The translations under genes and the position numbers were made by a program. The notes under the pieces are model-generated. The model saw nothing but the letters and a program-made list of their open reading frames with translations, was not told the DNA's origin and made no database searches. A stretch of 64,000 bases of DNA from a virus, in the IMG/VR virus record IMGVR_UViG_3300026078_000024, positions 28,878-92,877 of that record; one strand, written 5' to 3'. Numbering within the stretch: position 1 is the first letter of the stretch; the number at the start of each line of letters is the position of its first letter. This document shows positions 1 to 64,000 of the stretch, in pieces.

Positions 1-609
1 GCGCTGATCAAGGTGCTCGAACACCGCCCCGGCGTCCAGGAGATTGATCAAGTACCGCTCGTCCTCACCCTGGTACCGGCCGTTGTCCAGGGTGCGGCCC
101 TCGGGGAAGCCGCCGACGCGGCGCACGGTCTCGGTCCGCACGAGGTGCGTGATCGGGATGAACGATCCGACGTGCTTGATGTGCGCGGCCATCTCGGGAG
201 TGAACCTGAGTCCCCACGGAGAGACCGGGAACCGGCCTTGATGGGTGACGGCCGTCGGGTCCCTCCCGTTGACCATCTGCGGCCGGGGGTAGACAAGATC
301 GACAGCAAAGCTGTTCTCGATCACCCGCATGCACGCCTTGAGGTGGTTCGGCCGGAGCCAGTCGTCATCGTCCAGCCAGGCGATCACGTCCGACTCGACC
401 CGCTCCAGGAGACGGTTCCGGGTCGCGGCGGCGCCGGTGCGGTCCTTGTCGACCTCGATCAAGAACTGGTCCGGCTGCCGGTCCTGCTTCATCACGCTCA
501 TCTCGGCGCGCATGAGGTCGACCTCGCGGCCGGGCAGGGTTGGAATGCATACGGCCACCGTGAGGTGCCTCGGGTTGGGCCGGTTCCCCCGGCGCTTCGC
601 TTCACCCAT
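1..609 (-). CDS. GT-A (GT2-like) glycosyltransferase, 3' end outside window
   Basis: Reads on the minus strand from an ATG at 609, behind an AAGGAAG ribosome site, to the left window edge without a stop. About 203 residues are visible. The start of the GT-A fold shows as VAVCIPTLPGRE, followed by an ATRNRLL motif and the metal-binding acidic run DDDD near residue 79. A GEDERYL segment near the edge fits the acceptor/base region of GT2 enzymes. Such enzymes move a sugar from an NDP-sugar to an acceptor. It heads a block of sugar-nucleotide genes, so virion or DNA glycosylation is inferred. Acceptor unknown. Confidence 0.75.
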   Translation of the reverse strand, partial: MGEAKRRGNRPNPRHLTVAVCIPTLPGREVDLMRAEMSVMKQDRQPDQFLIEVDKDRTGAAATRNRLLERVESDVIAWLDDDDWLRPNHLKACMRVIENSFAVDLVYPRPQMVNGRDPTAVTHQGRFPVSPWGLRFTPEMAAHIKHVGSFIPITHLVRTETVRRVGGFPEGRTLDNGRYQGEDERYLINLLDAGAVFEHLDQR

Positions 610-617
610 GATCTTCC

Positions 618-833
618 TTACTTCCCGAACCGGACGGCCTGGCACACCGGGCACGGACAAGACGGTACGGGGGTCCCGACGTCTCCGATGTGGCCGGACC
701 ATTCCAAGATCTCTGCGTTGTACGCGTCCCTGATCGCCTGGTTGAACTCCCGGGCGGTCATGACGCGGCGGCTCCGCCGGGCATGCCTGGCGGCACGGTC
801 CGGCGACGTCCACCTGATGATCGTCCGGGTCAC
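618..833 (-). CDS. Small basic protein with Cys pair, unknown function
   Basis: 71 residues if translation begins at the GTG at 833, whose GTGA overlaps the stop of the HNH gene upstream. An internal ATG at 761 would give 47 residues. The N-terminal third is Arg-rich, and the C-terminus carries CPCPVCQ, which could bind a metal. It sits between an HNH endonuclease and a glycosyltransferase in a tightly packed minus-strand run. I do not recognise the family. The start is uncertain. Confidence 0.45.
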   Translation of the reverse strand: MTRTIIRWTSPDRAARHARRSRRVMTAREFNQAIRDAYNAEILEWSGHIGDVGTPVPSCPCPVCQAVRFGK

Positions 834-1420
834 CACATATCACCCCGTTGGAGCATGATTGCGTTTCGGGCCGCGCTCCGGTTCGCGTAGCCAACCTCTT
901 TGGCTACTTGATCAAATGTCATCCCTTGATCCCTGAGTTCCACGGCCTTGATCCGTTTGAGTTCCAGCTCTCGTCTGTGTGGTGCAGGCTCCCCCACTCG
1001 GCGGCACGCACGGCAGAACTTCTTTCCGCGATGCCAGTACGTGTTCGCCTCGTCGTAGGCATGACCCCGGAGACATTGATCGACTGGCCCTGATCTTCCG
1101 GCCAGATCGTTTTCCCGGTGGGTAGCCAGCCGCATGTGACGTTTCCAGTTCATGCACATCCGGTGCGGGCAGGTACTCCCGCCCTCGCACTCCGGATCTT
1201 CGTTGTGGCATGTGTGGTCGACTTCGAGTCCCTCCGGGATCTCGCCGACCATGAGCAGCCAGGCTGCTTTGTGGGCACCCACGTAATGACCACGGAGCCA
1301 GAAGTTCCCGTAACCGTGGCCTGTCTTGGCTCCGATGAACGGCCAGCAGGCATCCGGCCCGCCCGATTGATCAATCTTGGACAGGAGACGCGCTCTGTCG
1401 TCCCCGGTGATCCTTACCAT
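830..1420 (-). CDS. HNH endonuclease
   Basis: 196 residues from an ATG at 1420 behind GGGGAG. The middle holds an HNH core: LEVDHTCHNEDPEC (His followed by Cys), then an MCMNWKRHMR helix and RENDL. A zinc-knuckle-like CLRGHAYD...CRACRR segment follows, and then a C-terminal helix-turn-helix (MTFDQVAKEVGYANRSAARNA). This is the layout of free-standing phage homing-type HNH nucleases (zinc knuckle plus DNA-binding helices). It overlaps the upstream glycosyltransferase gene by 7 nt. Its insertion inside a sugar cassette suggests a mobile gene. Confidence 0.8.
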   Translation of the reverse strand: MVRITGDDRARLLSKIDQSGGPDACWPFIGAKTGHGYGNFWLRGHYVGAHKAAWLLMVGEIPEGLEVDHTCHNEDPECEGGSTCPHRMCMNWKRHMRLATHRENDLAGRSGPVDQCLRGHAYDEANTYWHRGKKFCRACRRVGEPAPHRRELELKRIKAVELRDQGMTFDQVAKEVGYANRSAARNAIMLQRGDMW

Positions 1421-2013
1421 CTGTCTCCCCGGCCGCTCGTATTACCAGGATGCCAATGATAATACCAAGTGCGCTCGTTCAGATGGTGGAACGTCGCCCC
1501 GGCGTCCAGGAGCTTGAGCCACAACCCCCATTCGTCGCATGGGCTCGCGCCCGGCTCCCTGCTCTTGTTCCGGTCCTCGAACCCGCCGACGGACATAGCC
1601 AGCTCGGTACGAACCAGGAGAGTCACCGGAATGTAGTTCTGGATCTTCCTGAGCGCATGCTCGTTGAACGGTTGCCCCTCGTACTCCGGGAAAGGATCCC
1701 ACCCGGACGGCACGGTGAACCACGGATAGATCACATCGGCGCCGGACTCCTGTGCGGCCCGTAGCAGAGATCCAATGTGCCCCGGGCGCAGTGTGTCGTC
1801 GTCGTCCAAAAACGCAGTCCATTCGGTCGTCACGCCAGCGAGAGCCCGGTTTCTGGTGATGGCCGAACCTTCATGCGCCGTATCCACAGCAATGCTGATC
1901 CCGTCCACCGGATGTTCTTGCCGGAGAACGGAATCCATCGCCCTGGGCAGAAGGGTACGGGCCCGGGGCGGGATGCTCGGAGTGACCACGGTCACACCTG
2001 GCCTGTAGATCAC
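1414..2013 (-). CDS. GT2-like glycosyltransferase
   Basis: 199 residues from a GTG at 2013. N-terminal VTVVTPSIPPR starts the Rossmann-like GT-A fold. ITRNRAL near residue 52 and DDDD near residue 70 form the nucleotide/metal site, and CDEWGLWLKLL provides the late acidic motif. It is clearly a paralogue of the product at the left window edge (same TRN, DDDD and LLDAGA blocks). Expected activity is transfer of a sugar from an NDP donor in the infected-cell cytoplasm. Acceptor unknown. Confidence 0.8.
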   Translation of the reverse strand: MIYRPGVTVVTPSIPPRARTLLPRAMDSVLRQEHPVDGISIAVDTAHEGSAITRNRALAGVTTEWTAFLDDDDTLRPGHIGSLLRAAQESGADVIYPWFTVPSGWDPFPEYEGQPFNEHALRKIQNYIPVTLLVRTELAMSVGGFEDRNKSREPGASPCDEWGLWLKLLDAGATFHHLNERTWYYHWHPGNTSGRGDRW

Positions 2014-2147
2014 GGCTTCCTCCGGTCCTTGATGTCCCGTGCGACAAGACCGGCGATCGCCCCCAGGCAGACACCGATCACTCCCATCACGATCAACCCG
2101 AGGACCGGGCCGTAGAAGCCGGTGAAGTAGTCGATCACGGCGGTCAC
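2010..2147 (-). CDS. Small single-span membrane protein
   Basis: 45 residues from GTG at 2147, overlapping the stop of the dehydrogenase gene (GTGA), and ending against the start of the next glycosyltransferase gene. About residues 8-36 form one hydrophobic span rich in Gly, Val, Ile and Leu, and the tail is charged (ARDIKDRRKP). Translational coupling on both sides supports it being real. Function unknown. It could anchor the neighbouring glycosyltransferases at the membrane, which is only inference. Confidence 0.5.
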   Translation of the reverse strand: MTAVIDYFTGFYGPVLGLIVMGVIGVCLGAIAGLVARDIKDRRKP

Positions 2148-3403
2148 AGTTTCCTCCCCAGGCGGATCAAGGTAACGCCGGACTGGTCGACGATGATCCC
2201 CGTCGGATCGATGACCACGGATCCGGGGGCGAACCGCAGAGACCGGAACTCCTCATGCCCGCATCCGATCACGAACACCGACCGGTGCTGGACCACCTCC
2301 GGGTTCCAGTGATCGTCAGTGTGCGGGTCCGTGGTATAGACCGGCACGATCTCCGCGAGTTGCTGGAAGAGAAGGAGCGCGGCCGACCCACCGGCGAGAT
2401 CACTGCCCGGCCGGTACGCGTTGCCGAGGATCACCACGGGAAGGTCGGTGAGGGCGTGGTAATCGATCGCGAGGGACGCGATCCACGACGACTGCGCCTC
2501 CCGCGCCCTCTGGAGGAACCCGAAGATATCGGCGGAGAGATCCAGCCGGTCGGCGAGATGCGACATGGCCACCACGTCCCGGGGGTGGCAGTACCCGCCT
2601 CCACCCATGCCGCCCTTGAGATACCTCCGGCTCATCAGGTTCGTGGTGGCGAGGGCGAGGGTGGTGGAGACGTCGTCCACGTCCGCGCCGGTCTTCTCGG
2701 CCAGCTCCAGCATCGTGTTCGCGAAAACGATCTTCATGGACGTGTACGTGTTGTACGCGACCTTGGTCAACTCCGCCGACGGGATCCTCATGGTCCTGAT
2801 CGGCCGGGAGTGCAAGGACGTGTAGATCTCCGTCACCGCGAGGGCGTCCTCGTAGGTGTCGGCACCCACGATCACGAACTCCGGGTTGAGGAGATCGTCG
2901 GCCACAGACCCGAGGGAGATCAGGGACGGGGTGTAGACCAGTCGGGTGTGATCGTTGAGGAGCGGCCGGAGCAACCTGTCGCACGTGCCGGGGAGCACTG
3001 TGGAGATCACCGCGATCGTGATCGTCTTGTGTGCCATGTCGGCCGCGCGCGCCAGCGACCGGACGGCGTTGATCAGGTAGGCGTAATCGAAGTCGCGCCG
3101 GGTCTCGGGGTCGAGGTTCGGCACGGTCCCGTCGAGGTGCGCCGGGTGCGGAGTCTGCACCGCTACAAAGATCGTGTCGGCGTTCGCGACGAGGGTCGCC
3201 GGGTCGTTGACGACGTTCATGCGGTTCAGGGCGAGGAGGTTGTCGATCTGTACCTCCTGCGGCGGCACGGCCTTGCCGGAGATGATGTCGAGGGGGTGCC
3301 GGGACATGTCGCACCCGGTCACCCGGTGTTTCCCGTGGACGTCGAGAACGAGGGCAAAGACGAGGCCCAGCTTCCCGAGACCGAGGACACCGACGTCAGC
3401 CAT
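2144..3403 (-). CDS. UDP-glucose/GDP-mannose dehydrogenase family enzyme
   Basis: 419 residues from ATG at 3403 behind GGAAGGA. The N-terminal NAD-binding Rossmann motif is GLGKLGLVF; the central domain includes AELTKVAYNTYTSMKI (the conserved Lys/Asn helix). The catalytic Cys lies in GGGGYCHPRD, matching the GGxCxPxD motif of the family. The C-terminal UDP-binding domain begins near VVILGNAYRPGSD. Family members oxidise NDP-hexoses to uronic acids with two NAD+. It neighbours methyltransferases and an epimerase, so it probably feeds a modified sugar donor to the phage glycosyltransferases. The exact substrate cannot be read from sequence. Confidence 0.85.
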   Translation of the reverse strand: MADVGVLGLGKLGLVFALVLDVHGKHRVTGCDMSRHPLDIISGKAVPPQEVQIDNLLALNRMNVVNDPATLVANADTIFVAVQTPHPAHLDGTVPNLDPETRRDFDYAYLINAVRSLARAADMAHKTITIAVISTVLPGTCDRLLRPLLNDHTRLVYTPSLISLGSVADDLLNPEFVIVGADTYEDALAVTEIYTSLHSRPIRTMRIPSAELTKVAYNTYTSMKIVFANTMLELAEKTGADVDDVSTTLALATTNLMSRRYLKGGMGGGGYCHPRDVVAMSHLADRLDLSADIFGFLQRAREAQSSWIASLAIDYHALTDLPVVILGNAYRPGSDLAGGSAALLLFQQLAEIVPVYTTDPHTDDHWNPEVVQHRSVFVIGCGHEEFRSLRFAPGSVVIDPTGIIVDQSGVTLIRLGRKL

Positions 3404-3405
3404 GG

Positions 3406-4164
3406 TCAGTCCTTCCGGGTGAGGATCGCGGCGCAGTACCGCCGGTCCGGGGTGAGGTAGTCGAAGTCGGTGATCGTGAACAGGTCTCCGAACCGCCGGT
3501 CGAGCTTCTCGCGGTCGTACCACGTGGCGTAGGTCCCGGTACCGTCGAAGAACCGCACGAATTGATCGAACTTCTCGTGCTCCTCCACCGGCTCCCGGGG
3601 CGGCTCGGTGCCGGTGGCGATCCTCCAGCCCTCGTCGCTGTAGACCATGAGCCGGATCTTCCCGTCCGGAGCCAGCATGAGATCGAACATTTCCATGGTC
3701 AGGCGGGCCTTGCGGATGTGGTGCAGCACCCCGCAGCAGTGGATCTCGTCGTACGTGTCGGTCAGGGCATGGATGTACGGCCACTCTTCAGTGATCTTGT
3801 ACATGTTCTTCGGGCCCCGGCCGGTCTCCAGACTCATCACGTGCGCGGCCAGTTCCACGTTCGCGGAGGACAGGTCGGCGATCGAGACGATGGCGCCGGT
3901 CCTGGCGATCTCCGCCGCTTCCATGCCCACCCCGCAGCCGTACTCCAGCACCCGTTGCCCGTACCGGTTCTCGTCCAGTGCCATGTAACGGCGCCACAGG
4001 CCGTCGTGGTTGCGCCAGCCGGTGTAACGGGTCTGGCGCATACGCTCGATCACTTCGTGAAGGTGATCATCGTTCCACGTGAGCATCTCGGCGGACGAGA
4101 GATACCCGACGTCGTCCACCGGCGGCAGGGACCATGCAGTCACGGTGTCGGCCCACTCGGTCAT
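3406..4164 (-). CDS. Class I SAM-dependent methyltransferase
   Basis: 252 residues from ATG at 4164, overlapping the upstream stop (ATGA). Motif I is VLEYGCGVGMEAA near residue 77, followed by an acidic strand end at IADLSSAN and YDEIHCCGVLHH as the post-motif strand. These place it among small-molecule or sugar methyltransferases of the Methyltransf_11/25 type. The gene lies between the C-methyltransferase-like gene and the dehydrogenase, so sugar O- or N-methylation is likely. Substrate unknown. Confidence 0.75.
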   Translation of the reverse strand: MTEWADTVTAWSLPPVDDVGYLSSAEMLTWNDDHLHEVIERMRQTRYTGWRNHDGLWRRYMALDENRYGQRVLEYGCGVGMEAAEIARTGAIVSIADLSSANVELAAHVMSLETGRGPKNMYKITEEWPYIHALTDTYDEIHCCGVLHHIRKARLTMEMFDLMLAPDGKIRLMVYSDEGWRIATGTEPPREPVEEHEKFDQFVRFFDGTGTYATWYDREKLDRRFGDLFTITDFDYLTPDRRYCAAILTRKD

Positions 4165-5432
4165 GACTTCCCCACGATCTCGAAGTGCGGCAAAGGAAAG
4201 ATCATCCGGCCGCCGTTCTTCAGGTAGTCGGCTTCCCGTTCGAGGAACACGGACCGGAAGAACCACGGGGAGATCAGGAGGTACTCCGGGTGGACGGCCC
4301 GCATGCCGGACTCATCCATGATCGGAATCCCGGTCGCGGACATGATCTTTCCGACCTTGGCCGGTGACCGTTCCACGGCGTACGGCAGGAGATCCGGCCC
4401 GGCGTCGATCATCTGGAGGAACGTCCCGCCCCGGGTGGACGCGCCGTACAGATAGACCGTCTCGCCCCGGTCGGCCGCCTTCTCCAGGAACGCCCGGGTG
4501 AGATCGAGTTCCTGCTTGACCGACCGGCCCCACTCCTGCCACACCTCCGGTCGTTGCAGCCCCTTGATCACCTCGGTCTCGTACACGTCCTGCACGCTGG
4601 CCGACTGCGGCCGGTCTCCGATGCGGGACACGGCCGTCCGGATGCACCCGCCGTTGACGGACGAGAAGGTGACATCGTTGATCTCCAGGCCGTGACGCTC
4701 CAGGAGGATCATGAGGGGGAGGAGCGCGAAGTACGTCACGTGTTCGTGGCACACGTTGTCGACTGCGTTCCGGCGGAGCATGTCCCCGGCGTAGTTCTGC
4801 TGAATGATCCACACCCCGCCGGGGGCGAGGCACTGCTCCACCCCGTGGACGAACCGGTTCGGATCATCGAGGTCGTAGAACATGGACACGGACGTGATCA
4901 CGTCGAACTCGCCGGGCTGGAAGAACCGGGGAGAAAAGTAGTTGTAGATCACCCGGTCGGCCGCGCCGGTCCGGCGCGCGTCCCGGGCGATCACGTGGAC
5001 CGGGTCGATCCCCGTGCGGGTGATCCCTGCCGGGACGTGACTGAGGAGGGTCCCGTCGTTGCAGGCGATGTCCAGCCACCGGCGCGGGTCGTGGCGGAAG
5101 GCGAGGGCGTAGTCGACCACGTCTTTGAGGTCCCGGACGATCGCCTCGTTCGTGCCGGACCGGAAGCCGTATCGATCATGGTAGAGCTTCTCGCGCGGCG
5201 TCGACTCCCCGAGCTGAAGAAGGGTGCAGTCGAGGCAGATCTTGAGCTTGAGGGGGTACGTCTCGGCGTCCGACCGGTAGTCGTCCGGGTCCACGAAGTC
5301 GGGGAGGCGGTGATTGCCGAGATCGATCACGTCCACGAGGTGGAGGGAGCCGCAGGACCGGCACACCACCCCGGGAACGCCCTCAATCAACGCCTGCATG
5401 TTCCGCAGGCCCGCATCCGTGGTCTTGCTCAC
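4161..5432 (-). CDS. NDP-hexose C-methyltransferase-like protein
   Basis: 423 residues from GTG at 5432 with GGAGGA five bases upstream. The N-terminal zinc module has CRSC near residue 23 and CLDC near 67. The SAM domain starts at WLDIACNDGTLLSH. The conserved CHEHVTYF block sits near the middle, and LYGASTRGGTFLQM begins the C-terminal nucleotide-sugar-interaction domain. This three-part layout and length match TylC3/NovU-type deoxysugar C-methyltransferases, which act on NDP-4-keto sugars. It is coupled (GTGA) to the epimerase gene. The sugar is not known. Confidence 0.8.
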   Translation of the reverse strand: MSKTTDAGLRNMQALIEGVPGVVCRSCGSLHLVDVIDLGNHRLPDFVDPDDYRSDAETYPLKLKICLDCTLLQLGESTPREKLYHDRYGFRSGTNEAIVRDLKDVVDYALAFRHDPRRWLDIACNDGTLLSHVPAGITRTGIDPVHVIARDARRTGAADRVIYNYFSPRFFQPGEFDVITSVSMFYDLDDPNRFVHGVEQCLAPGGVWIIQQNYAGDMLRRNAVDNVCHEHVTYFALLPLMILLERHGLEINDVTFSSVNGGCIRTAVSRIGDRPQSASVQDVYETEVIKGLQRPEVWQEWGRSVKQELDLTRAFLEKAADRGETVYLYGASTRGGTFLQMIDAGPDLLPYAVERSPAKVGKIMSATGIPIMDESGMRAVHPEYLLISPWFFRSVFLEREADYLKNGGRMIFPLPHFEIVGKS

Positions 5433-6319
5433 TGGCTCCTCCAGTAGCTCATGACGTCGGACAACATGGAATGCAGGGAGGTGGTCGGCCGCCAGCCGGT
5501 CACCGTCTTGATCTTCGCGTTGCTCGGGACCGGCCAGACCTGCGCGTCCCGGTGGACCAGGAGCGGATCTTCCTTCAGCTCGATCTCCGCCGTGGACATG
5601 CTCGCGAGGGTGTGCATGACGTGTTCCATGGTCACGTTGTTGGCCGAGCACACGTTGTAGATCCCCGGCTCCGCGTCGATCACGGCCGCGTATGCCTGCA
5701 CCACGTCCCGGACCGAGGTGAAGTTGCGGTACGCGGAGAGATCACCGTGTGAGACGAAGTCGGCGTGGCCCCGCTCCACGGCCACGATCCGGCGCGCGAA
5801 AGACGACTCCGCGTTCGCCGACTGGCGGCCCCACCCCGTATGGTTCCAGGCCCTCGTGCAGACGACGTGCATTCCGTACCGGCGCGCGTACGCCTGACCG
5901 GCCGTCGTCGCCCCCAGCTTCGCCGCTCCGTACGGCGTGGTCGGGAAGCATGGGGACAGCTCGGTGATGATCTCCGCCCCGTCCGGCCGCTCGTATCCGT
6001 ACTCCTCCGACGTGCCGGTGATCAGGATCCTCGCGTGTGCGCCGGTGGTCCGGACGGCCTCCAGGGTGTTCAAGGTTCCGCCCACGTTGACGTCGAACAC
6101 CCGGCGCGGATTGCGGAGCGACTCTCCCGGCCACGAGACGGCTGCCAGGTGGAAGATCTTGTCAGGCTGGAACTCGCTGACCATGTGCCGGACGGTCTCG
6201 AAGTCGCGGACGTCGCACGCGGCGAGGGTGCACCCCTGAACGGTGTGCCCCTGGTTCTCCAGCAGCTTGCGGAGGTGAGGCCCAACGAAGCCCCCCGCGC
6301 CCGTGATCATTGCTTTCAC
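5429..6319 (-). CDS. NAD-dependent epimerase/dehydratase (extended SDR)
   Basis: 296 residues from GTG at 6319, overlapping the upstream stop. The cofactor motif is GAGGFVG at residues 7-13. The active site has Thr/Ser-Glu-Glu in TGTSEEYG and the YxxxK pair in YGAAK. NHTGWGRQS and RNFTSVRDVVQAY are blocks typical of GDP-mannose 4,6-dehydratase and related sugar epimerases. It probably makes the keto or deoxy sugar used by the C-methyltransferase encoded next to it. Whether it is a dehydratase, epimerase or reductase cannot be decided here. Confidence 0.8.
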   Translation of the reverse strand: MKAMITGAGGFVGPHLRKLLENQGHTVQGCTLAACDVRDFETVRHMVSEFQPDKIFHLAAVSWPGESLRNPRRVFDVNVGGTLNTLEAVRTTGAHARILITGTSEEYGYERPDGAEIITELSPCFPTTPYGAAKLGATTAGQAYARRYGMHVVCTRAWNHTGWGRQSANAESSFARRIVAVERGHADFVSHGDLSAYRNFTSVRDVVQAYAAVIDAEPGIYNVCSANNVTMEHVMHTLASMSTAEIELKEDPLLVHRDAQVWPVPSNAKIKTVTGWRPTTSLHSMLSDVMSYWRSQ

Positions 6320-7026
6320 TGCGCCGCCTTACTGATCGCGTTCATGAGCTTCCCGACGTCTTCCTGACGTTTCGGAAACAACTGGTTCCACAGTTGATCG
6401 ACATTGTCTTGGCTGTGCCGTGCCAGTCGATCTTGGTGGGTTTGATCGAGCGGGCCTTTGCCGACGGCGGGATGTAGATGTTCGGTGAACACGTCCGGGA
6501 GGAAGTGCAACCGGCCGACGCCCTGCGCCACCTGGTGGAGCCAGAGATCGTTGTAGTCGGACGAGAAGTACGGCGGGACGAAGTACCCGACGGCGTCCAC
6601 CCAGGCCCGGGTGATGAACCCGTGAGTGGCCAGATTCTGATCATGGATTCCGTCGCGGCCGTAGACGAGCCCGATCTTGTCCGGCCAGAGATCGAACGCC
6701 TCCCGTACCCGGATGTCCCAGTGATCGGTGCGGTAGACCGTCTCGTCGCACGAGTGCTGCATGATCATGCTGCTCTCGTCGGCGATCGCATAGCACTCGT
6801 TCCACAACTGGGAGAGGTTCAATGTGCCCCGGGGCCCGTGGGTCCAGAACACATCCCCGCCCTCGTTGTGCAGCGTGATCGCCATGTCCCGGGAGGGGGT
6901 GTCATCATCGTCGATGTAGAACACGTACTCCACCCGGTCACCGCACGTGACCCGGCCGGAGTCGACCATGCGTCGCATGTTGTGCGGACGGCCGCGCGTC
7001 GGCACGAGGACACTGATCACGGGCAT
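6316..7026 (-). CDS. Glycosyltransferase-like protein, GT-A fold
   Basis: 236 residues from ATG at 7026, overlapping the HTH gene by 10 nt. VISVLVPTRGRPHNMRRM opens the GT-A fold and YVFYIDDDD (residues near 36-40) supplies the metal motif. SSMIMQHSCDETVYR and YFSSDYNDLWLH carry further acidic residues, similar to the other two glycosyltransferases. It is the most upstream enzyme of the minus-strand sugar cassette, and all downstream genes are spaced or overlapped for co-transcription. Confidence 0.7.
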   Translation of the reverse strand: MPVISVLVPTRGRPHNMRRMVDSGRVTCGDRVEYVFYIDDDDTPSRDMAITLHNEGGDVFWTHGPRGTLNLSQLWNECYAIADESSMIMQHSCDETVYRTDHWDIRVREAFDLWPDKIGLVYGRDGIHDQNLATHGFITRAWVDAVGYFVPPYFSSDYNDLWLHQVAQGVGRLHFLPDVFTEHLHPAVGKGPLDQTHQDRLARHSQDNVDQLWNQLFPKRQEDVGKLMNAISKAAQ

Positions 7027-7256
7027 GGACTCCCCGTCTCGGCCGTCCACAGGGTCTCGTTCGTCCCCTGATCGATGCACCGCTTCGCCTCCCCGGCCTC
7101 CCGGAGACGGAAGAGGGAGAGGTAGGCGAGTTGGGGGGTGATGTCCAGGGCGGCGGCGATCTCGTTCCGGGAGGCCATTCTGTGATCTTTCAGGTACGCC
7201 TTGACCGCCTTGTCCCGGTCCACCACGTCCTGCGGCCGTGTTCCCTTCCAAGCCAT
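7017..7256 (-). CDS. Small winged-helix/HTH-like DNA-binding protein
   Basis: 79 residues from ATG at 7256 behind AGGAG. The pattern DKAVKAYLKDHRMASRNEIAAALDITPQ then LAYLSLFRLREAGEAKRC reads as a winged helix: helix, turn, recognition helix, wing. It is first in the sugar cassette and lies just downstream of a TATGAT promoter-like box, so it may regulate that operon. That role is inferred from position only. Confidence 0.6.
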   Translation of the reverse strand: MAWKGTRPQDVVDRDKAVKAYLKDHRMASRNEIAAALDITPQLAYLSLFRLREAGEAKRCIDQGTNETLWTAETGSPCP

Positions 7257-7285
7257 GTGTGGCTCCTGTTCTTTCGCTTGGTTCG

Positions 7286-7291
7286 ATCATA
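7286..7291 (-). promoter_or_regulatory. Promoter -10 box, GTCGTATGAT type
   Basis: The minus strand reads GTCGTATGATCG. The TATGAT hexamer ends 29 nt before the HTH gene start at 7256. No convincing -35 hexamer lies 16-18 nt upstream. The same GTCGTATGAT string occurs before 12066 (minus) and 24644 (plus), and a one-base variant before 13417 (minus), which supports a shared phage promoter element. Confidence 0.5.
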
Positions 7292-7368
7292 CGACATGGG
7301 GGAGCCCGCGCCGGGGAGCTGGGAGAGTCACTCCGGCACGGGCTCATCATGGACGCGCACGAACCATA

Positions 7369-8313
7369 TCAGGGAGCGTAGCGGTAGCACGTCAACCATG
7401 AAGTCAGCACGTCCACCGAAGATCCCTTGGCGGCGTACGCACCGGCCAGCGCGGATTCGTTCTGGAGCACCCAGTCCGCCCGGTCCGGGAAGTCGGCGTG
7501 CACCGTCTTGAAGAGCTTCCCGTCGTAGTAGAACCTCACCGAATTCGGCACGATCTCCGTGCTGTAGGTGTGCCATCCGGTCCAGGCGGCGTTACCGGCG
7601 GCGTCACTGCCGGACTCGGCGAACCCGTGAGTGAACTCGCTGATGGGATCACTATCGAAGTTGCCCCCGGCCTCGGGGTAATCCACCTCGTTCGGCGTGT
7701 AGCGCAGGTGCGCCATTTTGTACCCCGGCGTCCGTGCCGAGACGCGGAAGCGCTCGGTGAACTTCCCGTATCGCAGACCCATGCACCGAAGGGGAACGGG
7801 AGCGGACACGTGGTTGGAACCACCGGAGGACGAACGCCACATGTGGACCCGCATGATCCCGTCACCGGTGGACGATTTGACGACGCTGATCGTGGTGGGA
7901 GGGTCGTACCACCCGCCGAAGGTCCGGTCGTTCCCGTTGGAGTGGTTCGTGGGGTTGGCGGTGTCTCCCCACCCGTTGGGATAAGCGCCAAGGGTGGCGT
8001 AGTAGTGGGGGTAAGCAGACTTGAGCCCTGCACACCGGAAGTCCCCGTCTCCGGCGCAGTGGTTGAACGCCCCGAGGGGGACAGAAGCGACCACGCCACC
8101 GGGGTTGAAGCTATCCCGGTAGAGCTGGTGGAACGGTCCGCAGTTGCCGACGGGGGTTGCGTTGTTCGTTGTGTGGCATGCGTCCTGGCTTGGGGTGACC
8201 GCTCCGGCGGGGGAGGGCCCCAGAAAGAGGGCACCGACAAGAGCCAGCACCCCCATCACCCCCGTGATCAGATAGCGCCACTTCGGACGGCGGCGCGCGT
8301 GCTTGCCGGTCAT
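7369..8313 (-). CDS. Secreted GH16-like glycoside hydrolase
   Basis: 314 residues from ATG at 8313. The N-terminus has basic residues (KHARRRPKW), then a 20-residue hydrophobic span and a SPAGAV cleavage-like site near residue 38, so export is likely. The body resembles the jelly-roll of glycoside hydrolase family 16. Its NEVDYPEAGG segment holds ExDxxE, the GH16 catalytic triad pattern, and EIVPNSVRFYYDGKLF matches the strand pairs after the active site. Family members cut beta-glucans and related polysaccharides. In a phage it could break down host surface or matrix glycans. Substrate unknown. Confidence 0.7.
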   Translation of the reverse strand: MTGKHARRRPKWRYLITGVMGVLALVGALFLGPSPAGAVTPSQDACHTTNNATPVGNCGPFHQLYRDSFNPGGVVASVPLGAFNHCAGDGDFRCAGLKSAYPHYYATLGAYPNGWGDTANPTNHSNGNDRTFGGWYDPPTTISVVKSSTGDGIMRVHMWRSSSGGSNHVSAPVPLRCMGLRYGKFTERFRVSARTPGYKMAHLRYTPNEVDYPEAGGNFDSDPISEFTHGFAESGSDAAGNAAWTGWHTYSTEIVPNSVRFYYDGKLFKTVHADFPDRADWVLQNESALAGAYAAKGSSVDVLTSWLTCYRYAP

Positions 8314-8344
8314 GTCCGGCTCCTCTCACTCAGCCGGGCATGAT

Positions 8345-8380
8345 ACGGCCCCCGGCGACAGAGCATGCACCGGGGGCCGT
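8345..8380 (-). terminator. GC-rich hairpin between lipoprotein and GH16 genes
   Basis: Perfect 11-bp stem ACGGCCCCCGG/CCGGGGGCCGT with a 14-nt loop, 33 nt past the stop of the lipoprotein gene at 8413 and before the GH16 start. There is no clear U run, so it may be a weak or factor-assisted terminator for minus-strand transcription. Confidence 0.55.
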
Positions 8381-8412
8381 AGCGGAGGGGCGTCTCCGAG
8401 AGGGACGATACC

Positions 8413-8715
8413 TCAGCCGTTCTTGCGCACCTGACTGTAGTCGATCGCGTGCTGCTTGAACTGCTCGCAGAACTTGTCCAGCTTGGGGACCAGGTGCCAG
8501 GCTCCGGCGCCGGTGCGGGTCGTGGTCATGACGGCCACACCCCGGATGCACTGAAGCGTCGTGTTCGGATACTGATCACCGTTCGTGTAGGTCTCGGAGT
8601 AGTCGGCGTCCCACGACTTGATGTTCTCCTGGTCGCGGGTGTTGTTGGCTCCGCACCCGGTCAGAACACCGGCCCCGAGCAGCAGGGCCGCAACAGCGGC
8701 AACGGTCTTCTTCAT
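8413..8715 (-). CDS. Small exported lipoprotein
   Basis: 100 residues from ATG at 8715, coupled by ATGA to the gene upstream. It has a signal peptide MKKTVAAVAALLLGAG followed by the lipobox LTGC, with the lipidated Cys at residue 21. The mature part is about 80 residues with two further Cys (in TLQCIRG and KFCEQF), possibly disulphide-bonded. Phage-encoded lipoproteins often change the host envelope, for example to exclude other phages. That role is an inference here. Confidence 0.7.
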   Translation of the reverse strand: MKKTVAAVAALLLGAGVLTGCGANNTRDQENIKSWDADYSETYTNGDQYPNTTLQCIRGVAVMTTTRTGAGAWHLVPKLDKFCEQFKQHAIDYSQVRKNG

Positions 8716-8960
8716 GATCCGTTCTCCCCTCGGAGGACTTTCTCGAACTCATGAGCGGCACGCTTCACAGTGCCGATCTTGTACTCCTCCGACTCGATCC
8801 CGGATGCGAGATGGGGGAGGGCGGCCACGGCCTGATCAAGGGCGACCATGCGGATCCTGAGATCCCATTCCCGCTCCTCTGCGGCGGCCCGGTCGATCTC
8901 GGGACGGTAGGGAGCCCACTCGTCCTCGCCCGGAGAATCCGCTTCAAATTTTTCGGTCAT
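8712..8960 (-). CDS. Acidic helical protein, unknown function
   Basis: 82 residues from ATG at 8960 behind GAGG. The N-terminal third is acidic and proline-containing (ADSPGEDEWAPYRPE), and the remainder is predicted helical (AAAEEREWDLRIRMVALDQAVAALP). No metal site or membrane span is visible. It is translationally coupled to the lipoprotein gene. Not recognised. Confidence 0.55.
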   Translation of the reverse strand: MTEKFEADSPGEDEWAPYRPEIDRAAAEEREWDLRIRMVALDQAVAALPHLASGIESEEYKIGTVKRAAHEFEKVLRGENGS

Positions 8961-9014
8961 TGATCTTTTTCCTCGTTTCTTTTGGTCGGTCGAACGATAC
9001 ACCGGCGGTCGATG

Positions 9015-9293
9015 CTACTCGTAGGAACGCCAGCGGTGGTAGTTCTCACAGGAGTTGAGCCATCCGGGGCCGGACCGGGTGGACCGCACCTGCACCACGG
9101 CCTCACACGTCGGGCACCAGTCCTTGACGGTGACCTGAGTGATCGGCCCGAGAACGCGCGCGAGACGATCCTCGTCCGACTCCTTCTGGATTCCCGGCCC
9201 GGCGACACACTCGGGGCAGCCGCACGGATCCGAGACGATCGGCTTGCTTCCGGGTTTGGCCGGTGCGTACGCCGGTCCGTCGGCTGCCCCCAT
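9015..9293 (-). CDS. Small zinc-ribbon-like protein
   Basis: 92 residues from ATG at 9293; the start lies inside a TGATCATG stop-start junction. CGCPEC near residue 25 and WCPTCEAV near residue 63 could form two Cys pairs. The C-terminus GWLNSCENYHRWRSYE adds another Cys and a His. Metal binding is likely; the function is not recognised. It is one of four tightly spaced minus-strand genes. Confidence 0.55.
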   Translation of the reverse strand: MGAADGPAYAPAKPGSKPIVSDPCGCPECVAGPGIQKESDEDRLARVLGPITQVTVKDWCPTCEAVVQVRSTRSGPGWLNSCENYHRWRSYE

Positions 9294-9295
9294 GA

Positions 9296-9526
9296 TCAGT
9301 CCTTCCGGGTGATCTCGACGCCAGTCAAGCCGTCCTTGTCGAACGTGAACAGGCACGATATCCGCTCATCCATGGTCACGTTCGCGGCGGCCGTCGCCTC
9401 CTTGAACATCCGGGTCATGTCCCGGAGGAGATGCGGGTGGGTCTCGGGGGTGAAGCCCATTGCGTACAGATGATCGACCAACTGCCGGGGAGGATTCGGA
9501 TCCGTCGGATCGAGCCGATGGTCCAT
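9296..9526 (-). CDS. Small helical protein, unknown function
   Basis: 76 residues from ATG at 9526, again at a TGATCATG stop-start junction with the upstream stop, behind GGGGGAA. The sequence is mixed-charge without Cys pairs or membrane spans. RQLVDHLYAMGFTPETHPHLLRDM reads as helices, and the C-terminus ends with a strand-like segment. Not recognised. Confidence 0.5.
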   Translation of the reverse strand: MDHRLDPTDPNPPRQLVDHLYAMGFTPETHPHLLRDMTRMFKEATAAANVTMDERISCLFTFDKDGLTGVEITRKD

Positions 9527-9528
9527 GA

Positions 9529-9792
9529 TCAGTTCCCCCAGTGCGGATGCGGGATGTGCCGGAGGAGCTTCTTGACCGGCGGGGGGTTCTCGGATCCCCG
9601 GCAGTTCGGGCAGCGGTCGTTCCCGTTGGCGGCGTGCACCCACCCCTTCAGGCGAGCGTCGTACCGTGCGTCCACCACCCCGGACGGGGCGGGAACGACC
9701 AGGTGGACAAGATCCCGGAGGGTCATGCCCGGGGCGAGTGCGGTGATCCCGCACCCGTCACACTTCAAGATCACTACCTTGTGGGCCGTCAT
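9529..9792 (-). CDS. Small zinc-binding protein (CxxC...CxxC)
   Basis: 87 residues from ATG at 9792 with GAGGAGA upstream. ILKCDGCGITA near residue 10 and DRCPNCRGSE near residue 60 form a two-pair zinc-ribbon pattern around a 45-residue insertion. It is the first gene after the intergenic repeat copy at 9847-9987, so its expression may depend on that element. Function not recognised. Confidence 0.55.
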   Translation of the reverse strand: MTAHKVVILKCDGCGITALAPGMTLRDLVHLVVPAPSGVVDARYDARLKGWVHAANGNDRCPNCRGSENPPPVKKLLRHIPHPHWGN

Positions 9793-9846
9793 GGTTATGC
9801 GGTCTCCTCGTTTACGGTGTATGGGTTGATCCGATTGATCATGTCT

Positions 9847-9987
9847 TGACCTGGGCAAATCCCGCTCAGCACCACCCCTATCCACTCATAGGGGGGACCT
9901 CAAACGATCTCGTTAGCGGGGCAGCCAGAGGTTTTCTCACCCTACGTGTTGGTAACTTCTCTTATTTTCACGCTGGGTGTCCGGATA
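9847..9987 (-). repeat. Structured intergenic repeat, copy 1 of 3
   Basis: About 140 bp, also found in the inverse orientation at 44719-44869 and in this orientation at 63130-63280. The core from 9902 to 9977 contains AACGATCTCGTT (an AACGA/TCGTT inverted repeat), GCGGGGCAGCCAGAGG and CACCCTACGTGTTGGTAAC, nearly unchanged in all copies. The left flank of this copy forms a 7-bp hairpin CCCCTAT/ATAGGGG. It lies between the stop of the first ParB-like gene and the zinc-binding protein gene, both on minus. Confidence 0.85.
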
Positions 9988-10021
9988 CCCGGCCGCATGG
10001 ACGCATATCCATGCGGCCGGG
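9988..10021 (-). terminator. Perfect 14-bp hairpin after ParB-like gene
   Basis: The stem CCCGGCCGCATGGA/TCCATGCGGCCGGG is perfect, with a 6-nt loop, 6 nt past the stop of the minus-strand gene ending at 10028. No U run follows. It abuts the structured repeat copy, so it may equally be part of that element. The other two repeat copies lack this exact stem. Confidence 0.55.
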
Positions 10022-10027
10022 TGTGGA

Positions 10028-10837
10028 TCACGCCTCGATCCGCTTCGACCTGCGGTTCGCGTTGTAGATCTCCACCGTCCGGTAGTACGCGGCCTGCGGG
10101 AGGGACAGAGACGGCCACGCGCGGTAGGTGTCGTGCACCTGGCTGAAGAACTTGTTGAAGCCGAGCTTCGCCAGCTTGGTCACGAACCCCGCCGTGTCGA
10201 GGCCACCGTGGGAAGCGTAGAGGCCCCCGATACCGTTGATCGACTCACCGCACACCGCGCCGACCTGACCCGGCCATGCAGCGTCGATCACCGCGAAGGT
10301 CCGGTCGAGGGTGGCGCCGGTCCCGTCGGCGAAGTAGATCTTCTTTGCGGCAGAGATCGCGTTGAACCGGCGCTGCCCCTTCTCCGCCGTACCGGCAACC
10401 GCCCAGTTGTACTTCGCGGCGATGTTCCGGATGTTGACCGCCCACTCCTCCTCCGCCACGAGAGCGATGCGGAAGGTGTCCAGCGGGGTGACCGCCTTCC
10501 GGTTGTTGTGCTTGAGGAACATCGCGGCCTCCTCCTGGAGGGTGAGGCCGGTGTAGACGTCCGCCGGGATCGTGCACGTGGTGGTGTCCACCCCGCACAC
10601 CGCCTTGAGGGCGTTCCAGCGAGTCTGCCCGTCGAGGATGATCCATTCCTCCTTGGCGTCTCCACCGATCATCGCCAGGCCGGGGACGCGGTGCGAGACG
10701 GTGATCGTCCCGACGTAGAGATCGTTCCAGTTGGCGGCGATCTCTGCGACCCGGCGCGGGTCCACAATCCGCTGAACGCGCGGGTCTATCGAGAGCTGGG
10801 CTGCGGACAGCTCCAGCGTTTCCTTGGTGATCCCCAT
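10028..10837 (-). CDS. ParB-like nuclease-fold protein (actinophage type)
   Basis: 269 residues from ATG at 10837. The N-terminal ParB/sulfiredoxin fold shows as QRIVDPRRVAEIAANW, then WIILDGQTRWNALKAV with the GQTR motif. The rest is helical with a Cys pair in the Ile-rich centre. Proteins of this kind are common in actinophages, and ParB folds can bind DNA, cut DNA or use CTP; which applies here is unknown. It is paired with a second, distinct ParB-fold gene directly upstream, and a third ParB domain is fused to DpdA at 27428. Confidence 0.7.
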   Translation of the reverse strand: MGITKETLELSAAQLSIDPRVQRIVDPRRVAEIAANWNDLYVGTITVSHRVPGLAMIGGDAKEEWIILDGQTRWNALKAVCGVDTTTCTIPADVYTGLTLQEEAAMFLKHNNRKAVTPLDTFRIALVAEEEWAVNIRNIAAKYNWAVAGTAEKGQRRFNAISAAKKIYFADGTGATLDRTFAVIDAAWPGQVGAVCGESINGIGGLYASHGGLDTAGFVTKLAKLGFNKFFSQVHDTYRAWPSLSLPQAAYYRTVEIYNANRRSKRIEA

Positions 10838-10843
10838 GATCCC

Positions 10844-11839
10844 TTACTTGCCTTCCTCGGTTCCCTCGCCGTTCTTCGCGGCCAGGTCGATCTTGTTGAG
10901 TGCGGTGGAGAGGAGCGCGGGCTGCTTGCCCGGCAGGGTCCACTCCGGGACCAGAACCTCGGACAGGAGGGTGAGGAGCTGGGACGCGGCGCGGCGCGAC
11001 TCCTCAAGATCCTTGACGAACGACCGGAGATCGTCTCCGTCCAGTTCCTTGATCTTGTCCTTGTTGTCGGTCCAGAACTTGTTGATCAGGACCACGTCCC
11101 GGATGCCGGACTGGTGGCCGGTCATGTGGCCCTTCATGGACAGGACCGGGTTGACCTTCCTCGCCGGGGACTGCTTGGTCTTGAGGGTCTCGCGCCGGGT
11201 CACCGCGTCGGCGGGCTTCGAGTCGGCCATGACCTCTTCCTGCTCCTCCGGCGGAAGATCGGCGATCCGGTCGGCCGCGTTGAGGGTGAGGTCCCCGTCG
11301 CGGACGGCCTTCTGAACCTTCGGGGTGGCCCGCTTGCGGACCTTCGCGGCCTTCGCCATGCCCCGGACCGTGGCGCCGGTCTCCTTCGCGATCACCTTCC
11401 GGGTCTTGGGCTCATCCGTGGTGCCGGGCTGCATCTCGGTCTTGCTCTTCGCGGCGTTCCGGTTGCCCGGCTTCCCGCCCCACCCCAGTTCTTCGAGGGC
11501 CTGGGCGGCGAAGTCGATCTGTCCCTGGGAGAGGTGACGCCGGACCACGTTGTGTGACCAGACGTAGTCGGCCGGGTCGCGGCCCGGCCACTTCTGGTCG
11601 AACTTGATCTCCGTGTGCGGCATCCGCTCGGCGACCGGCAGGTCCTTGTTGATCTCTTCGATCGCCAGGTACCGGTTGCGGCCGTCGAGGATCAGGCCCT
11701 CGAACATCACGATGGGGTCCATCTGGCCGTTGGCCCGGATGTCCTTGACCAGTTCGGCGAACTCCGCTTCTCCCAGGAGGGGGAAGACGTTCGCGAGACG
11801 GTGGAACCGAGGGTTTTCCTCGGGGGAGGTGGTGGTCAT
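10844..11839 (-). CDS. ParB N-domain protein with helical DNA-binding region
   Basis: 331 residues from ATG at 11839, coupled to the RHH gene (ATGA). The N-terminal ParB domain reads FPLLGEAEFAELVKDIRANGQMDPIV then LILDGRNRYLA with GRNR. A HTH-like part follows (VIAKETGATVRGMAKAAKV) with a long helical, Lys-rich tail. This order of ParB domain then HTH is that of ParB/KorB-type DNA-binding proteins. No ParA gene was found beside it, so a partition role is not supported. A regulator or a modification partner is possible. Confidence 0.7.
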   Translation of the reverse strand: MTTTSPEENPRFHRLANVFPLLGEAEFAELVKDIRANGQMDPIVMFEGLILDGRNRYLAIEEINKDLPVAERMPHTEIKFDQKWPGRDPADYVWSHNVVRRHLSQGQIDFAAQALEELGWGGKPGNRNAAKSKTEMQPGTTDEPKTRKVIAKETGATVRGMAKAAKVRKRATPKVQKAVRDGDLTLNAADRIADLPPEEQEEVMADSKPADAVTRRETLKTKQSPARKVNPVLSMKGHMTGHQSGIRDVVLINKFWTDNKDKIKELDGDDLRSFVKDLEESRRAASQLLTLLSEVLVPEWTLPGKQPALLSTALNKIDLAAKNGEGTEEGK

Positions 11840-12066
11840 GAACGGTGCCCCTTCTGGGCGAGGTAGTCGGCGGTCAGGCGGACCAGGGTCTCCTGGTCCA
11901 GTGGATCGTGCGTCTCCAGCCATTCCTTGATCGCCTGGCGCACGATGTATCCGAGCTTGGTTTCCCGGCGGACGGCGACGTCGTCGAGATGAGCGCGTGT
12001 CACGGGGTTGGTGACCACGGTCAACATCTCCGTGAGGCGCTCCTCTTCCTGTAGCTTCTTTGGCAT
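11836..12066 (-). CDS. CopG/Arc-like ribbon-helix-helix protein
   Basis: 76 residues from ATG at 12066. LTEMLTVVTNPVTRAHLDDVAVRRETKLGYIVRQAIKEWLE has the spacing of a strand, helix and helix seen in ribbon-helix-helix repressors. The ATG lies six bases after a TATGAT box, so the mRNA is probably leaderless. First gene of the ParB-like operon, and a likely autoregulator by analogy with similar small proteins. Confidence 0.6.
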   Translation of the reverse strand: MPKKLQEEERLTEMLTVVTNPVTRAHLDDVAVRRETKLGYIVRQAIKEWLETHDPLDQETLVRLTADYLAQKGHRS

Positions 12067-12072
12067 ACCCCC

Positions 12073-12078
12073 ATCATA
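12073..12078 (-). promoter_or_regulatory. TATGAT promoter box for leaderless gene
   Basis: The minus strand reads GTGTCGTATGAT, then six bases (GGGGGT), then the ATG at 12066. That spacing puts the expected transcription start at or next to the start codon, and no ribosome site fits between. No -35 hexamer is evident. Confidence 0.55.
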
Positions 12079-12120
12079 CGACACCACCCCAGAAGATAAG
12101 AGATCTTGTTGGAGGGCACC

Positions 12121-12696
12121 ATGCGGATCATGGGCGTTGATCCATCGATCAGTTCCACCGGCGTCTCGTTCCCGGACGCGGAAACCATGGCGATCAAACC
12201 CCGGTCCAAGGGCGATCTCCGGCTCACCGAGATCGGTGATCAGCTCATGTTCGGCGTGCGGACGGCCCTGCCGGACCTCGTGGTGATCGAAGATCTCGCC
12301 GGGGTGTACCCGGGGAAGTCGGCGCGGATCATCCCCATGCTCCACGGGGTGATCAGAGACCGGCTGCAACAGGACCGCGTCCCGTTCATGCTCCTCAACC
12401 CGAGAACCGTCAAGATCTTCGCCACGGACAACGGCGGGGCCGACAAGGACGAGATGGCGCTAGCTGCCCGTCGGAGGCTCGGCCGGACGTACGGGACCGA
12501 TGACGAGTGCGACGCGGACTGGTGCCGGGTAGCGGGCCGTACGGCCTACGGTCTCGGGGAATGGACCGGGTACGACGACTGGCTCCGCATCCCGGTCGAA
12601 CAGACCGGCTACCTGCGGGTGACCAAGGGCGGGGAACGGATCGTGTGGCCGGTGGTCGGCAATCACCGGCCGTGGCCGAAGGTCGTTCTGCGGTGA
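12121..12696 (+). CDS. RuvC-like Holliday junction resolvase
   Basis: 191 residues from ATG at 12121 behind GGAGG. IMGVDPSISSTGVSF carries the first catalytic Asp of the RNase H-like fold (Asp7). LVVIEDLAG gives the second acidic residue, and DKDEMALAARR places the last acidic pair. Such enzymes cut four-way junctions and branched DNA before packaging. It lies among replication and recombination genes, on the opposite strand to its neighbours, and ends at a shared terminator with the SSB-like gene. The C-terminal 60 residues (YDDWLRIPVEQ onward) are not recognised. Confidence 0.75.
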   Translation: MRIMGVDPSISSTGVSFPDAETMAIKPRSKGDLRLTEIGDQLMFGVRTALPDLVVIEDLAGVYPGKSARIIPMLHGVIRDRLQQDRVPFMLLNPRTVKIFATDNGGADKDEMALAARRRLGRTYGTDDECDADWCRVAGRTAYGLGEWTGYDDWLRIPVEQTGYLRVTKGGERIVWPVVGNHRPWPKVVLR

Positions 12697-12703
12697 TCAT
12701 GCG

Positions 12704-12738
12704 GAAGGCCCCGCCGGATGGTGGACGGCGGGGCCTTC
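12704..12738. terminator. Bidirectional terminator between convergent genes
   Basis: 13-bp perfect stem GAAGGCCCCGCCG/CGGCGGGGCCTTC with a 9-nt loop, between the resolvase gene stop (12696, plus) and the SSB-like gene stop (12752, minus). Position and symmetry fit termination in both directions. U runs are short. Confidence 0.75.
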
Positions 12739-12751
12739 GGTCAGGGGAAGA

Positions 12752-13417
12752 TCAGAACGGAGGTTCCGAGTCGTCCCCGCCCTCCCACGGGGAATCGTCG
12801 TCCGGCCCGGCGGCGGAGTCGACCATCTTGTCCTGGTACGCCGGGTTGTGCGCAGCCGGGGTCCACACCACCTCGTAGGTGTAGGCGTAGTAGTCGTTCG
12901 GCTTCTTCACGTCCTCGCCGCGCGTGATCGCCACGTGCGCGCCGACCTCCAGGGGCGCGAACTGGCGGCCGAGGTTGTACTTCTGTGCGGCGGCCTGGCG
13001 GCCCTTGCGGAACGCCTTCGCCAGTTCGCCATGGATGTACGCGGTACGGACACCGTCGTCATCCGGCAGTTCACGCCGGATGTACCGGTTCGACTCCCAG
13101 GTGTAGCCGGTCGGCTCGCACTGGAGGTCCACGGTGATCTGCATGCACGGGTTCTGCTTCGACGTCTCCGGGAACCGGAGCTTCGACTCGATCACCCGCT
13201 TCTTACCCTCCCAGTACTGGGGCTCGCCGGTGTCCTTGTCGGTCATCTGGACCTCGGTGGGGGACCACCCGATCACGTCCCCGACCACCTTGGCCCCGAC
13301 CTTCGGCCACTTCGCCGCGACGGACGCGCCACCGTCGAGATACTCCTCGGCACTGCGCACCTGACGCTGTGGTTCGACCCGCTGCCGACCGGCGAACGGG
13401 CCCGTGGATGTCGTCAT
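12752..13417 (-). CDS. Single-stranded-DNA-binding-like protein
   Basis: 221 residues from ATG at 13417 behind AGGAAG. Central strands (RVIESKLRFPETSKQN, MQITVDLQCEPTGYTWE, GAHVAITRGEDV) suggest an OB-fold. The C-terminus is acidic and ends DDSEPPF, like the acidic tail of bacterial SSB that recruits replication and repair proteins. It lies between resolvase and nuclease/helicase genes, consistent with a phage SSB. A recombination protein of similar fold cannot be excluded. Confidence 0.6.
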   Translation of the reverse strand: MTTSTGPFAGRQRVEPQRQVRSAEEYLDGGASVAAKWPKVGAKVVGDVIGWSPTEVQMTDKDTGEPQYWEGKKRVIESKLRFPETSKQNPCMQITVDLQCEPTGYTWESNRYIRRELPDDDGVRTAYIHGELAKAFRKGRQAAAQKYNLGRQFAPLEVGAHVAITRGEDVKKPNDYYAYTYEVVWTPAAHNPAYQDKMVDSAAGPDDDSPWEGGDDSEPPF

Positions 13418-13587
13418 GATCTTCCTGTCTGCTTGAGTGCTTCGATCTTCTGTGGGGGCCCCGCGCAGCTACGAGGCTTGCCTGCCGTGATCTCGGATGC
13501 CATGTCACCACGGCCCAACTGCTATCCCTTGATCACTGGCTTACAGACCAGGTACCTGATCTGCAATCGCCGGTAGGCGATGTCTCT

Positions 13588-13593
13588 ATGATA
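13588..13593 (-). promoter_or_regulatory. Promoter -10 box variant (GTCGTATCAT)
   Basis: The minus strand reads GGTCGTATCATAG, one base different from the GTCGTATGAT boxes at 7286, 12073 and 24606. It precedes a 170-nt untranslated region (13418-13587) in front of the SSB-like gene. I see no ORF, tRNA or strong hairpin in that leader. Confidence 0.4.
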
Positions 13594-13613
13594 CGACCGC
13601 TTGGATCAGCCCG

Positions 13614-16067
13614 CTACGCCCTGGCCAGCCGGTCTTGCATGATCCGGACCAGCTTGTCCCGGTACTCCTTCGCGGCCGGTCGCTTCTCCTCCGGCATGGT
13701 CTTGATCTTGTCGTTGATCTCTTTGAACACGGCCGACGCTTCCGCCTTCGTCGTCACGGCATGGGCCCGGTCGGTCAGACTGCGTCCGTCCCGGGGCGTG
13801 GCTGGCGGCTCCGGGGTTTTCTCCGTCTCCTGGACCGGTTGGGTCGGGGAGGGGGTGTCGGGCCGGGAGACGGCCGTCTGTGCCTTTGGATCACCCAGCT
13901 TGACCAGCGCCACGAGGGCCTTGATCGTGTCGTCCGGGACCCCGGCGCGCTTCGCCCTCCTCCAGAGATCGTTCGCCTGGTCCCGGGTCTCGGCGCTCTT
14001 GAATGCGTCCGTCCACTGCTGGAGGGACAGCTCCCCCCACTCCGGCATGGGTGCGGCCAGGTCGGGGTCAGGGCCGCATCCGTCGGTGTCGTGGTCGCAG
14101 GCGTTCGCGGTTTCGATGTTGTCCCACTTCGCCCCGCACGCGCACGTGTACTGATCCATCTCGTACATCTCGCGGGCGGCGGCTTCCTTGATCGCCCGGA
14201 TCTTCTCCTTCTCCTCCTTCTCGCGCCGGACCGACTCCGCCCACTCCGGCCCCGATGCGACGGTGTGCGAGACGTGGCCGGGGTCCGGCCGTTCCGTTGC
14301 ATCCGCCCCGGTGGCGTCCTCTTTGATCGATTCGACCAACTCGGCCATGGCGGCGTCCCGCTCCTCCTGGGTGATCATGGCGGCCATGGCTTCGTCGTCG
14401 GCCGCCCGGTTCTCCATGGCCAGCTGATCTACCGACGGCTCCTCCGGGGTCGACTCCGGTTCCTCCCCCTGCTCGTAGTCCACCTCGGACCCGACGTCCG
14501 TCGCGGAGAACGTCGCGAACGGCACCTGGGGGAGTTCGATCTTCCAGAAGTCGCGGTTCGCCTTGCAGATCTGCGCACCCCGCCAGCCGGTGACGAGGTC
14601 GGCCGGGTAGAACTTGCACTCCCCCGACCCGTACGGGACGTGCATCACGACACCCACGTCCTCGCGCACCCGGGCGGGTTTGCCGTAGTCGGACAGACCG
14701 AAGTCCTCCAGCGGGGCCCACCGGAACGGGCCTCCCGGTTCGTCCTGCACGGCCACCCCGTTCTCGTTGATCGCGTGCGCGTAGATCGCCTCCTGGATCA
14801 GGATCTCCAGCCACGGGGATTCGATGTTGTCCCCCGACTTCACGTCCCCGATCACGAACTCTCCGGCGTGAATGGTCGTCGCGCGGCCGTCGAGATCGAG
14901 AACCTCCGTGTCCCTCACGCATTCGAGGACCCGGTCGAACGTGCCGGAGACACCCAGCTCCGAGGAGTAGACGGACCGCTCGATCAACCCCTTCACCGGT
15001 CGGAAACCGCATTCGGCCAGGGCGAGACGGTAGGCGACGGCGTCCCGGTAGTAGTCCTCCGGGACGTCTTCCAACTCCCGTTGTCCCGCGTCGACTTCCT
15101 CGGTGTACTTGTGGAGGGTCGTCCCTTTCTCGGCCCGTTTCTTGGACCCGGCTGCCAGCATCGCTTCCTCCGCCCGGGAGTTGAGGAAGGCGCGGCGGAC
15201 CTTGACGGCCTCCAGGGGTTCGAGGTTGCGGATGCCGGACGCGACCTTCTCCAAGATCTCCGGGTCCTGGAGGAGACCGATCAGGATCATCCGGTGGCGC
15301 CATTGGTCGAGGGCGTAGGAGTCGGCGATCCCCTCCGCGTACTTGCTGGCCCGGCTGCCGGAGATCGGTTTCCCCGTCTCGGGGTCCGGCAGCTTGTACC
15401 GGCCATTGACCACCGGCAGGGTCCGGGCGACGATCTTCGGACGGTCTTCCACCCGGTCCTGCTCCCGGGCGTACGGCCCGCAGCAGTCCTCGGCCTCGTA
15501 GCCGCCGTCCGCGCGCCGGATGTTCTCGCCTTCGAGGAAGTGTGATCCACAAGAGACACAGTTCCCGTCGTACCGGGCGGGCCAGAACCTCGGCCCATCG
15601 TCGACAACGTCCTCCCCCTCCTCCTCGTTCTCGTCCCCGTCGAGGAAGTCGTCCGCACCCCGGGGGACGTACGGCTCGGCCGCTGCGGGCCGCTCCGTCT
15701 CCCCCCGGTGGGATTGGGCGTTGTCGTGGAGTCCGCCCGGGAGCGGGTCGCGGAACGGGTTGGGCGGCGGCGGGACGTGGATCGAGGGATCGTCCGCCAT
15801 GGTCGGGCCCTCGTCCGGTTCGGCCATGCCGCAGTCGTCCACGGTGCAGAAGGAGCCGGAGTGTCCGTTCTCGTCGTCGGCCCACGTGAACCGGTGGGTG
15901 TGCAACTCGGTGTTCTGGACGGGGAAGTTGGATCCCTCGGGGCATGCCGGGTTGTCCGGCCCCACCCTCTTGCCGTTCGGCGCGTGCGACCGCACCCGGC
16001 CATTGCGCGTCAACGTGAGATCGTCTCGGGTGCACCCCTGGCAGGAGTATGTTTGCCGGTCGGTCAT
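13614..16067 (-). CDS. RecB/Cas4-type PD-(D/E)XK nuclease with zinc modules
   Basis: 817 residues from ATG at 16067, in a TGATCATG junction with the helicase stop. An N-terminal zinc-finger-like segment (SCQGCTRD) and a second Cys cluster (CVSCGSHF, CCGPYA) precede the nuclease core. The core shows GTFDRVLE (near 374), VIGDVKSGD (near 405) and QEAIYAHAI (near 427), the GxxD, DxKxG and QxxxY motifs of RecB/Cas4 exonucleases. The last 300 residues are acidic and helical with another CACGAKWD zinc motif. It probably resects or processes DNA ends together with the adjacent helicase. Confidence 0.75.
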   Translation of the reverse strand: MTDRQTYSCQGCTRDDLTLTRNGRVRSHAPNGKRVGPDNPACPEGSNFPVQNTELHTHRFTWADDENGHSGSFCTVDDCGMAEPDEGPTMADDPSIHVPPPPNPFRDPLPGGLHDNAQSHRGETERPAAAEPYVPRGADDFLDGDENEEEGEDVVDDGPRFWPARYDGNCVSCGSHFLEGENIRRADGGYEAEDCCGPYAREQDRVEDRPKIVARTLPVVNGRYKLPDPETGKPISGSRASKYAEGIADSYALDQWRHRMILIGLLQDPEILEKVASGIRNLEPLEAVKVRRAFLNSRAEEAMLAAGSKKRAEKGTTLHKYTEEVDAGQRELEDVPEDYYRDAVAYRLALAECGFRPVKGLIERSVYSSELGVSGTFDRVLECVRDTEVLDLDGRATTIHAGEFVIGDVKSGDNIESPWLEILIQEAIYAHAINENGVAVQDEPGGPFRWAPLEDFGLSDYGKPARVREDVGVVMHVPYGSGECKFYPADLVTGWRGAQICKANRDFWKIELPQVPFATFSATDVGSEVDYEQGEEPESTPEEPSVDQLAMENRAADDEAMAAMITQEERDAAMAELVESIKEDATGADATERPDPGHVSHTVASGPEWAESVRREKEEKEKIRAIKEAAAREMYEMDQYTCACGAKWDNIETANACDHDTDGCGPDPDLAAPMPEWGELSLQQWTDAFKSAETRDQANDLWRRAKRAGVPDDTIKALVALVKLGDPKAQTAVSRPDTPSPTQPVQETEKTPEPPATPRDGRSLTDRAHAVTTKAEASAVFKEINDKIKTMPEEKRPAAKEYRDKLVRIMQDRLARA

Positions 16068-16069
16068 GA

Positions 16070-17716
16070 TCAGACCTTCCTCATGTGGTGATCGAACTTC
16101 TCGGAGGCCGCCCCGATCGCGATCAGGTCGGCCATGTCTCCCTTGGTTGGGTTCTCGGGGATCATGAACCCGTACTGCCGTGCCTTGCCGATCATCACCG
16201 GGTGCGCGGCCTCCTTCCGCCACCGGGCCGACTTCTCGCCGGTGCGCGACTTGTACGCGGTCAGATCGTCCGCCTCCGTCTCCGCCCACGCCTGTGCGGT
16301 GCCGAGGGGGAGGGAACGGTGGAGGCGGCGCCATTTGCCGCGCGCCGGTGCGGCGCACACGTCCCACCGGCCGTTTCCGTCGGCCCAGAGGAACACGAAC
16401 CCGTGGCCGACCGGGATGAACAACACCCCGGCGTCCGTGCGCAGCCACGCCTTGGACGAGGACGCGAACATGTCCATGTCCCGGTGCTTCAACGCGAACG
16501 CCAGAGACCCGGCCTCGTAGATCGTGTCCTGTTCCGTCTCGTACCGGATCGCGGCCTGCGCGAGGCTCTCGCCGGAATGGACGGTGTCCACCTCGCCGGG
16601 GGCGAGATCGATCAACGTGGAGAGACGGCCGCCGGTCCCGGCGACGTCGAGAACCAACGCGTCCTGCTTGCCCGGCCACGGGCGCAGCACCCGGCCGACC
16701 ATTTGCTGATAGAGGGCCGGGGACTTGGTGGGGCGGGCGATGACCACGCAGTCGGCCCAGGGGGCGTCGAATCCCTCCGTGAGAACCATGCAGTTGACGA
16801 TCACCCGGAGTTCACCGGTCTCGAACCTCTTGTAGATCAGCTGTCGCTCTTCCACCGGCGTCCCGCCGGTGACCACGACCGCACCCCGGCCGATCGCGCG
16901 CATCGTCGCGACCGCACTGAACACGTCGGGACAGAAGACGATCGATCTCCGGTGCGGCGCGTACTTCCGCAGGGCCTCGGCCACGAGGGTCGGGGATCCC
17001 GCGTCCACCATGGCGGACCCGAGAGCACCGGCTTGATAATCCCCGGCTGTGGTCCGGATCCGGGAAAGATCGAGATCGTCCAGTTCGATCCGCTGCCCGC
17101 GCACGTCCACCAGGTAGTTCCGGGAGATCATCCACAGGACGGACTTGGAATAGACCACGTCCTCCCACACCGACCCGAGACCCGTTCCGTCGCCCCGGGA
17201 GAGGGTCGCGGTGAACCCGGCGTTCAACGTGTCGGGGAACGCGTCGTAGATCTTCCGGTACGACGGCGCGGCGGCATGATGGCACTCGTCGGTGACGATC
17301 AGGCCGATCTCGCCGTACATGTCCTGATCATGGATCAGGCGCTCCAGGCGGCTGCCCCGTGAGAGGGTCTGGACGGACGCGACCATGACCGTGGCCCCGG
17401 TGTCGTCCGACTCGGCCTTGATCAGACCGGTGTCGAGATCCGGCGCGACCATGGCGAGCTTGTCGAGGGTCTGGCGGGCGAGTTCGTCCCGGTGCACGAG
17501 GATCACCTGACGGCGCGGATCCCGTTCCGTCCCGGCGGCGTCGGCGTAGGTGCGCCATTGGTAGAAGTCACGGGCGAGGGCGGAGAAGACGATCGTCTTT
17601 CCGGCCCCGGTCGGCAAGACCTCCGCCGGTCGGCGCATCCCGTCACCCCAGGCGCGGAACAACGCCCGGACGGCTTCCTCCTGGTAGTCCCTCAAGGTGA
17701 TCAAGCCGTGGCTCAC
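16070..17716 (-). CDS. DECH-box SF2 DNA helicase
   Basis: 548 residues from GTG at 17716 behind AGGAGG. It has RDYQEEAV (Q-motif-like) and Walker A LPTGAGKT (residues 34-41). Walker B is TDECHHAA (near 140), motif III is FTATLSRGDG, and motif VI is QMVGRVLRP. These define an SF2 helicase of the RecG/UvrB/restriction-HsdR-like ATPase group, common in phages. The C-terminal 150 residues (WADGNGRWDV onward) look like an accessory domain. It is adjacent to the RecB-like nuclease, so a joint recombination or replication-restart role is likely. Confidence 0.85.
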   Translation of the reverse strand: MSHGLITLRDYQEEAVRALFRAWGDGMRRPAEVLPTGAGKTIVFSALARDFYQWRTYADAAGTERDPRRQVILVHRDELARQTLDKLAMVAPDLDTGLIKAESDDTGATVMVASVQTLSRGSRLERLIHDQDMYGEIGLIVTDECHHAAAPSYRKIYDAFPDTLNAGFTATLSRGDGTGLGSVWEDVVYSKSVLWMISRNYLVDVRGQRIELDDLDLSRIRTTAGDYQAGALGSAMVDAGSPTLVAEALRKYAPHRRSIVFCPDVFSAVATMRAIGRGAVVVTGGTPVEERQLIYKRFETGELRVIVNCMVLTEGFDAPWADCVVIARPTKSPALYQQMVGRVLRPWPGKQDALVLDVAGTGGRLSTLIDLAPGEVDTVHSGESLAQAAIRYETEQDTIYEAGSLAFALKHRDMDMFASSSKAWLRTDAGVLFIPVGHGFVFLWADGNGRWDVCAAPARGKWRRLHRSLPLGTAQAWAETEADDLTAYKSRTGEKSARWRKEAAHPVMIGKARQYGFMIPENPTKGDMADLIAIGAASEKFDHHMRKV

Positions 17717-17934
17717 GTGATCGCCTCCTGGCGGTTGTGCATCTCGGCCATGCCGAGAAGGAGACGGTAGTCGGAAGCGCGGGCTTCGAGATCCCGGACC
17801 CGGCGACCGGCGGCCGACGCATGCGGAGATGTGGGGACCAACCCCCGCCAGTACGACCGCTGTTGCTCTGCCCTGAGTTCCAACTCGGCCACTTTCGACC
17901 GGAGTTCGGCCATGGTGAGAGTGGAGAGTCTCAT
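17713..17934 (-). CDS. Small helical protein
   Basis: 73 residues from ATG at 17934, overlapping both neighbours by 4 nt. LTMAELRSKVAELELRAEQQRSYW and ARASDYRLLLGMAEM read as two amphipathic helices with a short coiled-coil character. No metal site or membrane span. Not recognised; tight coupling to the helicase start suggests shared expression. Confidence 0.5.
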   Translation of the reverse strand: MRLSTLTMAELRSKVAELELRAEQQRSYWRGLVPTSPHASAAGRRVRDLEARASDYRLLLGMAEMHNRQEAIT

Positions 17935-18179
17935 TCCCGCCCCCTGACGATGTGGGTTTCACCCGTGTCGGCCACCGGCGTGCTCTCCTGCAACCGGCGC
18001 AACCTCGGGCCGGTCCGGGCGGAGATCTCGGCGCTGATCAGATCGAGGAGGGTTTCGACGTTGTCCCGGAAAGCCCTCAGCTCTCCGTCGAGGAACTGCT
18101 CGTGGATCCGTTCGGCCGCCGCTTCGGTGCGGCCTTCCAGGACGGCGTGGAGAATGGTGCCTTCAACCGAGTTGATCAT
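17931..18179 (-). CDS. Helical protein, unknown function
   Basis: 82 residues from ATG at 18179. Mostly helical (ILHAVLEGRTEAAAERIHEQFL and FRDNVETLLDLISAEISART) with an unstructured tail. It overlaps the next upstream gene by 4 nt (ATGA). Not recognised. Confidence 0.5.
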   Translation of the reverse strand: MINSVEGTILHAVLEGRTEAAAERIHEQFLDGELRAFRDNVETLLDLISAEISARTGPRLRRLQESTPVADTGETHIVRGRE

Positions 18180-18403
18180 TCTTTGTCCTTCCGGTGCATG
18201 AAGGCCATGTGGCCGTTCCCGCACGTGACGATCCATGTCTTGCTCCCGGCGCCCTCGGTCACCTCAAGATCGATGGACGTGCAGTCCTTCGCCGGACACT
18301 CAACGACGATCGGTGCGCCGGTGGAGTCGACCGGCAGGGGCGCGGTCTTGGATTCGGTCACCCGGAATCCCTGGGGGAGTTCGTAACCACGGTCCTCATT
18401 CAT
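18176..18403 (-). CDS. Small zinc-binding-like protein
   Basis: 75 residues from ATG at 18403. VECPAKDC near residue 36 and TWIVTCGNGHMAFMH near 58 give three Cys and two His, as in small zinc ribbons. It overlaps the zinc-finger gene upstream by 8 nt. Function unknown. Confidence 0.5.
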   Translation of the reverse strand: MNEDRGYELPQGFRVTESKTAPLPVDSTGAPIVVECPAKDCTSIDLEVTEGAGSKTWIVTCGNGHMAFMHRKDKE

Positions 18404-18827
18404 TCGTCCTGGGCCTCCAGTCCGTGTTGCTGTCCTTGCAGAACATGCACCGGGCCTCCCGCTCGGGGTGACCGCAGTAGGCGCAGCGCTTGTCGGGGTT
18501 CTCGGAATGCTCGGCGCCCCGCAGGTCGGCGAGACGGAGAGCGACCGCTTCACCGGACGACCGGGCGTAATGCCCGGAGCGCTGCCAGCCGCAGGTGCAG
18601 ACGACCGCCCACCACCCGCCCCCGTCCGCGTCCGGGTGCGTGTCGGCCGTGGTGTGGTGGAAGATCTCCGGGTCCTCCTGATCGAGGGCGGCCCTGACCC
18701 GGGCGGCCTCCTGCGCCTCCTTCAGGTCGGCGTCCCGTTCCAGGGCCTCCCAGCATTTCGGGCAGTCGAACGCCTCCCCCAGCTGCCGGGTGCGGGTACC
18801 GATGCACACATGGTCTTTTACGGTCAT
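18396..18827 (-). CDS. Multi-zinc-finger protein, unknown function
   Basis: 143 residues from ATG at 18827 with GGAGGA upstream. Metal-binding pairs: CPKCWE near residue 22, VVCTCGWQRSGH near 76, and CAYCGHPEREARCMFC near 115. The last has the same CxxCGHP pattern as the 305-residue protein at 25084. Part of a run of small Cys-rich minus-strand genes upstream of the helicase. Role unknown; protein or nucleic-acid binding is possible. Confidence 0.55.
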   Translation of the reverse strand: MTVKDHVCIGTRTRQLGEAFDCPKCWEALERDADLKEAQEAARVRAALDQEDPEIFHHTTADTHPDADGGGWWAVVCTCGWQRSGHYARSSGEAVALRLADLRGAEHSENPDKRCAYCGHPEREARCMFCKDSNTDWRPRTNE

Positions 18828-18970
18828 GACGTCCTCCTCCGCCCCGTGGGGCGCGTCAGGAGCTGGGATGCGATGACCATGATCACGCCGAGTGATCCGA
18901 ACAGGATCATGATCCACATCTGGAACGGGGTGACGGTGAGAGAACCGGACCGGCGGTGCCTGCCCCTCAT
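18824..18970 (-). CDS. Small single-span membrane protein
   Basis: 48 residues from ATG at 18970, coupled on both sides by 4-nt overlaps. A basic N-terminus (MRGRHRRS) precedes one hydrophobic span near residues 15-38 (WIMILFGSLGVIMVIASQLL), and the tail RPTGRRRTS is basic. Function unknown. Confidence 0.5.
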   Translation of the reverse strand: MRGRHRRSGSLTVTPFQMWIMILFGSLGVIMVIASQLLTRPTGRRRTS

Positions 18971-19404
18971 GCGTCCTCCTCCGGGTGGTTCTTCACCCAG
19001 TCGCGGATGACGGATTCGAGGGCGAGGAGCTTCTCGTTCCCGAGGTTGATCGCGAGGTTGTTCTCGGGGGTGCCGGTGCCGGTCCTCTGGGCGGTCCGCC
19101 ACTGGACCCGGAACTCCTCGCTCAACCCGGCGAGCTGGTCCTTGAGGCGCATCAGCTCGCGGATCCGCAGATGATCGGTTACCAAGATTTGAGACATCTT
19201 GAGATGCAGGGCTGCATGTTCGTCCCGGAGTGCCTCGTCGTAGTGGTGCGCGTGCATCGAACTGCCGTGGCTGCTCCCGCACTTGGCGCACACCGGGACG
19301 GAGAACGAGGAGATCAGATTGGTCTTGACCGTCCCGCATTCGCACGTCCACCTCACGCACAACGGGCACGGCGGGACGTACCACCGGCCTTTACGACTGG
19401 GCAC
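18967..19404 (-). CDS. Zinc-ribbon plus helical protein
   Basis: 145 residues from GTG at 19404 behind GGAGGGG, overlapping the upstream gene by 14 nt. CPLCVRWTCECG and CAKCGSSHGSSMH form a Cys4/His-rich head (residues 11-50). A long helical region (RDEHAALHLKMSQILVTDHLRIRELMRLKDQLA) then suggests a coiled coil. Not recognised. Confidence 0.5.
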   Translation of the reverse strand: MPSRKGRWYVPPCPLCVRWTCECGTVKTNLISSFSVPVCAKCGSSHGSSMHAHHYDEALRDEHAALHLKMSQILVTDHLRIRELMRLKDQLAGLSEEFRVQWRTAQRTGTGTPENNLAINLGNEKLLALESVIRDWVKNHPEEDA

Positions 19405-19591
19405 GGTGCGGTCCCCTCCGGACCGGACGGTGACCGAGGTCGGCGGCATCCGTGGGGGACGGGACGCATCGGGGGCACCGGCGGTGTTCCGTCGGCGCGG
19501 CGGTGAGGTACGGGCGGAACGTCCACGCCCCGCACGTGTCGCACCGTGGGCCTCTCGCGGTGATCGCCGCAAGAGTGGCTTGCCAGTTCAT
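19391..19591 (-). CDS. Small zinc-ribbon protein
   Basis: 66 residues from ATG at 19591. CDTCGAWTF near residue 19 and CPRC near 41 make a typical two-pair zinc ribbon. First gene of the minus-strand run, divergent from the HTH gene at 19687. Function unknown. Confidence 0.5.
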   Translation of the reverse strand: MNWQATLAAITARGPRCDTCGAWTFRPYLTAAPTEHRRCPRCVPSPTDAADLGHRPVRRGPHRAQS

Positions 19592-19674
19592 GTTGATCCC
19601 TTCTCCGGGCCGTTGTTTCGCATGTACCAAGAATACGTCCCAGTGACTGATCACCACAAACGCATGCGGGGGGT

Positions 19675-19680
19675 CATAAT
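19675..19680 (+). promoter_or_regulatory. CATAAT promoter box, leaderless spacing
   Basis: CATAAT is followed by six bases (GGATGC) and the ATG of the HTH gene at 19687. No ribosome site fits, so the message is probably leaderless. The spacing equals that before 12066, 34618 and 45311. It lies in the only divergent gap of this region. Confidence 0.45.
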
Positions 19681-19686
19681 GGATGC

Positions 19687-19908
19687 ATGACCCTTACGCG
19701 CGCCCGGACGGGCACCCCAGACGTTCTCATCTCACGGCGGGACGCGGCCGACCGGCTCGGATGCCATATCCGGTCGATCGACTACTACCTCAACACCCGG
19801 AAGCTGACACGGTACAAGGACGGACGCGGCCGGGTGGGGATCGACCCGGAAGAGCTGGACCGCCTCACTTCCTTCACTCCGGCGGTAATCTCTCCGAACC
19901 CCCGCTGA
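19687..19908 (+). CDS. MerR/excisionase-like HTH protein
   Basis: 73 residues from ATG at 19687. VLISRRDAADRLGCHIRSIDYYLNTRKLTRYKDGRGRVGI matches the winged-helix MerR/excisionase pattern (helix-turn-helix, then a wing with RYK). It is at the switch point between minus- and plus-strand gene blocks, so it may control early gene expression or bind near the replication start. No integrase was found, so a true excisionase role is unlikely. Confidence 0.65.
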   Translation: MTLTRARTGTPDVLISRRDAADRLGCHIRSIDYYLNTRKLTRYKDGRGRVGIDPEELDRLTSFTPAVISPNPR

Positions 19909-19938
19909 CCGCCCCGCACCCGGAAAGGCAAGATCACC

Positions 19939-20175
19939 ATGGACTTTCTGACGTGGTGCCGGTCGAGCGACCGGTGGCGTTCGCATGCATGGGCCAATGA
20001 TCGTCGTGTCCGGCTGCCCGCAGACACCCCCGAGACCCGGGAGGCGTACGAGGAGACCTTCGTCTCCGCCGGGTACGGCGGATACCTGCACCGGCTCGCG
20101 GAGGAGACGGTGCACACCGGGTCGTCCGCATGGGCGGAGTACGTCACGGCCATGGGTGCGGAGGGCGGCTCATGA
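19939..20175 (+). CDS. Small protein preceding the replication polyprotein
   Basis: 78 residues from ATG at 19939 behind GGAAAGG. Trp-rich N-terminus (MDFLTWCRSSDRWRSHAW), then an acidic helical part (ETREAYEETFVSAGYGGYLHRLAEE). The stop overlaps the ATG of the primase-polymerase gene. Not recognised. Confidence 0.5.
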   Translation: MDFLTWCRSSDRWRSHAWANDRRVRLPADTPETREAYEETFVSAGYGGYLHRLAEETVHTGSSAWAEYVTAMGAEGGS

Positions 20176-23100
20176 CCACGGATGCGGAGATCGCTCAGCA
20201 GAACGGTCATGTGGAGGGGGCTCAGGAGAGGGTCCTCGACGCCCTCGGGCACCCGTTCTCCCCCGAGTCGCTGCGAGTGCTGGCGGAGTCGGCGATCACA
20301 CCGGAGACGGCGGCACGGTACGGGATCACCGCCGTGGCGGATCCCGATCACATCCCTGACGAGATCTTCGGATCGTGGCACGCGTTCCTCGGCGAGGCCG
20401 AGACCGGCATGATCTTCACCTGGCGGGACACCGACCGGGAGATCCCTCAGTACCGTCCGGACGTGGCGGTGCAGACGCCGGACGAGAAGATCCACAAATA
20501 CCTCGTCCCGCGCGACTCCGGCACCTTCCTCAACCATCTGCGGAACCCCGTCGGCCCGGACGACCCGGTGTTGTTCGTGGAGGGGTCGAAGCAAGGCGTG
20601 GCTGCGGCAGCGTGGGCCCCGGAGGGGTGGGGGGTTGTGGCGGTACCCGGGTGCAACAACTGGGTCGGCACAGACCTCTCATGGGCCGACGGCCGCAAGG
20701 TGATCATTCTCTTCGATGCGGACTTCACGTCGAACCGTGACGTGTACGACGCGGCAGCCGGGCTGAAGGAGGCGCTGGAGGTCGAGGGCGCGGCGGAGGT
20801 GCGGTTCGCGCATCTCGCCGGGGCACGCAACAAGGACGGTCTCGACGACGTTCTCGGACGGCGGCCGGAGAACCGGCGGACCCTGTACATCGAACGGATC
20901 GCCGACATGGCGGCCGACCGTCTCGGACGGCGGCCCACCCGTTCCGTGCGCGCATCCGCGTATTTCGACGAGAAGGGCCTGTTGGCCCGGACGTCCGCCC
21001 TCACCGTTCTCGGCAATCAACCGGCGGCCCTCGCGGACGGATCCATGATCGCTCTGTACCGGGACGGCGTGTACCGGATCGATCTCGGGGACGAACCGCT
21101 GATCGAACAGGTCAAGGATCTCCTGGGTGAGGACTACCGGCCCGCGCACCGGAAGACGATCGAGGAATATCTCGTCGGCGAGCTGTCCGGTCGAAACCTC
21201 CGGGTCGGGCAGAGGTCCACGGAACCGCTCCTGAACACCGCGTCGTGCATGATCGACCTCCGCACCGGCGAGGTACTGGATCATGATCCGAAATACCTGA
21301 GCACGTTGCAGATCCCGGTCCCGTGGGTGCCGGACGCGGCGTGTCCGACGTACGAGGCGTGGCTTGAGGACGTGATCCCCGGCCAGGCCGAGGCACTGGA
21401 GGAACTCGCGTCCACGATGCTCGACCCGTCCCGGACGCCCTTCAAGGCGGCGTTCCTCTACGGGCCGACGCACTCCGGCAAGTCGACGTTCCTGCGGATC
21501 ATGGAAGCGGTCGCGGGTGCGGCGAACCGGTCGGCCGTCGATCTCCACCAGCTCGTCGATGATCATTTCATGTCTGCCGAGCTGTATCAGAAGATCTTGA
21601 ACATCGGGTCCGACATGTCAGCCGCCCACATCTCCGACGTCTCCCTGTTCAAGAAACTCACCGGCGAGGACCCGGTGCAGGCGAACCGGAAATACGGCCG
21701 GACGTTCACCTTCACGAACCGCGCCCTGTTCGCCTTCTCCGCAAACGAGATCCCCACCGTCGGCGAGACCTCCCGGGCGTACGTGCAACGCATGATGCCA
21801 TTCCACTTCTTCAACTCGTTCGCCGGTAACGAACGGCCGGAAATTGAAGAGCGGATGCTCCGCGAGGAACTCCCGGGGATTCTCCGCCGCTGGGTCTCGG
21901 CGTGGCGCCGGTTCTCCGAACGCGGGATCTACCTACCGGTTCCGGAGGACGTGCAGACGGAGTTCGAGACGTCGAGCGACCGAGTCGCCCGGTGGGTGCA
22001 GCTCCGGTGCGACGTGCACCCCGAGGCAATCGGGCAGATGGTCGGCGCGGACAAGGGAGAGACGATCTCCGCTCTCTACTCCTCATTCAAGATCTGGGCG
22101 AGGGAGGACGGACCGGCAAACGTCATGTCACGGCAGAAGTTCTCGGAGCGTCTCCGGCGCATGGATGGGGTCGGGGAGGTACGTCTCGCGCACCGGAACA
22201 AGAACCGGGGTCTGAACATCACCACGCGGACCGGAGAGGACCGGGAGATCGTTCATGTCCGTTCTGCCCCAGTGACTGACGGAGATGACCGGAATGCCCC
22301 GGTGACTGACGCGGATGACCCGAAGGCTTCCGGTACTGACGGAGATGACCGGAATGCCCCGGTGACTGACGCGGACGCACCAAATGAACCGGTGTCTACC
22401 AAGAACGTACGGAATGACAGCAATGTCGGTGTCCGTTCTGCCCCAGTCTCTACCGGAAACGTGACGGTTCGTCCCGGTGTGGGTGTGGGTGGTGTTGGTC
22501 GAACCCCGGTAAAGGGCATAGCAGTGGTTCAGAACAAGATCAACGATCTTTCCTCTGAAACTCCCTCATGGACCGAATTCTCTGATAAGACCCACACCGC
22601 CAACACCGCCCAGGTCAGAGATGGTTCTTATACTCACACCGAAGTCACACCCCCCAGGTCAGGGGCCACACCAAGACCCACACCGGGGCAAACCGGTACA
22701 TCTCCGATAGACACTGGGGCAAAACCGGACACCCCCGCTCCCGCGCCCCCCGACAAGACAGGACCGGCCGTGACTTCGAAAACACCCACACTTCCCACAC
22801 CCCCCAGGTCAGAGCACTGCCCCGACCCGTTCGCCGACCACACCCCGCCTCCGTCCGCCGTGCCGGTGGGTCTCGACCTGGAGGCATGGGACGCGGAAGA
22901 TCTCTTCCGTCACGACACCCCGGTCCTCGGTCCGTACGTCCGTCTCGTGGGTGCCGGTCCGGTCGGAGACGTGGCCACCGGTCGCGCGGAGGTTCTCGAA
23001 CGCATCCGGGGAGACAACCCGATCGTGGGCGTGAACCTCGCCCTGTTCGATCTCCCCGCCCTTGACGTGCACGAGGGGATCCCGGTGGAGGAGACGATCC

Positions 23101-24587
23101 CCCGGGCGCATGACATCCGGTTCGTGGCATTCCAGGACGACCCGCCGACGAGTTACGAGACGAAAGCCGGGCCGCATTACAAGCACTACAACCTGGAATC
23201 GCTCGCCAATCGGTATCTCGACGACCACAAGTCGGATCTCGGAAAGGCACTCGCCAAAGAATACGGCGGGTGGGGACATATCGCGTACGAGGACGCGCGG
23301 TATCACGACTACTGCCGGGACGACGTAAACAAGGCTCTCCGTCTCGCGGACGTCCTCCCCATGACCGACTACGACCGGCGGGAAATGCGCGTGGCCGCGA
23401 TCCTGGCGCGCGCGTCCATCGAGGGGTTCCGGGTGGACGTCCCGGCCCTCGAACGGCGGATCACGGAGCAGGCGGAGCAGACGGCCGCCGGTCGGCAGAT
23501 GCTCCACGACCGGTTCGGGTTCCCCACCCACACCGCCGACGGGAAGAACGTTTCGAAGGCCCCGCAACGGACGGTGGCGGGGAAGAGGGCGTTCGAGGAG
23601 GCGCTGAAGTCGTTCGGTGTGGATCTAGGTGACTGGCCCCGTGGCAAGGACGGGTCCCTCTCCCTCGGCAAAGAGATCATGGCCGAGGCGATCGTGTGGG
23701 CGGAGACGGAGAACCATCCCGCCCTGGCGATCATGAAGGCGGTCGCCGAGATGAACGGCCTCCGCTCGAACGCGGCCAACATCATGCGGTGCGTGGTGGG
23801 GGACCGGGTCCACCCGAGGTTCGAACCGTTCCAAGCGTTCGGCCGGTGGTCGGTCACCGAGCCGGGCCTGACGGTGCTCAAGAAGAGCTACGAGGACTCC
23901 GACCGGATCTTCATGCTGCCCGACCCGGGCGAGGCTCTCGTGTCGTTCGACGCGGACCAAGTGGACATCCGGTGCGTGGCGTTCCACTCCCAGGACCCAG
24001 GTCTCCTCGCGATCATGCAGGACCCGGACCGGGACATCCACTCCGAGATCTCCGATCTCGCGTTCGGCGATCATGAACCCGATCACCGGTTCCACGCCAA
24101 GTCGTGCGACCTGGGATGGCTGTACGGCCGCACCGTCAACGGTCTGGCCAACACCCCGGGGATCACCCGCGAGGCGGCCGAACGGGTGGACATGACGATG
24201 CGGACGCAGTTCAACTCCGTGCCGGACTGGCAGCATGACGTGCGGCGGGCGGCAGAGGGCCGCGCGTTGCTCGACAACGGGTTCGGGAGGCACTTCCGGT
24301 GCGACGAGGGCAGGGAGTACACCCAGGCACCGGCGGGACACGGTCAGTCGATGACACGGGACGTGGTGGCCGAAGGACTCCTGCGCATGAAGGACCGGCA
24401 CCCCGAACTGATCCCCCGTCTCCGCGTCGTCGTCCATGACGAGATCGTGATGTCCATCCCCAGGGCTGATCTTGAGGACGTGAAGCGGGCGGTGATCGAG
24501 GATATGACGATCGAACGGGGCGGCGTGCCGTTCACGTGGGGATCTTCCCCCGCCGGAGACAACTGGGCCGAGTGCTACAAGAAGTGA
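20172..24587 (+). CDS. TOPRIM, SF3 helicase, 3'-5' exonuclease and family A polymerase fusion
   Basis: 1471 residues from ATG at 20172 (ATGA overlap). A TOPRIM-like domain is near 131-190 (VLFVEGSKQG, then ILFDADF). The SF3/D5-type helicase has Walker A LYGPTHSGKST near 428 and Walker B-like NIGSDMSA. A Thr/Pro/Asp-rich linker of about 200 residues (695-893) with tandem repeats such as APVTDGDD follows. The exonuclease shows LDLEAWD near 900 and YCRDDVNKAL near 1046. Polymerase A motifs: SFDADQVDIR (near 1256), KSCDLGWLYG (near 1308) and VVHDEIV (near 1420). It would combine priming, unwinding and synthesis in one chain. No zinc-binding primase head was recognised. Confidence 0.85.
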   Translation: MTTDAEIAQQNGHVEGAQERVLDALGHPFSPESLRVLAESAITPETAARYGITAVADPDHIPDEIFGSWHAFLGEAETGMIFTWRDTDREIPQYRPDVAVQTPDEKIHKYLVPRDSGTFLNHLRNPVGPDDPVLFVEGSKQGVAAAAWAPEGWGVVAVPGCNNWVGTDLSWADGRKVIILFDADFTSNRDVYDAAAGLKEALEVEGAAEVRFAHLAGARNKDGLDDVLGRRPENRRTLYIERIADMAADRLGRRPTRSVRASAYFDEKGLLARTSALTVLGNQPAALADGSMIALYRDGVYRIDLGDEPLIEQVKDLLGEDYRPAHRKTIEEYLVGELSGRNLRVGQRSTEPLLNTASCMIDLRTGEVLDHDPKYLSTLQIPVPWVPDAACPTYEAWLEDVIPGQAEALEELASTMLDPSRTPFKAAFLYGPTHSGKSTFLRIMEAVAGAANRSAVDLHQLVDDHFMSAELYQKILNIGSDMSAAHISDVSLFKKLTGEDPVQANRKYGRTFTFTNRALFAFSANEIPTVGETSRAYVQRMMPFHFFNSFAGNERPEIEERMLREELPGILRRWVSAWRRFSERGIYLPVPEDVQTEFETSSDRVARWVQLRCDVHPEAIGQMVGADKGETISALYSSFKIWAREDGPANVMSRQKFSERLRRMDGVGEVRLAHRNKNRGLNITTRTGEDREIVHVRSAPVTDGDDRNAPVTDADDPKASGTDGDDRNAPVTDADAPNEPVSTKNVRNDSNVGVRSAPVSTGNVTVRPGVGVGGVGRTPVKGIAVVQNKINDLSSETPSWTEFSDKTHTANTAQVRDGSYTHTEVTPPRSGATPRPTPGQTGTSPIDTGAKPDTPAPAPPDKTGPAVTSKTPTLPTPPRSEHCPDPFADHTPPPSAVPVGLDLEAWDAEDLFRHDTPVLGPYVRLVGAGPVGDVATGRAEVLERIRGDNPIVGVNLALFDLPALDVHEGIPVEETIPRAHDIRFVAFQDDPPTSYETKAGPHYKHYNLESLANRYLDDHKSDLGKALAKEYGGWGHIAYEDARYHDYCRDDVNKALRLADVLPMTDYDRREMRVAAILARASIEGFRVDVPALERRITEQAEQTAAGRQMLHDRFGFPTHTADGKNVSKAPQRTVAGKRAFEEALKSFGVDLGDWPRGKDGSLSLGKEIMAEAIVWAETENHPALAIMKAVAEMNGLRSNAANIMRCVVGDRVHPRFEPFQAFGRWSVTEPGLTVLKKSYEDSDRIFMLPDPGEALVSFDADQVDIRCVAFHSQDPGLLAIMQDPDRDIHSEISDLAFGDHEPDHRFHAKSCDLGWLYGRTVNGLANTPGITREAAERVDMTMRTQFNSVPDWQHDVRRAAEGRALLDNGFGRHFRCDEGREYTQAPAGHGQSMTRDVVAEGLLRMKDRHPELIPRLRVVVHDEIVMSIPRADLEDVKRAVIEDMTIERGGVPFTWGSSPAGDNWAECYKK

Positions 24588-24605
24588 TCATGCGCCGACC
24601 GGTCG

Positions 24606-24611
24606 TATGAT
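24606..24611 (+). promoter_or_regulatory. Promoter -10 box, GTCGTATGAT type
   Basis: Plus strand GGTCGTATGATGG, 32 nt before the ATG at 24644 and 18 nt after the polymerase stop. It probably starts a transcript through the small genes and the DNA-modification operon. No clear -35 was seen. It shares the GTCG extension with the boxes at 7286 and 12073. Confidence 0.5.
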
Positions 24612-24643
24612 GGTGATGGACGAGAGATAGGACACAAGGGATC

Positions 24644-25087
24644 ATGACGCACAGCATGGACGGGTACGACGACCCCCACGGGCGTGAGTTGGATCTTGCA
24701 CCCCGTTGGGACGCGGCCCCCGGTGGGTGGGGGATCGTTCAGGTGAGGATCGCGGGTGCATCGGCCCGCCGGACCTACGCGTACGAGACGGACGAACCGC
24801 TGATGATCGGTGACTGGGTGACCATCCCCGGCAACGTGGTCAACGAGTTCGGAGGGTTCGGGGTGGTCAAGAGCTATGGCCGCGACGGGTACACCGGTCC
24901 CCTGAAGAAGATCATGGCGAAGATCCCCGAACCGCCGGAGCTGATGATCCGCATGTCCGTGGTCAAGAGCAAGGACCGGGCGGCGGAGATCTACGATCAG
25001 GCGGTGCGCGATGGGTGGCGCGGTGACCGGCTCACCGCGCTGGCGGTCCTCGGTGAGTCGCGTCTGCGGTCGCGGGGTGTGCGATGA
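24644..25087 (+). CDS. Small beta-barrel-like protein, weak PriA-like N-domain
   Basis: 147 residues from ATG at 24644 behind AAGGG. IVQVRIAGASARRTYAYETDEPLMIGDWVTIPGN resembles the strand pattern of the PriA 3' DNA-binding domain, in which short strands form a small barrel. The C-terminal half is helical (RAAEIYDQAVRDGWRGDR). The resemblance is only by eye. Position directly after the replication gene is consistent with DNA metabolism. Confidence 0.5.
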   Translation: MTHSMDGYDDPHGRELDLAPRWDAAPGGWGIVQVRIAGASARRTYAYETDEPLMIGDWVTIPGNVVNEFGGFGVVKSYGRDGYTGPLKKIMAKIPEPPELMIRMSVVKSKDRAAEIYDQAVRDGWRGDRLTALAVLGESRLRSRGVR

Positions 25088-26001
25088 TCCTTCTCTGGTT
25101 CAAGATCATCTCGTACAAGATCTACAAGATGATCACCAAGGAACCCTCGAACCGTGCCGACACAGGGGCAGAGATCGATGTTCCGCGCGCACACGTGAGC
25201 TGTGATCATTGCCTGCACGAGGCGCACGACCGGTCGTGTGCGGAGTGCGGGTGCACGGCGCGACCGGACCTCCCGGACGGGGATGCAGGCGTGCATGTCG
25301 GCCTCGACCCGTCCGCTCCCGGCGGTATCGCTCCGGTGTTCGCCCGGGACGCCCTCCGTCTGGCGGCTCTCGACGAGGACCGCCGGGCGCGGGAGGAGGC
25401 CGCCGGTCTCGACCCGTCACGGTGCCCGTGCGGCGGCCGTCACTTCCCCTCCGCCGACGCGTGCCGGTGGTGCCTGTGCCACGACCCGAGCCGGGTGAAC
25501 CACCTGAGCCAGGAAGCGGTGGACCGTCTCCGGTACGACATGAGCGTCCCCCCGTTCCCGACCCACCCCGTGGCAGAGATCATCCGGAACAGCTACCGTC
25601 CGTGCTCGGTGTGCGGCGCGCCGGACCATGCCGGGGTGACCCACCCCGGGACCGTGGACGGGATCATGGACACCGGGCGCGAGCGGTTCCCCGGACTGGA
25701 GACGATCACCCCGGAGGACGTCCACGCCGAGATCATGGACAGCTCGCCCGCTAAAGAGATCGTTGTGTGTGGCAGGTGTGGTCACCCCGACCACGGGGCC
25801 GGAGACGGCCGCTGCGCCTTCCAGGTGGCAAGCCGGATGCAGGACGAGGGGTTCCACATGTGCCCCTGCACCGTTCCCCGACATGACCCGCACAAGTGCG
25901 AGCATCAGGTGAGTGAGCATGTGGACAGCGGCTGCATGGTGACCGGCTGCCGGTGCGAGTCCTCGTACGGCACGGCTTGCGGCCGGGAGGGGAACTCATG
26001 A
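25084..26001 (+). CDS. Large Cys/His-rich multi-zinc-finger protein
   Basis: 305 residues from ATG at 25084. At least five metal-binding clusters are visible: CDHC...CAECGC (near 40-58), CPCGGRHF...CRWCLC (near 118-136), CSVCGAPDH (near 177), CGRCGHPDHGAGDGRC (near 230), and CPCTVPRHDPHKCEH...CRC at the end. The CxxCGxPDHxG pattern recurs, suggesting duplicated modules. No enzyme motif is evident. It precedes a series of very small genes. Function unknown; a binding scaffold is possible. Confidence 0.6.
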   Translation: MILLWFKIISYKIYKMITKEPSNRADTGAEIDVPRAHVSCDHCLHEAHDRSCAECGCTARPDLPDGDAGVHVGLDPSAPGGIAPVFARDALRLAALDEDRRAREEAAGLDPSRCPCGGRHFPSADACRWCLCHDPSRVNHLSQEAVDRLRYDMSVPPFPTHPVAEIIRNSYRPCSVCGAPDHAGVTHPGTVDGIMDTGRERFPGLETITPEDVHAEIMDSSPAKEIVVCGRCGHPDHGAGDGRCAFQVASRMQDEGFHMCPCTVPRHDPHKCEHQVSEHVDSGCMVTGCRCESSYGTACGREGNS

Positions 26002-26153
26002 TCTTCCTTGAGGTTCTCGCGGCTGCGTGCTGGATCTTCTACACCTTCTGGAAGTTGATGAAGGTGGTCCTCGACCCGCGTCTCGACTGGTCCGTCTCGC
26101 CCCTCGCCCTCATGTTCCTCACCGTCCTCGACGTGCGCAGGAAGCTGGCGTGA
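25998..26153 (+). CDS. Small membrane protein
   Basis: 51 residues from ATG at 25998, coupled to the upstream stop. Two hydrophobic segments (MIFLEVLAAACWIFYTFW and LALMFLTVL) flank a short charged loop, so one or two membrane spans are possible. Not recognised. Confidence 0.5.
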   Translation: MIFLEVLAAACWIFYTFWKLMKVVLDPRLDWSVSPLALMFLTVLDVRRKLA

Positions 26154-26287
26154 TGTGGTGGTGGGTGGTCGGCATGCCGGTCCTGTGGTTCCGCCGGTTG
26201 CTGTGCCGCGCCGGTCTCCACGACGACATGACCGACGAGTTCGGCGGCTACTCCCCGGTGTGTTTCCGGTGTCACGAGAGGATCTGA
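26153..26287 (+). CDS. Small Trp-rich membrane-associated protein
   Basis: 44 residues from ATG at 26153, which overlaps the previous TGA by one base; GTG at 26150 is an in-frame alternative. A hydrophobic MWWWVVGMPVLWF head is followed by a basic patch (RRLLCRAGLH) and a CFRCHERI metal-like end. Unknown function. Confidence 0.45.
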   Translation: MWWWVVGMPVLWFRRLLCRAGLHDDMTDEFGGYSPVCFRCHERI

Positions 26288-26289
26288 CC

Positions 26290-26400
26290 ATGAAGGTGTG
26301 CTGCCCCAACTGCCACAGCGAGGACGTGAAGGCATCCCCGTCCGGCACGATCTTCCGGTGTCTCGCGTGCCTCTACTCGTGGGTGGTGGCACCGGCATGA
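26290..26400 (+). CDS. Tiny zinc-ribbon protein
   Basis: 36 residues from ATG at 26290. CCPNCHSEDVK and FRCLACLYSW form a compact CxxC...CxxC ribbon spanning nearly the whole protein. The stop overlaps the start of the nuclease-like gene. Such minimal ribbons are common in actinophages; role unknown. Confidence 0.5.
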   Translation: MKVCCPNCHSEDVKASPSGTIFRCLACLYSWVVAPA

Positions 26401-26864
26401 GGGCGCGCCGTGCCGAGCACCCGGGGATCACGTTCCGGTCCAAGCTCGAAGCCCAGTGGTCGGCGATCTTCGATGAGATGGGGTGGACATGGGAGTACGA
26501 GCCCGTCCGGTTCGATCTTCCGTCCGGGATCTACATTCCCGACTTCAAGATCCGCCCACGGGCCGGTGATCCGTTCTGGGTGGAGATCAAAGGACCATGG
26601 CCGAACGCCCGTGAGTTCGAGGTGGCGACGGAAGTCAACATCTACGCACAGACTCCGTTGATCATTCTGTCCGGAGACGTGCCACGGCAGATCAACGGCG
26701 GCACGGCGTGGTGGTTCGACCCGGCAACCGACCGGTGGTCCATGCTGCGCTCCGAGGAGGGCCTGATCCGGGTGTTGTGGCCGGACGCGGCCGACCGGCC
26801 GGAACGTCTCGCCGGGTGGGATGACGTCCTGGAGAACGGACGCCGGGCGGAGATCATCACATGA
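26397..26864 (+). CDS. PD-(D/E)XK endonuclease-fold protein
   Basis: 155 residues from ATG at 26397. The sequence has the small phage nuclease layout: SKLEAQWSAIFDEMGW (catalytic Glu helix), WEYEPVRFDL, then IYIPDFKI (Asp) and FWVEIKG (ExK). These give E...D...ExK of the PD-(D/E)XK fold. Possible jobs are branch or end processing in replication and packaging, or host DNA degradation. It is not adjacent to the terminase genes. Length (about 150) suits stand-alone members. Confidence 0.75.
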   Translation: MRARRAEHPGITFRSKLEAQWSAIFDEMGWTWEYEPVRFDLPSGIYIPDFKIRPRAGDPFWVEIKGPWPNAREFEVATEVNIYAQTPLIILSGDVPRQINGGTAWWFDPATDRWSMLRSEEGLIRVLWPDAADRPERLAGWDDVLENGRRAEIIT

Positions 26865-26910
26865 GGCGACGTGGTCGCCGGACCTACTCAACGAGGAGCC
26901 CTGATGGATC

Positions 26911-27063
26911 ATGTGCTACATCCCGCGCTGGTACGAGACGGTTCGCGAGGCGAATGAGATCATGCTCCGGCAGTGGCGCCGGGGCGACTGGCGGTTCGGT
27001 CATGTGGAGTGGTGTGCGCAGCACCACGCCTACCACCTCATGAAGGGCGTGGTCCGTGTTTGA
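26911..27063 (+). CDS. Small basic/aromatic protein, unknown
   Basis: 50 residues from ATG at 26911 with GAGGAG 13 nt upstream. The sequence is rich in Trp, His and Arg (RQWRRGDWRFGHVEW). It overlaps the next GTG start by 8 nt. Coding is supported by placement in an otherwise unbroken coupled run; family not recognised. Confidence 0.45.
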   Translation: MCYIPRWYETVREANEIMLRQWRRGDWRFGHVEWCAQHHAYHLMKGVVRV

Positions 27064-27271
27064 GGAACTGAAGATCAGGATCAGACAACGGGGGATCGAT
27101 GTGTTCGGCACGGTGCACGTCGTGCAGCTCGAAATGCCGATGATCGATTACGACACGGACGGTGTGCCGGAGAACGTGGAGGCGTTGATCCGGAAGATCT
27201 TCGAAGAGAAGTTCCCCGGCGCGGTGCAGGACCCGTTCACCGAGGTGGACCGGGATACCCTCCGGCCATGA
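27056..27271 (+). CDS. Small acidic protein, unknown
   Basis: 71 residues from GTG at 27056. Alternating strand/helix pattern (IDVFGTVHVVQLEMPMI, then VEALIRKIFEEKFPG) suggests a small alpha/beta fold. The stop overlaps the next ATG. Not recognised. Confidence 0.5.
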   Translation: MFEELKIRIRQRGIDVFGTVHVVQLEMPMIDYDTDGVPENVEALIRKIFEEKFPGAVQDPFTEVDRDTLRP

Positions 27272-27474
27272 ACAATCCTTCGGATGTTCTTCCGAACAAA
27301 GAACTGAAGGCACTGGCGGCACATCACCGCCGGTGCCTTCTCTGCCGCTATCTGTTCGGGTGCCGTGTCTCCGACCGTCTCCTCACCGCATATCATCACT
27401 CCGTTCACATCCCCATGGAGGCGCCCGGTGCTCCGGTTCCTGCGGTACGAGAAGATCCCCCTCGACGAGCTTGA
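27268..27474 (+). CDS. Small Cys-containing protein overlapping dpdA
   Basis: 68 residues from ATG at 27268 (ATGA overlap). HHRRCLLCRYLFGCR may bind a metal. Its last 47 bases overlap the probable start of the ParB-DpdA gene at 27428, which is unusually long for this genome, so either this gene or that start may be mis-set. Confidence 0.4.
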   Translation: MNNPSDVLPNKELKALAAHHRRCLLCRYLFGCRVSDRLLTAYHHSVHIPMEAPGAPVPAVREDPPRRA

Positions 27475-28813
27475 TCTCTTCCCCGGCAACGCGAACGTCG
27501 GCAACGTCCCGGCGATCGTGGAGTCCTTGATCGAGAATTCACAGTTCCGCAGTCTGATCGTTCGCGAGGTGGACGGGCGGCACGTGGTCATGGCCGGGAA
27601 CCATACGAAGCTGGCCATGGTCGAACACGGCGCACAGCTCTGCGACCGGGCGCGGCGGCACGCCGAGAACCCGGACGACAACCCTGCGTGCGGCCTGTGC
27701 GTGGACGATCAACCGTTCGACGGTCGGCCACGGTGCGAGATCTACGAATGCGACGACGACGATGCGATCAAGGTCAACGTCGCGGACAACCGGATCCAGG
27801 AGTTCGGGCACCGGGACGATCAGCTTCTGGCCGACCAGCTCGGCACGTTGGAAGATCTCGCGGGCACCGGTTACGACTACCACGACTACGAGTCGATCAC
27901 GCACCGCCTCTTGGAGGGCAGCTACATAGATCAGCAGACGGCGGAGGTACTGGCCACCCAGGAACCGGTGAGCGCCCCGGAGCCGGGAAGCCAGGCACCA
28001 CCCGACCCCCCTCGGGTCATCTCCCGCACCGTCCCCCTCGACGCCATGTTCTGTTGCCGCTACAACTCGATCTCCCTCGCGGCGTACGAGATGGGTTTCC
28101 TGCCCGGCATGATCTCGTCCAAGACCGATGCCTGGCGCAAGATCCTGGACCGCAACCCAGGCATCCGTATCGGTCTCATGGACAACGACTGGCACGACTA
28201 CGATCATGCCGCGCACATCGCCGGGGTGACGGAGGCGAAACCGAAATACGCCACGGTCCGGGACGTCATGACCAAGGCGCAGTGCGAGGCGGCCGGGGTG
28301 GAGTTCTTCCCGGTCGAACAGATCCTGGACATGGCGGCCGAGGTCGCGGAACACGCCGACCACGTGATCGTGATCCCGAAGTACGACTGCCTTGACAAGA
28401 TCCCCGAAGAGTACGTGATCGGGTTCTCCGTGCCCACGTCCTACGGCGGTACCCCCATGCCCGCCTCGATGCTCCAAGGACGCCGGGTCCACCTCCTCGG
28501 CGGATCATGGAAGAACCAGCGCGCGTTCCTGGAGATCCTCGGCGAGGACGTGGTGTCTCTGGACAACAACCACGTCTTGAGGATCTGCGAGTTCGGGAAC
28601 TTCTCGTTCCCCGACGGGTCCACGTCCCGTCTCGCCAATCTCGACCCACGGATGCCGCGCACCTGGCAGGCCGCCGCGATCTTGTCTCTTGCCTCCATCC
28701 GGGACGAACTCAACGCCCGGTATGCGGCAGGGATCACGTCGGCGGCCGACGAGGTGCCGGACGTGACGGAGTACGTGCACGACGATCAAGAGGACAACGA
28801 GGAGACGGAATGA
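27428..28813 (+). CDS. dpdA: ParB domain fused to DpdA-type DNA guanine transglycosylase
   Basis: 461 residues from GTG at 27428 behind GGAGG. Residues 1 to about 110 form a ParB/sulfiredoxin-type domain (IPLDELDLFPGNANV, then VVMAGNHTKLAM). From about 200 onward the sequence resembles TGT-like phage proteins of the DpdA group: FCCRYNSISLAAYEMGF, RIGLMDNDWHDYDH (candidate catalytic Asp residues), IVIPKYDC, and RRVHLLGGSWKNQ, like the HLLG segment of tRNA-guanine transglycosylases. DpdA enzymes swap guanine in DNA for a 7-deazaguanine base. The operon encodes the base supply. The ParB part may select DNA sites. Confidence 0.75.
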   Translation: MLRFLRYEKIPLDELDLFPGNANVGNVPAIVESLIENSQFRSLIVREVDGRHVVMAGNHTKLAMVEHGAQLCDRARRHAENPDDNPACGLCVDDQPFDGRPRCEIYECDDDDAIKVNVADNRIQEFGHRDDQLLADQLGTLEDLAGTGYDYHDYESITHRLLEGSYIDQQTAEVLATQEPVSAPEPGSQAPPDPPRVISRTVPLDAMFCCRYNSISLAAYEMGFLPGMISSKTDAWRKILDRNPGIRIGLMDNDWHDYDHAAHIAGVTEAKPKYATVRDVMTKAQCEAAGVEFFPVEQILDMAAEVAEHADHVIVIPKYDCLDKIPEEYVIGFSVPTSYGGTPMPASMLQGRRVHLLGGSWKNQRAFLEILGEDVVSLDNNHVLRICEFGNFSFPDGSTSRLANLDPRMPRTWQAAAILSLASIRDELNARYAAGITSAADEVPDVTEYVHDDQEDNEETE

Positions 28814-29202
28814 CCAAGGTTCTCGGAGAACGCACGAGCGCCCCGATCAAGGCGGCGGATCTCGACGTGATCGACGTCGACAACCTCGCCCGGCCGGTGC
28901 GCTACACCACCAAGGAGCTGAACGCCCTCTGCCCGGTCACCGGCCAGCCGGACCAGTACGAGGTGATCATTCAGTACGACGCGCCGGGGAAGACGATCGA
29001 GTCCAAGTCCCTGAAGCTCTACCTCTGGTCGTTCCGGGACCGGGGGATCTTCGCGGAGGATCTCGCCGCGACGATCGCGAAAGATCTCTGCAAGGCGTTG
29101 CGGTTCCCGGTCCGGGTGCATCTCACGCAACAGGTCCGGGGCGGGTTGGTCCTGGAGGTCGACGCGTTCGGAGAACCGGTCATGGGGAGTGACGACGTAT
29201 GA
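28810..29202 (+). CDS. queF: QueF-family preQ0 reductase
   Basis: 130 residues from ATG at 28810 (ATGA overlap with dpdA). The tunnel-fold signature is clear: LCPVTGQPD has the nucleophile Cys41 and acid Asp48. ESKSLKLY (64-71) is the NADPH-binding QueF motif that archaeal QueF-L amidinotransferases lack. The usual HE pair is AE here (Ala82-Glu83), so the conserved His is missing. QueF reduces the nitrile of preQ0 to the aminomethyl of preQ1 with two NADPH. If active, the phage base would be preQ1 or a derivative. Length matches unimodular QueF. Confidence 0.85.
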   Translation: MTKVLGERTSAPIKAADLDVIDVDNLARPVRYTTKELNALCPVTGQPDQYEVIIQYDAPGKTIESKSLKLYLWSFRDRGIFAEDLAATIAKDLCKALRFPVRVHLTQQVRGGLVLEVDAFGEPVMGSDDV

Positions 29203-29882
29203 AGGCGATCATCTGTTTCTCCGGCGGGATGGACTCCACCGTCCTCGCCACGTCGTACCTCCACCAGGGGTACAAGCTGGGCCTGTTGTCGTTCGACTAC
29301 GGGCAACGCCACAAGGCGGCCGAGCTGGCGGCCGGTGCGCGCGTCGCCGGGTATCTCGACAACCTCGGCATCGCGCCCGTGTCCCGCCAGGTGGTCGATC
29401 TCGGGGTCCTCGGGGATCTCCTCCCCGGTTCCGCGTTGACGGATCCGGAGGTCGACGTGCCGGACGGGCATTACGCGGCCGAGACGATGCGCGCCACCGT
29501 GGTCCCGAACCGCAATGCGATCATGGCGAACATCGCGATTGGGGTTGCGTCGGCGGTGGAGGCGGACGTGATCGCCCTCGGGATGCATGCCGGGGACCAC
29601 GCGATCTACCCCGACTGCCGACCCGAGTTCGTCCGGGCGTTGCGTCAGACCATGGTCCACGCCCTCAAGGGGTTCCACACCCCGCGTCTCGACACGCCGT
29701 TCATCGGCATCAGCAAGACCAACATCGCCCGCCTCGGGGACACCCTCGGCGCGCCGGTGCATCTCTCCTGGTCCTGCTACAAGGGCGGCGATTTGCACTG
29801 CGGCACCTGTGGCACGTGCACAGAGCGCAAAGAGGCGTTCAAGGACGCCGGTGTCCATGATCCGACGGAGTACCTGGCGTGA
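29199..29882 (+). CDS. queC: 7-cyano-7-deazaguanine synthase
   Basis: 227 residues from ATG at 29199. The PP-loop SGGMDS (8-13) binds ATP. The C-terminal zinc site uses Cys193, Cys201, Cys204 and Cys207 in CYKGGDLHCGTCGTC. VVPNRNAIMANIA is the conserved substrate-loop block. QueC converts 7-carboxy-7-deazaguanine and ammonia to preQ0 at the cost of ATP. There is no extra amidotransferase domain, so an archaeosine-type Gat-QueC route is not indicated. Overlaps queF and queD by 4 nt. Confidence 0.95.
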   Translation: MKAIICFSGGMDSTVLATSYLHQGYKLGLLSFDYGQRHKAAELAAGARVAGYLDNLGIAPVSRQVVDLGVLGDLLPGSALTDPEVDVPDGHYAAETMRATVVPNRNAIMANIAIGVASAVEADVIALGMHAGDHAIYPDCRPEFVRALRQTMVHALKGFHTPRLDTPFIGISKTNIARLGDTLGAPVHLSWSCYKGGDLHCGTCGTCTERKEAFKDAGVHDPTEYLA

Positions 29883-30256
29883 GCTACACGATCTGCAAGA
29901 CGTTCCGGTTCGAGGCCGCGCACCAGTTGCACGGCCTCCCGCCGGACCACCAGTGCGCCCGGATGCACGGCCACTCCTACCGGATCGACCTGGAACTCAC
30001 TGAGTTGGGTGCCGAGTTGGACTACCCCGGGTTCGTGGTCGACTTCGGGCGCCTGAAGCCGTTCAAGGAGTGGATCGACAAGACCCTCGATCACCGCGTC
30101 CTGAACGAGATCCTGCCGGTCGAACCGACAGCGGAGAACCTCGCCGCATGGATCTTCTCCGTGGTCGAGATCGCCCTCCCGGAATGGATCTCCGGCAAGG
30201 TCGCGGCCGTGAGGGTCCACGAGACCGAGACATCCTGGGCGGAGTACCGGCCGTGA
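29879..30256 (+). CDS. queD: 6-carboxytetrahydropterin synthase
   Basis: 125 residues from GTG at 29879. The zinc ligands are His15, His30 and His32 (FEAAHQLH, MHGHSY); Cys26 is the catalytic thiol. LDHRVLNE and ETETSWAEY give the conserved Asp/His and Glu. QueD makes CPH4 from dihydroneopterin triphosphate supplied by FolE. Complete and of normal length. Confidence 0.95.
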   Translation: MSYTICKTFRFEAAHQLHGLPPDHQCARMHGHSYRIDLELTELGAELDYPGFVVDFGRLKPFKEWIDKTLDHRVLNEILPVEPTAENLAAWIFSVVEIALPEWISGKVAAVRVHETETSWAEYRP

Positions 30257-30900
30257 GGCCCGACTCCGTGGACAAGATCGTCGTCCAGTACTTCGGTGCC
30301 GTGACGGCGCAGCGGTTCGAGTACCGGGGCGTGGTGCACGACGTGCCGCGCCTCACCGTCTCCCCCGGCCTCCTGCGCGGTTACACCTGCCCGGCCGGAT
30401 GCGGCGGGTGCTGTCCCCGCTTCTCGTTGGACTACCTGCCGACCGAGACGCGGCCGGACGGCACCACGCCCCGGATGATCGACTTCAACGGGTACCAGGT
30501 GGAGATCTTCTCGGATCTCCAGGACGACCACCGTTCCGACCGCTGCCGGAACCTGATGCCCGACGGCCGGTGCGGCATCCATCCGGTCCGCCCGTTCTCG
30601 TGCGACTTCGAGCTGATCCGGTTCATGGCCCGGCCGGGCACGGCGCACATGAATCAGCGCCTGTTCTCCCGTGGGTGGAACATGAAGCGCACCGACGGCG
30701 GCCGGGGCGCCAAGTGCGAGATGCTCCCGGCCGACCCGTCCACCGTGGCGGACGTGATCCGTAAGCTCGGCCGTCTGGCGGAATGGGCCGACCACTTCGG
30801 GATCTCCACCCGCACCGGCCTGATCGTCGACTGGGTGGAGAAGATCAAGGACGATCCCATGTCGGCCGACAACCTCGTCCTTCCGGGGAGGTCGCGGTGA
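30253..30900 (+). CDS. YkgJ-like cysteine-cluster protein
   Basis: 215 residues from GTG at 30253 (GTGA overlap with queD). CPAGCGGCCPRF near residue 48 and RCRNLMPDGRCGIHPVRPFSCDFE near 95 carry the CxxGCxxCC, Cx(n)C and RPxxC pattern of the YkgJ family (predicted zinc/iron-sulphur chelating). Members are of poorly known function, some linked to protein or peptide modification. It is inserted between queD and queE with overlaps on both sides, so a role in making or altering the deazaguanine base is plausible. That is inference from context. Confidence 0.7.
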   Translation: MRPDSVDKIVVQYFGAVTAQRFEYRGVVHDVPRLTVSPGLLRGYTCPAGCGGCCPRFSLDYLPTETRPDGTTPRMIDFNGYQVEIFSDLQDDHRSDRCRNLMPDGRCGIHPVRPFSCDFELIRFMARPGTAHMNQRLFSRGWNMKRTDGGRGAKCEMLPADPSTVADVIRKLGRLAEWADHFGISTRTGLIVDWVEKIKDDPMSADNLVLPGRSR

Positions 30901-31652
30901 GCTACCAGGACAACCACGACACCGTGACCCCGTCTCTCGTCGTCTCGGAGATCTTCGGGCCGACCGTGTCCGGCGAGGGCGCGACGTTGGGGCGCCGGTG
31001 CGGCTTCCTCCGCCTCATGGGCTGCAACCTTCACTGCACGTGGTGCGACACGGCGTACACCTGGGATGCGCGCCGGTTCGATCTCGTCGCGCAGGGCCAC
31101 CGGATGACATGGCCGGTGATCGTGGAGCAACTGATCGCGATGAACGTCGACCTGGTGATCGTCTCCGGCGGAGAACCTCTCCTCCACCAGGACCAGCGGG
31201 CTTGGGAGTTGATCCTCCGCTCCCTGACCGGCGCCGGTATCGGGGTCGAGGTCGAGACGAACGGTACGAAGATCCCGAACCAGGCCAGCCGGGACTTCGT
31301 GCGCCGGTTCACCGTCTCCCCCAAGCTGGCGCACGCCGGTGATCCCGAGTCGGCGCGCATCGTGCCGGAGGCGATCGGTGCCTTTCGGCTGATCATGGAC
31401 CAGCTGGGTGAGTGGAAGGACAGGGTGATCTTCAAGTTCGTGTGCGCCACCCCGGAGCACGTGGCCGAGGTGCAGCGCTGGGTGAAGATCTTCCAGATCA
31501 GGCCGGAGTGCGTATGGATCATGCCGGAGGGCGTCGACACTCCGGCCTTGTGCGATCATCTGGCTGTGATCACGGATCCTGCCGTGGCTGCCGGGTTCAA
31601 CGTCACGACCCGCCTCCACATCCATGTGTGGGGCGACGAAAGAGGCCACTGA
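30897..31652 (+). CDS. queE: 7-carboxy-7-deazaguanine synthase (radical SAM)
   Basis: 251 residues from GTG at 30897. IFGPTVSGEGATLGRRCGFLRL is the QueE N-terminal block. The iron-sulphur cluster motif is Cys43, Cys47 and Cys50 (CNLHCTWC). VSGGEPLL binds SAM and VEVETNGT lies on the barrel. It converts CPH4 to 7-carboxy-7-deazaguanine by radical rearrangement. All key motifs are intact. Followed two bases later by folE at a TGATCATG junction. Confidence 0.93.
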   Translation: MSYQDNHDTVTPSLVVSEIFGPTVSGEGATLGRRCGFLRLMGCNLHCTWCDTAYTWDARRFDLVAQGHRMTWPVIVEQLIAMNVDLVIVSGGEPLLHQDQRAWELILRSLTGAGIGVEVETNGTKIPNQASRDFVRRFTVSPKLAHAGDPESARIVPEAIGAFRLIMDQLGEWKDRVIFKFVCATPEHVAEVQRWVKIFQIRPECVWIMPEGVDTPALCDHLAVITDPAVAAGFNVTTRLHIHVWGDERGH

Positions 31653-31654
31653 TC

Positions 31655-32290
31655 ATGTGCACTGACGCCTGTTCCGAGATGCATACCTACATCCCCGGTT
31701 GTGATCTCTCCGTGGGTTTCGCCGCGCCGACGGCGGCCGACATGTTCCGCGACGGCATGCGCGGCATGTTCTCGTACCTCGGTCTCGACCCGGACGGCGA
31801 GGAACTGGTGGACACCCCCGGCCGGTGGATCCGGGCCATGGAAGAGTTCACGCAGGGGTATCAGGAAGATCCCGGTCGGATCCTGGAACGGACCTTCCCC
31901 GTGGCCCGGTCCGGCGCGGAACCAATCGGCGTGTCCCATATCCCGTTCACGTCCATCTGTGCCCACCACCTGTTGCCGTTCTCCGGCACGGCGATGATCG
32001 CCTACATGCCCGGCGAGGGTGACCGGGTGGTGGGTCTCTCCAAGCTCCCGCGTCTTCTCGACGCGTTCGCCCGACGTCTCCAGACCCAGGAACGGATCAC
32101 GGTGCAGATCACCGAAGCGATCGACAAGCATCTGTCGCCCCGGGGTGCGGCGTGCGTGATCCGGTCCGAACACGGGTGCCTCGCGCACCGGGGAGCACGG
32201 AAGCCCGGCGCGGTCATGGTGACCTCGTCCTTTACGGGATACTTCAGAGATCCGGACCGTCGGCGGGAGCTTCTCGACCTCATGCGGTGA
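31655..32290 (+). CDS. folE: GTP cyclohydrolase I
   Basis: 211 residues from ATG at 31655. LVDTPGRWIRAMEEFTQGY, the zinc motif CAHHLLPF, KLPRLLDAFARRLQTQERIT and GCLAHRGARKPGA are the standard FolE blocks in order, with the second zinc Cys in GCLAHRG. It hydrolyses GTP to dihydroneopterin triphosphate, the entry substrate of deazaguanine synthesis. Last recognised base-synthesis gene of the operon. Confidence 0.93.
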   Translation: MCTDACSEMHTYIPGCDLSVGFAAPTAADMFRDGMRGMFSYLGLDPDGEELVDTPGRWIRAMEEFTQGYQEDPGRILERTFPVARSGAEPIGVSHIPFTSICAHHLLPFSGTAMIAYMPGEGDRVVGLSKLPRLLDAFARRLQTQERITVQITEAIDKHLSPRGAACVIRSEHGCLAHRGARKPGAVMVTSSFTGYFRDPDRRRELLDLMR

Positions 32291-32317
32291 GATTTGGATC
32301 TAGAAGGAAATTGAATC

Positions 32318-32914
32318 ATGACGGCACCCGAACGATTCGAAGATCCCGAGCGGTTGGAACGGATCAGGCAGGCCGCACACCTGAAGGTGGTCGTCGGCAT
32401 GACCTGGGACGATGCGGCGCGCGCCACCGGCTTCAACTCCCCCCAGGCGTGTTCGGCGGCGGTGAAGGCGCACGTCAAGAACCTCGCCCGGGAGACGGAG
32501 AAGGAGTTGGAGGCCCTCGTCCAGCAGTCGGACATGCGGTACGACGCCATGCGGCGCCGGGCTCACGCGATCATGGTGGCCGACCATCCGTTGGTGCAGG
32601 GCGGAGAGATCGTGAGGGACGACCAGGGGCGGCCGTTGCGGGACGCCGGTCCACAACTCGCGGCGCTCAATGCCCTGTTGAGAATCGAGTCGCAGTGGTC
32701 CGATCTGCACGGGATCAACGCCTCCAAAAAGCTGGAGATCGCCCTCAACGTCCGGGCCGACGTGGAGTCGAATCTTGTGGCAGAGGCGGTTCTCGCGGCG
32801 GCTGAAGCCCTTGGCTTGGAACCCCAACAGCGCATGCTCGCCCTGGAAGCGGCAGCGGCGCGTCTCGACGCGGTGGACGGAGAGGTGATCTCGGATGAGC
32901 AGACCCCTGAGTGA
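32318..32914 (+). CDS. HTH protein, possible small terminase subunit
   Basis: 198 residues from ATG at 32318, 27 nt after folE. An N-terminal HTH (IRQAAHLKVVVGMTWDDAARATGFNSPQACSAAVK) is followed by a long helical region with dimer-like heptads and LRIESQWSDLHGIN. This resembles phage small terminase subunits (DNA-binding head plus coiled-coil oligomer domain). It is 8.7 kb upstream of the large terminase, which is unusual. Another DNA-binding role is equally possible. Confidence 0.45.
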   Translation: MTAPERFEDPERLERIRQAAHLKVVVGMTWDDAARATGFNSPQACSAAVKAHVKNLARETEKELEALVQQSDMRYDAMRRRAHAIMVADHPLVQGGEIVRDDQGRPLRDAGPQLAALNALLRIESQWSDLHGINASKKLEIALNVRADVESNLVAEAVLAAAEALGLEPQQRMLALEAAAARLDAVDGEVISDEQTPE

Positions 32915-33053
32915 AGACGATGCGGCGGCCCGGCGGAAAGACGAGAACGGTTCATGGGGCGTGATCGTCATGTGCGACACCGAACAGCAGCAGATCGAGC
33001 TGCTCCAGCGCATGATCGACGAAGGCCGGGTCGTCCGCGCCCTGATCAAATGA
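32895..33053 (+). CDS. Small protein, unknown
   Basis: 52 residues from ATG at 32895, overlapping the previous gene by 20 nt and the GNAT-like gene start by 4 nt. Charged N-terminus (SEDDAAARRKDENG), then VIVMCDTEQQQIELLQRM, which reads as strand plus helix. Not recognised. The double overlap supports translation. Confidence 0.5.
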   Translation: MSRPLSEDDAAARRKDENGSWGVIVMCDTEQQQIELLQRMIDEGRVVRALIK

Positions 33054-33580
33054 CCGGGTTCACGTGGCACCGGTCGACCGGCCATCCATTCGTCCCGTTG
33101 TGCATTCACAAGATCGACCGGTCCCTGTGGCCCATGTTCTCCCGCCACCACTACCTGAGCGCCGATATCAACTCCTCCGCACAGTGTTACGGCGGGTTCA
33201 TCGGGGAAGATCTCGTGGCGTTCATGGCGTACATCCATTTCCCCCATCCCAAGGTCCGGAACATCAAACGCGGGCATCGCACCGTCGTCCTCCCCGACTT
33301 CCAAGGGCTCGGGATCTCCGGGGTCATGGCGGAAACCATCGGCCAGATGCTGCACGATCAAGGCTTCCGTTACCGGCGCGTCATCGCCCACCCGGCAGTG
33401 ATCTCCTACTGCTCCCGGTCACCGCGTTGGAGGGAAACCACCAACACCTCTCGCAAGGTTCCTGACCGGCCGACCGGAGACAGGTGGAGTGTGGCGGGAG
33501 AACGGACCCCGGTGAAACGGATCATCGATCCCCGCGTCCTGTCCATGAGATCGTTCGAGTATGTGCCGGTGATCAGGTGA
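33050..33580 (+). CDS. GNAT-fold acyltransferase-like protein (Mom/COG2401-like)
   Basis: 176 residues from ATG at 33050 (ATGA). WPMFSRHHYLS (27-37) and VAFMAYIHFPHP (near 56-67) form the first strands. VVLPDFQGLGIS holds the acetyl-CoA loop pattern QxxGxG at 85-90 (GNAT motif A), and HPAVISYCSRSPRW is the late conserved block. The arrangement resembles the GNAT half of GNAT plus ABC-ATPase proteins (COG2401) and phage Mom-like proteins, which transfer groups to DNA bases. The ABC-ATPase gene follows with a 4-nt overlap. Substrate unknown. Confidence 0.7.
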   Translation: MTGFTWHRSTGHPFVPLCIHKIDRSLWPMFSRHHYLSADINSSAQCYGGFIGEDLVAFMAYIHFPHPKVRNIKRGHRTVVLPDFQGLGISGVMAETIGQMLHDQGFRYRRVIAHPAVISYCSRSPRWRETTNTSRKVPDRPTGDRWSVAGERTPVKRIIDPRVLSMRSFEYVPVIR

Positions 33581-34251
33581 AGAGGGACATCGAGGTCTTT
33601 ACGGAGATCAACGTCACGCCCCGGGTTCTCCAGGTGTCCGGCATGTTCGACGTCCCGGCGTCCGGCAGGGTCACCGCCCAGTGGAGTGTGGATCTTCCCA
33701 TCGAGGACCGTGAGTGGAATGTCGGTCTTATCGTCGGCCCGTCCGGTTCGGGCAAGTCGGTCATGGCGCGCACATTGTTCCCCGAGGCGACCCGTGCCGT
33801 TCATTCCTGGGACGACCGGGCCCTTGTCGACTGCTTCCCTCCCGGTATGGGGATCAAAGACGTGGTCGGCCTCCTCACCTCGGTGGGTCTCGGTTCTCCC
33901 CCGGCGTGGATACGCCCCTACCGGACCCTCTCCACCGGTGAGGCGTTCCGCGCCTCCGTCGCCCGTACATTGGCCCAGGCCGAGGGAGTGTGCGTGGTGG
34001 ACGAGTTCACGTCCACCGTGGACCGGCAGGTTGCGAAGATCGCCAGTCATGCGATTCAGAAGACAGTGCGGCGGCGCGGCCAGCAACTGATCGCCGTCAC
34101 CTGCCACTACGATGTGATCGACTGGCTTCAGCCGGATTGGATCTACGACACCGGAACGTCACACGCGGCACTCGGCGGAGAAGATCCGGCGGTCATTGAG
34201 AAGATCAACCCCACCGGCCCGTGCGTCCACCAGACAAGGATCTCCTCATGA
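33577..34251 (+). CDS. ABC-type ATPase partner of the GNAT-like protein
   Basis: 224 residues from GTG at 33577. Walker A is GPSGSGKS (54-61). The signature helix is LSTGEAFRAS, a variant of LSGGQ. Walker B is VCVVDEFTS and the H-loop is CHYDVIDW. No membrane partner gene is nearby and it lacks transport signatures, so it is a soluble ABC ATPase. In COG2401 proteins such an ATPase is fused to a GNAT domain; here the two are separate but coupled. It may gate or energise the modification reaction. Confidence 0.75.
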   Translation: MKRDIEVFTEINVTPRVLQVSGMFDVPASGRVTAQWSVDLPIEDREWNVGLIVGPSGSGKSVMARTLFPEATRAVHSWDDRALVDCFPPGMGIKDVVGLLTSVGLGSPPAWIRPYRTLSTGEAFRASVARTLAQAEGVCVVDEFTSTVDRQVAKIASHAIQKTVRRRGQQLIAVTCHYDVIDWLQPDWIYDTGTSHAALGGEDPAVIEKINPTGPCVHQTRISS

Positions 34252-34589
34252 GTCCGAGTGACTTCAACCCGATCGGGCCGGACGCGTTCGATCTCGGTCA
34301 TGATCATTGGGGCGCCTACTCCGCATGGGCACCGGACCGGGAACTGAATCCCCACCGTGCGCACCTGCCGGACGTGGAGAAGTGGGGGATCTTGATCTAC
34401 CACAAGAACCCGGCCGGTAAGTGGTGCGCCGGGTTCTGCACCTTCGCCGGAGACGTGCAACGGGAGGTGGCACCGACGGCGGTCACGTGGGACGTGATCA
34501 GTTGGGAACCGTTGACGATCTCTCCGTCCGTTCTCTGTTCGTGCGGTGATCATGGTTATGTGCGCGAAGGGGCATGGGTGCCTGCCTGA
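34248..34589 (+). CDS. Small actinophage protein with C-terminal Cys/His motif
   Basis: 113 residues from ATG at 34248 (ATGA overlap). LPDVEKWGILIYHKNPAGKWCAGFCTFAGD and TISPSVLCSCGDHGYVREGAWVPA look like small phage proteins of the DUF6527 type (PTxSPSxxC...CGDHGxxxxGxW). The family role is unknown. It is the last gene before a probable promoter and an unrelated endonuclease, so it may be the 3' end of the modification operon. Confidence 0.5.
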   Translation: MSPSDFNPIGPDAFDLGHDHWGAYSAWAPDRELNPHRAHLPDVEKWGILIYHKNPAGKWCAGFCTFAGDVQREVAPTAVTWDVISWEPLTISPSVLCSCGDHGYVREGAWVPA

Positions 34590-34605
34590 CATTACGGGGA
34601 TCACG

Positions 34606-34611
34606 TACCAT
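34606..34611 (+). promoter_or_regulatory. TACCAT promoter-like box, leaderless spacing
   Basis: TACCAT, six bases (TGATCC), then ATG at 34618, with no ribosome site between. The spacing equals that at 12073, 19675 and 45299. The -35 is not clear, so confidence is low without the pattern as a whole. Confidence 0.35.
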
Positions 34612-34617
34612 TGATCC

Positions 34618-35130
34618 ATGGATCAAAAGTGCTGCACCAAGTGCAAGACGATCAAGCCTCTCGATCAGTTCTACCGGCGCAAGCGTGCCAAGGACGGCCG
34701 GACATCAGAGTGCGCCGAATGCCGGAATGCTGCGGTGAAGCAGTGGAGGATCGACAACCCGGAGAGAGCCAAGAAGATCGAACACAACCGGGCGCGCGAT
34801 TACTCGAAAGAGATCTCAAGAACGAAGGCATACCGCGCGACCCCCGAAGGGAAGCGCCGGATGCGCGGGTACCGGTTGAAGGCCGAATACGGGATCAGCT
34901 TGGAGCAGTACGAAGATCTATTGGACGAACAAGGCGGGGTGTGCGCGATCTGCAAGCGTCCACCGTCCGGCGAGAATCACGCCAACACGTACCTGCATGT
35001 CGATCATGACCATGTGTCCGGCCATGTCCGAGGTCTTCTCTGCCACCCGTGCAATACCGCAATCGGTCTGCTCGGCGATGATCCGGAACGAATCCAGGCG
35101 GCGGCCAGTTACGTGCATCACAGATCGTAG
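34618..35130 (+). CDS. Endonuclease VII-type (HNH) nuclease
   Basis: 170 residues from ATG at 34618. A zinc head CCTKCKTIKPLDQFYRRK...CAECRN (5-39) precedes a basic linker. The Endonuclease VII core follows: YEDLLDEQGGVCAICKRPP, then HVDHDHVSGHVRGLLCHPCN with the HNH His/Asp pair and zinc Cys. It may resolve branched phage DNA, as in T4, or act as a homing nuclease. Followed by a strong terminator. Confidence 0.85.
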   Translation: MDQKCCTKCKTIKPLDQFYRRKRAKDGRTSECAECRNAAVKQWRIDNPERAKKIEHNRARDYSKEISRTKAYRATPEGKRRMRGYRLKAEYGISLEQYEDLLDEQGGVCAICKRPPSGENHANTYLHVDHDHVSGHVRGLLCHPCNTAIGLLGDDPERIQAAASYVHHRS

Positions 35131-35223
35131 GGGGCATGGGTCCCGGCGTAACCGGCCCGGCGTGCGGCCCCCGCTGCCGTCTCCCGCGCGTTCAACCCCC
35201 TCCCGGTCCACCCATACACACTT

Positions 35224-35260
35224 GTGCGCCCCGACCTCTCAGCGGGGCGCACAGCCTTTT
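35224..35260 (+). terminator. Rho-independent terminator
   Basis: 9-bp stem GTGCGCCCC/GGGGCGCAC with an 11-nt loop, followed by AGCCTTTT. It ends the plus-strand transcript that includes the endonuclease VII gene. Confidence 0.8.
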
Positions 35261-35308
35261 GGATCTAGTCAAATTTAGATGTATGGGGTAGGTACAGCAC
35301 CCGTAGAT

Positions 35309-35338
35309 CAAAAGAGAACCCCTCCGGAGAGGGGTTCT
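35309..35338 (-). terminator. Rho-independent terminator for small minus-strand ORF
   Basis: The minus strand reads AGAACCCCT, a 6-nt loop, AGGGGTTCT, then CTTTTG. It is 5 nt past the stop of the ORF ending at 35344, which supports that ORF being transcribed. Confidence 0.75.
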
Positions 35339-35343
35339 GATCT

Positions 35344-35451
35344 TCACTTCTTGATCTTCCGATTGACGATCGACTTCGCGTTCGGGGTCCTGCGCGCTAT
35401 CCGGGTGGCGGAGAAGAAGATTGCCGCTGCGACTCCGGGGGTCCTGTTCAT
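35344..35451 (-). CDS. 35-residue basic peptide inside inverted-repeat segment
   Basis: From ATG at 35451 with AGCAGGGA upstream. Sequence pattern: short hydrophobic stretch (VAAAIFFSA) then a basic tail (RIARRTPN...NRKIKK), pI very high. It is flanked by its own promoter-like and terminator sequences and enclosed by the 20-bp inverted repeats. Could be a DNA-binding or membrane-active peptide. Not recognised. Confidence 0.5.
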   Translation of the reverse strand: MNRTPGVAAAIFFSATRIARRTPNAKSIVNRKIKK

Positions 35452-35485
35452 GATCCCTGCTCTCTGTTGATTTGTCCATCTACTA

Positions 35486-35514
35486 GTAGTATGCGCCGAA
35501 TTGACCCGGTTCAA
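35486..35514 (-). promoter_or_regulatory. Candidate promoter TTGAAC-17-TACTAC
   Basis: On the minus strand TTGAAC (35514-35509), a 17-bp spacer, and TACTAC (35491-35486) lie 35 nt upstream of the small ORF start. It fits a vegetative sigma-type promoter. The region also contains the palindrome-like ACTAGT. Confidence 0.45.
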
Positions 35515-35592
35515 CCCGATTCGATGGTAAAATCTAAGAACTTTTAATGCTGTACCTACCCCATACACCTAACTGCGCTGGAGCAAGATCAG

Positions 35593-35665
35593 TCGGGTGG
35601 GTGAGACTCGAACTCACGATCTCTGGTTCCCGAAACCAGTGCCTTACCACCTTGGCCACCACCCG
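35593..35665 (-). tRNA. tRNA-Pro (anticodon CGG)
   Basis: Full cloverleaf on minus: acceptor CGGGTGG/CCACCCG (7 bp), D-stem GCC/GGC, anticodon stem CTGGT/ACCAG with loop TTCGGGA (anticodon CGG), 5-nt variable loop, and T-stem GTGAG/CTCAC with loop TTCGAGT. Discriminator A; no encoded CCA. C1-G72 with A73 is typical of tRNA-Pro. It reads CCG codons, which are very common in this genome. Confidence 0.93.
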
Positions 35666-35925
35666 TGAGCGGGAGAACCGGGCACGCGCCCCCGGCTGCG
35701 ATCGTTGACACCGCTCCCGCACGGCTGTCTGTGAAGCCTGCTGGTGCCAGCCGCAGCGGACCCAGGTGCATCGGAGGTGTGACGGCCTCCGCCAGGGGTC
35801 GGCCACGGGGGACGGGAAGACACCGAGTAACCCGTGATCACTGTCCCTTTGCCCGGCGCCCCTCGGACGTCACTCCTACTCACGCCGTATGCTGCTCACT
35901 GTATCGGACCGACCGAAGGATATGC

Positions 35926-36243
35926 ATGCGGGTTCCTGCCGAGTTGGTGATCGTCCAAGACACGGTCATTCTCCAGAAGTGCGCACTCTACAAAGATCAT
36001 TTCTGCGCCGTGGTCAACGCGCACCACATCTGCCCGAAGTCATGGTTCGAGGCGGCAGGGGTCCTGGTCGTCACCCCCATGATCACCCTGTGCCCGGTGT
36101 GCCACATGAACGTGCACGCGGCGATCGACGGGAAGATCAAGGGGCAGGATGTATCCATGATCCCGCCCCGTTGCCGGAGCCTCGCGGCACAGGCGTTCGA
36201 TCTGGCGACCATGAACAACCTCACCCCGGGACTGACGCTATGA
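35926..36243 (+). CDS. Short HNH-like protein
   Basis: 105 residues from ATG at 35926 behind GAAGGA. NAHHICPKSWFEAAGV and TLCPVCHMNVHAAID give paired His and a CxxC-His knuckle, as in compact HNH nucleases. It lies downstream of the tRNA and a 260-bp gap (35666-35925) in which I see only a short hairpin near 35776. Nuclease activity is likely but unproven. Confidence 0.65.
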   Translation: MRVPAELVIVQDTVILQKCALYKDHFCAVVNAHHICPKSWFEAAGVLVVTPMITLCPVCHMNVHAAIDGKIKGQDVSMIPPRCRSLAAQAFDLATMNNLTPGLTL

Positions 36244-36503
36244 CCACCCCTCCCGAACCCGACCCCAACTGGTCGTTCTCCCCGGACCACGACATACGGT
36301 GCCCCGAGTGCGACACCCACCTCCACGGCCTCAACTGGGTCCTGAACGACGACGAGACCGAGACGGTCGGCATGTCCCTCGTCCCGTGCGGCCATGAACT
36401 CCCCACGGTCCAATGGGAGTTGAAGTTCTCCGGCCGGGACACGGGGGAACGCCGGTACGGGCAGACGATCAGGATCCCGGCGTTCATCAGAAAGGTTCAA
36501 TGA
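36240..36503 (+). CDS. Small zinc-binding-like protein
   Basis: 87 residues from ATG at 36240 (ATGA overlap). RCPECDTHLHGL near residue 20 and VPCGHELP near 48 give three Cys and three His. The C-terminal half is strand-like. Function unknown. It precedes two papain-fold genes. Confidence 0.5.
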   Translation: MTTPPEPDPNWSFSPDHDIRCPECDTHLHGLNWVLNDDETETVGMSLVPCGHELPTVQWELKFSGRDTGERRYGQTIRIPAFIRKVQ

Positions 36504-37084
36504 CCATGGTTCATCTCGGACCGACGTCCACGACCAAGACCTACCGGCCGCGCGTCGGAGATATCGGCCTCGTCCGGATCTCCGGCGCGGGCGGCCGGAT
36601 CATCCGGAGCCTCCAATGGGCCGACGGCTGCGGGTACGAGGACTACGAGCACGCCCTAGGGGTGGTCGAGAACGATCCCGCCGGAGACACCGGACCGGTG
36701 ATCGTGGAGGCGGAACCCGGCGGGGCGGTGAAGGTCCCGTTGCATTACACCGGCGTCCGGTGGTTGGTCTGCCCGAACGAGTACCGCAGTGAGATGGTCC
36801 ACTTCCTCAATCTCTGCGCCGACCAGAAGATCCCCTACTCCTGGCTCGACTACGCGGCGATCGGCGCCCGCCGGTTCCACCTCCCCGGCGGGTTCCTCCA
36901 GAACTACATTCGGACGTCCCAGCACATGATGTGTTCACAGCTCGTCGATTGGTGCGCCAGCCAAGCGGGTTGGCACCTGTTCGACGACGGCCGGTGGGAG
37001 GGTTACGTCCCTCCGTGTGACCTCAACAAGTTGTGGCACAAGCACTACGACCTGCACAACGGCACCGCCTTCCAGGGAGCTTGA
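36500..37084 (+). CDS. Permuted NlpC/P60 (YiiX-like) papain-fold protein
   Basis: 194 residues from ATG at 36500. VGDIGLVRISG starts the barrel; the His comes first (DYEHALGVV, His51) and the Cys later (HMMCSQLVDWC, near 144). This H-then-C order is that of circularly permuted NlpC/P60 proteins. Those act as amidases, peptidases or acyltransferases. No signal peptide. It is followed directly by a second papain-like gene and, 2.6 kb later, the endolysin. Confidence 0.65.
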   Translation: MTMVHLGPTSTTKTYRPRVGDIGLVRISGAGGRIIRSLQWADGCGYEDYEHALGVVENDPAGDTGPVIVEAEPGGAVKVPLHYTGVRWLVCPNEYRSEMVHFLNLCADQKIPYSWLDYAAIGARRFHLPGGFLQNYIRTSQHMMCSQLVDWCASQAGWHLFDDGRWEGYVPPCDLNKLWHKHYDLHNGTAFQGA

Positions 37085-37086
37085 TC

Positions 37087-37920
37087 ATGACCGTCACCGT
37101 CCGCCGGTACGAGAACGTCACCGACCCGCGTCTCGGCCGACACGTCCGCCGGGACGACCGGGACTTCGCCTACTCCGTGGCACCCTTGCCGCGCCGGGCG
37201 TTGCATTCCGTCGACTGGACGCGCCGTGTCCCGATCTTCAATCAGGGCCAGGTGGGGTCGTGCACGTTCAACGCGGCGGCCGGGTGTCTCGCCACCGATT
37301 CCTCGGGCGGCCGTACCGGCGCGCAGGTCGCGCACGTCACCCATGCCGACACGTTCGGCGTGTTCCGCATGGGCGATTACCAGGTGCAGGAGAACCCGTT
37401 CGTTCTCTCCGGGTACTCCCTCACCACCAAGATCGACCCGTTCCCCGGCGACTACCCCACCGAGGACACAGGGTCGGACGGCCCGTCGGCAGCGTCGGCC
37501 TTGGTCCTTCTCGGTCTCGCCGACCATTACACCCATGCCTTCACGTTGGACGCGGTCCAGACGGCATTGCAGTACGGGCCGGTGATGTGGGGAACCGTCT
37601 GGCTCAATTCCATGTACGACCTCGACGCGCACGACTGCCTGGTCATCGACACGTCGTCCGGCGAGGCGGGCGGCCACGAAATGGAGATCTCCGGCTGGGA
37701 TTCCGACACCGGTCTCTACAAGATCCCGCAATCGTGGGGGGAGTCGTTCGGCGACCACGGATGGATCTATGTGAAGGAGCCTGATCTTGTGACTCTTCTC
37801 GGCATGCAGGGGGACATCACGCAACCGGTGTGGGCGACGGTTCCGAAGCCGGTTCCGGTGACGGCGCAGGCGTTCTACAACACGATCAAGGCGGACGCGA
37901 AGAAGGTGGGATTGAAGTGA
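37087..37920 (+). CDS. C1-type papain-like cysteine peptidase
   Basis: 277 residues from ATG at 37087 at a TTGATCATG junction. NQGQVGSC holds the oxyanion Gln53 and catalytic Cys59; GGHEMEISGWD gives the active-site His (near 197). PQSWGESFGDHGWIYV matches the N-S-W-G..G-Y block of papain enzymes, with Gln-Ser in place of Asn-Ser. No signal peptide is visible. Such peptidases are uncommon in phages and the target is unknown; virion or host protein processing is possible. Confidence 0.7.
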   Translation: MTVTVRRYENVTDPRLGRHVRRDDRDFAYSVAPLPRRALHSVDWTRRVPIFNQGQVGSCTFNAAAGCLATDSSGGRTGAQVAHVTHADTFGVFRMGDYQVQENPFVLSGYSLTTKIDPFPGDYPTEDTGSDGPSAASALVLLGLADHYTHAFTLDAVQTALQYGPVMWGTVWLNSMYDLDAHDCLVIDTSSGEAGGHEMEISGWDSDTGLYKIPQSWGESFGDHGWIYVKEPDLVTLLGMQGDITQPVWATVPKPVPVTAQAFYNTIKADAKKVGLK

Positions 37921-38249
37921 GCCCGGAGCCCAACTACACAGAAGATCCAGGTGATTTCGACTTCGGCTCCCTCGACAAACCCAAAACGGAGGTGCTCTCT
38001 TCTCGGGCCATGCCGGTCTCGGAGGCGGCCAAGGCGTTGCGGAACGCGGCATCCGGCCGGGCCGGAGACGCGCGGGTGTTCAAGATCAATGCCGAGGGGT
38101 CAGTGGAGACACGCGGGTATTCTCCGGACGAGGTCCGGCAACTCATGTCCGACTGGCGTGATCACATGTTCGACTTCGGCCGCCGCGCGCAGGCCCTCGC
38201 GGGCACCATGGACGAGATGCACGACCCGGGGACGGGGGGATACCAGTGA
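37917..38249 (+). CDS. Small acidic protein, unknown
   Basis: 110 residues from GTG at 37917 (GTGA overlap). The N-terminal third is acidic and probably disordered (PNYTEDPGDFDFGSLD), and the remainder is helical (SEAAKALRNAA, DEVRQLMSDWRDHMFDFGRRAQAL). Not recognised. Confidence 0.5.
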   Translation: MSPEPNYTEDPGDFDFGSLDKPKTEVLSSRAMPVSEAAKALRNAASGRAGDARVFKINAEGSVETRGYSPDEVRQLMSDWRDHMFDFGRRAQALAGTMDEMHDPGTGGYQ

Positions 38250-38935
38250 TCGGATTCCTGATCGGGTTCCTCGGTCATCTCGCCGTCTCTGCGATCATCG
38301 CCGGTCGCATGTACCGGCGTGAGTACGATCTCGTCTACGGATCACCGGCCCCGCAGATCTACGGCGGGAAGCACGGTCATGACGCGGCCCACCGGGCGGC
38401 CATGCGCGAGGCCATGCCGTGGTTCGCCTTCTGGCCGTTCTTCGGTCTCTGGGCAGGCATGGGGTGGCTGATCACCCTCGGACACCGGCAGTCGTGGGTC
38501 GAACGGGCCAACGAACTACGGAAGTTGGAAGAGGAGACGGGTCAACTCGCCACGCAGCAAGACCCGTTGGCGGGTCTCGACCGTACCGTGGGAGGGGGCA
38601 TGACCGTCACCCATGACCAAGATGCAGCCCGGCATCCCTGCCCGTGCGGGTACGTCACGGAGTGTGGGATGCATTGCGGGGACGGACACGAGACCGGTCG
38701 GTGCCCGGCGAACCACTTCCCCCCGTTCCCGGTCGCGCGTCTCGGCGATCATCCCGAGTTCGGTGATCTCTCCGGTGCGGAGATGGTGGACTACGTCATC
38801 CGGGCCCGGCATCCGGAGAAGCTCGTTCAGCATGTGAAGTGCGGGAAGATCCGGGAGTACGAGGTGGGCACGATGAAGGAGCCCGGCCGGAAGATGTTCA
38901 TCGACGACCGTGGCCACTGCTGGGAGGACGCATGA
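38246..38935 (+). CDS. Membrane protein with C-terminal Cys-rich domain
   Basis: 229 residues from GTG at 38246. Two spans: MIGFLIGFLGHLAVSAIIAG at the start and WFAFWPFFGLWAGMGWLITL near 60-80. After a charged linker there is a CPCGYVTECGMHCGDGHETGRC zinc-like cluster. An internal ATG near 38600 (MTVTHDQDAARH) could start a separate soluble product. Function unknown. Confidence 0.5.
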   Translation: MIGFLIGFLGHLAVSAIIAGRMYRREYDLVYGSPAPQIYGGKHGHDAAHRAAMREAMPWFAFWPFFGLWAGMGWLITLGHRQSWVERANELRKLEEETGQLATQQDPLAGLDRTVGGGMTVTHDQDAARHPCPCGYVTECGMHCGDGHETGRCPANHFPPFPVARLGDHPEFGDLSGAEMVDYVIRARHPEKLVQHVKCGKIREYEVGTMKEPGRKMFIDDRGHCWEDA

Positions 38936-39258
38936 CCAACTATGTAGATCTCGACGAGCTGAAGGACCGGGTGTATTTCGAGTCGGCCACGTTCGACCGG
39001 CGGTTCAAGTGGTCGGAGATCATGCCGGACCCGAAGGTCGCCCCGGTGATCGCCGGTGAGGGCGGAGAACCGGACCGGTGGGCCGACGGGTTCCGCCGGT
39101 TCCACCTCCTCGACTGCGCGCACCGGGACGTGGACCGTGACGGTGATCTCTGCACCCATTGCGGCCACGCCTTCGAGCACTCCCCGCATGCGGTGTGGGA
39201 GACGAAGGGCGCGAAGGCGGCAAAGAAGACGACGGCGCGGCGGAGGAAGACGAAGTGA
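38932..39258 (+). CDS. Small protein with CxxCGH motif
   Basis: 108 residues from ATG at 38932. Central LLDCAHRDVDRDGDLCTHCGHAFEH could bind zinc (residues near 60-85). The C-terminus is a Lys/Arg tail (KAAKKTTARRRKTK). Possible nucleic-acid binding; family not recognised. Confidence 0.5.
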   Translation: MTNYVDLDELKDRVYFESATFDRRFKWSEIMPDPKVAPVIAGEGGEPDRWADGFRRFHLLDCAHRDVDRDGDLCTHCGHAFEHSPHAVWETKGAKAAKKTTARRRKTK

Positions 39259-39412
39259 AGCCGAAGCAGAAGATCTTGGTTCCCATGGCGCCGGAGCGGC
39301 GTCTCGCGGTGTACGCCCGGCAGCGGGGCGTGGAGGAAGATCTCTCGCGTCTCACCCCGAGGCAGCGGCGCCGGTACCTCAAGAAGATCCCGTACTGGCA
39401 ACGGATCAAGAA

Positions 39413-39416
<4 letters not shown>
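39255..39416 (+). CDS. Small basic protein
   Basis: 53 residues from GTG at 39255 (GTGA overlap on both sides). Very rich in Arg and Lys (RQRGVEEDLSRLTPRQRRRYLKKIPYWQRIKK), probably helical. It could be a DNA- or RNA-binding peptide. Not recognised. Confidence 0.45.
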
Positions 39417-41041
<1,625 letters not shown>

Positions 41042-41237
41042 CACGACCGTGCCGATCATGCAGGGTAGGAGTCAACGCGTTGCCGACGGGTGACGCGGGG
41101 CGTGACGGAAGGGCCCTATGCAGAACGGGGCCCGAACGTGCGACCGGCGGAAGACAACCGCCGGGGTGGCTGGCCAACGGTGATCCACCCGGGCGGGACG
41201 GGAGTAGCGTCTCGGAATCTGTGTCCTCGCGGACTAA

Positions 41238-41315
41238 CGGTTGACCCGGGGTTGAGTGGCCTATACCCAAGGACTGCACCCCGGTGGAGGTGGAATCCTC
41301 CCACCCACACAACCG
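41238..41315 (+). ncRNA. Candidate structured RNA with three-way junction
   Basis: An outer helix CGGTTG/CAACCG (41238-41243 with 41310-41315) encloses two inner helices. They are CCGGGGT/ACCCCGG (41246-41252 with 41278-41284) and GGTGG-AGG/CCT-CCCACC (41283-41305, one bulge, TGGAAT loop). The inner helices share a GG, so they may compete. It resembles part of a tRNA but lacks a 7-nt T-loop and an anticodon arm. It may be an RNA element or a packaging signal. Confidence 0.35.
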
Positions 41316-41351
41316 CCCCCGGCGTGCCTCCTTCGGAGGAGTCCGGGGGCG
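41314..41351. terminator. Strong nested hairpin
   Basis: 9-bp stem CGCCCCCGG/CCGGGGGCG with an inner CCTCC-TTC-GGAGG hairpin, 9 nt past the stop of the minus-strand peptide gene at 41360. On the minus strand it could terminate that peptide pair. U runs are absent. Confidence 0.6.
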
Positions 41352-41359
41352 TTGTGCTG

Positions 41360-41443
41360 TCACCTCTGAAGTGCCGGAATGAGCACATCGACGATCAACC
41401 ATGCCGCGAGGATCGCGGCGAGGATGGTTCCGAACAGTTTCAT
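41360..41443 (-). CDS. 27-residue membrane peptide
   Basis: ATG at 41443 follows the stop of the upstream peptide in a TGATCATG junction. One span covers almost the whole peptide (LFGTILAAILAAWLIVDVLI) with a basic last residue. Too short for a classical holin, but could act as a small membrane-active or regulatory peptide. Confidence 0.5.
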   Translation of the reverse strand: MKLFGTILAAILAAWLIVDVLIPALQR

Positions 41444-41445
41444 GA

Positions 41446-41523
41446 TCAGATCACCCCGAGCACGGCGAGGATCAGCAGGAGCACGAGCAGGCAGACGAGG
41501 ACGTACAACAGGCCACCAGGCAT
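41446..41523 (-). CDS. 25-residue membrane peptide
   Basis: ATG at 41523 has an excellent ribosome site (GGAGGTGA, 6 nt spacer). The whole product is one hydrophobic span (LLYVLVCLLVLLLILAVLGV). It is divergent from the terminase gene. The strong ribosome site makes translation likely; the role is unknown. Confidence 0.55.
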   Translation of the reverse strand: MPGGLLYVLVCLLVLLLILAVLGVI

Positions 41524-41587
41524 GACGATCACCTCCGGGTGTCTCTCCGGACGGATACCCCGGTTGACATGATCTATCGTCGTGCTC

Positions 41588-42961
41588 ATGGTTGGTCCGT
41601 CCACGGCACGTCTCGCGGCGCAGCGCATGAGGGATCTCGCGGCCCTCGCGCGCCGTACTGCCATGGGGTGGCAGCCGGAACCCCACCAGATTCCTCCCCC
41701 GGGCAACTGGTACGGCTGGCTCCTCCTCGCCGGACGTGGTGCGGGCAAGACCGATGCCTGCGCGCACGCCATGGTGGAGCACGTGAACGGTCCGGCGTGC
41801 ATGCCCGGCCCGATCCCTCACTGGATGGCTATCATCGGCCCGACCCTCGGTGACGCTGTCCGCTCCGGCTACGAGGGTCCGTCGGGGATCCGGGCCCACG
41901 ATCCCCGGGCGGTGAAGGTCACCCGGGACGGCGGAACGGTGATCCATTGGCCGAACGGGTCCGAAGCGAAGATCTTCGGTGCCCACTCGGAAGAGGACAC
42001 GGACCGTCTCCGTTCCGGCGGTAACAACTGCTTCGTGTGGTGCGAAGAGATGGCGGCCTGGCGCTATCTGGATCTTGCCTACGCACAGATGCGCTTCGGT
42101 CTCCGCACGGGTCCCCGGCCCCGGTGGATCGGGTCGACCACACCCCGGCCGCGCGCGTTGATCAAGAAATTCGCCCAGAAGACTCCCCGGAACATGGTGA
42201 TCACCCATGCCACGACCCGGGACAATCCCCACCTCGGCCAGGAGTTCTATGAGTCGTTGATCGAGGCGTACGGAGGGACGTCTCTCGCGGCCCAGGAGCT
42301 TGAGGGCCGGATCATCGACCAGGACGAGAACGCCCTGTGGGTGCGCGAGTCGATCGAGAGGAACCGGATCGACCTGGACGACGCGCCCCACTTCTCCAAG
42401 ATCACAGTGGGTGTTGACCCGTCCGGCGGCGCCGGAGAACAGGGAGTCGTCGTGGCGGGCAAGTCGTTGTGGCTCCCGCCCGGGGCGGATGAGAGGTTGG
42501 TCAAGCCGAAGATCCACGGGTTCGTTCTCGACGACCGGACGTGCCATCTCAAGCCGGACGGGTGGGGGAAGCGCGTGGTGCGCGCGGCCGTCGACTGGGA
42601 GGCGGACGATATCGTCGTCGAACAGAACTACGGCCGCGACATGGCCATTGCCACCGTCCGGGCCGCACAGGAACACCTCGGGTACAACATCCCGATCAGG
42701 GTGGTCAACGCGACCCGGGGAAAGAAGGTCCGCGCGGAACCCGTCTCCGCTCTCACCGACAACGGCCGGTGGCACCACGCCGGTGTCTTTGACGACCTTG
42801 AGGACCAACTCTGCACGTGGCATGAGGAGTTGGACTGGTCCCCTGACCGTCTCGATGCCATGGTGTGGGATGCCTGGCACCTGAAGCTCGCGCACACCGC
42901 ACCGGCAGGACCGGCGTCGATCGGGTCCAGTGCAGCGCGGAAAAAGATCGCCATGGGCTAG
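41588..42961 (+). CDS. terL: Large terminase subunit
   Basis: 457 residues from ATG at 41588 (in-frame GTG at 41582 is an alternative). The N-terminal ATPase has Walker A GRGAGKT (49-55) and Walker B with catalytic Glu in FVWCEEMAAW (near 147-155). The RNase H-like nuclease has VGVDPSGGAGEQG (near 274) and DIVVEQNYGRDMA (near 340). A late Asp lies in PDRLDAMVWDAWH. It packages phage DNA into the procapsid. No small subunit lies directly upstream; the HTH protein at 32318 is a candidate. Confidence 0.92.
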   Translation: MVGPSTARLAAQRMRDLAALARRTAMGWQPEPHQIPPPGNWYGWLLLAGRGAGKTDACAHAMVEHVNGPACMPGPIPHWMAIIGPTLGDAVRSGYEGPSGIRAHDPRAVKVTRDGGTVIHWPNGSEAKIFGAHSEEDTDRLRSGGNNCFVWCEEMAAWRYLDLAYAQMRFGLRTGPRPRWIGSTTPRPRALIKKFAQKTPRNMVITHATTRDNPHLGQEFYESLIEAYGGTSLAAQELEGRIIDQDENALWVRESIERNRIDLDDAPHFSKITVGVDPSGGAGEQGVVVAGKSLWLPPGADERLVKPKIHGFVLDDRTCHLKPDGWGKRVVRAAVDWEADDIVVEQNYGRDMAIATVRAAQEHLGYNIPIRVVNATRGKKVRAEPVSALTDNGRWHHAGVFDDLEDQLCTWHEELDWSPDRLDAMVWDAWHLKLAHTAPAGPASIGSSAARKKIAMG

Positions 42962-42964
42962 TGC

Positions 42965-42970
42965 TATGAT
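42965..42970 (+). promoter_or_regulatory. TATGAT box before holin-like gene
   Basis: TATGAT starts 4 nt after the terminase stop and 38 nt before the ATG at 43009. It lacks the GTCG extension. No clear -35. Confidence 0.35.
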
Positions 42971-43008
42971 CCGTCCGGCTCAATCCACCTCACGAAGGAA
43001 CCCCGGCC

Positions 43009-43380
43009 ATGGGAAGTGTCACCAAGATCTTCGGCAGAGAGCAGGCGATGTGGCTCGGCCTCGTCGCCGGTGTTGTCGGCGTCCTCACCGGTTTCGGGAT
43101 CCAGGTCCCGGAGCACGCACAGGGCATCGTCACTGCCGTGATCGTCTTTGCCTTCGGCGTCTACAACGCGGTCAAGCTCCACGACGGCCTGAACGCCCTC
43201 GTGTCGCACGTCGCCCTCGCGCTCTTCTCCCTCCTCGCGGCCTTCGGTCTCAACTGGTCGGATCACAAGCAGGCTCTCGTTCTCGGCGGCCTCGCCCTCG
43301 TGACCGGGTTCATTACCCGGCAGGTCTCGACCAACCCGGTACCGGCGGCCGTCAGCCCGGCAGGGAAGCTGGTGGAATGA
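43009..43380 (+). CDS. Holin-like membrane protein
   Basis: 123 residues from ATG at 43009 with GAAGGAA upstream. Three hydrophobic spans: MWLGLVAGVVGVLTGFGI, IVTAVIVFAFGVYNAV and VALALFSLLAAFGL, then a fourth weaker one (LVLGGLALVTGFI). The charged ends and length fit a class I-like holin. It follows the terminase rather than the endolysin, which is 2.1 kb away. Assignment rests on topology only. Confidence 0.55.
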   Translation: MGSVTKIFGREQAMWLGLVAGVVGVLTGFGIQVPEHAQGIVTAVIVFAFGVYNAVKLHDGLNALVSHVALALFSLLAAFGLNWSDHKQALVLGGLALVTGFITRQVSTNPVPAAVSPAGKLVE

Positions 43381-43643
43381 GCAAGCGGGCATGGGGGATC
43401 GTCGCGGCCTCGGTCGCGGCGGTCCTCGTGGCCCTGGTCGTCTTCCTCGTCCACGGGTCCGGGTCGTCCGGTCCGGACCTCGGGGCGTGCAAGAGGGCGA
43501 TGCAGCGGCAGTTCGACTACGGCATGAAGCACCCGGACGCACCGGCGGGGACGAGGCCGCCGGAATGCCGGGGTGTGCAGGACAAGGACGTGCAGAGGTT
43601 CGCTGGCGAGATCATCGCCCACTACAACGGAACGGGATCGTGA
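43377..43643 (+). CDS. Membrane-anchored small protein
   Basis: 88 residues from ATG at 43377 (ATGA overlap). One N-terminal anchor or signal (RAWGIVAASVAAVLVALVVFLV); the outside part has two Cys (ACKRAM, PECRGV) that could pair. Possible envelope or lysis accessory protein (spanin-like position). Not recognised. Confidence 0.5.
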   Translation: MSKRAWGIVAASVAAVLVALVVFLVHGSGSSGPDLGACKRAMQRQFDYGMKHPDAPAGTRPPECRGVQDKDVQRFAGEIIAHYNGTGS

Positions 43644-43834
43644 GCAGGTCGAGGGGCGGAGCTGAGCAGAGGGCGTTGAACGCGGCCCGGCAGCGGCGCG
43701 ACAACGGGGATCCCCTCCCTTTCATGCTGATCTTAAAGCAGGAGCGCGACCGGCGGGGAGTGATCCTGCCGGTGGGGAAGTCCCGGCGGAAGGTCGAGAC
43801 GGTGAGGAGCGATCTTCTGTGTTCCGAGAACTGA
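43640..43834 (+). CDS. Small basic protein
   Basis: 64 residues from GTG at 43640 (GTGA overlap). Rich in Arg (SRSRGGAEQRALNAARQRRDNG) with a short hydrophobic middle (PFMLILKQ). It overlaps the next gene by 16 nt. Unknown. Confidence 0.45.
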   Translation: MSRSRGGAEQRALNAARQRRDNGDPLPFMLILKQERDRRGVILPVGKSRRKVETVRSDLLCSEN

Positions 43835-44244
43835 TCTTGTGGCTGATGCTCTCGGCCGCTTCCTTCCGTCTCACGCGCCTCGTGGTCAAGGACACGTTCC
43901 CGCCGGTCCTGTGGGTCCGCGACCGCCTCGCCGGTGGCTGGCGGCCGATGACCGACGCCGACTGGCGGGAGGTCCGGCAGCCGGGCGTGCCGGTCCTGGA
44001 GAAACACCCGGTCCCCTTCCAGGTGCAGGTGATCAACAAGGTGAGCAACCGCTGGGTAGAACGTGCGAAGTGGTCGCCGGACTGGCTGGCCGAACTGATC
44101 ACCTGCCCGTGGTGCGCGTCGGCGTACGTCTCGGCGTGCGTGGTCGGCGTGACGGATATCGTCATCGGCCTCGCCTGGCCGTGGCTCATGGCGTTCGCGG
44201 TGTGGGCCGTGGCCGCTCCATTGGCAGCAAGGGAATGGTCATGA
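43819..44244 (+). CDS. DUF1360-like membrane protein
   Basis: 141 residues from GTG at 43819. FRELILWLMLSAASFRLTRLVVKDTF with VLWVRDRL matches the start of DUF1360-type proteins, and ELITCPWCASAYVSACVVGV is their conserved CxxC span. A second span (WLMAFAVWAVAA) ends the protein. Similar proteins are common in actinophages beside terminase and holin genes. Function unknown. Confidence 0.6.
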   Translation: MFRELILWLMLSAASFRLTRLVVKDTFPPVLWVRDRLAGGWRPMTDADWREVRQPGVPVLEKHPVPFQVQVINKVSNRWVERAKWSPDWLAELITCPWCASAYVSACVVGVTDIVIGLAWPWLMAFAVWAVAAPLAAREWS

Positions 44245-44342
44245 ACCTCAACTGGCCTGCGGCCGTAGTCGCTCTCGGAACGATCGCCCTCGGAATCGGG
44301 GCGGTCAAGATCCTCCGGAGGAAGAAGAGGAAGATCAAGTGA
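44241..44342 (+). CDS. 33-residue membrane peptide with basic tail
   Basis: ATG at 44241 overlaps the previous stop (ATGA). A single span (WPAAVVALGTIALGIGAVKIL) is followed by RRKKRKIK. Such a basic-tailed peptide would sit with its C-terminus inside the cell. Function unknown. Confidence 0.5.
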   Translation: MNLNWPAAVVALGTIALGIGAVKILRRKKRKIK

Positions 44343-44623
44343 CCGAACCGCAAGGACCCCCGCCGTTCGACCCGGCTCACCCGTCCGTCTCGAACCAGGT
44401 TCCGGCGTGGCTGTTCACCGGCCGCCACAAGGGCCCGCAGGGTGATCTTCTCCTCTTGACGATCAGGGTCCCGAACGCCACCGTGACGGCGGTCATGAGC
44501 AAGGCTGACGGAGAGGCTTGGATCAAGCAGATCCAGGGGGAGTTGGATCAGATGTCCTCTTTGACCCTCGCCCCGGCCAACACACCCCTGCCTCCCATGA
44601 ATGGCAAACTGCCCGGTCCCTGA
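44339..44623 (+). CDS. Small protein, unknown
   Basis: 94 residues from GTG at 44339 (GTGA overlap). Pro-rich ends (EPQGPPPFDPAHPS, APANTPLPPMNGKLPGP) flank a small alpha/beta part (DLLLLTIRVPNATVTAVMSKADGEAWIKQI). Last gene before a terminator. Not recognised. Confidence 0.5.
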   Translation: MTEPQGPPPFDPAHPSVSNQVPAWLFTGRHKGPQGDLLLLTIRVPNATVTAVMSKADGEAWIKQIQGELDQMSSLTLAPANTPLPPMNGKLPGP

Positions 44624-44656
44624 TCTACACTGGGCAGTGCCTATCCGGGTCATGAG

Positions 44657-44687
44657 GCCCCGGCGGTCTTGATCCCTCCGCCGGGGC
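44657..44687 (+). terminator. Terminator hairpin
   Basis: 10-bp perfect stem GCCCCGGCGG/CCGCCGGGGC with an 11-nt loop, then TTCGTTGTG, 34 nt past the stop at 44623. It ends the terminase-holin transcript. Confidence 0.75.
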
Positions 44688-44718
44688 TTCGTTGTGTCTA
44701 TGCACCGGGATGAATGGC

Positions 44719-44869
44719 TATCCGGTCACCCAGCGCGAAAATAAGACATGTTACCAATACGTAGGGTGAAAAAACCTCTGGCTGCCCCGCTAACGAGATC
44801 GTTTAGGGTCCAAGGTATGAGTGGATAGGGGACCTGCTGAGCGGGATTTGCCCTGGTCAGCGCTTGATC
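44719..44869 (+). repeat. Structured intergenic repeat, copy 2 of 3 (opposite orientation)
   Basis: Inverse orientation to the copies at 9847 and 63130. The core TACGTAGGGTG, CCTCTGGCTGCCCCGC and TAACGAGATCGTTTA is conserved. Downstream GAGCGGGATTTGCCC matches copy 1, while CTGGTCAGCGCTTGATC matches copy 3, so this copy is intermediate between them. It lies between convergent genes ending at 44623 (plus) and 44914 (minus). Confidence 0.85.
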
Positions 44870-44913
44870 GTCTTCTTGATATTACCGAGCGGTAACCGGA
44901 TCTTGCATAACCA

Positions 44914-45276
44914 TCACCGGGTCAAGATGATCACTACGGTCATGATCCCCACGATCGCGCCGACGGCTGTGATGATCCATCCGTACGCGGCGCCGATTCC
45001 CGAGCCGCGCCCCTCCGCCCGGGTCACCCGGCGGGCAAGATCGTTCACGATCTTTTCGAGGGCGTCGAGTTGATCAGTGGTCGCTACCCCGGTCCGCAGT
45101 TCGTTGAGCAACTCGAACCGCTTGTCGGCGGACATCTCGGCCTTGTCGACGGCCTCCTTCGCGGCCAGCAGCGCGGCCTCGACCGCCTTCCCGCTCGCCT
45201 CGTAACGCTCTTGGTACCGGCGGTCTCGTTCGTCGATGATCTCCCGGAGGTGATCACACTCGGGACACTCGGACAT
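44914..45276 (-). CDS. Coiled-coil protein with N-terminal Cys pair and C-terminal span
   Basis: 120 residues from ATG at 45276. CPECDHL starts the protein, residues about 15-90 are a long charged helix (ERYEASGKAVEAALLAAKEAVDKAEMSADKRFELL), and the C-terminal 25 residues are a membrane span (IITAVGAIVGIMTVVIIL). Topology resembles phage holin or spanin-associated proteins. It is the only minus-strand gene in this block, divergent from 45311. Confidence 0.55.
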   Translation of the reverse strand: MSECPECDHLREIIDERDRRYQERYEASGKAVEAALLAAKEAVDKAEMSADKRFELLNELRTGVATTDQLDALEKIVNDLARRVTRAEGRGSGIGAAYGWIITAVGAIVGIMTVVIILTR

Positions 45277-45304
45277 TGGACGTCTCCCCGGTCCGTGCCA
45301 TCAT
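45276..45304 (+). promoter_or_regulatory. Promoter TTGGAC-17-CATCAT for leaderless gene
   Basis: TTGGAC at 45276-45281, a 17-bp spacer and CATCAT at 45299-45304; six bases later is the ATG at 45311. This is the best-formed -35/-10 pair of the four leaderless cases. It overlaps the start codon of the divergent gene at 45276. Confidence 0.55.
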
Positions 45305-45310
45305 GCACTC

Positions 45311-45574
45311 ATGTTGATCGCTGTCCAGGACCCCGTCAGCATCGCACTGATCCAATACGGGGCGGTCGGTGCTATAGCGATCATGGCGTTGTTCGCAGTT
45401 CGCGTGCTCTTCAACCGGATCACTGAGCAATCGGCTCGGGACCGGGACCGGGCCGACCGGCTGGAGGCAGAACTGCGGGCCCTGAACGAGGCAGTACGGA
45501 CTGAGTATCTCGGGACGCTCGCCAAGGCGACTGACGCGATTGCGGACGCACTCGCGCAGCGCCGGAGGGGATGA
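45311..45574 (+). CDS. Membrane protein with coiled coil
   Basis: 87 residues from ATG at 45311 (leaderless). One N-terminal span (IALIQYGAVGAIAIMALFAVRVLF), then a charged coiled coil (ARDRDRADRLEAELRALNEAV). The layout mirrors the divergent gene at 44914 with the span at the other end. Holin-accessory role possible. Confidence 0.5.
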   Translation: MLIAVQDPVSIALIQYGAVGAIAIMALFAVRVLFNRITEQSARDRDRADRLEAELRALNEAVRTEYLGTLAKATDAIADALAQRRRG

Positions 45575-45581
45575 GCTGACC

Positions 45582-45800
45582 ATGGCGCGACCGACGCCGG
45601 TAGACGAGCTGGTCAAGGAGTCGATCAGGCTACGCAGGGAACTGGAAGAGCGGGCACGGCGGTTGAGCGACTTCGCCGATATGCTGATCAAAGAAACGCA
45701 CGAGGGGGATGAGTATGAGCGCGGACGAGAAGACGGAGCCGCCGAAGAACGGGCCGATTCAGAAGAGCGACCGTCTTCCGACACTGATCACTCTGGCTGA
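45582..45800 (+). CDS. Small coiled-coil protein
   Basis: 72 residues from ATG at 45582 with GGAGGGG 14 nt upstream. Highly charged helix (VKESIRLRRELEERARRLSDFADML), acidic tail. Its last 86 bases overlap the next gene in another frame. Not recognised. Confidence 0.45.
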   Translation: MARPTPVDELVKESIRLRRELEERARRLSDFADMLIKETHEGDEYERGREDGAAEERADSEERPSSDTDHSG

Positions 45801-46215
45801 ACAGCTGATTGCAGAGGTCGACGAGCTGTCCAAGGACAGTGGCAAGCAGTTCGTGTCTCTGGCGAAGCGCGCCCGGACGAACCGGATGCTGATCTCCATC
45901 ACCGCTGCCAGCGTCATGATCGACATTGTCCTCACCATCGTCCTGACGGTGATCGGAGTCGGCATGCAGCGCAACACGGACCGGATCGACCAGCTCACGC
46001 AGCGGCTCGACCAGGCACAGACGGTGCAGAGGCAGAAGGCCCTCTGTCCTCTGTATCAGATCTTCCTCGACTCCAAGTCGGCGGCCGGACGCAATGCGGC
46101 CCCGGACCCGAAGAAGTATGATCACGCCTTCGTGGTGATCAAGCAGGGGTACGAGGCCCTCAACTGCGATCAGTACATCACCGGCACTCCGACCCCGGAG
46201 CCGCCCACTCCGTAA
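45715..46215 (+). CDS. Membrane protein with coiled coils
   Basis: 166 residues from ATG at 45715 behind GAGGGGG (ATG at 45709 is too close to the ribosome site). A central span (VMIDIVLTIVLTVIGVGM, near 65-83) lies between helical regions, and the C-terminal part has Cys in ALCPLYQ and ALNCDQY with a Pro/Thr tail. It precedes the portal gene. Could be a lysis or envelope protein; unknown. Confidence 0.5.
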   Translation: MSADEKTEPPKNGPIQKSDRLPTLITLAEQLIAEVDELSKDSGKQFVSLAKRARTNRMLISITAASVMIDIVLTIVLTVIGVGMQRNTDRIDQLTQRLDQAQTVQRQKALCPLYQIFLDSKSAAGRNAAPDPKKYDHAFVVIKQGYEALNCDQYITGTPTPEPPTP

Positions 46216-46270
46216 GGGATTCCTCGCCGATCACGGTACTCTGTGGCCGATCAAGGCCGGGAGGATCACC

Positions 46271-48082
46271 ATGGCGTGGAACCCGTTCGCCCGGCGATCG
46301 ACGCCGGAAGAGGCGCTGACCGCTGCTGCAACCATCGTTGCCAAGCCGCGCGGCCCGCTGATGAAAACCGACGAGTCCTGGCAGCGGGAGGCATGGGAGT
46401 TCTACGACTCCCTGGGCGAGTTCAACACCGGTGTCTCGTGGCTGGCGTCCATGATGTCCCGGGTCCGGTTCCGCGCGGCCAAGCTCGACGTCGATCTTGA
46501 CGAACCGTCGATCTCCGATGTGAAGCCGACGGATCTTGCGGCCACCCTCATGCGCGACCTCGCCGGGGGCGTCAGCGGCCAGGCGCAGATGATCAGGGGT
46601 CTGACCACTCAGCTCTCCGTCCCGGGCGAGGGATACCTCGTCGGCGAGCAGCTCACGGAGAAGTCGTTCTCTTGGATGGTCCGGAGCAATGAGGAGGTCC
46701 GCGCCACCGGCAGCCACTTCGAGGTGGTCGGCGACCGCATCCCCAACGTCCGATGGGTCCCCCTCCCCGAGAACTCCCTCGTGGTCCGGGTCTGGCGTCC
46801 ACACCCGCGCTACTACCACGTCGCCGATTCCCCGGCCCGTTCTGCCCGGCCGATCATGCGGGAACTGGAGCTGGTCAACCGGCACATCACGGCGGAGTAT
46901 CTCTCCCGTCTCGCCATGGCCGGACTCCTGATCCTGCCGGAGGAGGCGTCGTTCCCGGTCCGCGAGGAGTTCGCGGACGAGCCTGACGCGTTGTCTCTGG
47001 AGTTCGTGGAGATCGCGGCCGAGTCGATCCGGGAGCCGGGCCATGCGTCCGCGATCGTCCCCCTCTTGATCCGTGTCCCGGCCGAAGTCGCGGAGAAGAT
47101 CCGCCACATCGACTTCACAGTCAGGATCGACGAGAAGGTCATCGACCGGCGTAACTCCGTGATCGAGCGTCTCGCCAACAAGCTGGACATCCCGGCTGAG
47201 ATCATGACCGGCCGGGGCGCGGTGAATCACTGGACGGCATGGAACCTCGACGAGGCGGCCCTCAAGACCCACATTGCCCCCATGGCCGAGTTGATCGCCC
47301 ACTGCCTCACCGTCGGGTATCTCCAGCCGCGCCTTGCGGCATCCGGGGAGAAGGACGTCGGGCAATGGGTCGTGTGGTACGACCTGTCCGAACTGGCGAT
47401 CCGGCCGGACCGGTCCGAGAACGCGATTCAGGCGTACGACCGTCACGAGATCGACGGCGAGGCCCTGCGCCGGGAGACCGGTTTCGACGAGGACGACGCA
47501 CCCGAGGGCGACATTCTCAAGATCCAGATGCTCAAGGCCCTGGTCCGGACACAGACCAACCCGGCCATGGTCGGCGAGGCGTTCGAGGCCCTCACCAAGG
47601 CGGGGATCTTCACCGAGCCGGTGGCACCGGTCGCGCCGACCGGCGGCGCCCCGGGTGCTCCACCCGGCCAGGGACCCCCGCCGGAGAAGACGACAGGGGA
47701 GGAGACCGGTCCGCCGAACGAGGGGAAGGTCCCGTCTCCGCCGACGAAGCCCCCGGCGGAACCGGCCAAGACAGCGGCACAGCTCGAACATGCCCTGAAG
47801 CAGGCGAGGACTCTCCACGCGGTCCGGTTCTCCGGCACGCGCGGCCCGGTCCTCCTCCATCCGCCCCTGTGCTCCGAGAACGCCTACGGGTGCCCGTTCA
47901 CCCACGCGGCCGAGGAAGCGTTGATCACCCAGCTCTCCACCGGATCGTATGAGGCGAAGCTCGACCCGTTCGGACGTCTGATCATCGGTGCCGGTGTGCC
48001 GTGGCTCGACACGTCCGGATGGATCACCACGGAGACGACCATCCTCAAGAGGCCCGGCCGGAAGGTGGTCACCAGTGGCTAA
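46271..48082 (+). CDS. Portal protein
   Basis: 603 residues from ATG at 46271 with GGGAGG upstream. EFNTGVSWLASMMSRVRFRAAKLD is the typical portal start, ITAEYLSRLAMAGLLILPEEASF the wing, and KVIDRRNSVIERLANKLDIPAEIMTGRG the clip/stem block with the conserved 'PxxxxTG' segment. The C-terminal 170 residues are Pro-rich, then Cys-containing (LCSENAYGCPFTH). It forms the dodecameric DNA channel at one head vertex. The fused head-maturation gene overlaps its end by 8 nt. Confidence 0.85.
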   Translation: MAWNPFARRSTPEEALTAAATIVAKPRGPLMKTDESWQREAWEFYDSLGEFNTGVSWLASMMSRVRFRAAKLDVDLDEPSISDVKPTDLAATLMRDLAGGVSGQAQMIRGLTTQLSVPGEGYLVGEQLTEKSFSWMVRSNEEVRATGSHFEVVGDRIPNVRWVPLPENSLVVRVWRPHPRYYHVADSPARSARPIMRELELVNRHITAEYLSRLAMAGLLILPEEASFPVREEFADEPDALSLEFVEIAAESIREPGHASAIVPLLIRVPAEVAEKIRHIDFTVRIDEKVIDRRNSVIERLANKLDIPAEIMTGRGAVNHWTAWNLDEAALKTHIAPMAELIAHCLTVGYLQPRLAASGEKDVGQWVVWYDLSELAIRPDRSENAIQAYDRHEIDGEALRRETGFDEDDAPEGDILKIQMLKALVRTQTNPAMVGEAFEALTKAGIFTEPVAPVAPTGGAPGAPPGQGPPPEKTTGEETGPPNEGKVPSPPTKPPAEPAKTAAQLEHALKQARTLHAVRFSGTRGPVLLHPPLCSENAYGCPFTHAAEEALITQLSTGSYEAKLDPFGRLIIGAGVPWLDTSGWITTETTILKRPGRKVVTSG

Positions 48083-51000
48083 TGATCACCTGAACGGCGG
48101 CATGATCGCCCTCATGCCGACGGCGGAGGACGCGGCCCGTCTCGCGGTCAAGGGCGGGGAAGCGCCGGAAGAACTCCACCTCACCCTGATGTATCTCGGG
48201 GACGACGGATCCGCCTACTCCCCGGCGGCGCAACAGGAGATCATCGGTGCCCTCATGCTGATGATCTCCGAGTTCCCGCCGATCACCGCGAAGATCTTCG
48301 GTGCCGCGCACTGGAACGGCGACGGAGACACCCCGTCCTGGGTATGGTCCGTCGGTGACCAGGCTCCGCCGGACGGCACCCCGCCCCTGGAGGCATACCA
48401 CGACGTGGCGTGCGAAGCGGTGTTCGTCGCGGCCCCCGTCGGCGTGACGATCCCGGCGCAGCATTGCCCGTGGGTCGCGCACATCTGTGCGGAGTACTCG
48501 GACGACCTCACCTTGATCAAGGAACTGGAGAAGCGCCTCGGGCCGGTGACGTTCGACCGGGTCCGCGTCTCGTTCGGGGATCAGGACACGGACATCCTCC
48601 TGACCGGGTCCATGACGGCGGCCGGACAGCTCCGACGGAAGCTCACCGACTTCGAGATCGCCTCGCGCGCCGACTTCGCCATGATCGACAAGCAGTGGGA
48701 CGATGCGGTCGGATCCGCTTTGCACGACTACGTGATCGCTGAGGCGGAACAGAGGGCGGAGATCCGGGAACAGATCACGAAGGCCGTCGACACCGACAAC
48801 CTCGCGTCTCTTGATCAGCTCCACGTCGACACGGACCACATGGCGGCCCTTCTCGCCGACCACATGACCCGGTACGCGGTCAAGGCGGGGAAGGAGATGC
48901 AGCGCGAGGCGGAGAGCCAGGGGGTGAGGGTTCCGGAATGGGACCTCAGCGGGGCGTTGCTGGCCAGCAGCGGGGCGGACGTCATCAGGTCGGTCGCCCG
49001 GGTAACGGCCCGCGCGCTGGGCCTCTCGCTGGTGCAGAGCGCCGGTCGGCGGGCCCTGACGTTCGTCACCGGCGGCAGGTCCGGGAAGGACGTCGCGGCG
49101 AAGGTCGACGAGGGCTTGAAAGATCTCTCCACCCGCACCCCGCGAGACTTCATCTCCTCCGCCATGTCATCGGCGCAGAACACCGGTCGCATGGCGGTCC
49201 TCAACGTCGCTCCGCCCGGGGTCTACATGGCCTCCGAGGTGCTCGACAAGAACACATGCGCGGCATGCCGGACGATCGACGGGACCGAGTTCACGTCGCT
49301 CGCGCAGGCGGCCGAGGCGTACCCGGCGGGAGCCGGTGGATACGTCAACTGCGCGGGCGGCGGCCGGTGCAGGGGTACGATGATCGCCGTTTGGGGATCA
49401 GCGGAGGTAGGAAGTGCAGCCCAGGAGGTAGGCATGGCCACCGTGACCGAGAACCTCGGCGGAAAGCCGAACCCGGGGACCAAGAAGGACAAGCGGCTCA
49501 AGGAAAACGATCAGTACGAGAGTGAGACCCTCGCCACGGACGACTGCGAGGGCGAGGACTGCGACGAGAACATGTCCTCCGAAGCGCATCTCTCGATCAC
49601 CGAGATCGTCAACCTCGCCTGGGACGGGTCCGCGTCCCGGTTCACGCCGGAGCAGTATCAGAAGGCGTGCGCGGCCTGCGACTCCGGGTCCGGCACCCCG
49701 AAGGAGCGGTGCTTCCTCCCCCACCACGAACCCGGCGGGGCCCTCAACGAGGACGGTCTGTCGGCCGCTGCCGGTCGTATCTCGTCTCTGTCGGGCCACG
49801 ATCCGGCGGCCGTGGCGCGCGCCAAGTCCCACCTCCGTGGGCATTACAACAAGATCGGGAAGCCGGTCCCGTCGAACCTGAAGGCCACGAACGAAGAGGT
49901 GGCAGCGCTCGCGCTGGAGGACGATTACGACCTGATCATCTGGGGTGCGCCGGTGGAGGCGTTCGAGGACACCGGATGTCCCCCGAACATGATGAAGGAC
50001 CCGGCGACCGGCGAGTGCGGACCGATGAAGGCCACCGGCGAGACGGCGCCCTGGAAGGGCGTCCTGGCGGTGGAGGACCAGGTGACGGGAGACGGCCGCG
50101 AGTTCGCCGCCGGTGCTCTCACGTGGGCCGACCCGATCGAGCCCGGCGAGGTGCTCCTCCGCTGGAACAAGGAAGACAGCCACGGCGGGGAGCCGCACAC
50201 CACGGCGGTCACCGTCGGACGGATCGACAAGATCTGGCGTGACGGAAACATGATCATGGGTCAGGGCGTGTTCGACCTCGGGTCCGACGATGGGGCGGAG
50301 GCGCACCGGCGGGTGGAGCAGAAGTTCCTCAGGGGTGTGTCGATCGACGCCGACTCGATCGGCCAGGCGGACGTGGAGTTCGTGTGGCCGGAGGGCGCCA
50401 TGGCGGAGGAGGGCGAGGAGGTGGACATCCTCGCGGCCCTGTTCATGGCACCCGAGAAGGTGGTGTACCACGGCGGCCGGATCCGCGCGGCGACCCTCTG
50501 TGACATCCCCGCCTTCAAGGAGGCGTACATCGCCCTCATGGACGACACCGGCGCGATCGTCGCCGGTGGCGCTCCGTCGGCGGATGAGATGACCGAGCGG
50601 GAACGGGAGATCGAGCGGAAGCTGATCCGGCCCAAGCCGGATCGTCTCGGATCCGCCCTTCTCGCCCATGGCGGCCCTGAATGGCGGCCCCCGGCGGAAT
50701 GGTTCGAGAACCCTCAGCTCACCCAGCCGACCACGATCCACGTCACCGAGGACGGCCGGGTGTTCGGCCATGCCGCGCAGTGGGGTGCGTGTCACATCGG
50801 GTTCATGGACGTGTGCACCCAGCCGCCGCGCGAGGACGACTTCCCGTACTTCCTCACCGGCGAATTGATCGCCGACAACGGCAAGGTGATCACGGTTGGG
50901 CAGATCACCGTCACGACCAACCACGCCGACCTCTACGTGGCGGCCGGACCGGCGAAGGAGCACTACGAGAACACCGGGAACGCGATCGCCGACGTCCACG

Positions 51001-51341
51001 TGGGTGCAGACAGGATCGGCATTTGGGTTGCCGGTGCGATCCGGCCCGGCGCCGATCCCGCCCTGGTCCACGAACTCCGCGCGGCCGGTGAGGTCTCCGG
51101 CGATTGGCGGCGCATCGGCGGGCAGCACCGCCTCGTGGGTCTTCTCGGGGTGAACGTCGGCGGGTTCGTGGTACCCCGCATGAAGGCGCGCGTGGCCGGT
51201 GGCCAGGTTCAGGCTCTCGTCGCGGCCGGTCGTCTCTCGACCGCTCACGACATGCCGGTGAAGGTCGACATGGATCTCCAGACGGCCCGTAGGATCGTGA
51301 TGGACGATCTTTCCCGCCAGATGAATGAGGGGAGTGAATGA
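48075..51341 (+). CDS. 2H phosphoesterase-like, MuF and capsid-maturation protease fusion
   Basis: 1088 residues from GTG at 48075, overlapping the portal stop. N-terminal ELHLTLMYLG (HxT at 35-37) and VAHICAEY (near 134) resemble 2H phosphoesterases. A MuF-like minor head domain follows, ending near 450 with TCAACRTIDG and AGGGRCRG. After an acidic linker comes a protease-like region near 650-830 (GVLAVEDQVTGDGREF, LRGVSIDADS). Last is the actinophage maturation block GRVFGHAAQWGACHIGF to GIWVAGAIRPG. It would process the capsid and assemble at the portal. Catalytic Ser/His were not assigned. Confidence 0.75.
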   Translation: MANDHLNGGMIALMPTAEDAARLAVKGGEAPEELHLTLMYLGDDGSAYSPAAQQEIIGALMLMISEFPPITAKIFGAAHWNGDGDTPSWVWSVGDQAPPDGTPPLEAYHDVACEAVFVAAPVGVTIPAQHCPWVAHICAEYSDDLTLIKELEKRLGPVTFDRVRVSFGDQDTDILLTGSMTAAGQLRRKLTDFEIASRADFAMIDKQWDDAVGSALHDYVIAEAEQRAEIREQITKAVDTDNLASLDQLHVDTDHMAALLADHMTRYAVKAGKEMQREAESQGVRVPEWDLSGALLASSGADVIRSVARVTARALGLSLVQSAGRRALTFVTGGRSGKDVAAKVDEGLKDLSTRTPRDFISSAMSSAQNTGRMAVLNVAPPGVYMASEVLDKNTCAACRTIDGTEFTSLAQAAEAYPAGAGGYVNCAGGGRCRGTMIAVWGSAEVGSAAQEVGMATVTENLGGKPNPGTKKDKRLKENDQYESETLATDDCEGEDCDENMSSEAHLSITEIVNLAWDGSASRFTPEQYQKACAACDSGSGTPKERCFLPHHEPGGALNEDGLSAAAGRISSLSGHDPAAVARAKSHLRGHYNKIGKPVPSNLKATNEEVAALALEDDYDLIIWGAPVEAFEDTGCPPNMMKDPATGECGPMKATGETAPWKGVLAVEDQVTGDGREFAAGALTWADPIEPGEVLLRWNKEDSHGGEPHTTAVTVGRIDKIWRDGNMIMGQGVFDLGSDDGAEAHRRVEQKFLRGVSIDADSIGQADVEFVWPEGAMAEEGEEVDILAALFMAPEKVVYHGGRIRAATLCDIPAFKEAYIALMDDTGAIVAGGAPSADEMTEREREIERKLIRPKPDRLGSALLAHGGPEWRPPAEWFENPQLTQPTTIHVTEDGRVFGHAAQWGACHIGFMDVCTQPPREDDFPYFLTGELIADNGKVITVGQITVTTNHADLYVAAGPAKEHYENTGNAIADVHVGADRIGIWVAGAIRPGADPALVHELRAAGEVSGDWRRIGGQHRLVGLLGVNVGGFVVPRMKARVAGGQVQALVAAGRLSTAHDMPVKVDMDLQTARRIVMDDLSRQMNEGSE

Positions 51342-51433
51342 CGATGTGCGGTTGTGGTGGCCAGGTTCCCCCGCCCCCTCCCCCGCCTCCGGTCGGCGGC
51401 CAGCAGCCCCCGGCGGAGCCGGAACAGAAGTAG
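51338..51433 (+). CDS. Small Pro/Cys peptide
   Basis: 31 residues from ATG at 51338, coupled by ATGA. CGCGG start then an eight-proline run and QQPPAEPEQK. A strong terminator follows. Similar tiny Gly/Cys/Pro peptides sit after protease genes in many actinophages; function unknown. Confidence 0.5.
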   Translation: MTMCGCGGQVPPPPPPPPVGGQQPPAEPEQK

Positions 51434-51473
51434 TCCCCCGGACCGGGGTCGATCTTGGTCGGTCCGGCCCCGT

Positions 51474-51518
51474 GAGAGCCCCCGTCGGCGTGTCCTCGTT
51501 CGCCGATGGGGGCCTCTC
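51474..51518 (+). terminator. Long terminator hairpin
   Basis: Nearly perfect stem GAGAGCCCCC-GTCGGCG/CGCCGA-TGGGGGCCTCTC with a 10-nt loop. It separates portal/protease transcription from the capsid gene and may reduce read-through. The capsid leader (51519-51643) follows; it contains TTTGACC and TACTCGAT but no convincing promoter pair. Confidence 0.75.
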
Positions 51519-51643
51519 TGTGCCCTCATATGTGCTTTGACCAGGCCATTCGAAAGATACTCGATCTTTGGAAGATTCGTGATCAGGTGCTACGGTGCGG
51601 CCCGAACGATCAACGACAGCGTCTGCTCATTCCGGAGGTCATC

Positions 51644-53425
51644 GTGCCCGAGCAGCTCGAACGCATCACGGTCCCGGGCAATCTCATTCCGCTCGAAGAC
51701 GACGAACTCCAGACGCTGCACGACAACGTGCTTGCAGCGTTCAACGATGTCCGGGACAAGGGCCCCGGCCACTACGAGGAGACCGACCTCTCGTACGCGT
51801 ACGAACTGCGTGACGGTCTTTCTCGGGTGAAGGCCGAGATGTCCGCCCGGAAGGTGCGTGCCGAGCAGACGGCCGCCAGCCAGGCTCTCAAGGCCGAGCG
51901 CGTCATGAACGAGATCAACGAGTCGATCAACGGCGCGGCCGAGGGCACCCCCGAGGCGGTCGTCCAGCAGGCCAAGAGCGACCTGGAGCGCGAGAAGGCG
52001 ATCGCGGCAGCGGCGGCCCAGGGCGTCACGGACGCCATGATCAAGCTCTTCGGCGACCGGCGTGGCAACTTCATGCAGGTCACGGAGCGGGCCCCGGCGT
52101 CTCTCGGTGCCACCCAGCAGAAGGCCCCGAAGGTCGACGTACCCCAGCCCACCCTCGGCGTGACGGCCGCCGGATCCGGCCAGGCCCTCACCTCGCTGGA
52201 GTCTCTCGGCGACGCGTTCACCCGCATGGCCGGAGACATCCCGGTCACTCAGCTCGGCCGCCACGCCCCGCGCCACAAGGTCGCGTCGATCGCGAACGAC
52301 TTCAAGTACCGGGCCGACCGGGACACCTCGCCGTACGTCCTCCAGGAGTACATGGACGAGATGATGTCTCAGGACGGGTCCCCCGCCCTGACGGCCGCCG
52401 GTGGCTGGTGTGCACCGAACGAGATCCGTTACAACTTCTTCAACATCGCCGAGGAGCCCTCCGGCATCGTCGACCTCCCCACGGTCGGCGTGACCCGAGG
52501 CGGCCTCCAGTGGCCGGTCTCTCCCGCCATCGGAGACGTGTTCTTCCAGGCGGGCGGCTCCAACCCGGCATCCGGCTTCGGTGGCTTCGCGTTCAGCTTC
52601 GCGAACACCTCCGACCCGTGGCTGTGGTCCGAGACGGACGACATCCTCACCGTCACCGGCTCGGTCAACAAGCCGACCCTCCGCGTCCCCTGCTCGTCCT
52701 TCACGTCCGGTCGCCTTGAGGCGTACGGCATCACGCTGACGGCGGGCAACCTGACCGACTCGGCGTACCCGGAGCAGACGCAGAACTTCCTCCGCCTCCT
52801 CCGCATGGCGTATGCCCACGCGATCAACGCGCGCCTGATCTCCCTCATGGCGTCCGCGTCCACGGCCTTCTCGGGTCTCGGCGGTTCGGGCAAGCCTGCC
52901 TTCCAGACGATCCTGGACGGCGTCGAACTCGCGGCCACCGACTACCGCAACAAGTTCGCCATGGCGGACGACGCGGTCCTTGAAGTCATCCTCCCCAGGT
53001 ACGTCCTCGCGGTGATCCGGGCGGACCTCGCCTGGAGGACCCGCCAGGAGGGCTCGAACTCCGTGCCGGACAGCACGATCCGGAGCTACTTCACTGACCG
53101 TGGTGTTCGCGCTCAGTTCGTCTCGGACTACCAGGTTCGCGGTTCCGGCCAGTTCGGCAACAACGTGACCACCCTCACCACGTGGCCGACCACGGCGGAC
53201 ATGCTGATCTACGCCCCCGGCACCTTCCTCCACGGCCAGGGCATGTCCCTGGACCTCGGTGTCGTGCGTGACTCCGTCCTCAACGCCGAGAACGACTTCA
53301 CAGCTGCCTGGGCGGAAGAGACCCACATGATCGCCAAGGTGGGTCACGAGAGCCGGAAGTACACGATCACCTACGGCGTCGCGGGTGCCGGTACCGCCGA
53401 CCTCTCCGCAGGCGCTCAGCTCTGA
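51644..53425 (+). CDS. Major capsid protein with N-terminal scaffold-like region
   Basis: 593 residues from GTG at 51644 behind GGAGG. Residues 1 to about 190 are helical and charged (scaffold or delta-domain-like: AEMSARKVRAEQTAASQALKAERVMNE). The remaining 400 residues have HK97-type capsid features (QEYMDEMMSQDGS, EIRYNFFNIAEEPSG, LEVILPRYVLAVIRADLAWR, TDRGVRAQFVSDYQV). A separate scaffold gene is not present, so the N-terminus may serve this role and be removed by the protease. Confidence 0.8.
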   Translation: MPEQLERITVPGNLIPLEDDELQTLHDNVLAAFNDVRDKGPGHYEETDLSYAYELRDGLSRVKAEMSARKVRAEQTAASQALKAERVMNEINESINGAAEGTPEAVVQQAKSDLEREKAIAAAAAQGVTDAMIKLFGDRRGNFMQVTERAPASLGATQQKAPKVDVPQPTLGVTAAGSGQALTSLESLGDAFTRMAGDIPVTQLGRHAPRHKVASIANDFKYRADRDTSPYVLQEYMDEMMSQDGSPALTAAGGWCAPNEIRYNFFNIAEEPSGIVDLPTVGVTRGGLQWPVSPAIGDVFFQAGGSNPASGFGGFAFSFANTSDPWLWSETDDILTVTGSVNKPTLRVPCSSFTSGRLEAYGITLTAGNLTDSAYPEQTQNFLRLLRMAYAHAINARLISLMASASTAFSGLGGSGKPAFQTILDGVELAATDYRNKFAMADDAVLEVILPRYVLAVIRADLAWRTRQEGSNSVPDSTIRSYFTDRGVRAQFVSDYQVRGSGQFGNNVTTLTTWPTTADMLIYAPGTFLHGQGMSLDLGVVRDSVLNAENDFTAAWAEETHMIAKVGHESRKYTITYGVAGAGTADLSAGAQL

Positions 53426-53496
53426 TCATCGTCGTCCTTGTCGCCGGGTGGGATCACCGCCCACCCGGCGATCGATTTCAGGGAAGGCGGTGAATC

Positions 53497-54414
53497 ATGG
53501 CCGGACCTCGCGTCGTCGTACCGGGCCCGTCCTTCACCCCGCTCCCGTACTCGCTGTGGGACGCGGTGCAGAAGCCGACGGCGGCCGACAACCACTGGCA
53601 GAACGGGATCACGTGGGTCGACCGGTGCGGCAACGGCGACACCCTGTACGAGGAGTGCATTGCGGTCACCGGGTCCGGCGGTTCGCCGACGGCGCAGGCG
53701 TCCATGGCGAGCAACATCACGCAGACGAACCGGGGTGCCACCCCCTTCGCCTGCTACGCCGAATTCGACTGTTCTCCGGTCGGCCTGGCCGACGCGCAGA
53801 CGATCGCGGACGACTCGCTCGCCAAGATCCGGAACTTCCAGCTCGAACGGGCCTTCTGGTCCGGCACCGCCGGTAAGACCAAGACCGGCAACGTCGCGCA
53901 GACCACCGTGTTCCCGCACCTCGCGGCGAACGCGACCCTGACCGACCCGAACGACTCCACGATCACCCTTCAGCCGGTGGCCAACATGTCCGCCTCCGGC
54001 GGCGCGACCACGGACGTGGCCGACGGCCTCGGGCAGCTTCAGGGCGCTCTTGCGAGTGCGTACCACGGCGTCGGAGTGATCCACATTCCGACGGCGGCAC
54101 TGCCCACGTTCGTTGCCTGGGATCTCGTCGAGGACCGTGACGGCGGGCTGTATACCCACACCGGTAACCGGGTGGTCGTCGGCCACGGGTACCCCGGCAC
54201 GTCCCCGGCCGGGGTGGCACCGGCGGCCGGAACCACGTGGATCTACGGCACCGGGGCCGTGTTCGGTTATCAGGCGTCGGTCGAGATGGGCTCACTCAAT
54301 GAGCTGTTCGACCGGTCGGAGAACACCCACCACATGGTGGCCCAGCAGGTCTACGTGCTCGGCTTCGAGTGCGCCCTGTACGCAACGCAAGTACAACTCG
54401 GCGTGCCCACATAA
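53497..54414 (+). CDS. Second capsid-like structural protein
   Basis: 305 residues from ATG at 53497 with GGAAGG upstream. PLPYSLWDAVQKPTAADNHWQNG and CAECxx-like CYAEFDCSPVGLADA lie in the N-terminal half; LQGALASAYHGVGVIHIPTAAL and VVVGHGYPGTSP lie in the C-terminal half. This strand-rich layout after the major capsid gene resembles proteins that some actinophages use as a second (pentamer or decoration) capsid component. Role is inferred from position. Confidence 0.55.
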   Translation: MAGPRVVVPGPSFTPLPYSLWDAVQKPTAADNHWQNGITWVDRCGNGDTLYEECIAVTGSGGSPTAQASMASNITQTNRGATPFACYAEFDCSPVGLADAQTIADDSLAKIRNFQLERAFWSGTAGKTKTGNVAQTTVFPHLAANATLTDPNDSTITLQPVANMSASGGATTDVADGLGQLQGALASAYHGVGVIHIPTAALPTFVAWDLVEDRDGGLYTHTGNRVVVGHGYPGTSPAGVAPAAGTTWIYGTGAVFGYQASVEMGSLNELFDRSENTHHMVAQQVYVLGFECALYATQVQLGVPT

Positions 54415-54426
54415 GGAGTTGAGACC

Positions 54427-55116
54427 GTGGCAACGACGACGTTCAATGCCGCTCCGATCAAGGGGCGCGTCTTCCGTATCGTCAAGCTGGACTCGTGCGG
54501 CAACCCGGTCACCGGCACCGGTTCGGGTATGCAGCTCGTTCACGCAGCGTTCACGCAGATCGGGCAGGACCCGCAGTACGAAGACGGCGTGGAGTTCTTC
54601 GAGAGGACGGCGTCCGGCGCCCTGTGCGTCAACCAGAAGGACGACCCGATCCTCAAGAGGATCAACCTGACCATCGACTTCTGCTCGATCAACGTCACCG
54701 GCGCGTCCTATATGGCGTCGGCAACCGAACTCACGACCGGGTCTCCCACCACCGGTTACGGCTTCGCCCTCTCCGAGGGCGCGTCGTCCAACCGGTACTC
54801 CCTGGAGGTCTGGCAGGAGGTCGCGGGGTCCGGCGCGTGTTCGGCCACCGGCCAGCAGCAGTACATCTACAACGCCTGGCCGAACGTCGGTGCGACCAAG
54901 GTCAACAACTACAACGTCGAACTTGCCCGGTCGACCCTCGAACTGATGGCAGAGACGCGCGCCGTGTCCGTGGCCTCGAACGGCTGGCTGTCCAAGAACG
55001 GATCCGCGTCCTGGCTCCCTGCCGGTATCTCCCTCGCGGGCACCGAGCACTGGCTGTGGAACATCACCACCACGGCGCCTCCGACGGCTGCGGTCAACCC
55101 GACGGCGAACCTCTGA
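54427..55116 (+). CDS. Structural protein, possible major tail or head decoration protein
   Basis: 229 residues from GTG at 54427 with AAGGAG upstream. Strand-rich (KGRVFRIVKLDSCGNPVTG, KRINLTIDFCSINVTGAS, NVELARSTLELMAETRAV), with a tail-tube-like start and a variable C-terminus (TTTAPPTAAVNPTANL). In many phages a protein of this size with this strand content is the major tail protein, but here it lies in the head group, so decoration is also possible. Confidence 0.5.
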   Translation: MATTTFNAAPIKGRVFRIVKLDSCGNPVTGTGSGMQLVHAAFTQIGQDPQYEDGVEFFERTASGALCVNQKDDPILKRINLTIDFCSINVTGASYMASATELTTGSPTTGYGFALSEGASSNRYSLEVWQEVAGSGACSATGQQQYIYNAWPNVGATKVNNYNVELARSTLELMAETRAVSVASNGWLSKNGSASWLPAGISLAGTEHWLWNITTTAPPTAAVNPTANL

Positions 55117-55118
55117 TC

Positions 55119-55439
55119 ATGAGAGGAGTCGTCCTCAACCCGGGACCGAGGCAGTGGGAATGCGCCCACTGCCCGGTCACCGACGTGACCCCGTGGGACA
55201 CGCCGAACCGGTACCACCCCTGCTCCGGCCTGGGCGGGATCACCGCCCCCATGATCCCGGCCGGGTCGGGGGCCCGGACACGCTCCGTGGTCCGAGAAGA
55301 CTACGTGGGAGACGAGATCGTCCAGTACGACTGGTGGGGACGGCCGATCATGTCGGTCGTCACCGAGCGGCCGGACGGATCCAATGATGTGACGGTCCTT
55401 GCGCCGACTGCGCGCATGATCACTCAGGCGGTGATGTGA
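55119..55439 (+). CDS. Small structural-region protein
   Basis: 106 residues from ATG at 55119 in a TGATCATG junction. WECAHCPVTDVTP and HPCSGLGG give three Cys and a His near the start; the rest is strand-like (DEIVQYDWWGRPIMSVV). Similar short Cys proteins occur after capsid genes in actinophages. Function unknown. Confidence 0.5.
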   Translation: MRGVVLNPGPRQWECAHCPVTDVTPWDTPNRYHPCSGLGGITAPMIPAGSGARTRSVVREDYVGDEIVQYDWWGRPIMSVVTERPDGSNDVTVLAPTARMITQAVM

Positions 55440-55440
55440 C

Positions 55441-55932
55441 GTGGCATGGTCCGCCAGCAACGTCTTCCAGGAGTGGGTCAAGAACCCCCTCTTCAACGGC
55501 TCCGGCGGTACGCCCCCGACCAGCTACACCGGGTACCTCACGGACACGATGAACTGCGCCCTCTACGCGTCCGGCATCACCCCGGACCGCAACGCAGCCG
55601 TCGGTTCCACCGGGTACAACACCGGCGTGTGGATCACCGGTAACGAAAAGACCGGCTCCTCCGAATGGGTGGCAGGCGGCCGGGCCCTCGCGTCCAAGAC
55701 GAACGCGGCCAGTTCCGGCACGATCACCCTCGACGCGGCCGACCTCACCGGGTCGGCATCCATCACCATGACGTCCGTGGAAGGCTGCCTGATCTACGAC
55801 AACACGATCTCCGGCGGCACGGTGGCCAAACAGGGCATGTGCTTCCTGTGGTTCGGCGGTGCTCAGTCGGTCACGACCGGTACGTTCTCCGTCGTGTTCA
55901 ACGCGGCCGGTATCGTCACGGCGACGGTCTGA
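55441..55932 (+). CDS. Head-region structural protein
   Basis: 163 residues from GTG at 55441. Thr/Gly/Ser-rich with strand-like segments (GTITLDAADLTGSASITMTSVEG, QSVTTGTFSVVFNAAGIVTATV), typical of phage decoration or minor structural proteins. Three Cys are present. Not recognised by family. Confidence 0.5.
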   Translation: MAWSASNVFQEWVKNPLFNGSGGTPPTSYTGYLTDTMNCALYASGITPDRNAAVGSTGYNTGVWITGNEKTGSSEWVAGGRALASKTNAASSGTITLDAADLTGSASITMTSVEGCLIYDNTISGGTVAKQGMCFLWFGGAQSVTTGTFSVVFNAAGIVTATV

Positions 55933-55942
55933 GGAGTAGATC

Positions 55943-56473
55943 ATGGCACGCACTCTCTACGTCGCCCCCGTCCCGCCGCTCAACACCGGCACGGGCACCG
56001 TGGCGAACACCGCTTCGATCACGGATGCGTCCCCGGCACCGCAGATCATTCTCCCCGCGAACCTTCTCGACGTCGGGCAGATCCTCCGGCTGAAGGCGTT
56101 CGGGGTGCTGTCCACCACGGGCACCCCGACGATCATTCTCGGGTTCTACTACGGCGCGGTGGCCGGTACCGCCCTGGCGGCGTCCGCTGCGATCACCACC
56201 GGCTCCGGCGTGGCGAACGTCCCATGGGAGATCGAATACGAGGGGCGCGTGCGGACCACCGGATCCACCGGCACGATCATGGGGCGCGGGACCATGCAGC
56301 TCGGAACGTCCGTGTCTGCGATCACGTTCAACCCGATTCCGGCCACGGCCCTGGCCACGGTGACGATCGACACGACCACGGCCAAGCAGATCACCGTGGG
56401 TGCCACGTGGAGCGCGGCGTCTTCTTCGAACACCCTGACCTGCCACCACTTCGGCGTCGAACTGATCGGCTGA
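55943..56473 (+). CDS. Head-region structural protein, jelly-roll-like
   Basis: 176 residues from ATG at 55943 with GAGGAG upstream. Strand-rich with a GLLSTTGTP/TTGSTGTIMGRGTM pattern, as in small virion jelly-roll proteins. A predicted decoration or fibre-base protein. No Cys pair or enzyme motif. Confidence 0.5.
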   Translation: MARTLYVAPVPPLNTGTGTVANTASITDASPAPQIILPANLLDVGQILRLKAFGVLSTTGTPTIILGFYYGAVAGTALAASAAITTGSGVANVPWEIEYEGRVRTTGSTGTIMGRGTMQLGTSVSAITFNPIPATALATVTIDTTTAKQITVGATWSAASSSNTLTCHHFGVELIG

Positions 56474-56503
56474 TCCCAGGGAGCAGTCTGGCCGGAGGCA
56501 ATC

Positions 56504-58849
56504 ATGGGCCTTGTTCAGACGAAACAGGGCTCTGCCGCTTCTGGCTCGCTGACCATCACACTCGACGCGCCAACGACGGCGGGCAATGCCCTGATCGTCA
56601 TCCTCGCGTCGTCGGGCACCACGACCAACCCCACCTCGGTCTCCTCGATCACCCTGGGTGGCAGTGCCGGTAACTTCGTCTCGGTCAGTACCTTCGGGTC
56701 GGCATCCGACGCGGCGATCGGCGCGACCTGGCTCGACCTGAACTGTGTGGGCGGACAGACCTCCGTCGCTATCACCATGTCCGGCGGCTCCGGGACGATC
56801 GCGACCCTGGCCACGGTGTACGAGTGGTCCGGGTTGGTCGCGGCCAGCGCGTTCGACAAGACGTCCGGCGGAGTGAGCGCCGGGTCGACCTCGTGGACGT
56901 CCGGCACGACGGCGGCCGTCTCCCAGCCGTCCGAACTCCTGATCGGCGGATCCTTCGTCACGGTGTCCGGCAGTTCTCCGACGATCACCGGGCCCACCTC
57001 CCCGTGGAACAACCTCTCCCAGGTGTCCCAGGCGCAGGGGTCGTTCAACGACGCATGGATGAGCGGATATCAGGTGATCTCCTCGGGAGGCACCGCCACC
57101 TATTCGGGCACCGTCTCTCCGTCGAGCCAGTCGATCTCCCAGGTCAACACGTTCAAATTGCTGGTGGCCGAACCCACCCCCATGCTGCCGCTCTTCCTGC
57201 CCGGCGATGATCCCTTCAGCGGGATCAAGCCGTGGGGCGGGGTGGACGACTGGCAGCACGACGTGACCGTGATCGCCGGAGTGGCGTCGATCAAGTTCGA
57301 GGCCCCGACGTTCAACAACACCATGCTGCTCTTGGCTCTCGCCAATGAACGCGGCATGGGTGCGCGGGGAATCGGCGTCGATGATCCGGACGTCCGGCTC
57401 GATCCCCTCCTCACCCCGGACGACGTCACCGGCGGCATGGCTCCCTGGGGCGGCGCTCCGGACTCCGGCACCGTCTCGGCCGTGTCGGTGAACGCCGGAG
57501 TAGCCTCGGTCTCGTTCTCCGCCCAGGCGCCGACGGCGGGGATCTCGGCCCTGCCCGGCCAGGCGGCGATGACGATCACCGGGCAGGGACCGACGGCGGG
57601 CGTGGCGGCCCTCCCCGGCGCGTCCTCGGTTACCATCTCCTCTCAGGCCCCGGTCGTAGGTCTGAGCGCTCTTCCCGGATCGTCCGCTGTCGTCATCAGC
57701 GGGCAGTCGTCATCGGCGGGAATAGCTCCCACGGCCGGGGTGTCCTCGATCACCTTCTCCGCCAAGGACGCCCTTGCGGGTCCTGGTGGTGCCGCTGGCG
57801 TTGCGTCGATCACCTTCGCGGCCAAGGACGCGTCCACGGGTCTCGGGGTGAACGCGGGCGCGGCGGCCGTGTCGTTCTCCGCCCAGGCCCCAACGGCGGG
57901 CGTTACTGCCCTCCCGGGGGCCGCAGCCGTCTCGCTCACGGGTCAGCAGCCCATGGTGGGCCTGGGGGCCCTCCCCGGTACCGCTGCGGTCACCACGGCG
58001 GTCCAGCAGGACACGACCGGTCTCGGGGCGAACGCGGGCGCGGCGGCCGTCGCCTTCGCGGCCCTCCAGCCGACAGTGATCGCACTCGACGGGACCTACG
58101 ACCCCTCCCCGCCTCTCTTCCTGCCGGACGACCCGTACGGAGGGATCTTCCCGTGGGGCGGCGCAACAGACGGATTGATCACCGGAGATCTTTCCGTAGG
58201 TGCCGGGGTGGCGACGATCACGATCACCGCCCAGTCGCCGACGGCGGGGATCTCGGCCCTGCCCGGCACGGCAACGATGATCCAAACCTCTCAGTCGCCC
58301 GCTGCGGGCCTTTCAGCCCTGCCCGGGACCGGTTCCATCAACTTCACCGGAAACTCGCCTACGGCGGGAGCTGGGGCGCAAGCCGGGGCAGCCACGGTGA
58401 GTCTCTCCGCCCGTGCTCCGTCCGCCGGTGTCTCCGCCCTGCCGGGAACCGCTGCGGTCACCGTCTCCGGGGATCAGCCGTCGGTGGGGATCGCGCCGGT
58501 GGCGGGCGCGGCGGCCGTCGCCTTCACCGGCCGTTCCGCCCTCGCCGGTCCGGGCGGAACCGCTGGCGTTGCCAGCATCTCCTTCTCCGTCCCGGCGCCC
58601 CGCGTCGGCCTCGGGGCGGCCCCCGGCGTGGCGGCCGTCTCCTTCTCGGCCGTCAACGCCTCCGTGGTCCTCCCGCAGAGCGGAGCACCCACGGTGATCT
58701 CGGGACGGCAGCCGCTCGGCCAGCTGTACGGCCGGGAGCCGATCAGTCCTGCCACCGGCCGGGAGACCGGGCCGATCTCCGGTCGAGGAACGATATCTTC
58801 AACATCAGGAACTGAGCCCGACTCCACGATCAGCGGGAGGGAGCCATGA
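56504..58849 (+). CDS. Structural protein with 20-residue tandem repeats
   Basis: 781 residues from ATG at 56504. The first 220 residues look like a carbohydrate-binding or jelly-roll domain (SGSLTITLDAPTTAGNALIVI, VAITMSGGSGTIATLATVYEW). Then two arrays of exact 20-residue units follow (pattern GxxxxxGxAxVxFxxxxPxx; for example GVSALPGTAAVTVSGDQPSV), about 17-18 units in total. They are separated by LFLP-DDP-GGI-PWGG linkers that occur three times. The C-terminus is Gly/Arg/Pro-rich (SGREP repeated). Probably a long virion fibre or decoration, possibly a beta-solenoid. Confidence 0.65.
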   Translation: MGLVQTKQGSAASGSLTITLDAPTTAGNALIVILASSGTTTNPTSVSSITLGGSAGNFVSVSTFGSASDAAIGATWLDLNCVGGQTSVAITMSGGSGTIATLATVYEWSGLVAASAFDKTSGGVSAGSTSWTSGTTAAVSQPSELLIGGSFVTVSGSSPTITGPTSPWNNLSQVSQAQGSFNDAWMSGYQVISSGGTATYSGTVSPSSQSISQVNTFKLLVAEPTPMLPLFLPGDDPFSGIKPWGGVDDWQHDVTVIAGVASIKFEAPTFNNTMLLLALANERGMGARGIGVDDPDVRLDPLLTPDDVTGGMAPWGGAPDSGTVSAVSVNAGVASVSFSAQAPTAGISALPGQAAMTITGQGPTAGVAALPGASSVTISSQAPVVGLSALPGSSAVVISGQSSSAGIAPTAGVSSITFSAKDALAGPGGAAGVASITFAAKDASTGLGVNAGAAAVSFSAQAPTAGVTALPGAAAVSLTGQQPMVGLGALPGTAAVTTAVQQDTTGLGANAGAAAVAFAALQPTVIALDGTYDPSPPLFLPDDPYGGIFPWGGATDGLITGDLSVGAGVATITITAQSPTAGISALPGTATMIQTSQSPAAGLSALPGTGSINFTGNSPTAGAGAQAGAATVSLSARAPSAGVSALPGTAAVTVSGDQPSVGIAPVAGAAAVAFTGRSALAGPGGTAGVASISFSVPAPRVGLGAAPGVAAVSFSAVNASVVLPQSGAPTVISGRQPLGQLYGREPISPATGRETGPISGRGTISSTSGTEPDSTISGREP

Positions 58850-59181
58850 GCAAAGTAACGATCAGTGAACCGTATGTCGTCGGAGAGAAACCCTCCCCGC
58901 TGGTGTATCAGTTCCTCGACTCGAACGGGACGGCGATCAACATCACCGGGTACACCGCGAAGTTCCAGTGGCAGGAGAGGGACGGTGCGGCCACAAGCGC
59001 CAGTGCCACGGTCTCGGACGGCCCGAACGGCAAGGCGCAGTACACGTTCACCGGGAACGAGTTCTCCACTGCCGGTCACTACCGCGCTCAGTTCTGGGTG
59101 GGCAACGGGACGAACCGGTACGCGTCCGTAGACATCGTCTTCACCGTCGTCCTGCCGGTCGGCACGGCGCCGAGCATCTGA
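58846..59181 (+). CDS. Ig-like/BppU-like small structural protein
   Basis: 111 residues from ATG at 58846 (ATGA overlap). VYQFLDSNGTAINITGYTAKFQWQERDG and AGHYRAQFWVGNG match the N-terminal fold of BppU-type baseplate proteins and phage Ig-like modules. Likely a virion surface protein. Confidence 0.6.
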   Translation: MSKVTISEPYVVGEKPSPLVYQFLDSNGTAINITGYTAKFQWQERDGAATSASATVSDGPNGKAQYTFTGNEFSTAGHYRAQFWVGNGTNRYASVDIVFTVVLPVGTAPSI

Positions 59182-59192
59182 GGGAGTGAATC

Positions 59193-59594
59193 ATGGCCAA
59201 CAGCAGCGTATCGGTCACCCCCGGCTCGGGCGTGAACATCGACTCACATCAAATCGGGTCCGGTGACCAGCAGCAGATCATCAGGACGGCCAAGGCCGAC
59301 ACGGTCAGTGCGGCGGCGAACACCACGTGGGCGGTCTCGACCACGGCGGCTCAGTCGCAGATCGCGGCCGACGAGAACCGGGTCGGGATGCTGATCTACA
59401 ACGCGTCCACGGTCCGGGTGTATATCCGGTACGACAACACCGCGCCGACCACGTCCGGCTCAAACGCCCACTGGTATCTCGATGCCGGAGACCGGTACGA
59501 GGTCCCGGACACCTTCTGCCAGCTCGCTGTGTCGATCGTGGCTTCCGTCTCCGGAACCGGCACGGTGAACTTCGCACTCGGGACGGAGACCTGA
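59193..59594 (+). CDS. Small structural protein
   Basis: 133 residues from ATG at 59193 with GGGAGTGA upstream. Strand-rich (ENRVGMLIYNASTVRVYIRYDN, DRYEVPDTFCQLAVSIVASVSGTG), resembling small virion proteins with a beta-sandwich. No enzymatic motif. Confidence 0.5.
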   Translation: MANSSVSVTPGSGVNIDSHQIGSGDQQQIIRTAKADTVSAAANTTWAVSTTAAQSQIAADENRVGMLIYNASTVRVYIRYDNTAPTTSGSNAHWYLDAGDRYEVPDTFCQLAVSIVASVSGTGTVNFALGTET

Positions 59595-59596
59595 TC

Positions 59597-61357
59597 ATGC
59601 CCCTCGCACCGTTCCAGCCGTTCGACATTCCCGACTACTGGTGTGTCTTCGGCCACTCGTACATGCAGTACGCCTTCGGCACCTTCTACCAGACCGGCCG
59701 AGCCGACGCCCTGTTCTTCGCGACCATGGACACCGAACCGTTCAACAAGCAGAACTGGGCGGTCAACGGATCCCGGGCGTGCATCGAGGGGTACTCCACC
59801 GGCGGGTTCGCCCGGTTCTACAAGGGATCGAAGAAGCCGCAGCGCGGCGGCCCGTACGTGTCCAACGGCGGCGCCATGATGATCTGCTGGGGGATCAACG
59901 ATCTCGGCCTCGTCGGCAACACCACGCAGATCAAGACAGCCGTTCAGCACGCCTTCCGGGCGATCATCAGCCGGTGGCGCGCATCGGTGATCTACGAGAA
60001 CGACTTCCAGGTGGGCACGAGGACGTCGTACGGCGCCGGGTTCGGGTCCGTCTCGGCCCCCGGCTACACATCGAACGACACGGCCCACTGGTGCACTGCT
60101 ACCACGAACGCCAACTTCACCCTCACCCTCCCGTCCGACTACAACGGCGAGACGGTGGCCGTGACGCTGGTCGGTGCGGGCGGTGTCTCCGGCGGCATCG
60201 TCACCTGGGGCGGCACGACCGGCGTATCCGGCACCACCTCCACGTCGAACATCCTCCCGTCCTCCGCCGTGTCCCACTGCCCGGTGGTCAAGAGGTTCAC
60301 CGGCCTCACGTCCGCGAACGCCGGACAGACGATCACCGGCACGGTGAACACCCTCGACTCCGGCGGCGCGGTCATGCTCGATTTCTGGGCGCTGGAATCG
60401 CAGAACCCGGCCCCCATCATCGTCTGCAACACGGCCCGCCTCACCGCCTCCGGCTACACCACCAACTACCCGTCCTGGTCCGGCACCGAAGCGTCTCGTG
60501 ATCAGGACGTGGTCGACCTCAACGCCAACACCACGGCAGTGGTCGCGGAGTTCGATTCCATGGTCCAGATCGCCGACGTCGATTCTGTGATCAACAAGCA
60601 GGCATCGTTCCTGTTCTCCGACGGCCTGCACCCGAACGAATTCGGGTCGGCCGCGATCGTGGATGCGATCGCGGCGGCCCGGAAGAACCTGCGCCCCACG
60701 AACGCGTACAAGACCCGGAACTTCAACGTCCCGGCCCCGCGCGCGTCGGCCGTCCGGAAGCCTCGCCGGTCCGGTCTGTGGTACACCGCCGACAACGTCC
60801 CGCCCCCGGCCGCGACCACGGCCACGGTCGGTTCGGCCGGTGATCTCTGGGCGATCCCGGTGATCGTCACTGAGGCCACGGAGTTCTGGAACCGGCTCAC
60901 AATCGAAATGTCGTCCACGGCGACCACCGGCGCCACGATCCGCTGGGGGATCTACGACAATGTGGCCTGGGACGCGTACCCGGGCGAGATCGTCTCGGAG
61001 CCGACGGCGGCCTCCGGCCCTCTGTCGACCGGCACGACGGCGGCCGTGGTGCAGTCCCCCACCGGCGGTAACGGATCTTTCCAGACCGTCATGGACCCGG
61101 GGCTCTACTGGCTGAGTCTTCTCGTGGTCACCGTCGGATCGACTCCCAGTTGGAGAACGATCCAAGGACCGAACGGGGTCATGCCGAACACGTCCAGTAC
61201 GGGCGCTCTCGACCAGACCCTCGCCACGATCAAGAACGGATACAAGGCGACCGGTGTGGCCACGTCCGCCATGCCGACGAGCTGGCCGAGCGGCGGAACG
61301 GCGACCGCGAACGCGCCCTATATCGGGTTCCAGGTCAACATCAACGCGACGAACTGA
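59597..61357 (+). CDS. SGNH/GDSL esterase-fold virion protein
   Basis: 586 residues from ATG at 59597 in a TGATCATG junction. The N-terminal SGNH fold has block I WCVFGHSYM (Ser19 in GHS in place of GDS), block III GGAMMICWGINDLG (Gly and Asn), and block V SDGLHPNEFG (Asp and His, near 336). Residues 380-586 form a separate strand-rich domain. Such esterases can remove acetyl groups from surface glycans. Location in the head/connector region is odd, and it may be a decoration or receptor-interacting enzyme. Confidence 0.7.
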   Translation: MPLAPFQPFDIPDYWCVFGHSYMQYAFGTFYQTGRADALFFATMDTEPFNKQNWAVNGSRACIEGYSTGGFARFYKGSKKPQRGGPYVSNGGAMMICWGINDLGLVGNTTQIKTAVQHAFRAIISRWRASVIYENDFQVGTRTSYGAGFGSVSAPGYTSNDTAHWCTATTNANFTLTLPSDYNGETVAVTLVGAGGVSGGIVTWGGTTGVSGTTSTSNILPSSAVSHCPVVKRFTGLTSANAGQTITGTVNTLDSGGAVMLDFWALESQNPAPIIVCNTARLTASGYTTNYPSWSGTEASRDQDVVDLNANTTAVVAEFDSMVQIADVDSVINKQASFLFSDGLHPNEFGSAAIVDAIAAARKNLRPTNAYKTRNFNVPAPRASAVRKPRRSGLWYTADNVPPPAATTATVGSAGDLWAIPVIVTEATEFWNRLTIEMSSTATTGATIRWGIYDNVAWDAYPGEIVSEPTAASGPLSTGTTAAVVQSPTGGNGSFQTVMDPGLYWLSLLVVTVGSTPSWRTIQGPNGVMPNTSSTGALDQTLATIKNGYKATGVATSAMPTSWPSGGTATANAPYIGFQVNINATN

Positions 61358-61366
61358 GGGACGATC

Positions 61367-62158
61367 ATGGCTACCACTGACTTCGGTCCTTGCGCCGACT
61401 GGCCCTGCCGGTGGATCTGTGACGTCTCGTCCGAGTCGCCGACGGCCACCGGCGCGGCCGTGACGGCTGCCACCTACGTCCTGTGGGCCCTCTCCGGTCG
61501 CCAGTACGGGACGTGCACGACCACTCTCCGGCCATGCCGCCGGGAGTGTTACGACGATGCCTGGTGGAACACGTACGCGGCCCCGTGGTCCACGTACACC
61601 GATTACGTCGGCTCCACCTACCCGTGGTTCGTTCTCGGGTGCGGCGGGTGCCGTGGCACCTGCTCCTGCTCGCAGATCTCCGAGGTGCTCCTCCCGTCCC
61701 CGGTCCAGTCGATCACCACGGTCAAGCTGGACGGGGTGGCAGCGCCGACCGGGTCCTACCGTCTCGACAACAACCGGCTGCTTGTCCGGACGGACGGCCA
61801 GGTCTGGCCCCGGTGCAACGATCTTTCCAAGGACGACACCCAGGCAGGGACGTGGTCGGTGACGGCGGTCTACGGCCAGCCGGTTCCGAAGATGGGTGAG
61901 GTCGCCATGGGCGAACTCGCCTGCGAGATCTTGAAGGCGATGAACGGCGAGGAGTGCCGCCTCCCTGCCGGAGTGACTCAGCTCACCCGGCAGGGGGTGT
62001 CGGTCTCCGTTCCCGATATCGGGTCGATCTTCTCGAACGGCCGGACCGGGTTGTATCTCGTCGACATGTTCCTGATCTCCGCCAACCCGAAAAAGATCAT
62101 GCAGCGCGGCCGGATCTTCTCGCCGGATAGGACGATCCACCGGAGGGCCGGGACGTGA
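61367..62158 (+). CDS. Head-to-tail adaptor-like protein, Cys-rich
   Basis: 263 residues from ATG at 61367. CADWPCRWICDV, TCTTTLRPCRREC and LGCGGCRGTCSC give at least 12 Cys in the first 105 residues. The second half resembles head-tail connectors (TWSVTAVYGQPVPKMGEVAMGELACEILKAM, GLYLVDMFL). Cys-rich adaptors of this type occur in several actinophages, where disulphides could stabilise the virion. First of three connector genes. Confidence 0.65.
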   Translation: MATTDFGPCADWPCRWICDVSSESPTATGAAVTAATYVLWALSGRQYGTCTTTLRPCRRECYDDAWWNTYAAPWSTYTDYVGSTYPWFVLGCGGCRGTCSCSQISEVLLPSPVQSITTVKLDGVAAPTGSYRLDNNRLLVRTDGQVWPRCNDLSKDDTQAGTWSVTAVYGQPVPKMGEVAMGELACEILKAMNGEECRLPAGVTQLTRQGVSVSVPDIGSIFSNGRTGLYLVDMFLISANPKKIMQRGRIFSPDRTIHRRAGT

Positions 62159-62664
62159 GCCAGATCAAGGGCGACGACAAGTGGTTCCAGGTCTGCAACA
62201 TCATCCTGGGTGCGGCCAAGGCGGGGTTGGTCAAGCCGGTGAACCGGTACCTGATCACCACGGGGCAGATCGCCCATGACGACTGCTGTGACGGACAGCT
62301 CGCCGTCTCGTACACCCGGACCTCACCGACGGAGTCCTTCCCCACGGAACAGGTCACCAAGGTCGGCCTGGACTGTGACCCGGCGTACGAGATCGGGGAG
62401 ATCACTGTGTCGATCACCCGGTGTGCTCCGCAGGCCCTCAACAGCCAGAACGCCCCCTCACCTGACGCCCTGACGGCGCATGCCCAACAGAACATGATCG
62501 ACGCGAACCAAATCCGCCGGTCCGTGTCCGTGGCACTGTGCCAGGTGCACTCCGACATGACCTCGGGTCTGGACTACTTCGTCCGGTCACAGCTCATGAT
62601 CGGCCCCGAGGGCGCATGCGACGGCTCCGAACTGTACCTGTACGTCGGTCTCGCGGCAGGATGA
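62155..62664 (+). CDS. Tail-terminator or neck-like protein
   Basis: 169 residues from GTG at 62155 (GTGA overlap). CDPAYEIGEITVSITRCAP and VALCQVHSDMTSGLDYFVRSQLMIGPEGACDG resemble small neck or tail-completion proteins. Position between the adaptor and HK97-gp10-like genes supports this. Exact class uncertain. Confidence 0.55.
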   Translation: MSQIKGDDKWFQVCNIILGAAKAGLVKPVNRYLITTGQIAHDDCCDGQLAVSYTRTSPTESFPTEQVTKVGLDCDPAYEIGEITVSITRCAPQALNSQNAPSPDALTAHAQQNMIDANQIRRSVSVALCQVHSDMTSGLDYFVRSQLMIGPEGACDGSELYLYVGLAAG

Positions 62665-62668
62665 TCAC

Positions 62669-63058
62669 ATGGCACAGGATTTCGTGGTCGTGGACCCCCG
62701 CAAGGGGATGTTGCTGGCTGAACGGTCGGCGGTCGCCCTGGTGGCGCAGACGACGGAACGGGTTGCCATGGCGGCGCGCGCCATGGCGCCGGGATCCATG
62801 AAAACCAAGATCCGCGCCGTGCCGAGCAAGGGCATCGGACTGGTGATCAGTGATCACCCGGCGACGATGTTCGTGATCTACAAGACCAAGCCGCACATCA
62901 TCATGGCCAAGAGGGCGGGCGGCTACCTGAAGTTCCAGGTGAAGAACTCCAGTGACTTCACCTTCGTCGGTCCGTCTCCGCATCGGTTCGTCCGGCACCC
63001 GGGCAACCAGCATCCGAACAACTTCCTGCTCAAGGCCCTGGAAGCGTCCAAGTTCTGA
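62669..63058 (+). CDS. HK97 gp10-like head-tail joining protein
   Basis: 129 residues from ATG at 62669. ALVAQTTERVAMAARAMAPGSMKTKIRAVPS, DHPATMFVIYKTKPHIIM and HPGNQHPNNFLLKAL follow the HK97 gp10 family layout (helix, conserved H-P region, then an FL-helix). It completes the neck of the virion. It precedes the repeat copy and the tail chaperone. Confidence 0.7.
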   Translation: MAQDFVVVDPRKGMLLAERSAVALVAQTTERVAMAARAMAPGSMKTKIRAVPSKGIGLVISDHPATMFVIYKTKPHIIMAKRAGGYLKFQVKNSSDFTFVGPSPHRFVRHPGNQHPNNFLLKALEASKF

Positions 63059-63129
63059 CGATCATGCAGGTCTGCATCTCTGGTGAGTTATGCAGTGGCA
63101 TGGCTTACGGTGTATAGCACGATCCAAAT

Positions 63130-63280
63130 GATCAAGCGCTGACCAGGTAAAACTCTTTTGATCTTACCCCTGGTCCACTCATACCTTGGACCCTAAACGA
63201 TCTCGTTAGCGGGGCAGCCAGAGGTTTTCTCACCCTACGTGTTGGTAACTTTTCTTATTACCACGCTGGGCAACCGGATA
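63130..63280 (-). repeat. Structured intergenic repeat, copy 3 of 3
   Basis: Same orientation as copy 1, opposite to copy 2. Core 63195-63270 matches both other copies. TGGTAA/TTACCA forms a hairpin around CTTTTCTTA (63243-63263). The flank has a different hairpin (CCAGGTAA/TTACCCCTGG) at the place where copy 1 has CCCCTAT/ATAGGGG, which fits conservation of structure with changed sequence. It ends 66 nt before the tail chaperone start. Confidence 0.85.
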
Positions 63281-63346
63281 CCCATGCAGGACGGCGCATA
63301 CAGGGTTCCGGAAAGATCTTGAGCCTCGACGCGCTACGTTGATCAA

Positions 63347-63799
63347 ATGAAGGATTTCACGAGGCAGCCCCGCGTAGTCGAGTTCATGATCAACGATGAT
63401 CATTTCCGTGGAAAGCCGTTCCTGGCGGCTCAGACGATGATCGACTTCACCCTGAAGGTCGACAAGCTCGGGGAAGACATCACCGCGCAGCAAGGGTTCG
63501 ATCTCATGTCCGAGTCCCTCGCACTGGTCCTCATGCCGGACAGCATGAAGCGGTTCAAGGACCGGATGATCGACCCCTCCAACCCGGACGCGGCATCCCT
63601 GACCGGCCAGCCGCCGATCGAGCTTCCACAGGTGAACGAGATCATCGAGTGGATCATGGAGGAGTACGGGATGCGCCCCCCAGCGTCTCCGCCGACCTCA
63701 TCGGATGGGCCCTCACCCCAGGGCGGTGGAGCGAACTCAACGGAGAGGCCGCAGGACGTGGTGTCGATCTCCTCGGGCTCCCAGCAGACCAGTTTCTAG
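63347..63799 (+). CDS. Tail assembly chaperone, unshifted product
   Basis: 150 residues from ATG at 63347; no ribosome site is visible. VEFMINDDHFRGKPFLAAQTMIDFTLKVDKLG begins a helical tail chaperone (gpG-like). The slip site is at codons 111-112. The C-terminal 40 residues after it are Pro/Ser/Gly-rich and look non-coding-like, as expected where most ribosomes stop. It assists tail tube assembly around the tape measure. Confidence 0.75.
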   Translation: MKDFTRQPRVVEFMINDDHFRGKPFLAAQTMIDFTLKVDKLGEDITAQQGFDLMSESLALVLMPDSMKRFKDRMIDPSNPDAASLTGQPPIELPQVNEIIEWIMEEYGMRPPASPPTSSDGPSPQGGGANSTERPQDVVSISSGSQQTSF

Positions 63800-64000
63800 A
63801 CTTCGTCTACTTTTCGATGATCGCTCGACTGGCGCCGGACGAGAACTACGACACGACGGCCGCGCGGAAAGAGCTTGATCAACAACTGAGCGTTCTCCGG
63901 TGGAAGGTCCCGGGCGGCAGCCGGTTCGAGGACGTGGAGATCGAGGAAGGCGCACCGTCCTGGTGGGCGGGCGACGAAGAGGCTAGTCAGTCTTCCCTCG
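63347..64000 (+). CDS. Tail assembly chaperone, -1 frameshift product (runs off window)
   Basis: The slippery heptamer CCCCCCA (63676-63682) carries codons CCC CCA in the zero frame. A -1 shift gives a well-coded continuation (VSADLIGWALTPGRWSEL, then LPADQFLDFVYFSMIARLAPDE) with no stop to 64000. This is the gpG-gpGT arrangement of siphoviruses, in which the long form recruits the tape measure. The 3' end is outside the window. Confidence 0.75.

Follow-up and report, generated by a model that had tools for sequence, protein, structure and literature searches.

Does a GNAT acyltransferase encoded together with an ABC ATPase downstream of preQ1 genes act on dPreQ1 in the DNA of a phage, or on another target? 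The window analysed here is a stretch of 64,000 nucleotides that forms part of a 92,877-base virus record (IMGVR_UViG_3300026078_000024). A sequence-only reading of it had proposed, from gene context, that the GNAT acylates the amine of dPreQ1. Profile searches, structure models and the gene neighbourhoods of related loci were used here to follow up this proposal.

A split GNAT-ABC pair with swapped halves

The GNAT gene (33050-33580, plus strand) starts with ATG and encodes 176 aa, and the ABC ATPase gene (33577-34251, plus strand) starts with GTG and encodes 224 aa. Both have a four-base overlap with each of their neighbours, which are a 52-aa ORF before the GNAT and a 113-aa ORF (34248-34589, plus strand) overlapping the stop of the ABC gene, the latter with a weak DUF6527 match below cut-off. 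In the PHROGs profiles, the GNAT corresponds to positions 196-324 of phrog_11143 (E 1.4e-23) and the ABC ATPase to positions 3-194 (E 7.4e-63). Because the matches fall on different parts of one family, the pair represents the fused ABC-GNAT protein divided between two genes whose order is exchanged. The overlaps and the profile matches bear out two earlier claims, that the genes form a coupled pair downstream of the preQ1 genes and that they look like separated halves of a protein combining GNAT and ABC ATPase; the order is opposite to that of the family.

The match of the GNAT to Pfam Acetyltransf_1 falls below cut-off (E 0.039), NCBIfam returned no match, and a sequence search of the PDB gave weak GNAT matches with a best E of 8.9e-4. 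No relative was found in a viral scan with the window GNAT sequence as sole query. The AlphaFold model of the protein (pLDDT 85.9) has its top GNAT structural match at Z 14.0, and the fold neighbours listed are generic GNATs, the nearest being small-molecule and N-terminal protein acetyltransferases, including RimI and Naa50. Mom of phage Mu and TmcA are GNATs acting on a nucleic-acid base, and TmcA couples the GNAT to an ATPase. Mom is absent among the fold matches listed for the window GNAT, and no Mom family was listed for it in the Pfam, PHROGs and NCBIfam searches. The residues invariant in the family are all kept (8/8), as are eight of the nine near-invariant ones, the exception being R12, which is H in the window. 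The ABC ATPase exceeds the cut-off of Pfam ABC_tran (28.1 bits, cut-off 25) and shows, by pattern, the Walker A motif GPSGSGKS, the signature LSTGE and the CH of the H-loop, together with a Walker B motif VCVVDE recognized by eye. PADLOC gave weak ABC matches, QueC, and MTase_II for the ParB of Jace, and nothing else.

Searches of phage records gave 81 matches for the ABC half (E 1e-3), the weaker of which may be other ABC proteins, and 45 for the GNAT half (E 1e-2). A total of 91 ABC-GNAT loci were compared, 11 from phages and 80 from viral contigs (the best 80 of 115 relatives). The ABC precedes the GNAT in all 91 loci, the reverse order occurs in none, and the two are fused in 78 (77 by script, plus L027). 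A set of 92 further loci was obtained from a viral scan with the GNAT profile (the best 80 of at least 598 relatives, two of them already known) and a genome scan (14 loci). In these 92 loci, which include re-finds of the same contigs, the ABC comes before the GNAT in 91 and after it in none, and one locus is ended by the contig edge. Among the 91 loci and the 92 further loci compared, the permuted order of GNAT then ABC has so far been met only in the window, where the usual family layout, ABC then GNAT and mostly one ORF, is replaced by two ORFs with the GNAT first. We treat the window pair as a rearranged variant because homology, not layout, defines the family. The 4.2 kb contig L027 carries two fused ABC-GNAT copies (3-935 and 1992-3095) that are 72% identical, with a relative of PanD behind the first copy. 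ABC halves in public phage records are annotated as iron siderophore transporter, which looks wrong.

A GNAT coupled to an ABC ATPase is predicted to acylate a DNA base in the accessible text of PMC7824862, where Tenacibaculum phage pT24 is named, and PX29p085 of Aeromonas phage PX29 is described in that of PMC8056088 as 'presumably modifies DNA, unknown base'; pT24 and PX29 p085 were both matched by our family searches. The system of Iyer et al. 2013, as far as its accessible description goes, consists of the same ABC and GNAT families with a predicted acyl modification of a DNA base. In the window, by contrast, each half has a gene of its own with the GNAT first, only a tail is left of the ParB partner, and preQ1 genes belong to the same overlapping gene run as the module. 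The earlier view of the pair as an acyl-transferring DNA modifier fits the printed prediction for the family, whereas dPreQ1 as its substrate is not supported, as detailed below. The accessible parts of the openly licensed literature yielded no modified base for any ABC-GNAT family member.

preQ1 genes and a predicted transglycosylase

The genes for QueF (28810-29202, ATG start), a predicted preQ1 synthase, QueC (29199-29882), QueD (29879-30256, GTG start), QueE (30897-31652) and FolE, GTP cyclohydrolase I (31655-32290), all lie on the plus strand upstream of the pair. QueC and QueE were recognized by Pfam, PHROGs and NCBIfam, and QueD and FolE by Pfam and PHROGs. QueF is over the Pfam cut-off and under that of NCBIfam QueF-II (76.4 bits, cut-off 86.9), and it keeps the residues invariant in a 13-sequence alignment that includes it, among which are the Cys and Asp residues and the motif ESKSLK. 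From QueF to the ORF at 34248, each start lies within the end of the preceding gene, except those of FolE and a TerS-like gene, and the run is presumably read as one transcript. Inside the que operon, between QueD and QueE, a CxxCxxCC protein is encoded (30253-30900, plus strand; PF03692 21.9 bits, cut-off 23), and Cys-rich proteins that look similar by eye occur in other QueF clusters (L275 7562-8251, L267 4557-5249). QueF is annotated as GTP cyclohydrolase in Knocker, Rinkes, Mufasa8 and HVTV-1, which looks wrong; HVTV-1 adds a correct note. Elsewhere in the window, ORFs starting with MYGVGTA on both strands (35279 plus, 35568 minus) suggest an inverted repeat at 35279-35568, adjoining a tRNA-Pro gene (35592-35665), and a UDP-glucose/GDP-mannose dehydrogenase-like protein is encoded with a C-methyltransferase at 2144-5651, as in sugar pathways.

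Before QueF, a ParB-like core is fused to DUF6610 (PF20314) in a predicted DpdA-like protein (27428-28813, plus strand; start at 27365 or 27428). The DUF6610 model (pLDDT 85.2) is a barrel, and its best VIA match is the archaeosine TGT 1iq8_A (Z 14.6, rmsd 3.6, 231 residues). Other TIM barrels score as high as Z 13.7, over shorter stretches of about 185-200 residues, Foldseek put aldolases first, and a PDB sequence search with DUF6610 gave no relative. QueF, QueC, Vut_1 or QueT was found in the flanks of 22 of 26 DUF6610 loci, some of them near-duplicates, and QueF in 13; none of the four is present in the flanks examined of L105 and L115-L117. The genomic context and the model together point to ParB-DUF6610 as a predicted TGT-like deazaguanine DNA transglycosylase. 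Profile comparison of DUF6610 with the classical DpdA of actinophages (comparison set Sour, Sonali, Mufasa8 and Funsized) gave no match, with an hhalign probability of 0.3 and nothing from hmmsearch, and Funsized carries both DUF6610 and classical DpdA. DpdA4 was reportedly described in archaeal viruses by Cui et al. 2023, and DUF6610 may be this DpdA4. Overlapping tandem genes in L125 (9566-11901) encode a ParB-DUF6610 protein and a copy that looks diverged by eye.

HVTV-1 gp69 (L220 3804-4964) is a DUF6610 protein adjoining FolE; according to the accessible text of PMC6884629, HVTV-1 DNA contains dPreQ1 and no DpdA had been identified in 2019. The phage 7-deazaguanine systems of HVTV-1, Dp-1, Sour, Funsized and Mufasa8 resemble the window in having QueC, QueD, QueE, FolE and a transglycosylase, some of them also QueF, and dPreQ1 has been measured in HVTV-1 and Dp-1. 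The DNA of the window phage likely contains dPreQ1. Unlike the window, Sour, Funsized, Mufasa8, Sonali and HVTV-1 are without the window GNAT (0/5).

ParB-like partners, cassette exchange and downstream neighbours

A ParB-like ORF with a C-terminal tail is found upstream of the ABC-GNAT in 80 of the 91 loci by a tail HMM, which was built from 14 of these same loci; the HMM detected no tail in the other 11. The consensus of the tail, read by eye, is V-V-C-DE-Q-LLERL-EG-CRAL. None of 12 other ParB-like proteins gave a match to the tail HMM: three are those of the window, and the other nine, three of which come from related contigs, are ParBs that accompany or are fused with DpdA, DUF6610 or a methyltransferase. 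The 52-aa ORF before the GNAT (32895-33053, plus strand) is this tail, detached from its core (tail HMM E 1.1e-14); it is identical to L019 at 58% of 31 aa and to L017 at 62.5% of 32 aa. Its start and stop both overlap neighbours. The ParB core is therefore absent from the GNAT-ABC module of the window, where the tail alone is kept before the GNAT. The ParB core fused to DUF6610 shares 37% identity with L017 (E 3e-23). The two remaining ParB-like proteins in the window are a protein matching Sour gp1 at E 1.7e-4 and one for which no match was found. Judged by sequence similarity, the DUF6610-fused protein is the only one of the three that is clearly related to the module ParBs.

The gene at 32318-32914 (plus strand) belongs to phrog_645, labelled 'RNase E', and is regarded as TerS-like from its position and from relatives beside terminase genes. 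Modification cassettes flank it on both sides. In Sourvirus, ParB-DpdA-que and ParB-ABC-GNAT cassettes occupy the same place beside the terminase. The left end of Gordonia phage Sour (gp1-8) reads ParB-DpdA-QueC-QueD-hyp-QueE-FolE-terminase (L101 1-6029), and BiggityBass (gp1-4) of the same genus reads ParB-ABC/GNAT-formyltransferase-terminase (L006 1-4196). The two ParBs share 61.5% identity across 169 aa and have different tails. Among Arthrobacter phages, Sonali and EastWest differ in their cassettes in the same way, with ParBs 50% identical over 119 aa. Among contigs related to the window at the terminase, the order in L132 is ParB-ABC-GNAT-TerS, with a TerS 40% identical to that of the window and TerL next by eye, and in L098 a ParB fused to an N6/N4 DNA methyltransferase is followed by a TerS 67% identical to that of the window. 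ParB-like proteins beside DpdA (DpdB) and ParB-DNA methyltransferase fusions are also described in the accessible texts of PMC12783734, PMC6392294 and PMC12839542. ParB cores thus seem to carry interchangeable modification enzymes, and these swaps place the ABC-GNAT among DNA modifiers. Cassette exchange is the best evidence here for such a role, and it agrees with the printed prediction as far as the accessible texts state it.

Genes behind the ABC-GNAT hint at the group transferred. A relative of PanD follows directly in 11 of the 91 loci by tblastn, in about four lineages by eye (L004 9110-9535, L019-L023, L027, L036, L054, L056 and L057), and a relative of formyltransferases follows directly in eight, again by tblastn and in about four lineages by eye (L006 1823-2473, L008 6113-6730, L079-L081, L084, L087 and L094). 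These ORFs often overlap the ABC-GNAT. Pfam confirmed one case of each kind, the PanD of Jace (PF02261, E 2e-33) and the formyltransferase of BiggityBass (PF00551, E 7e-10), and additional cases were found among the 92 further loci. The annotation of BiggityBass gp3 as 'tRNA-methyltransferase' looks wrong, since it is a formyltransferase by Pfam. Such neighbours suggest an amino-acyl (perhaps beta-alanyl) or formylated group for the family. Neither gene was found when the window phage genome was searched, and searches of the openly licensed literature for PanD or COG2401 were without match.

Substrate of the pair and competing explanations

QueC was above cut-off in 0/91 ABC-GNAT records (0/11, 0/40 and 0/40), many of which are fragments; one 28-position QueC match in G051 lies below cut-off, and L095 came up positive in the QueC search alongside the set of 11. 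Isolated phages that carry the ABC-GNAT but no QueC above cut-off include Gordonia/Rhodococcus phage Jace, Arthrobacter phage EastWest, Lactococcus phage P335 and Leptospira biflexa phage LE3. The ABC-GNAT is thus common in phage records lacking a detected QueC, and an obligate link with preQ1 is ruled out. QueC is rare anyway: tblastn with the window sequence at E 1e-10 detected it in 273 of 50,697 phage records. The zeros therefore mean no association rather than avoidance. The search for co-occurrence with queF and dpdA, which the sequence-only reading had suggested, was negative too. A GNAT of the ABC-GNAT family was found in none of the 26 contigs and five phages searched that carry DUF6610 or DpdA (0/31; the control was the phage's own genome, E 3.8e-59, with none internal), nor within 6 kb flanks of 80 QueF loci (the best 80 of 288 relatives). 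Moreover, the family residues kept in the window GNAT argue for unchanged chemistry. These results speak against dPreQ1 as the substrate of this GNAT, and acyl-preQ1 was not found in the accessible parts of the openly licensed literature on phage DNA.

Other GNATs do lie beside QueF. Overlapping ORFs are arranged QueF-GNAT-QueC in L125 (12545-14147) and QueF-GNAT in L306 (5959-6836). The order DpdA-GNAT-GNAT-ParB-QueF is found in L234 (2853-7082), with Vut before QueF, and in L252 (3428-7083), and the order GNAT-QueF-Vut in L267 (2254-4155). In L106 (3081-4067) and L258-L260 a GNAT precedes QueF by 0.2 to 1.2 kb. PF00583 was over cut-off in 3/31, 10/49 and 4/26 records. A GNAT lies less than 2 kb from QueF in 13 of 16 GNAT-bearing QueF contigs (expected 3.5, P 1e-7) and, counted by lineages grouped by hand, in five of eight (expected 1.1, P 0.002); the 2 kb limit was chosen after the positions had been seen, and the count does not include HVTV-1, where some 4.9 kb separate the GNAT from QueF. 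None of 11 such sequences matched the family profile of the window GNAT. GNATs beside QueF elsewhere make acylated preQ1 a plausible chemistry and are, to our knowledge, an apparently new precedent; such a base would probably come from these QueF-linked GNATs and not from the phrog_11143 GNAT. The BRC systems, in the accessible text of PMC12839542, resemble the window in that a GNAT and a TGT homolog occur together and are proposed to modify DNA; they differ in serving defence in bacteria and archaea, in carrying PglZ and HerA, and in being described in that text as devoid of a homolog of the ParB-like DpdB.

We consider it most probable, at roughly 0.55, that the window pair is a rearranged ParB-ABC-GNAT cassette providing a second base modification stacked on dPreQ1. 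The fused ABC-GNAT gene would have been split and its halves swapped, with the ParB partner left as the 52-aa tail protein. The GNAT would move an acyl group from a CoA thioester to the exocyclic amine of an ordinary DNA base, while the ABC ATPase would work the DNA by distorting, opening or scanning it. The tail may dock the pair to a ParB-like DNA adaptor, and the ParB core is here fused to the DUF6610 transglycosylase that would insert preQ1. The two stacked modifications, dPreQ1 and an acylated normal base, might then protect against restriction. Several points weigh against this explanation: the fold is that of a generic GNAT, so that a protein target is conceivable, the accessible literature gave no modified base for any family member, loss of the ParB core may have altered or abolished the function of the module, the tail went undetected in 11 of the 91 related loci, and the window GNAT departs at the near-invariant R12.

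The pair and the preQ1 genes sharing one overlapping run, the loss of the module's own ParB core where the only clearly related ParB is fused to DUF6610 (E 3e-23 to L017), and a QueF that should yield the free-amine form would all suit a GNAT that acylates the aminomethyl group of dPreQ1, the module being re-aimed by that ParB core to give a two-step hypermodified guanine. GNATs near QueF in other phages, with overlapping ORFs in L125 and L306, and the pairing of GNAT and TGT in BRC systems, as far as PMC12839542 is accessible, lend it chemistry. It is nonetheless unlikely given the absence of QueC above cut-off from the ABC-GNAT records and of the family GNAT from the DUF6610, DpdA and QueF sets, the mismatch of the tested QueF-linked GNATs to the family profile, and the retained invariant residues. 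A merger of the two cassettes, with one ParB core driving DUF6610 and, via the tail, the GNAT-ABC, so that preQ1 insertion and acylation at the same site would produce N-acyl-dPreQ1, seems quite improbable to us. About as doubtful is a regulatory or counter-defence role in which the pair acts on a protein, whether the RNA polymerase of the host, a nuclease, the terminase or ParB. The generic fold with RimI and Naa50 among the best matches, the position of the module next to terminase genes in several phages, and the phage GNATs known to acetylate host proteins (in the accessible text of PMC7824862) would accord with it, but the DpdA-que and methyltransferase cassettes that replace the module after homologous ParBs speak against it, and PanD or formyltransferase neighbours fit a chemical modification better than protein acetylation. 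That the module is a decaying, functionless remnant, split, permuted and without its ParB core, we regard as very unlikely: it is the sole permuted copy among the loci compared and its core is missing, but the two reading frames are intact and overlap those next to them, family and ATPase motifs are retained, and even the 52-aa tail persists as an ORF with overlapping start and stop.

For phages with GNATs coupled to QueF, acylated dPreQ1 becomes a concrete prediction. The GNAT-ABC system itself is widespread in phages, with at least 598 GNAT relatives in one scan, and it now has testable handles: a ParB tail that tracks the enzyme, swaps of its cassette for deazaguanine or methyltransferase ones, and neighbouring PanD and formyltransferase genes as a clue to the acyl group. 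The window would represent one phage that stacks two modification systems, which perhaps share one ParB adaptor.
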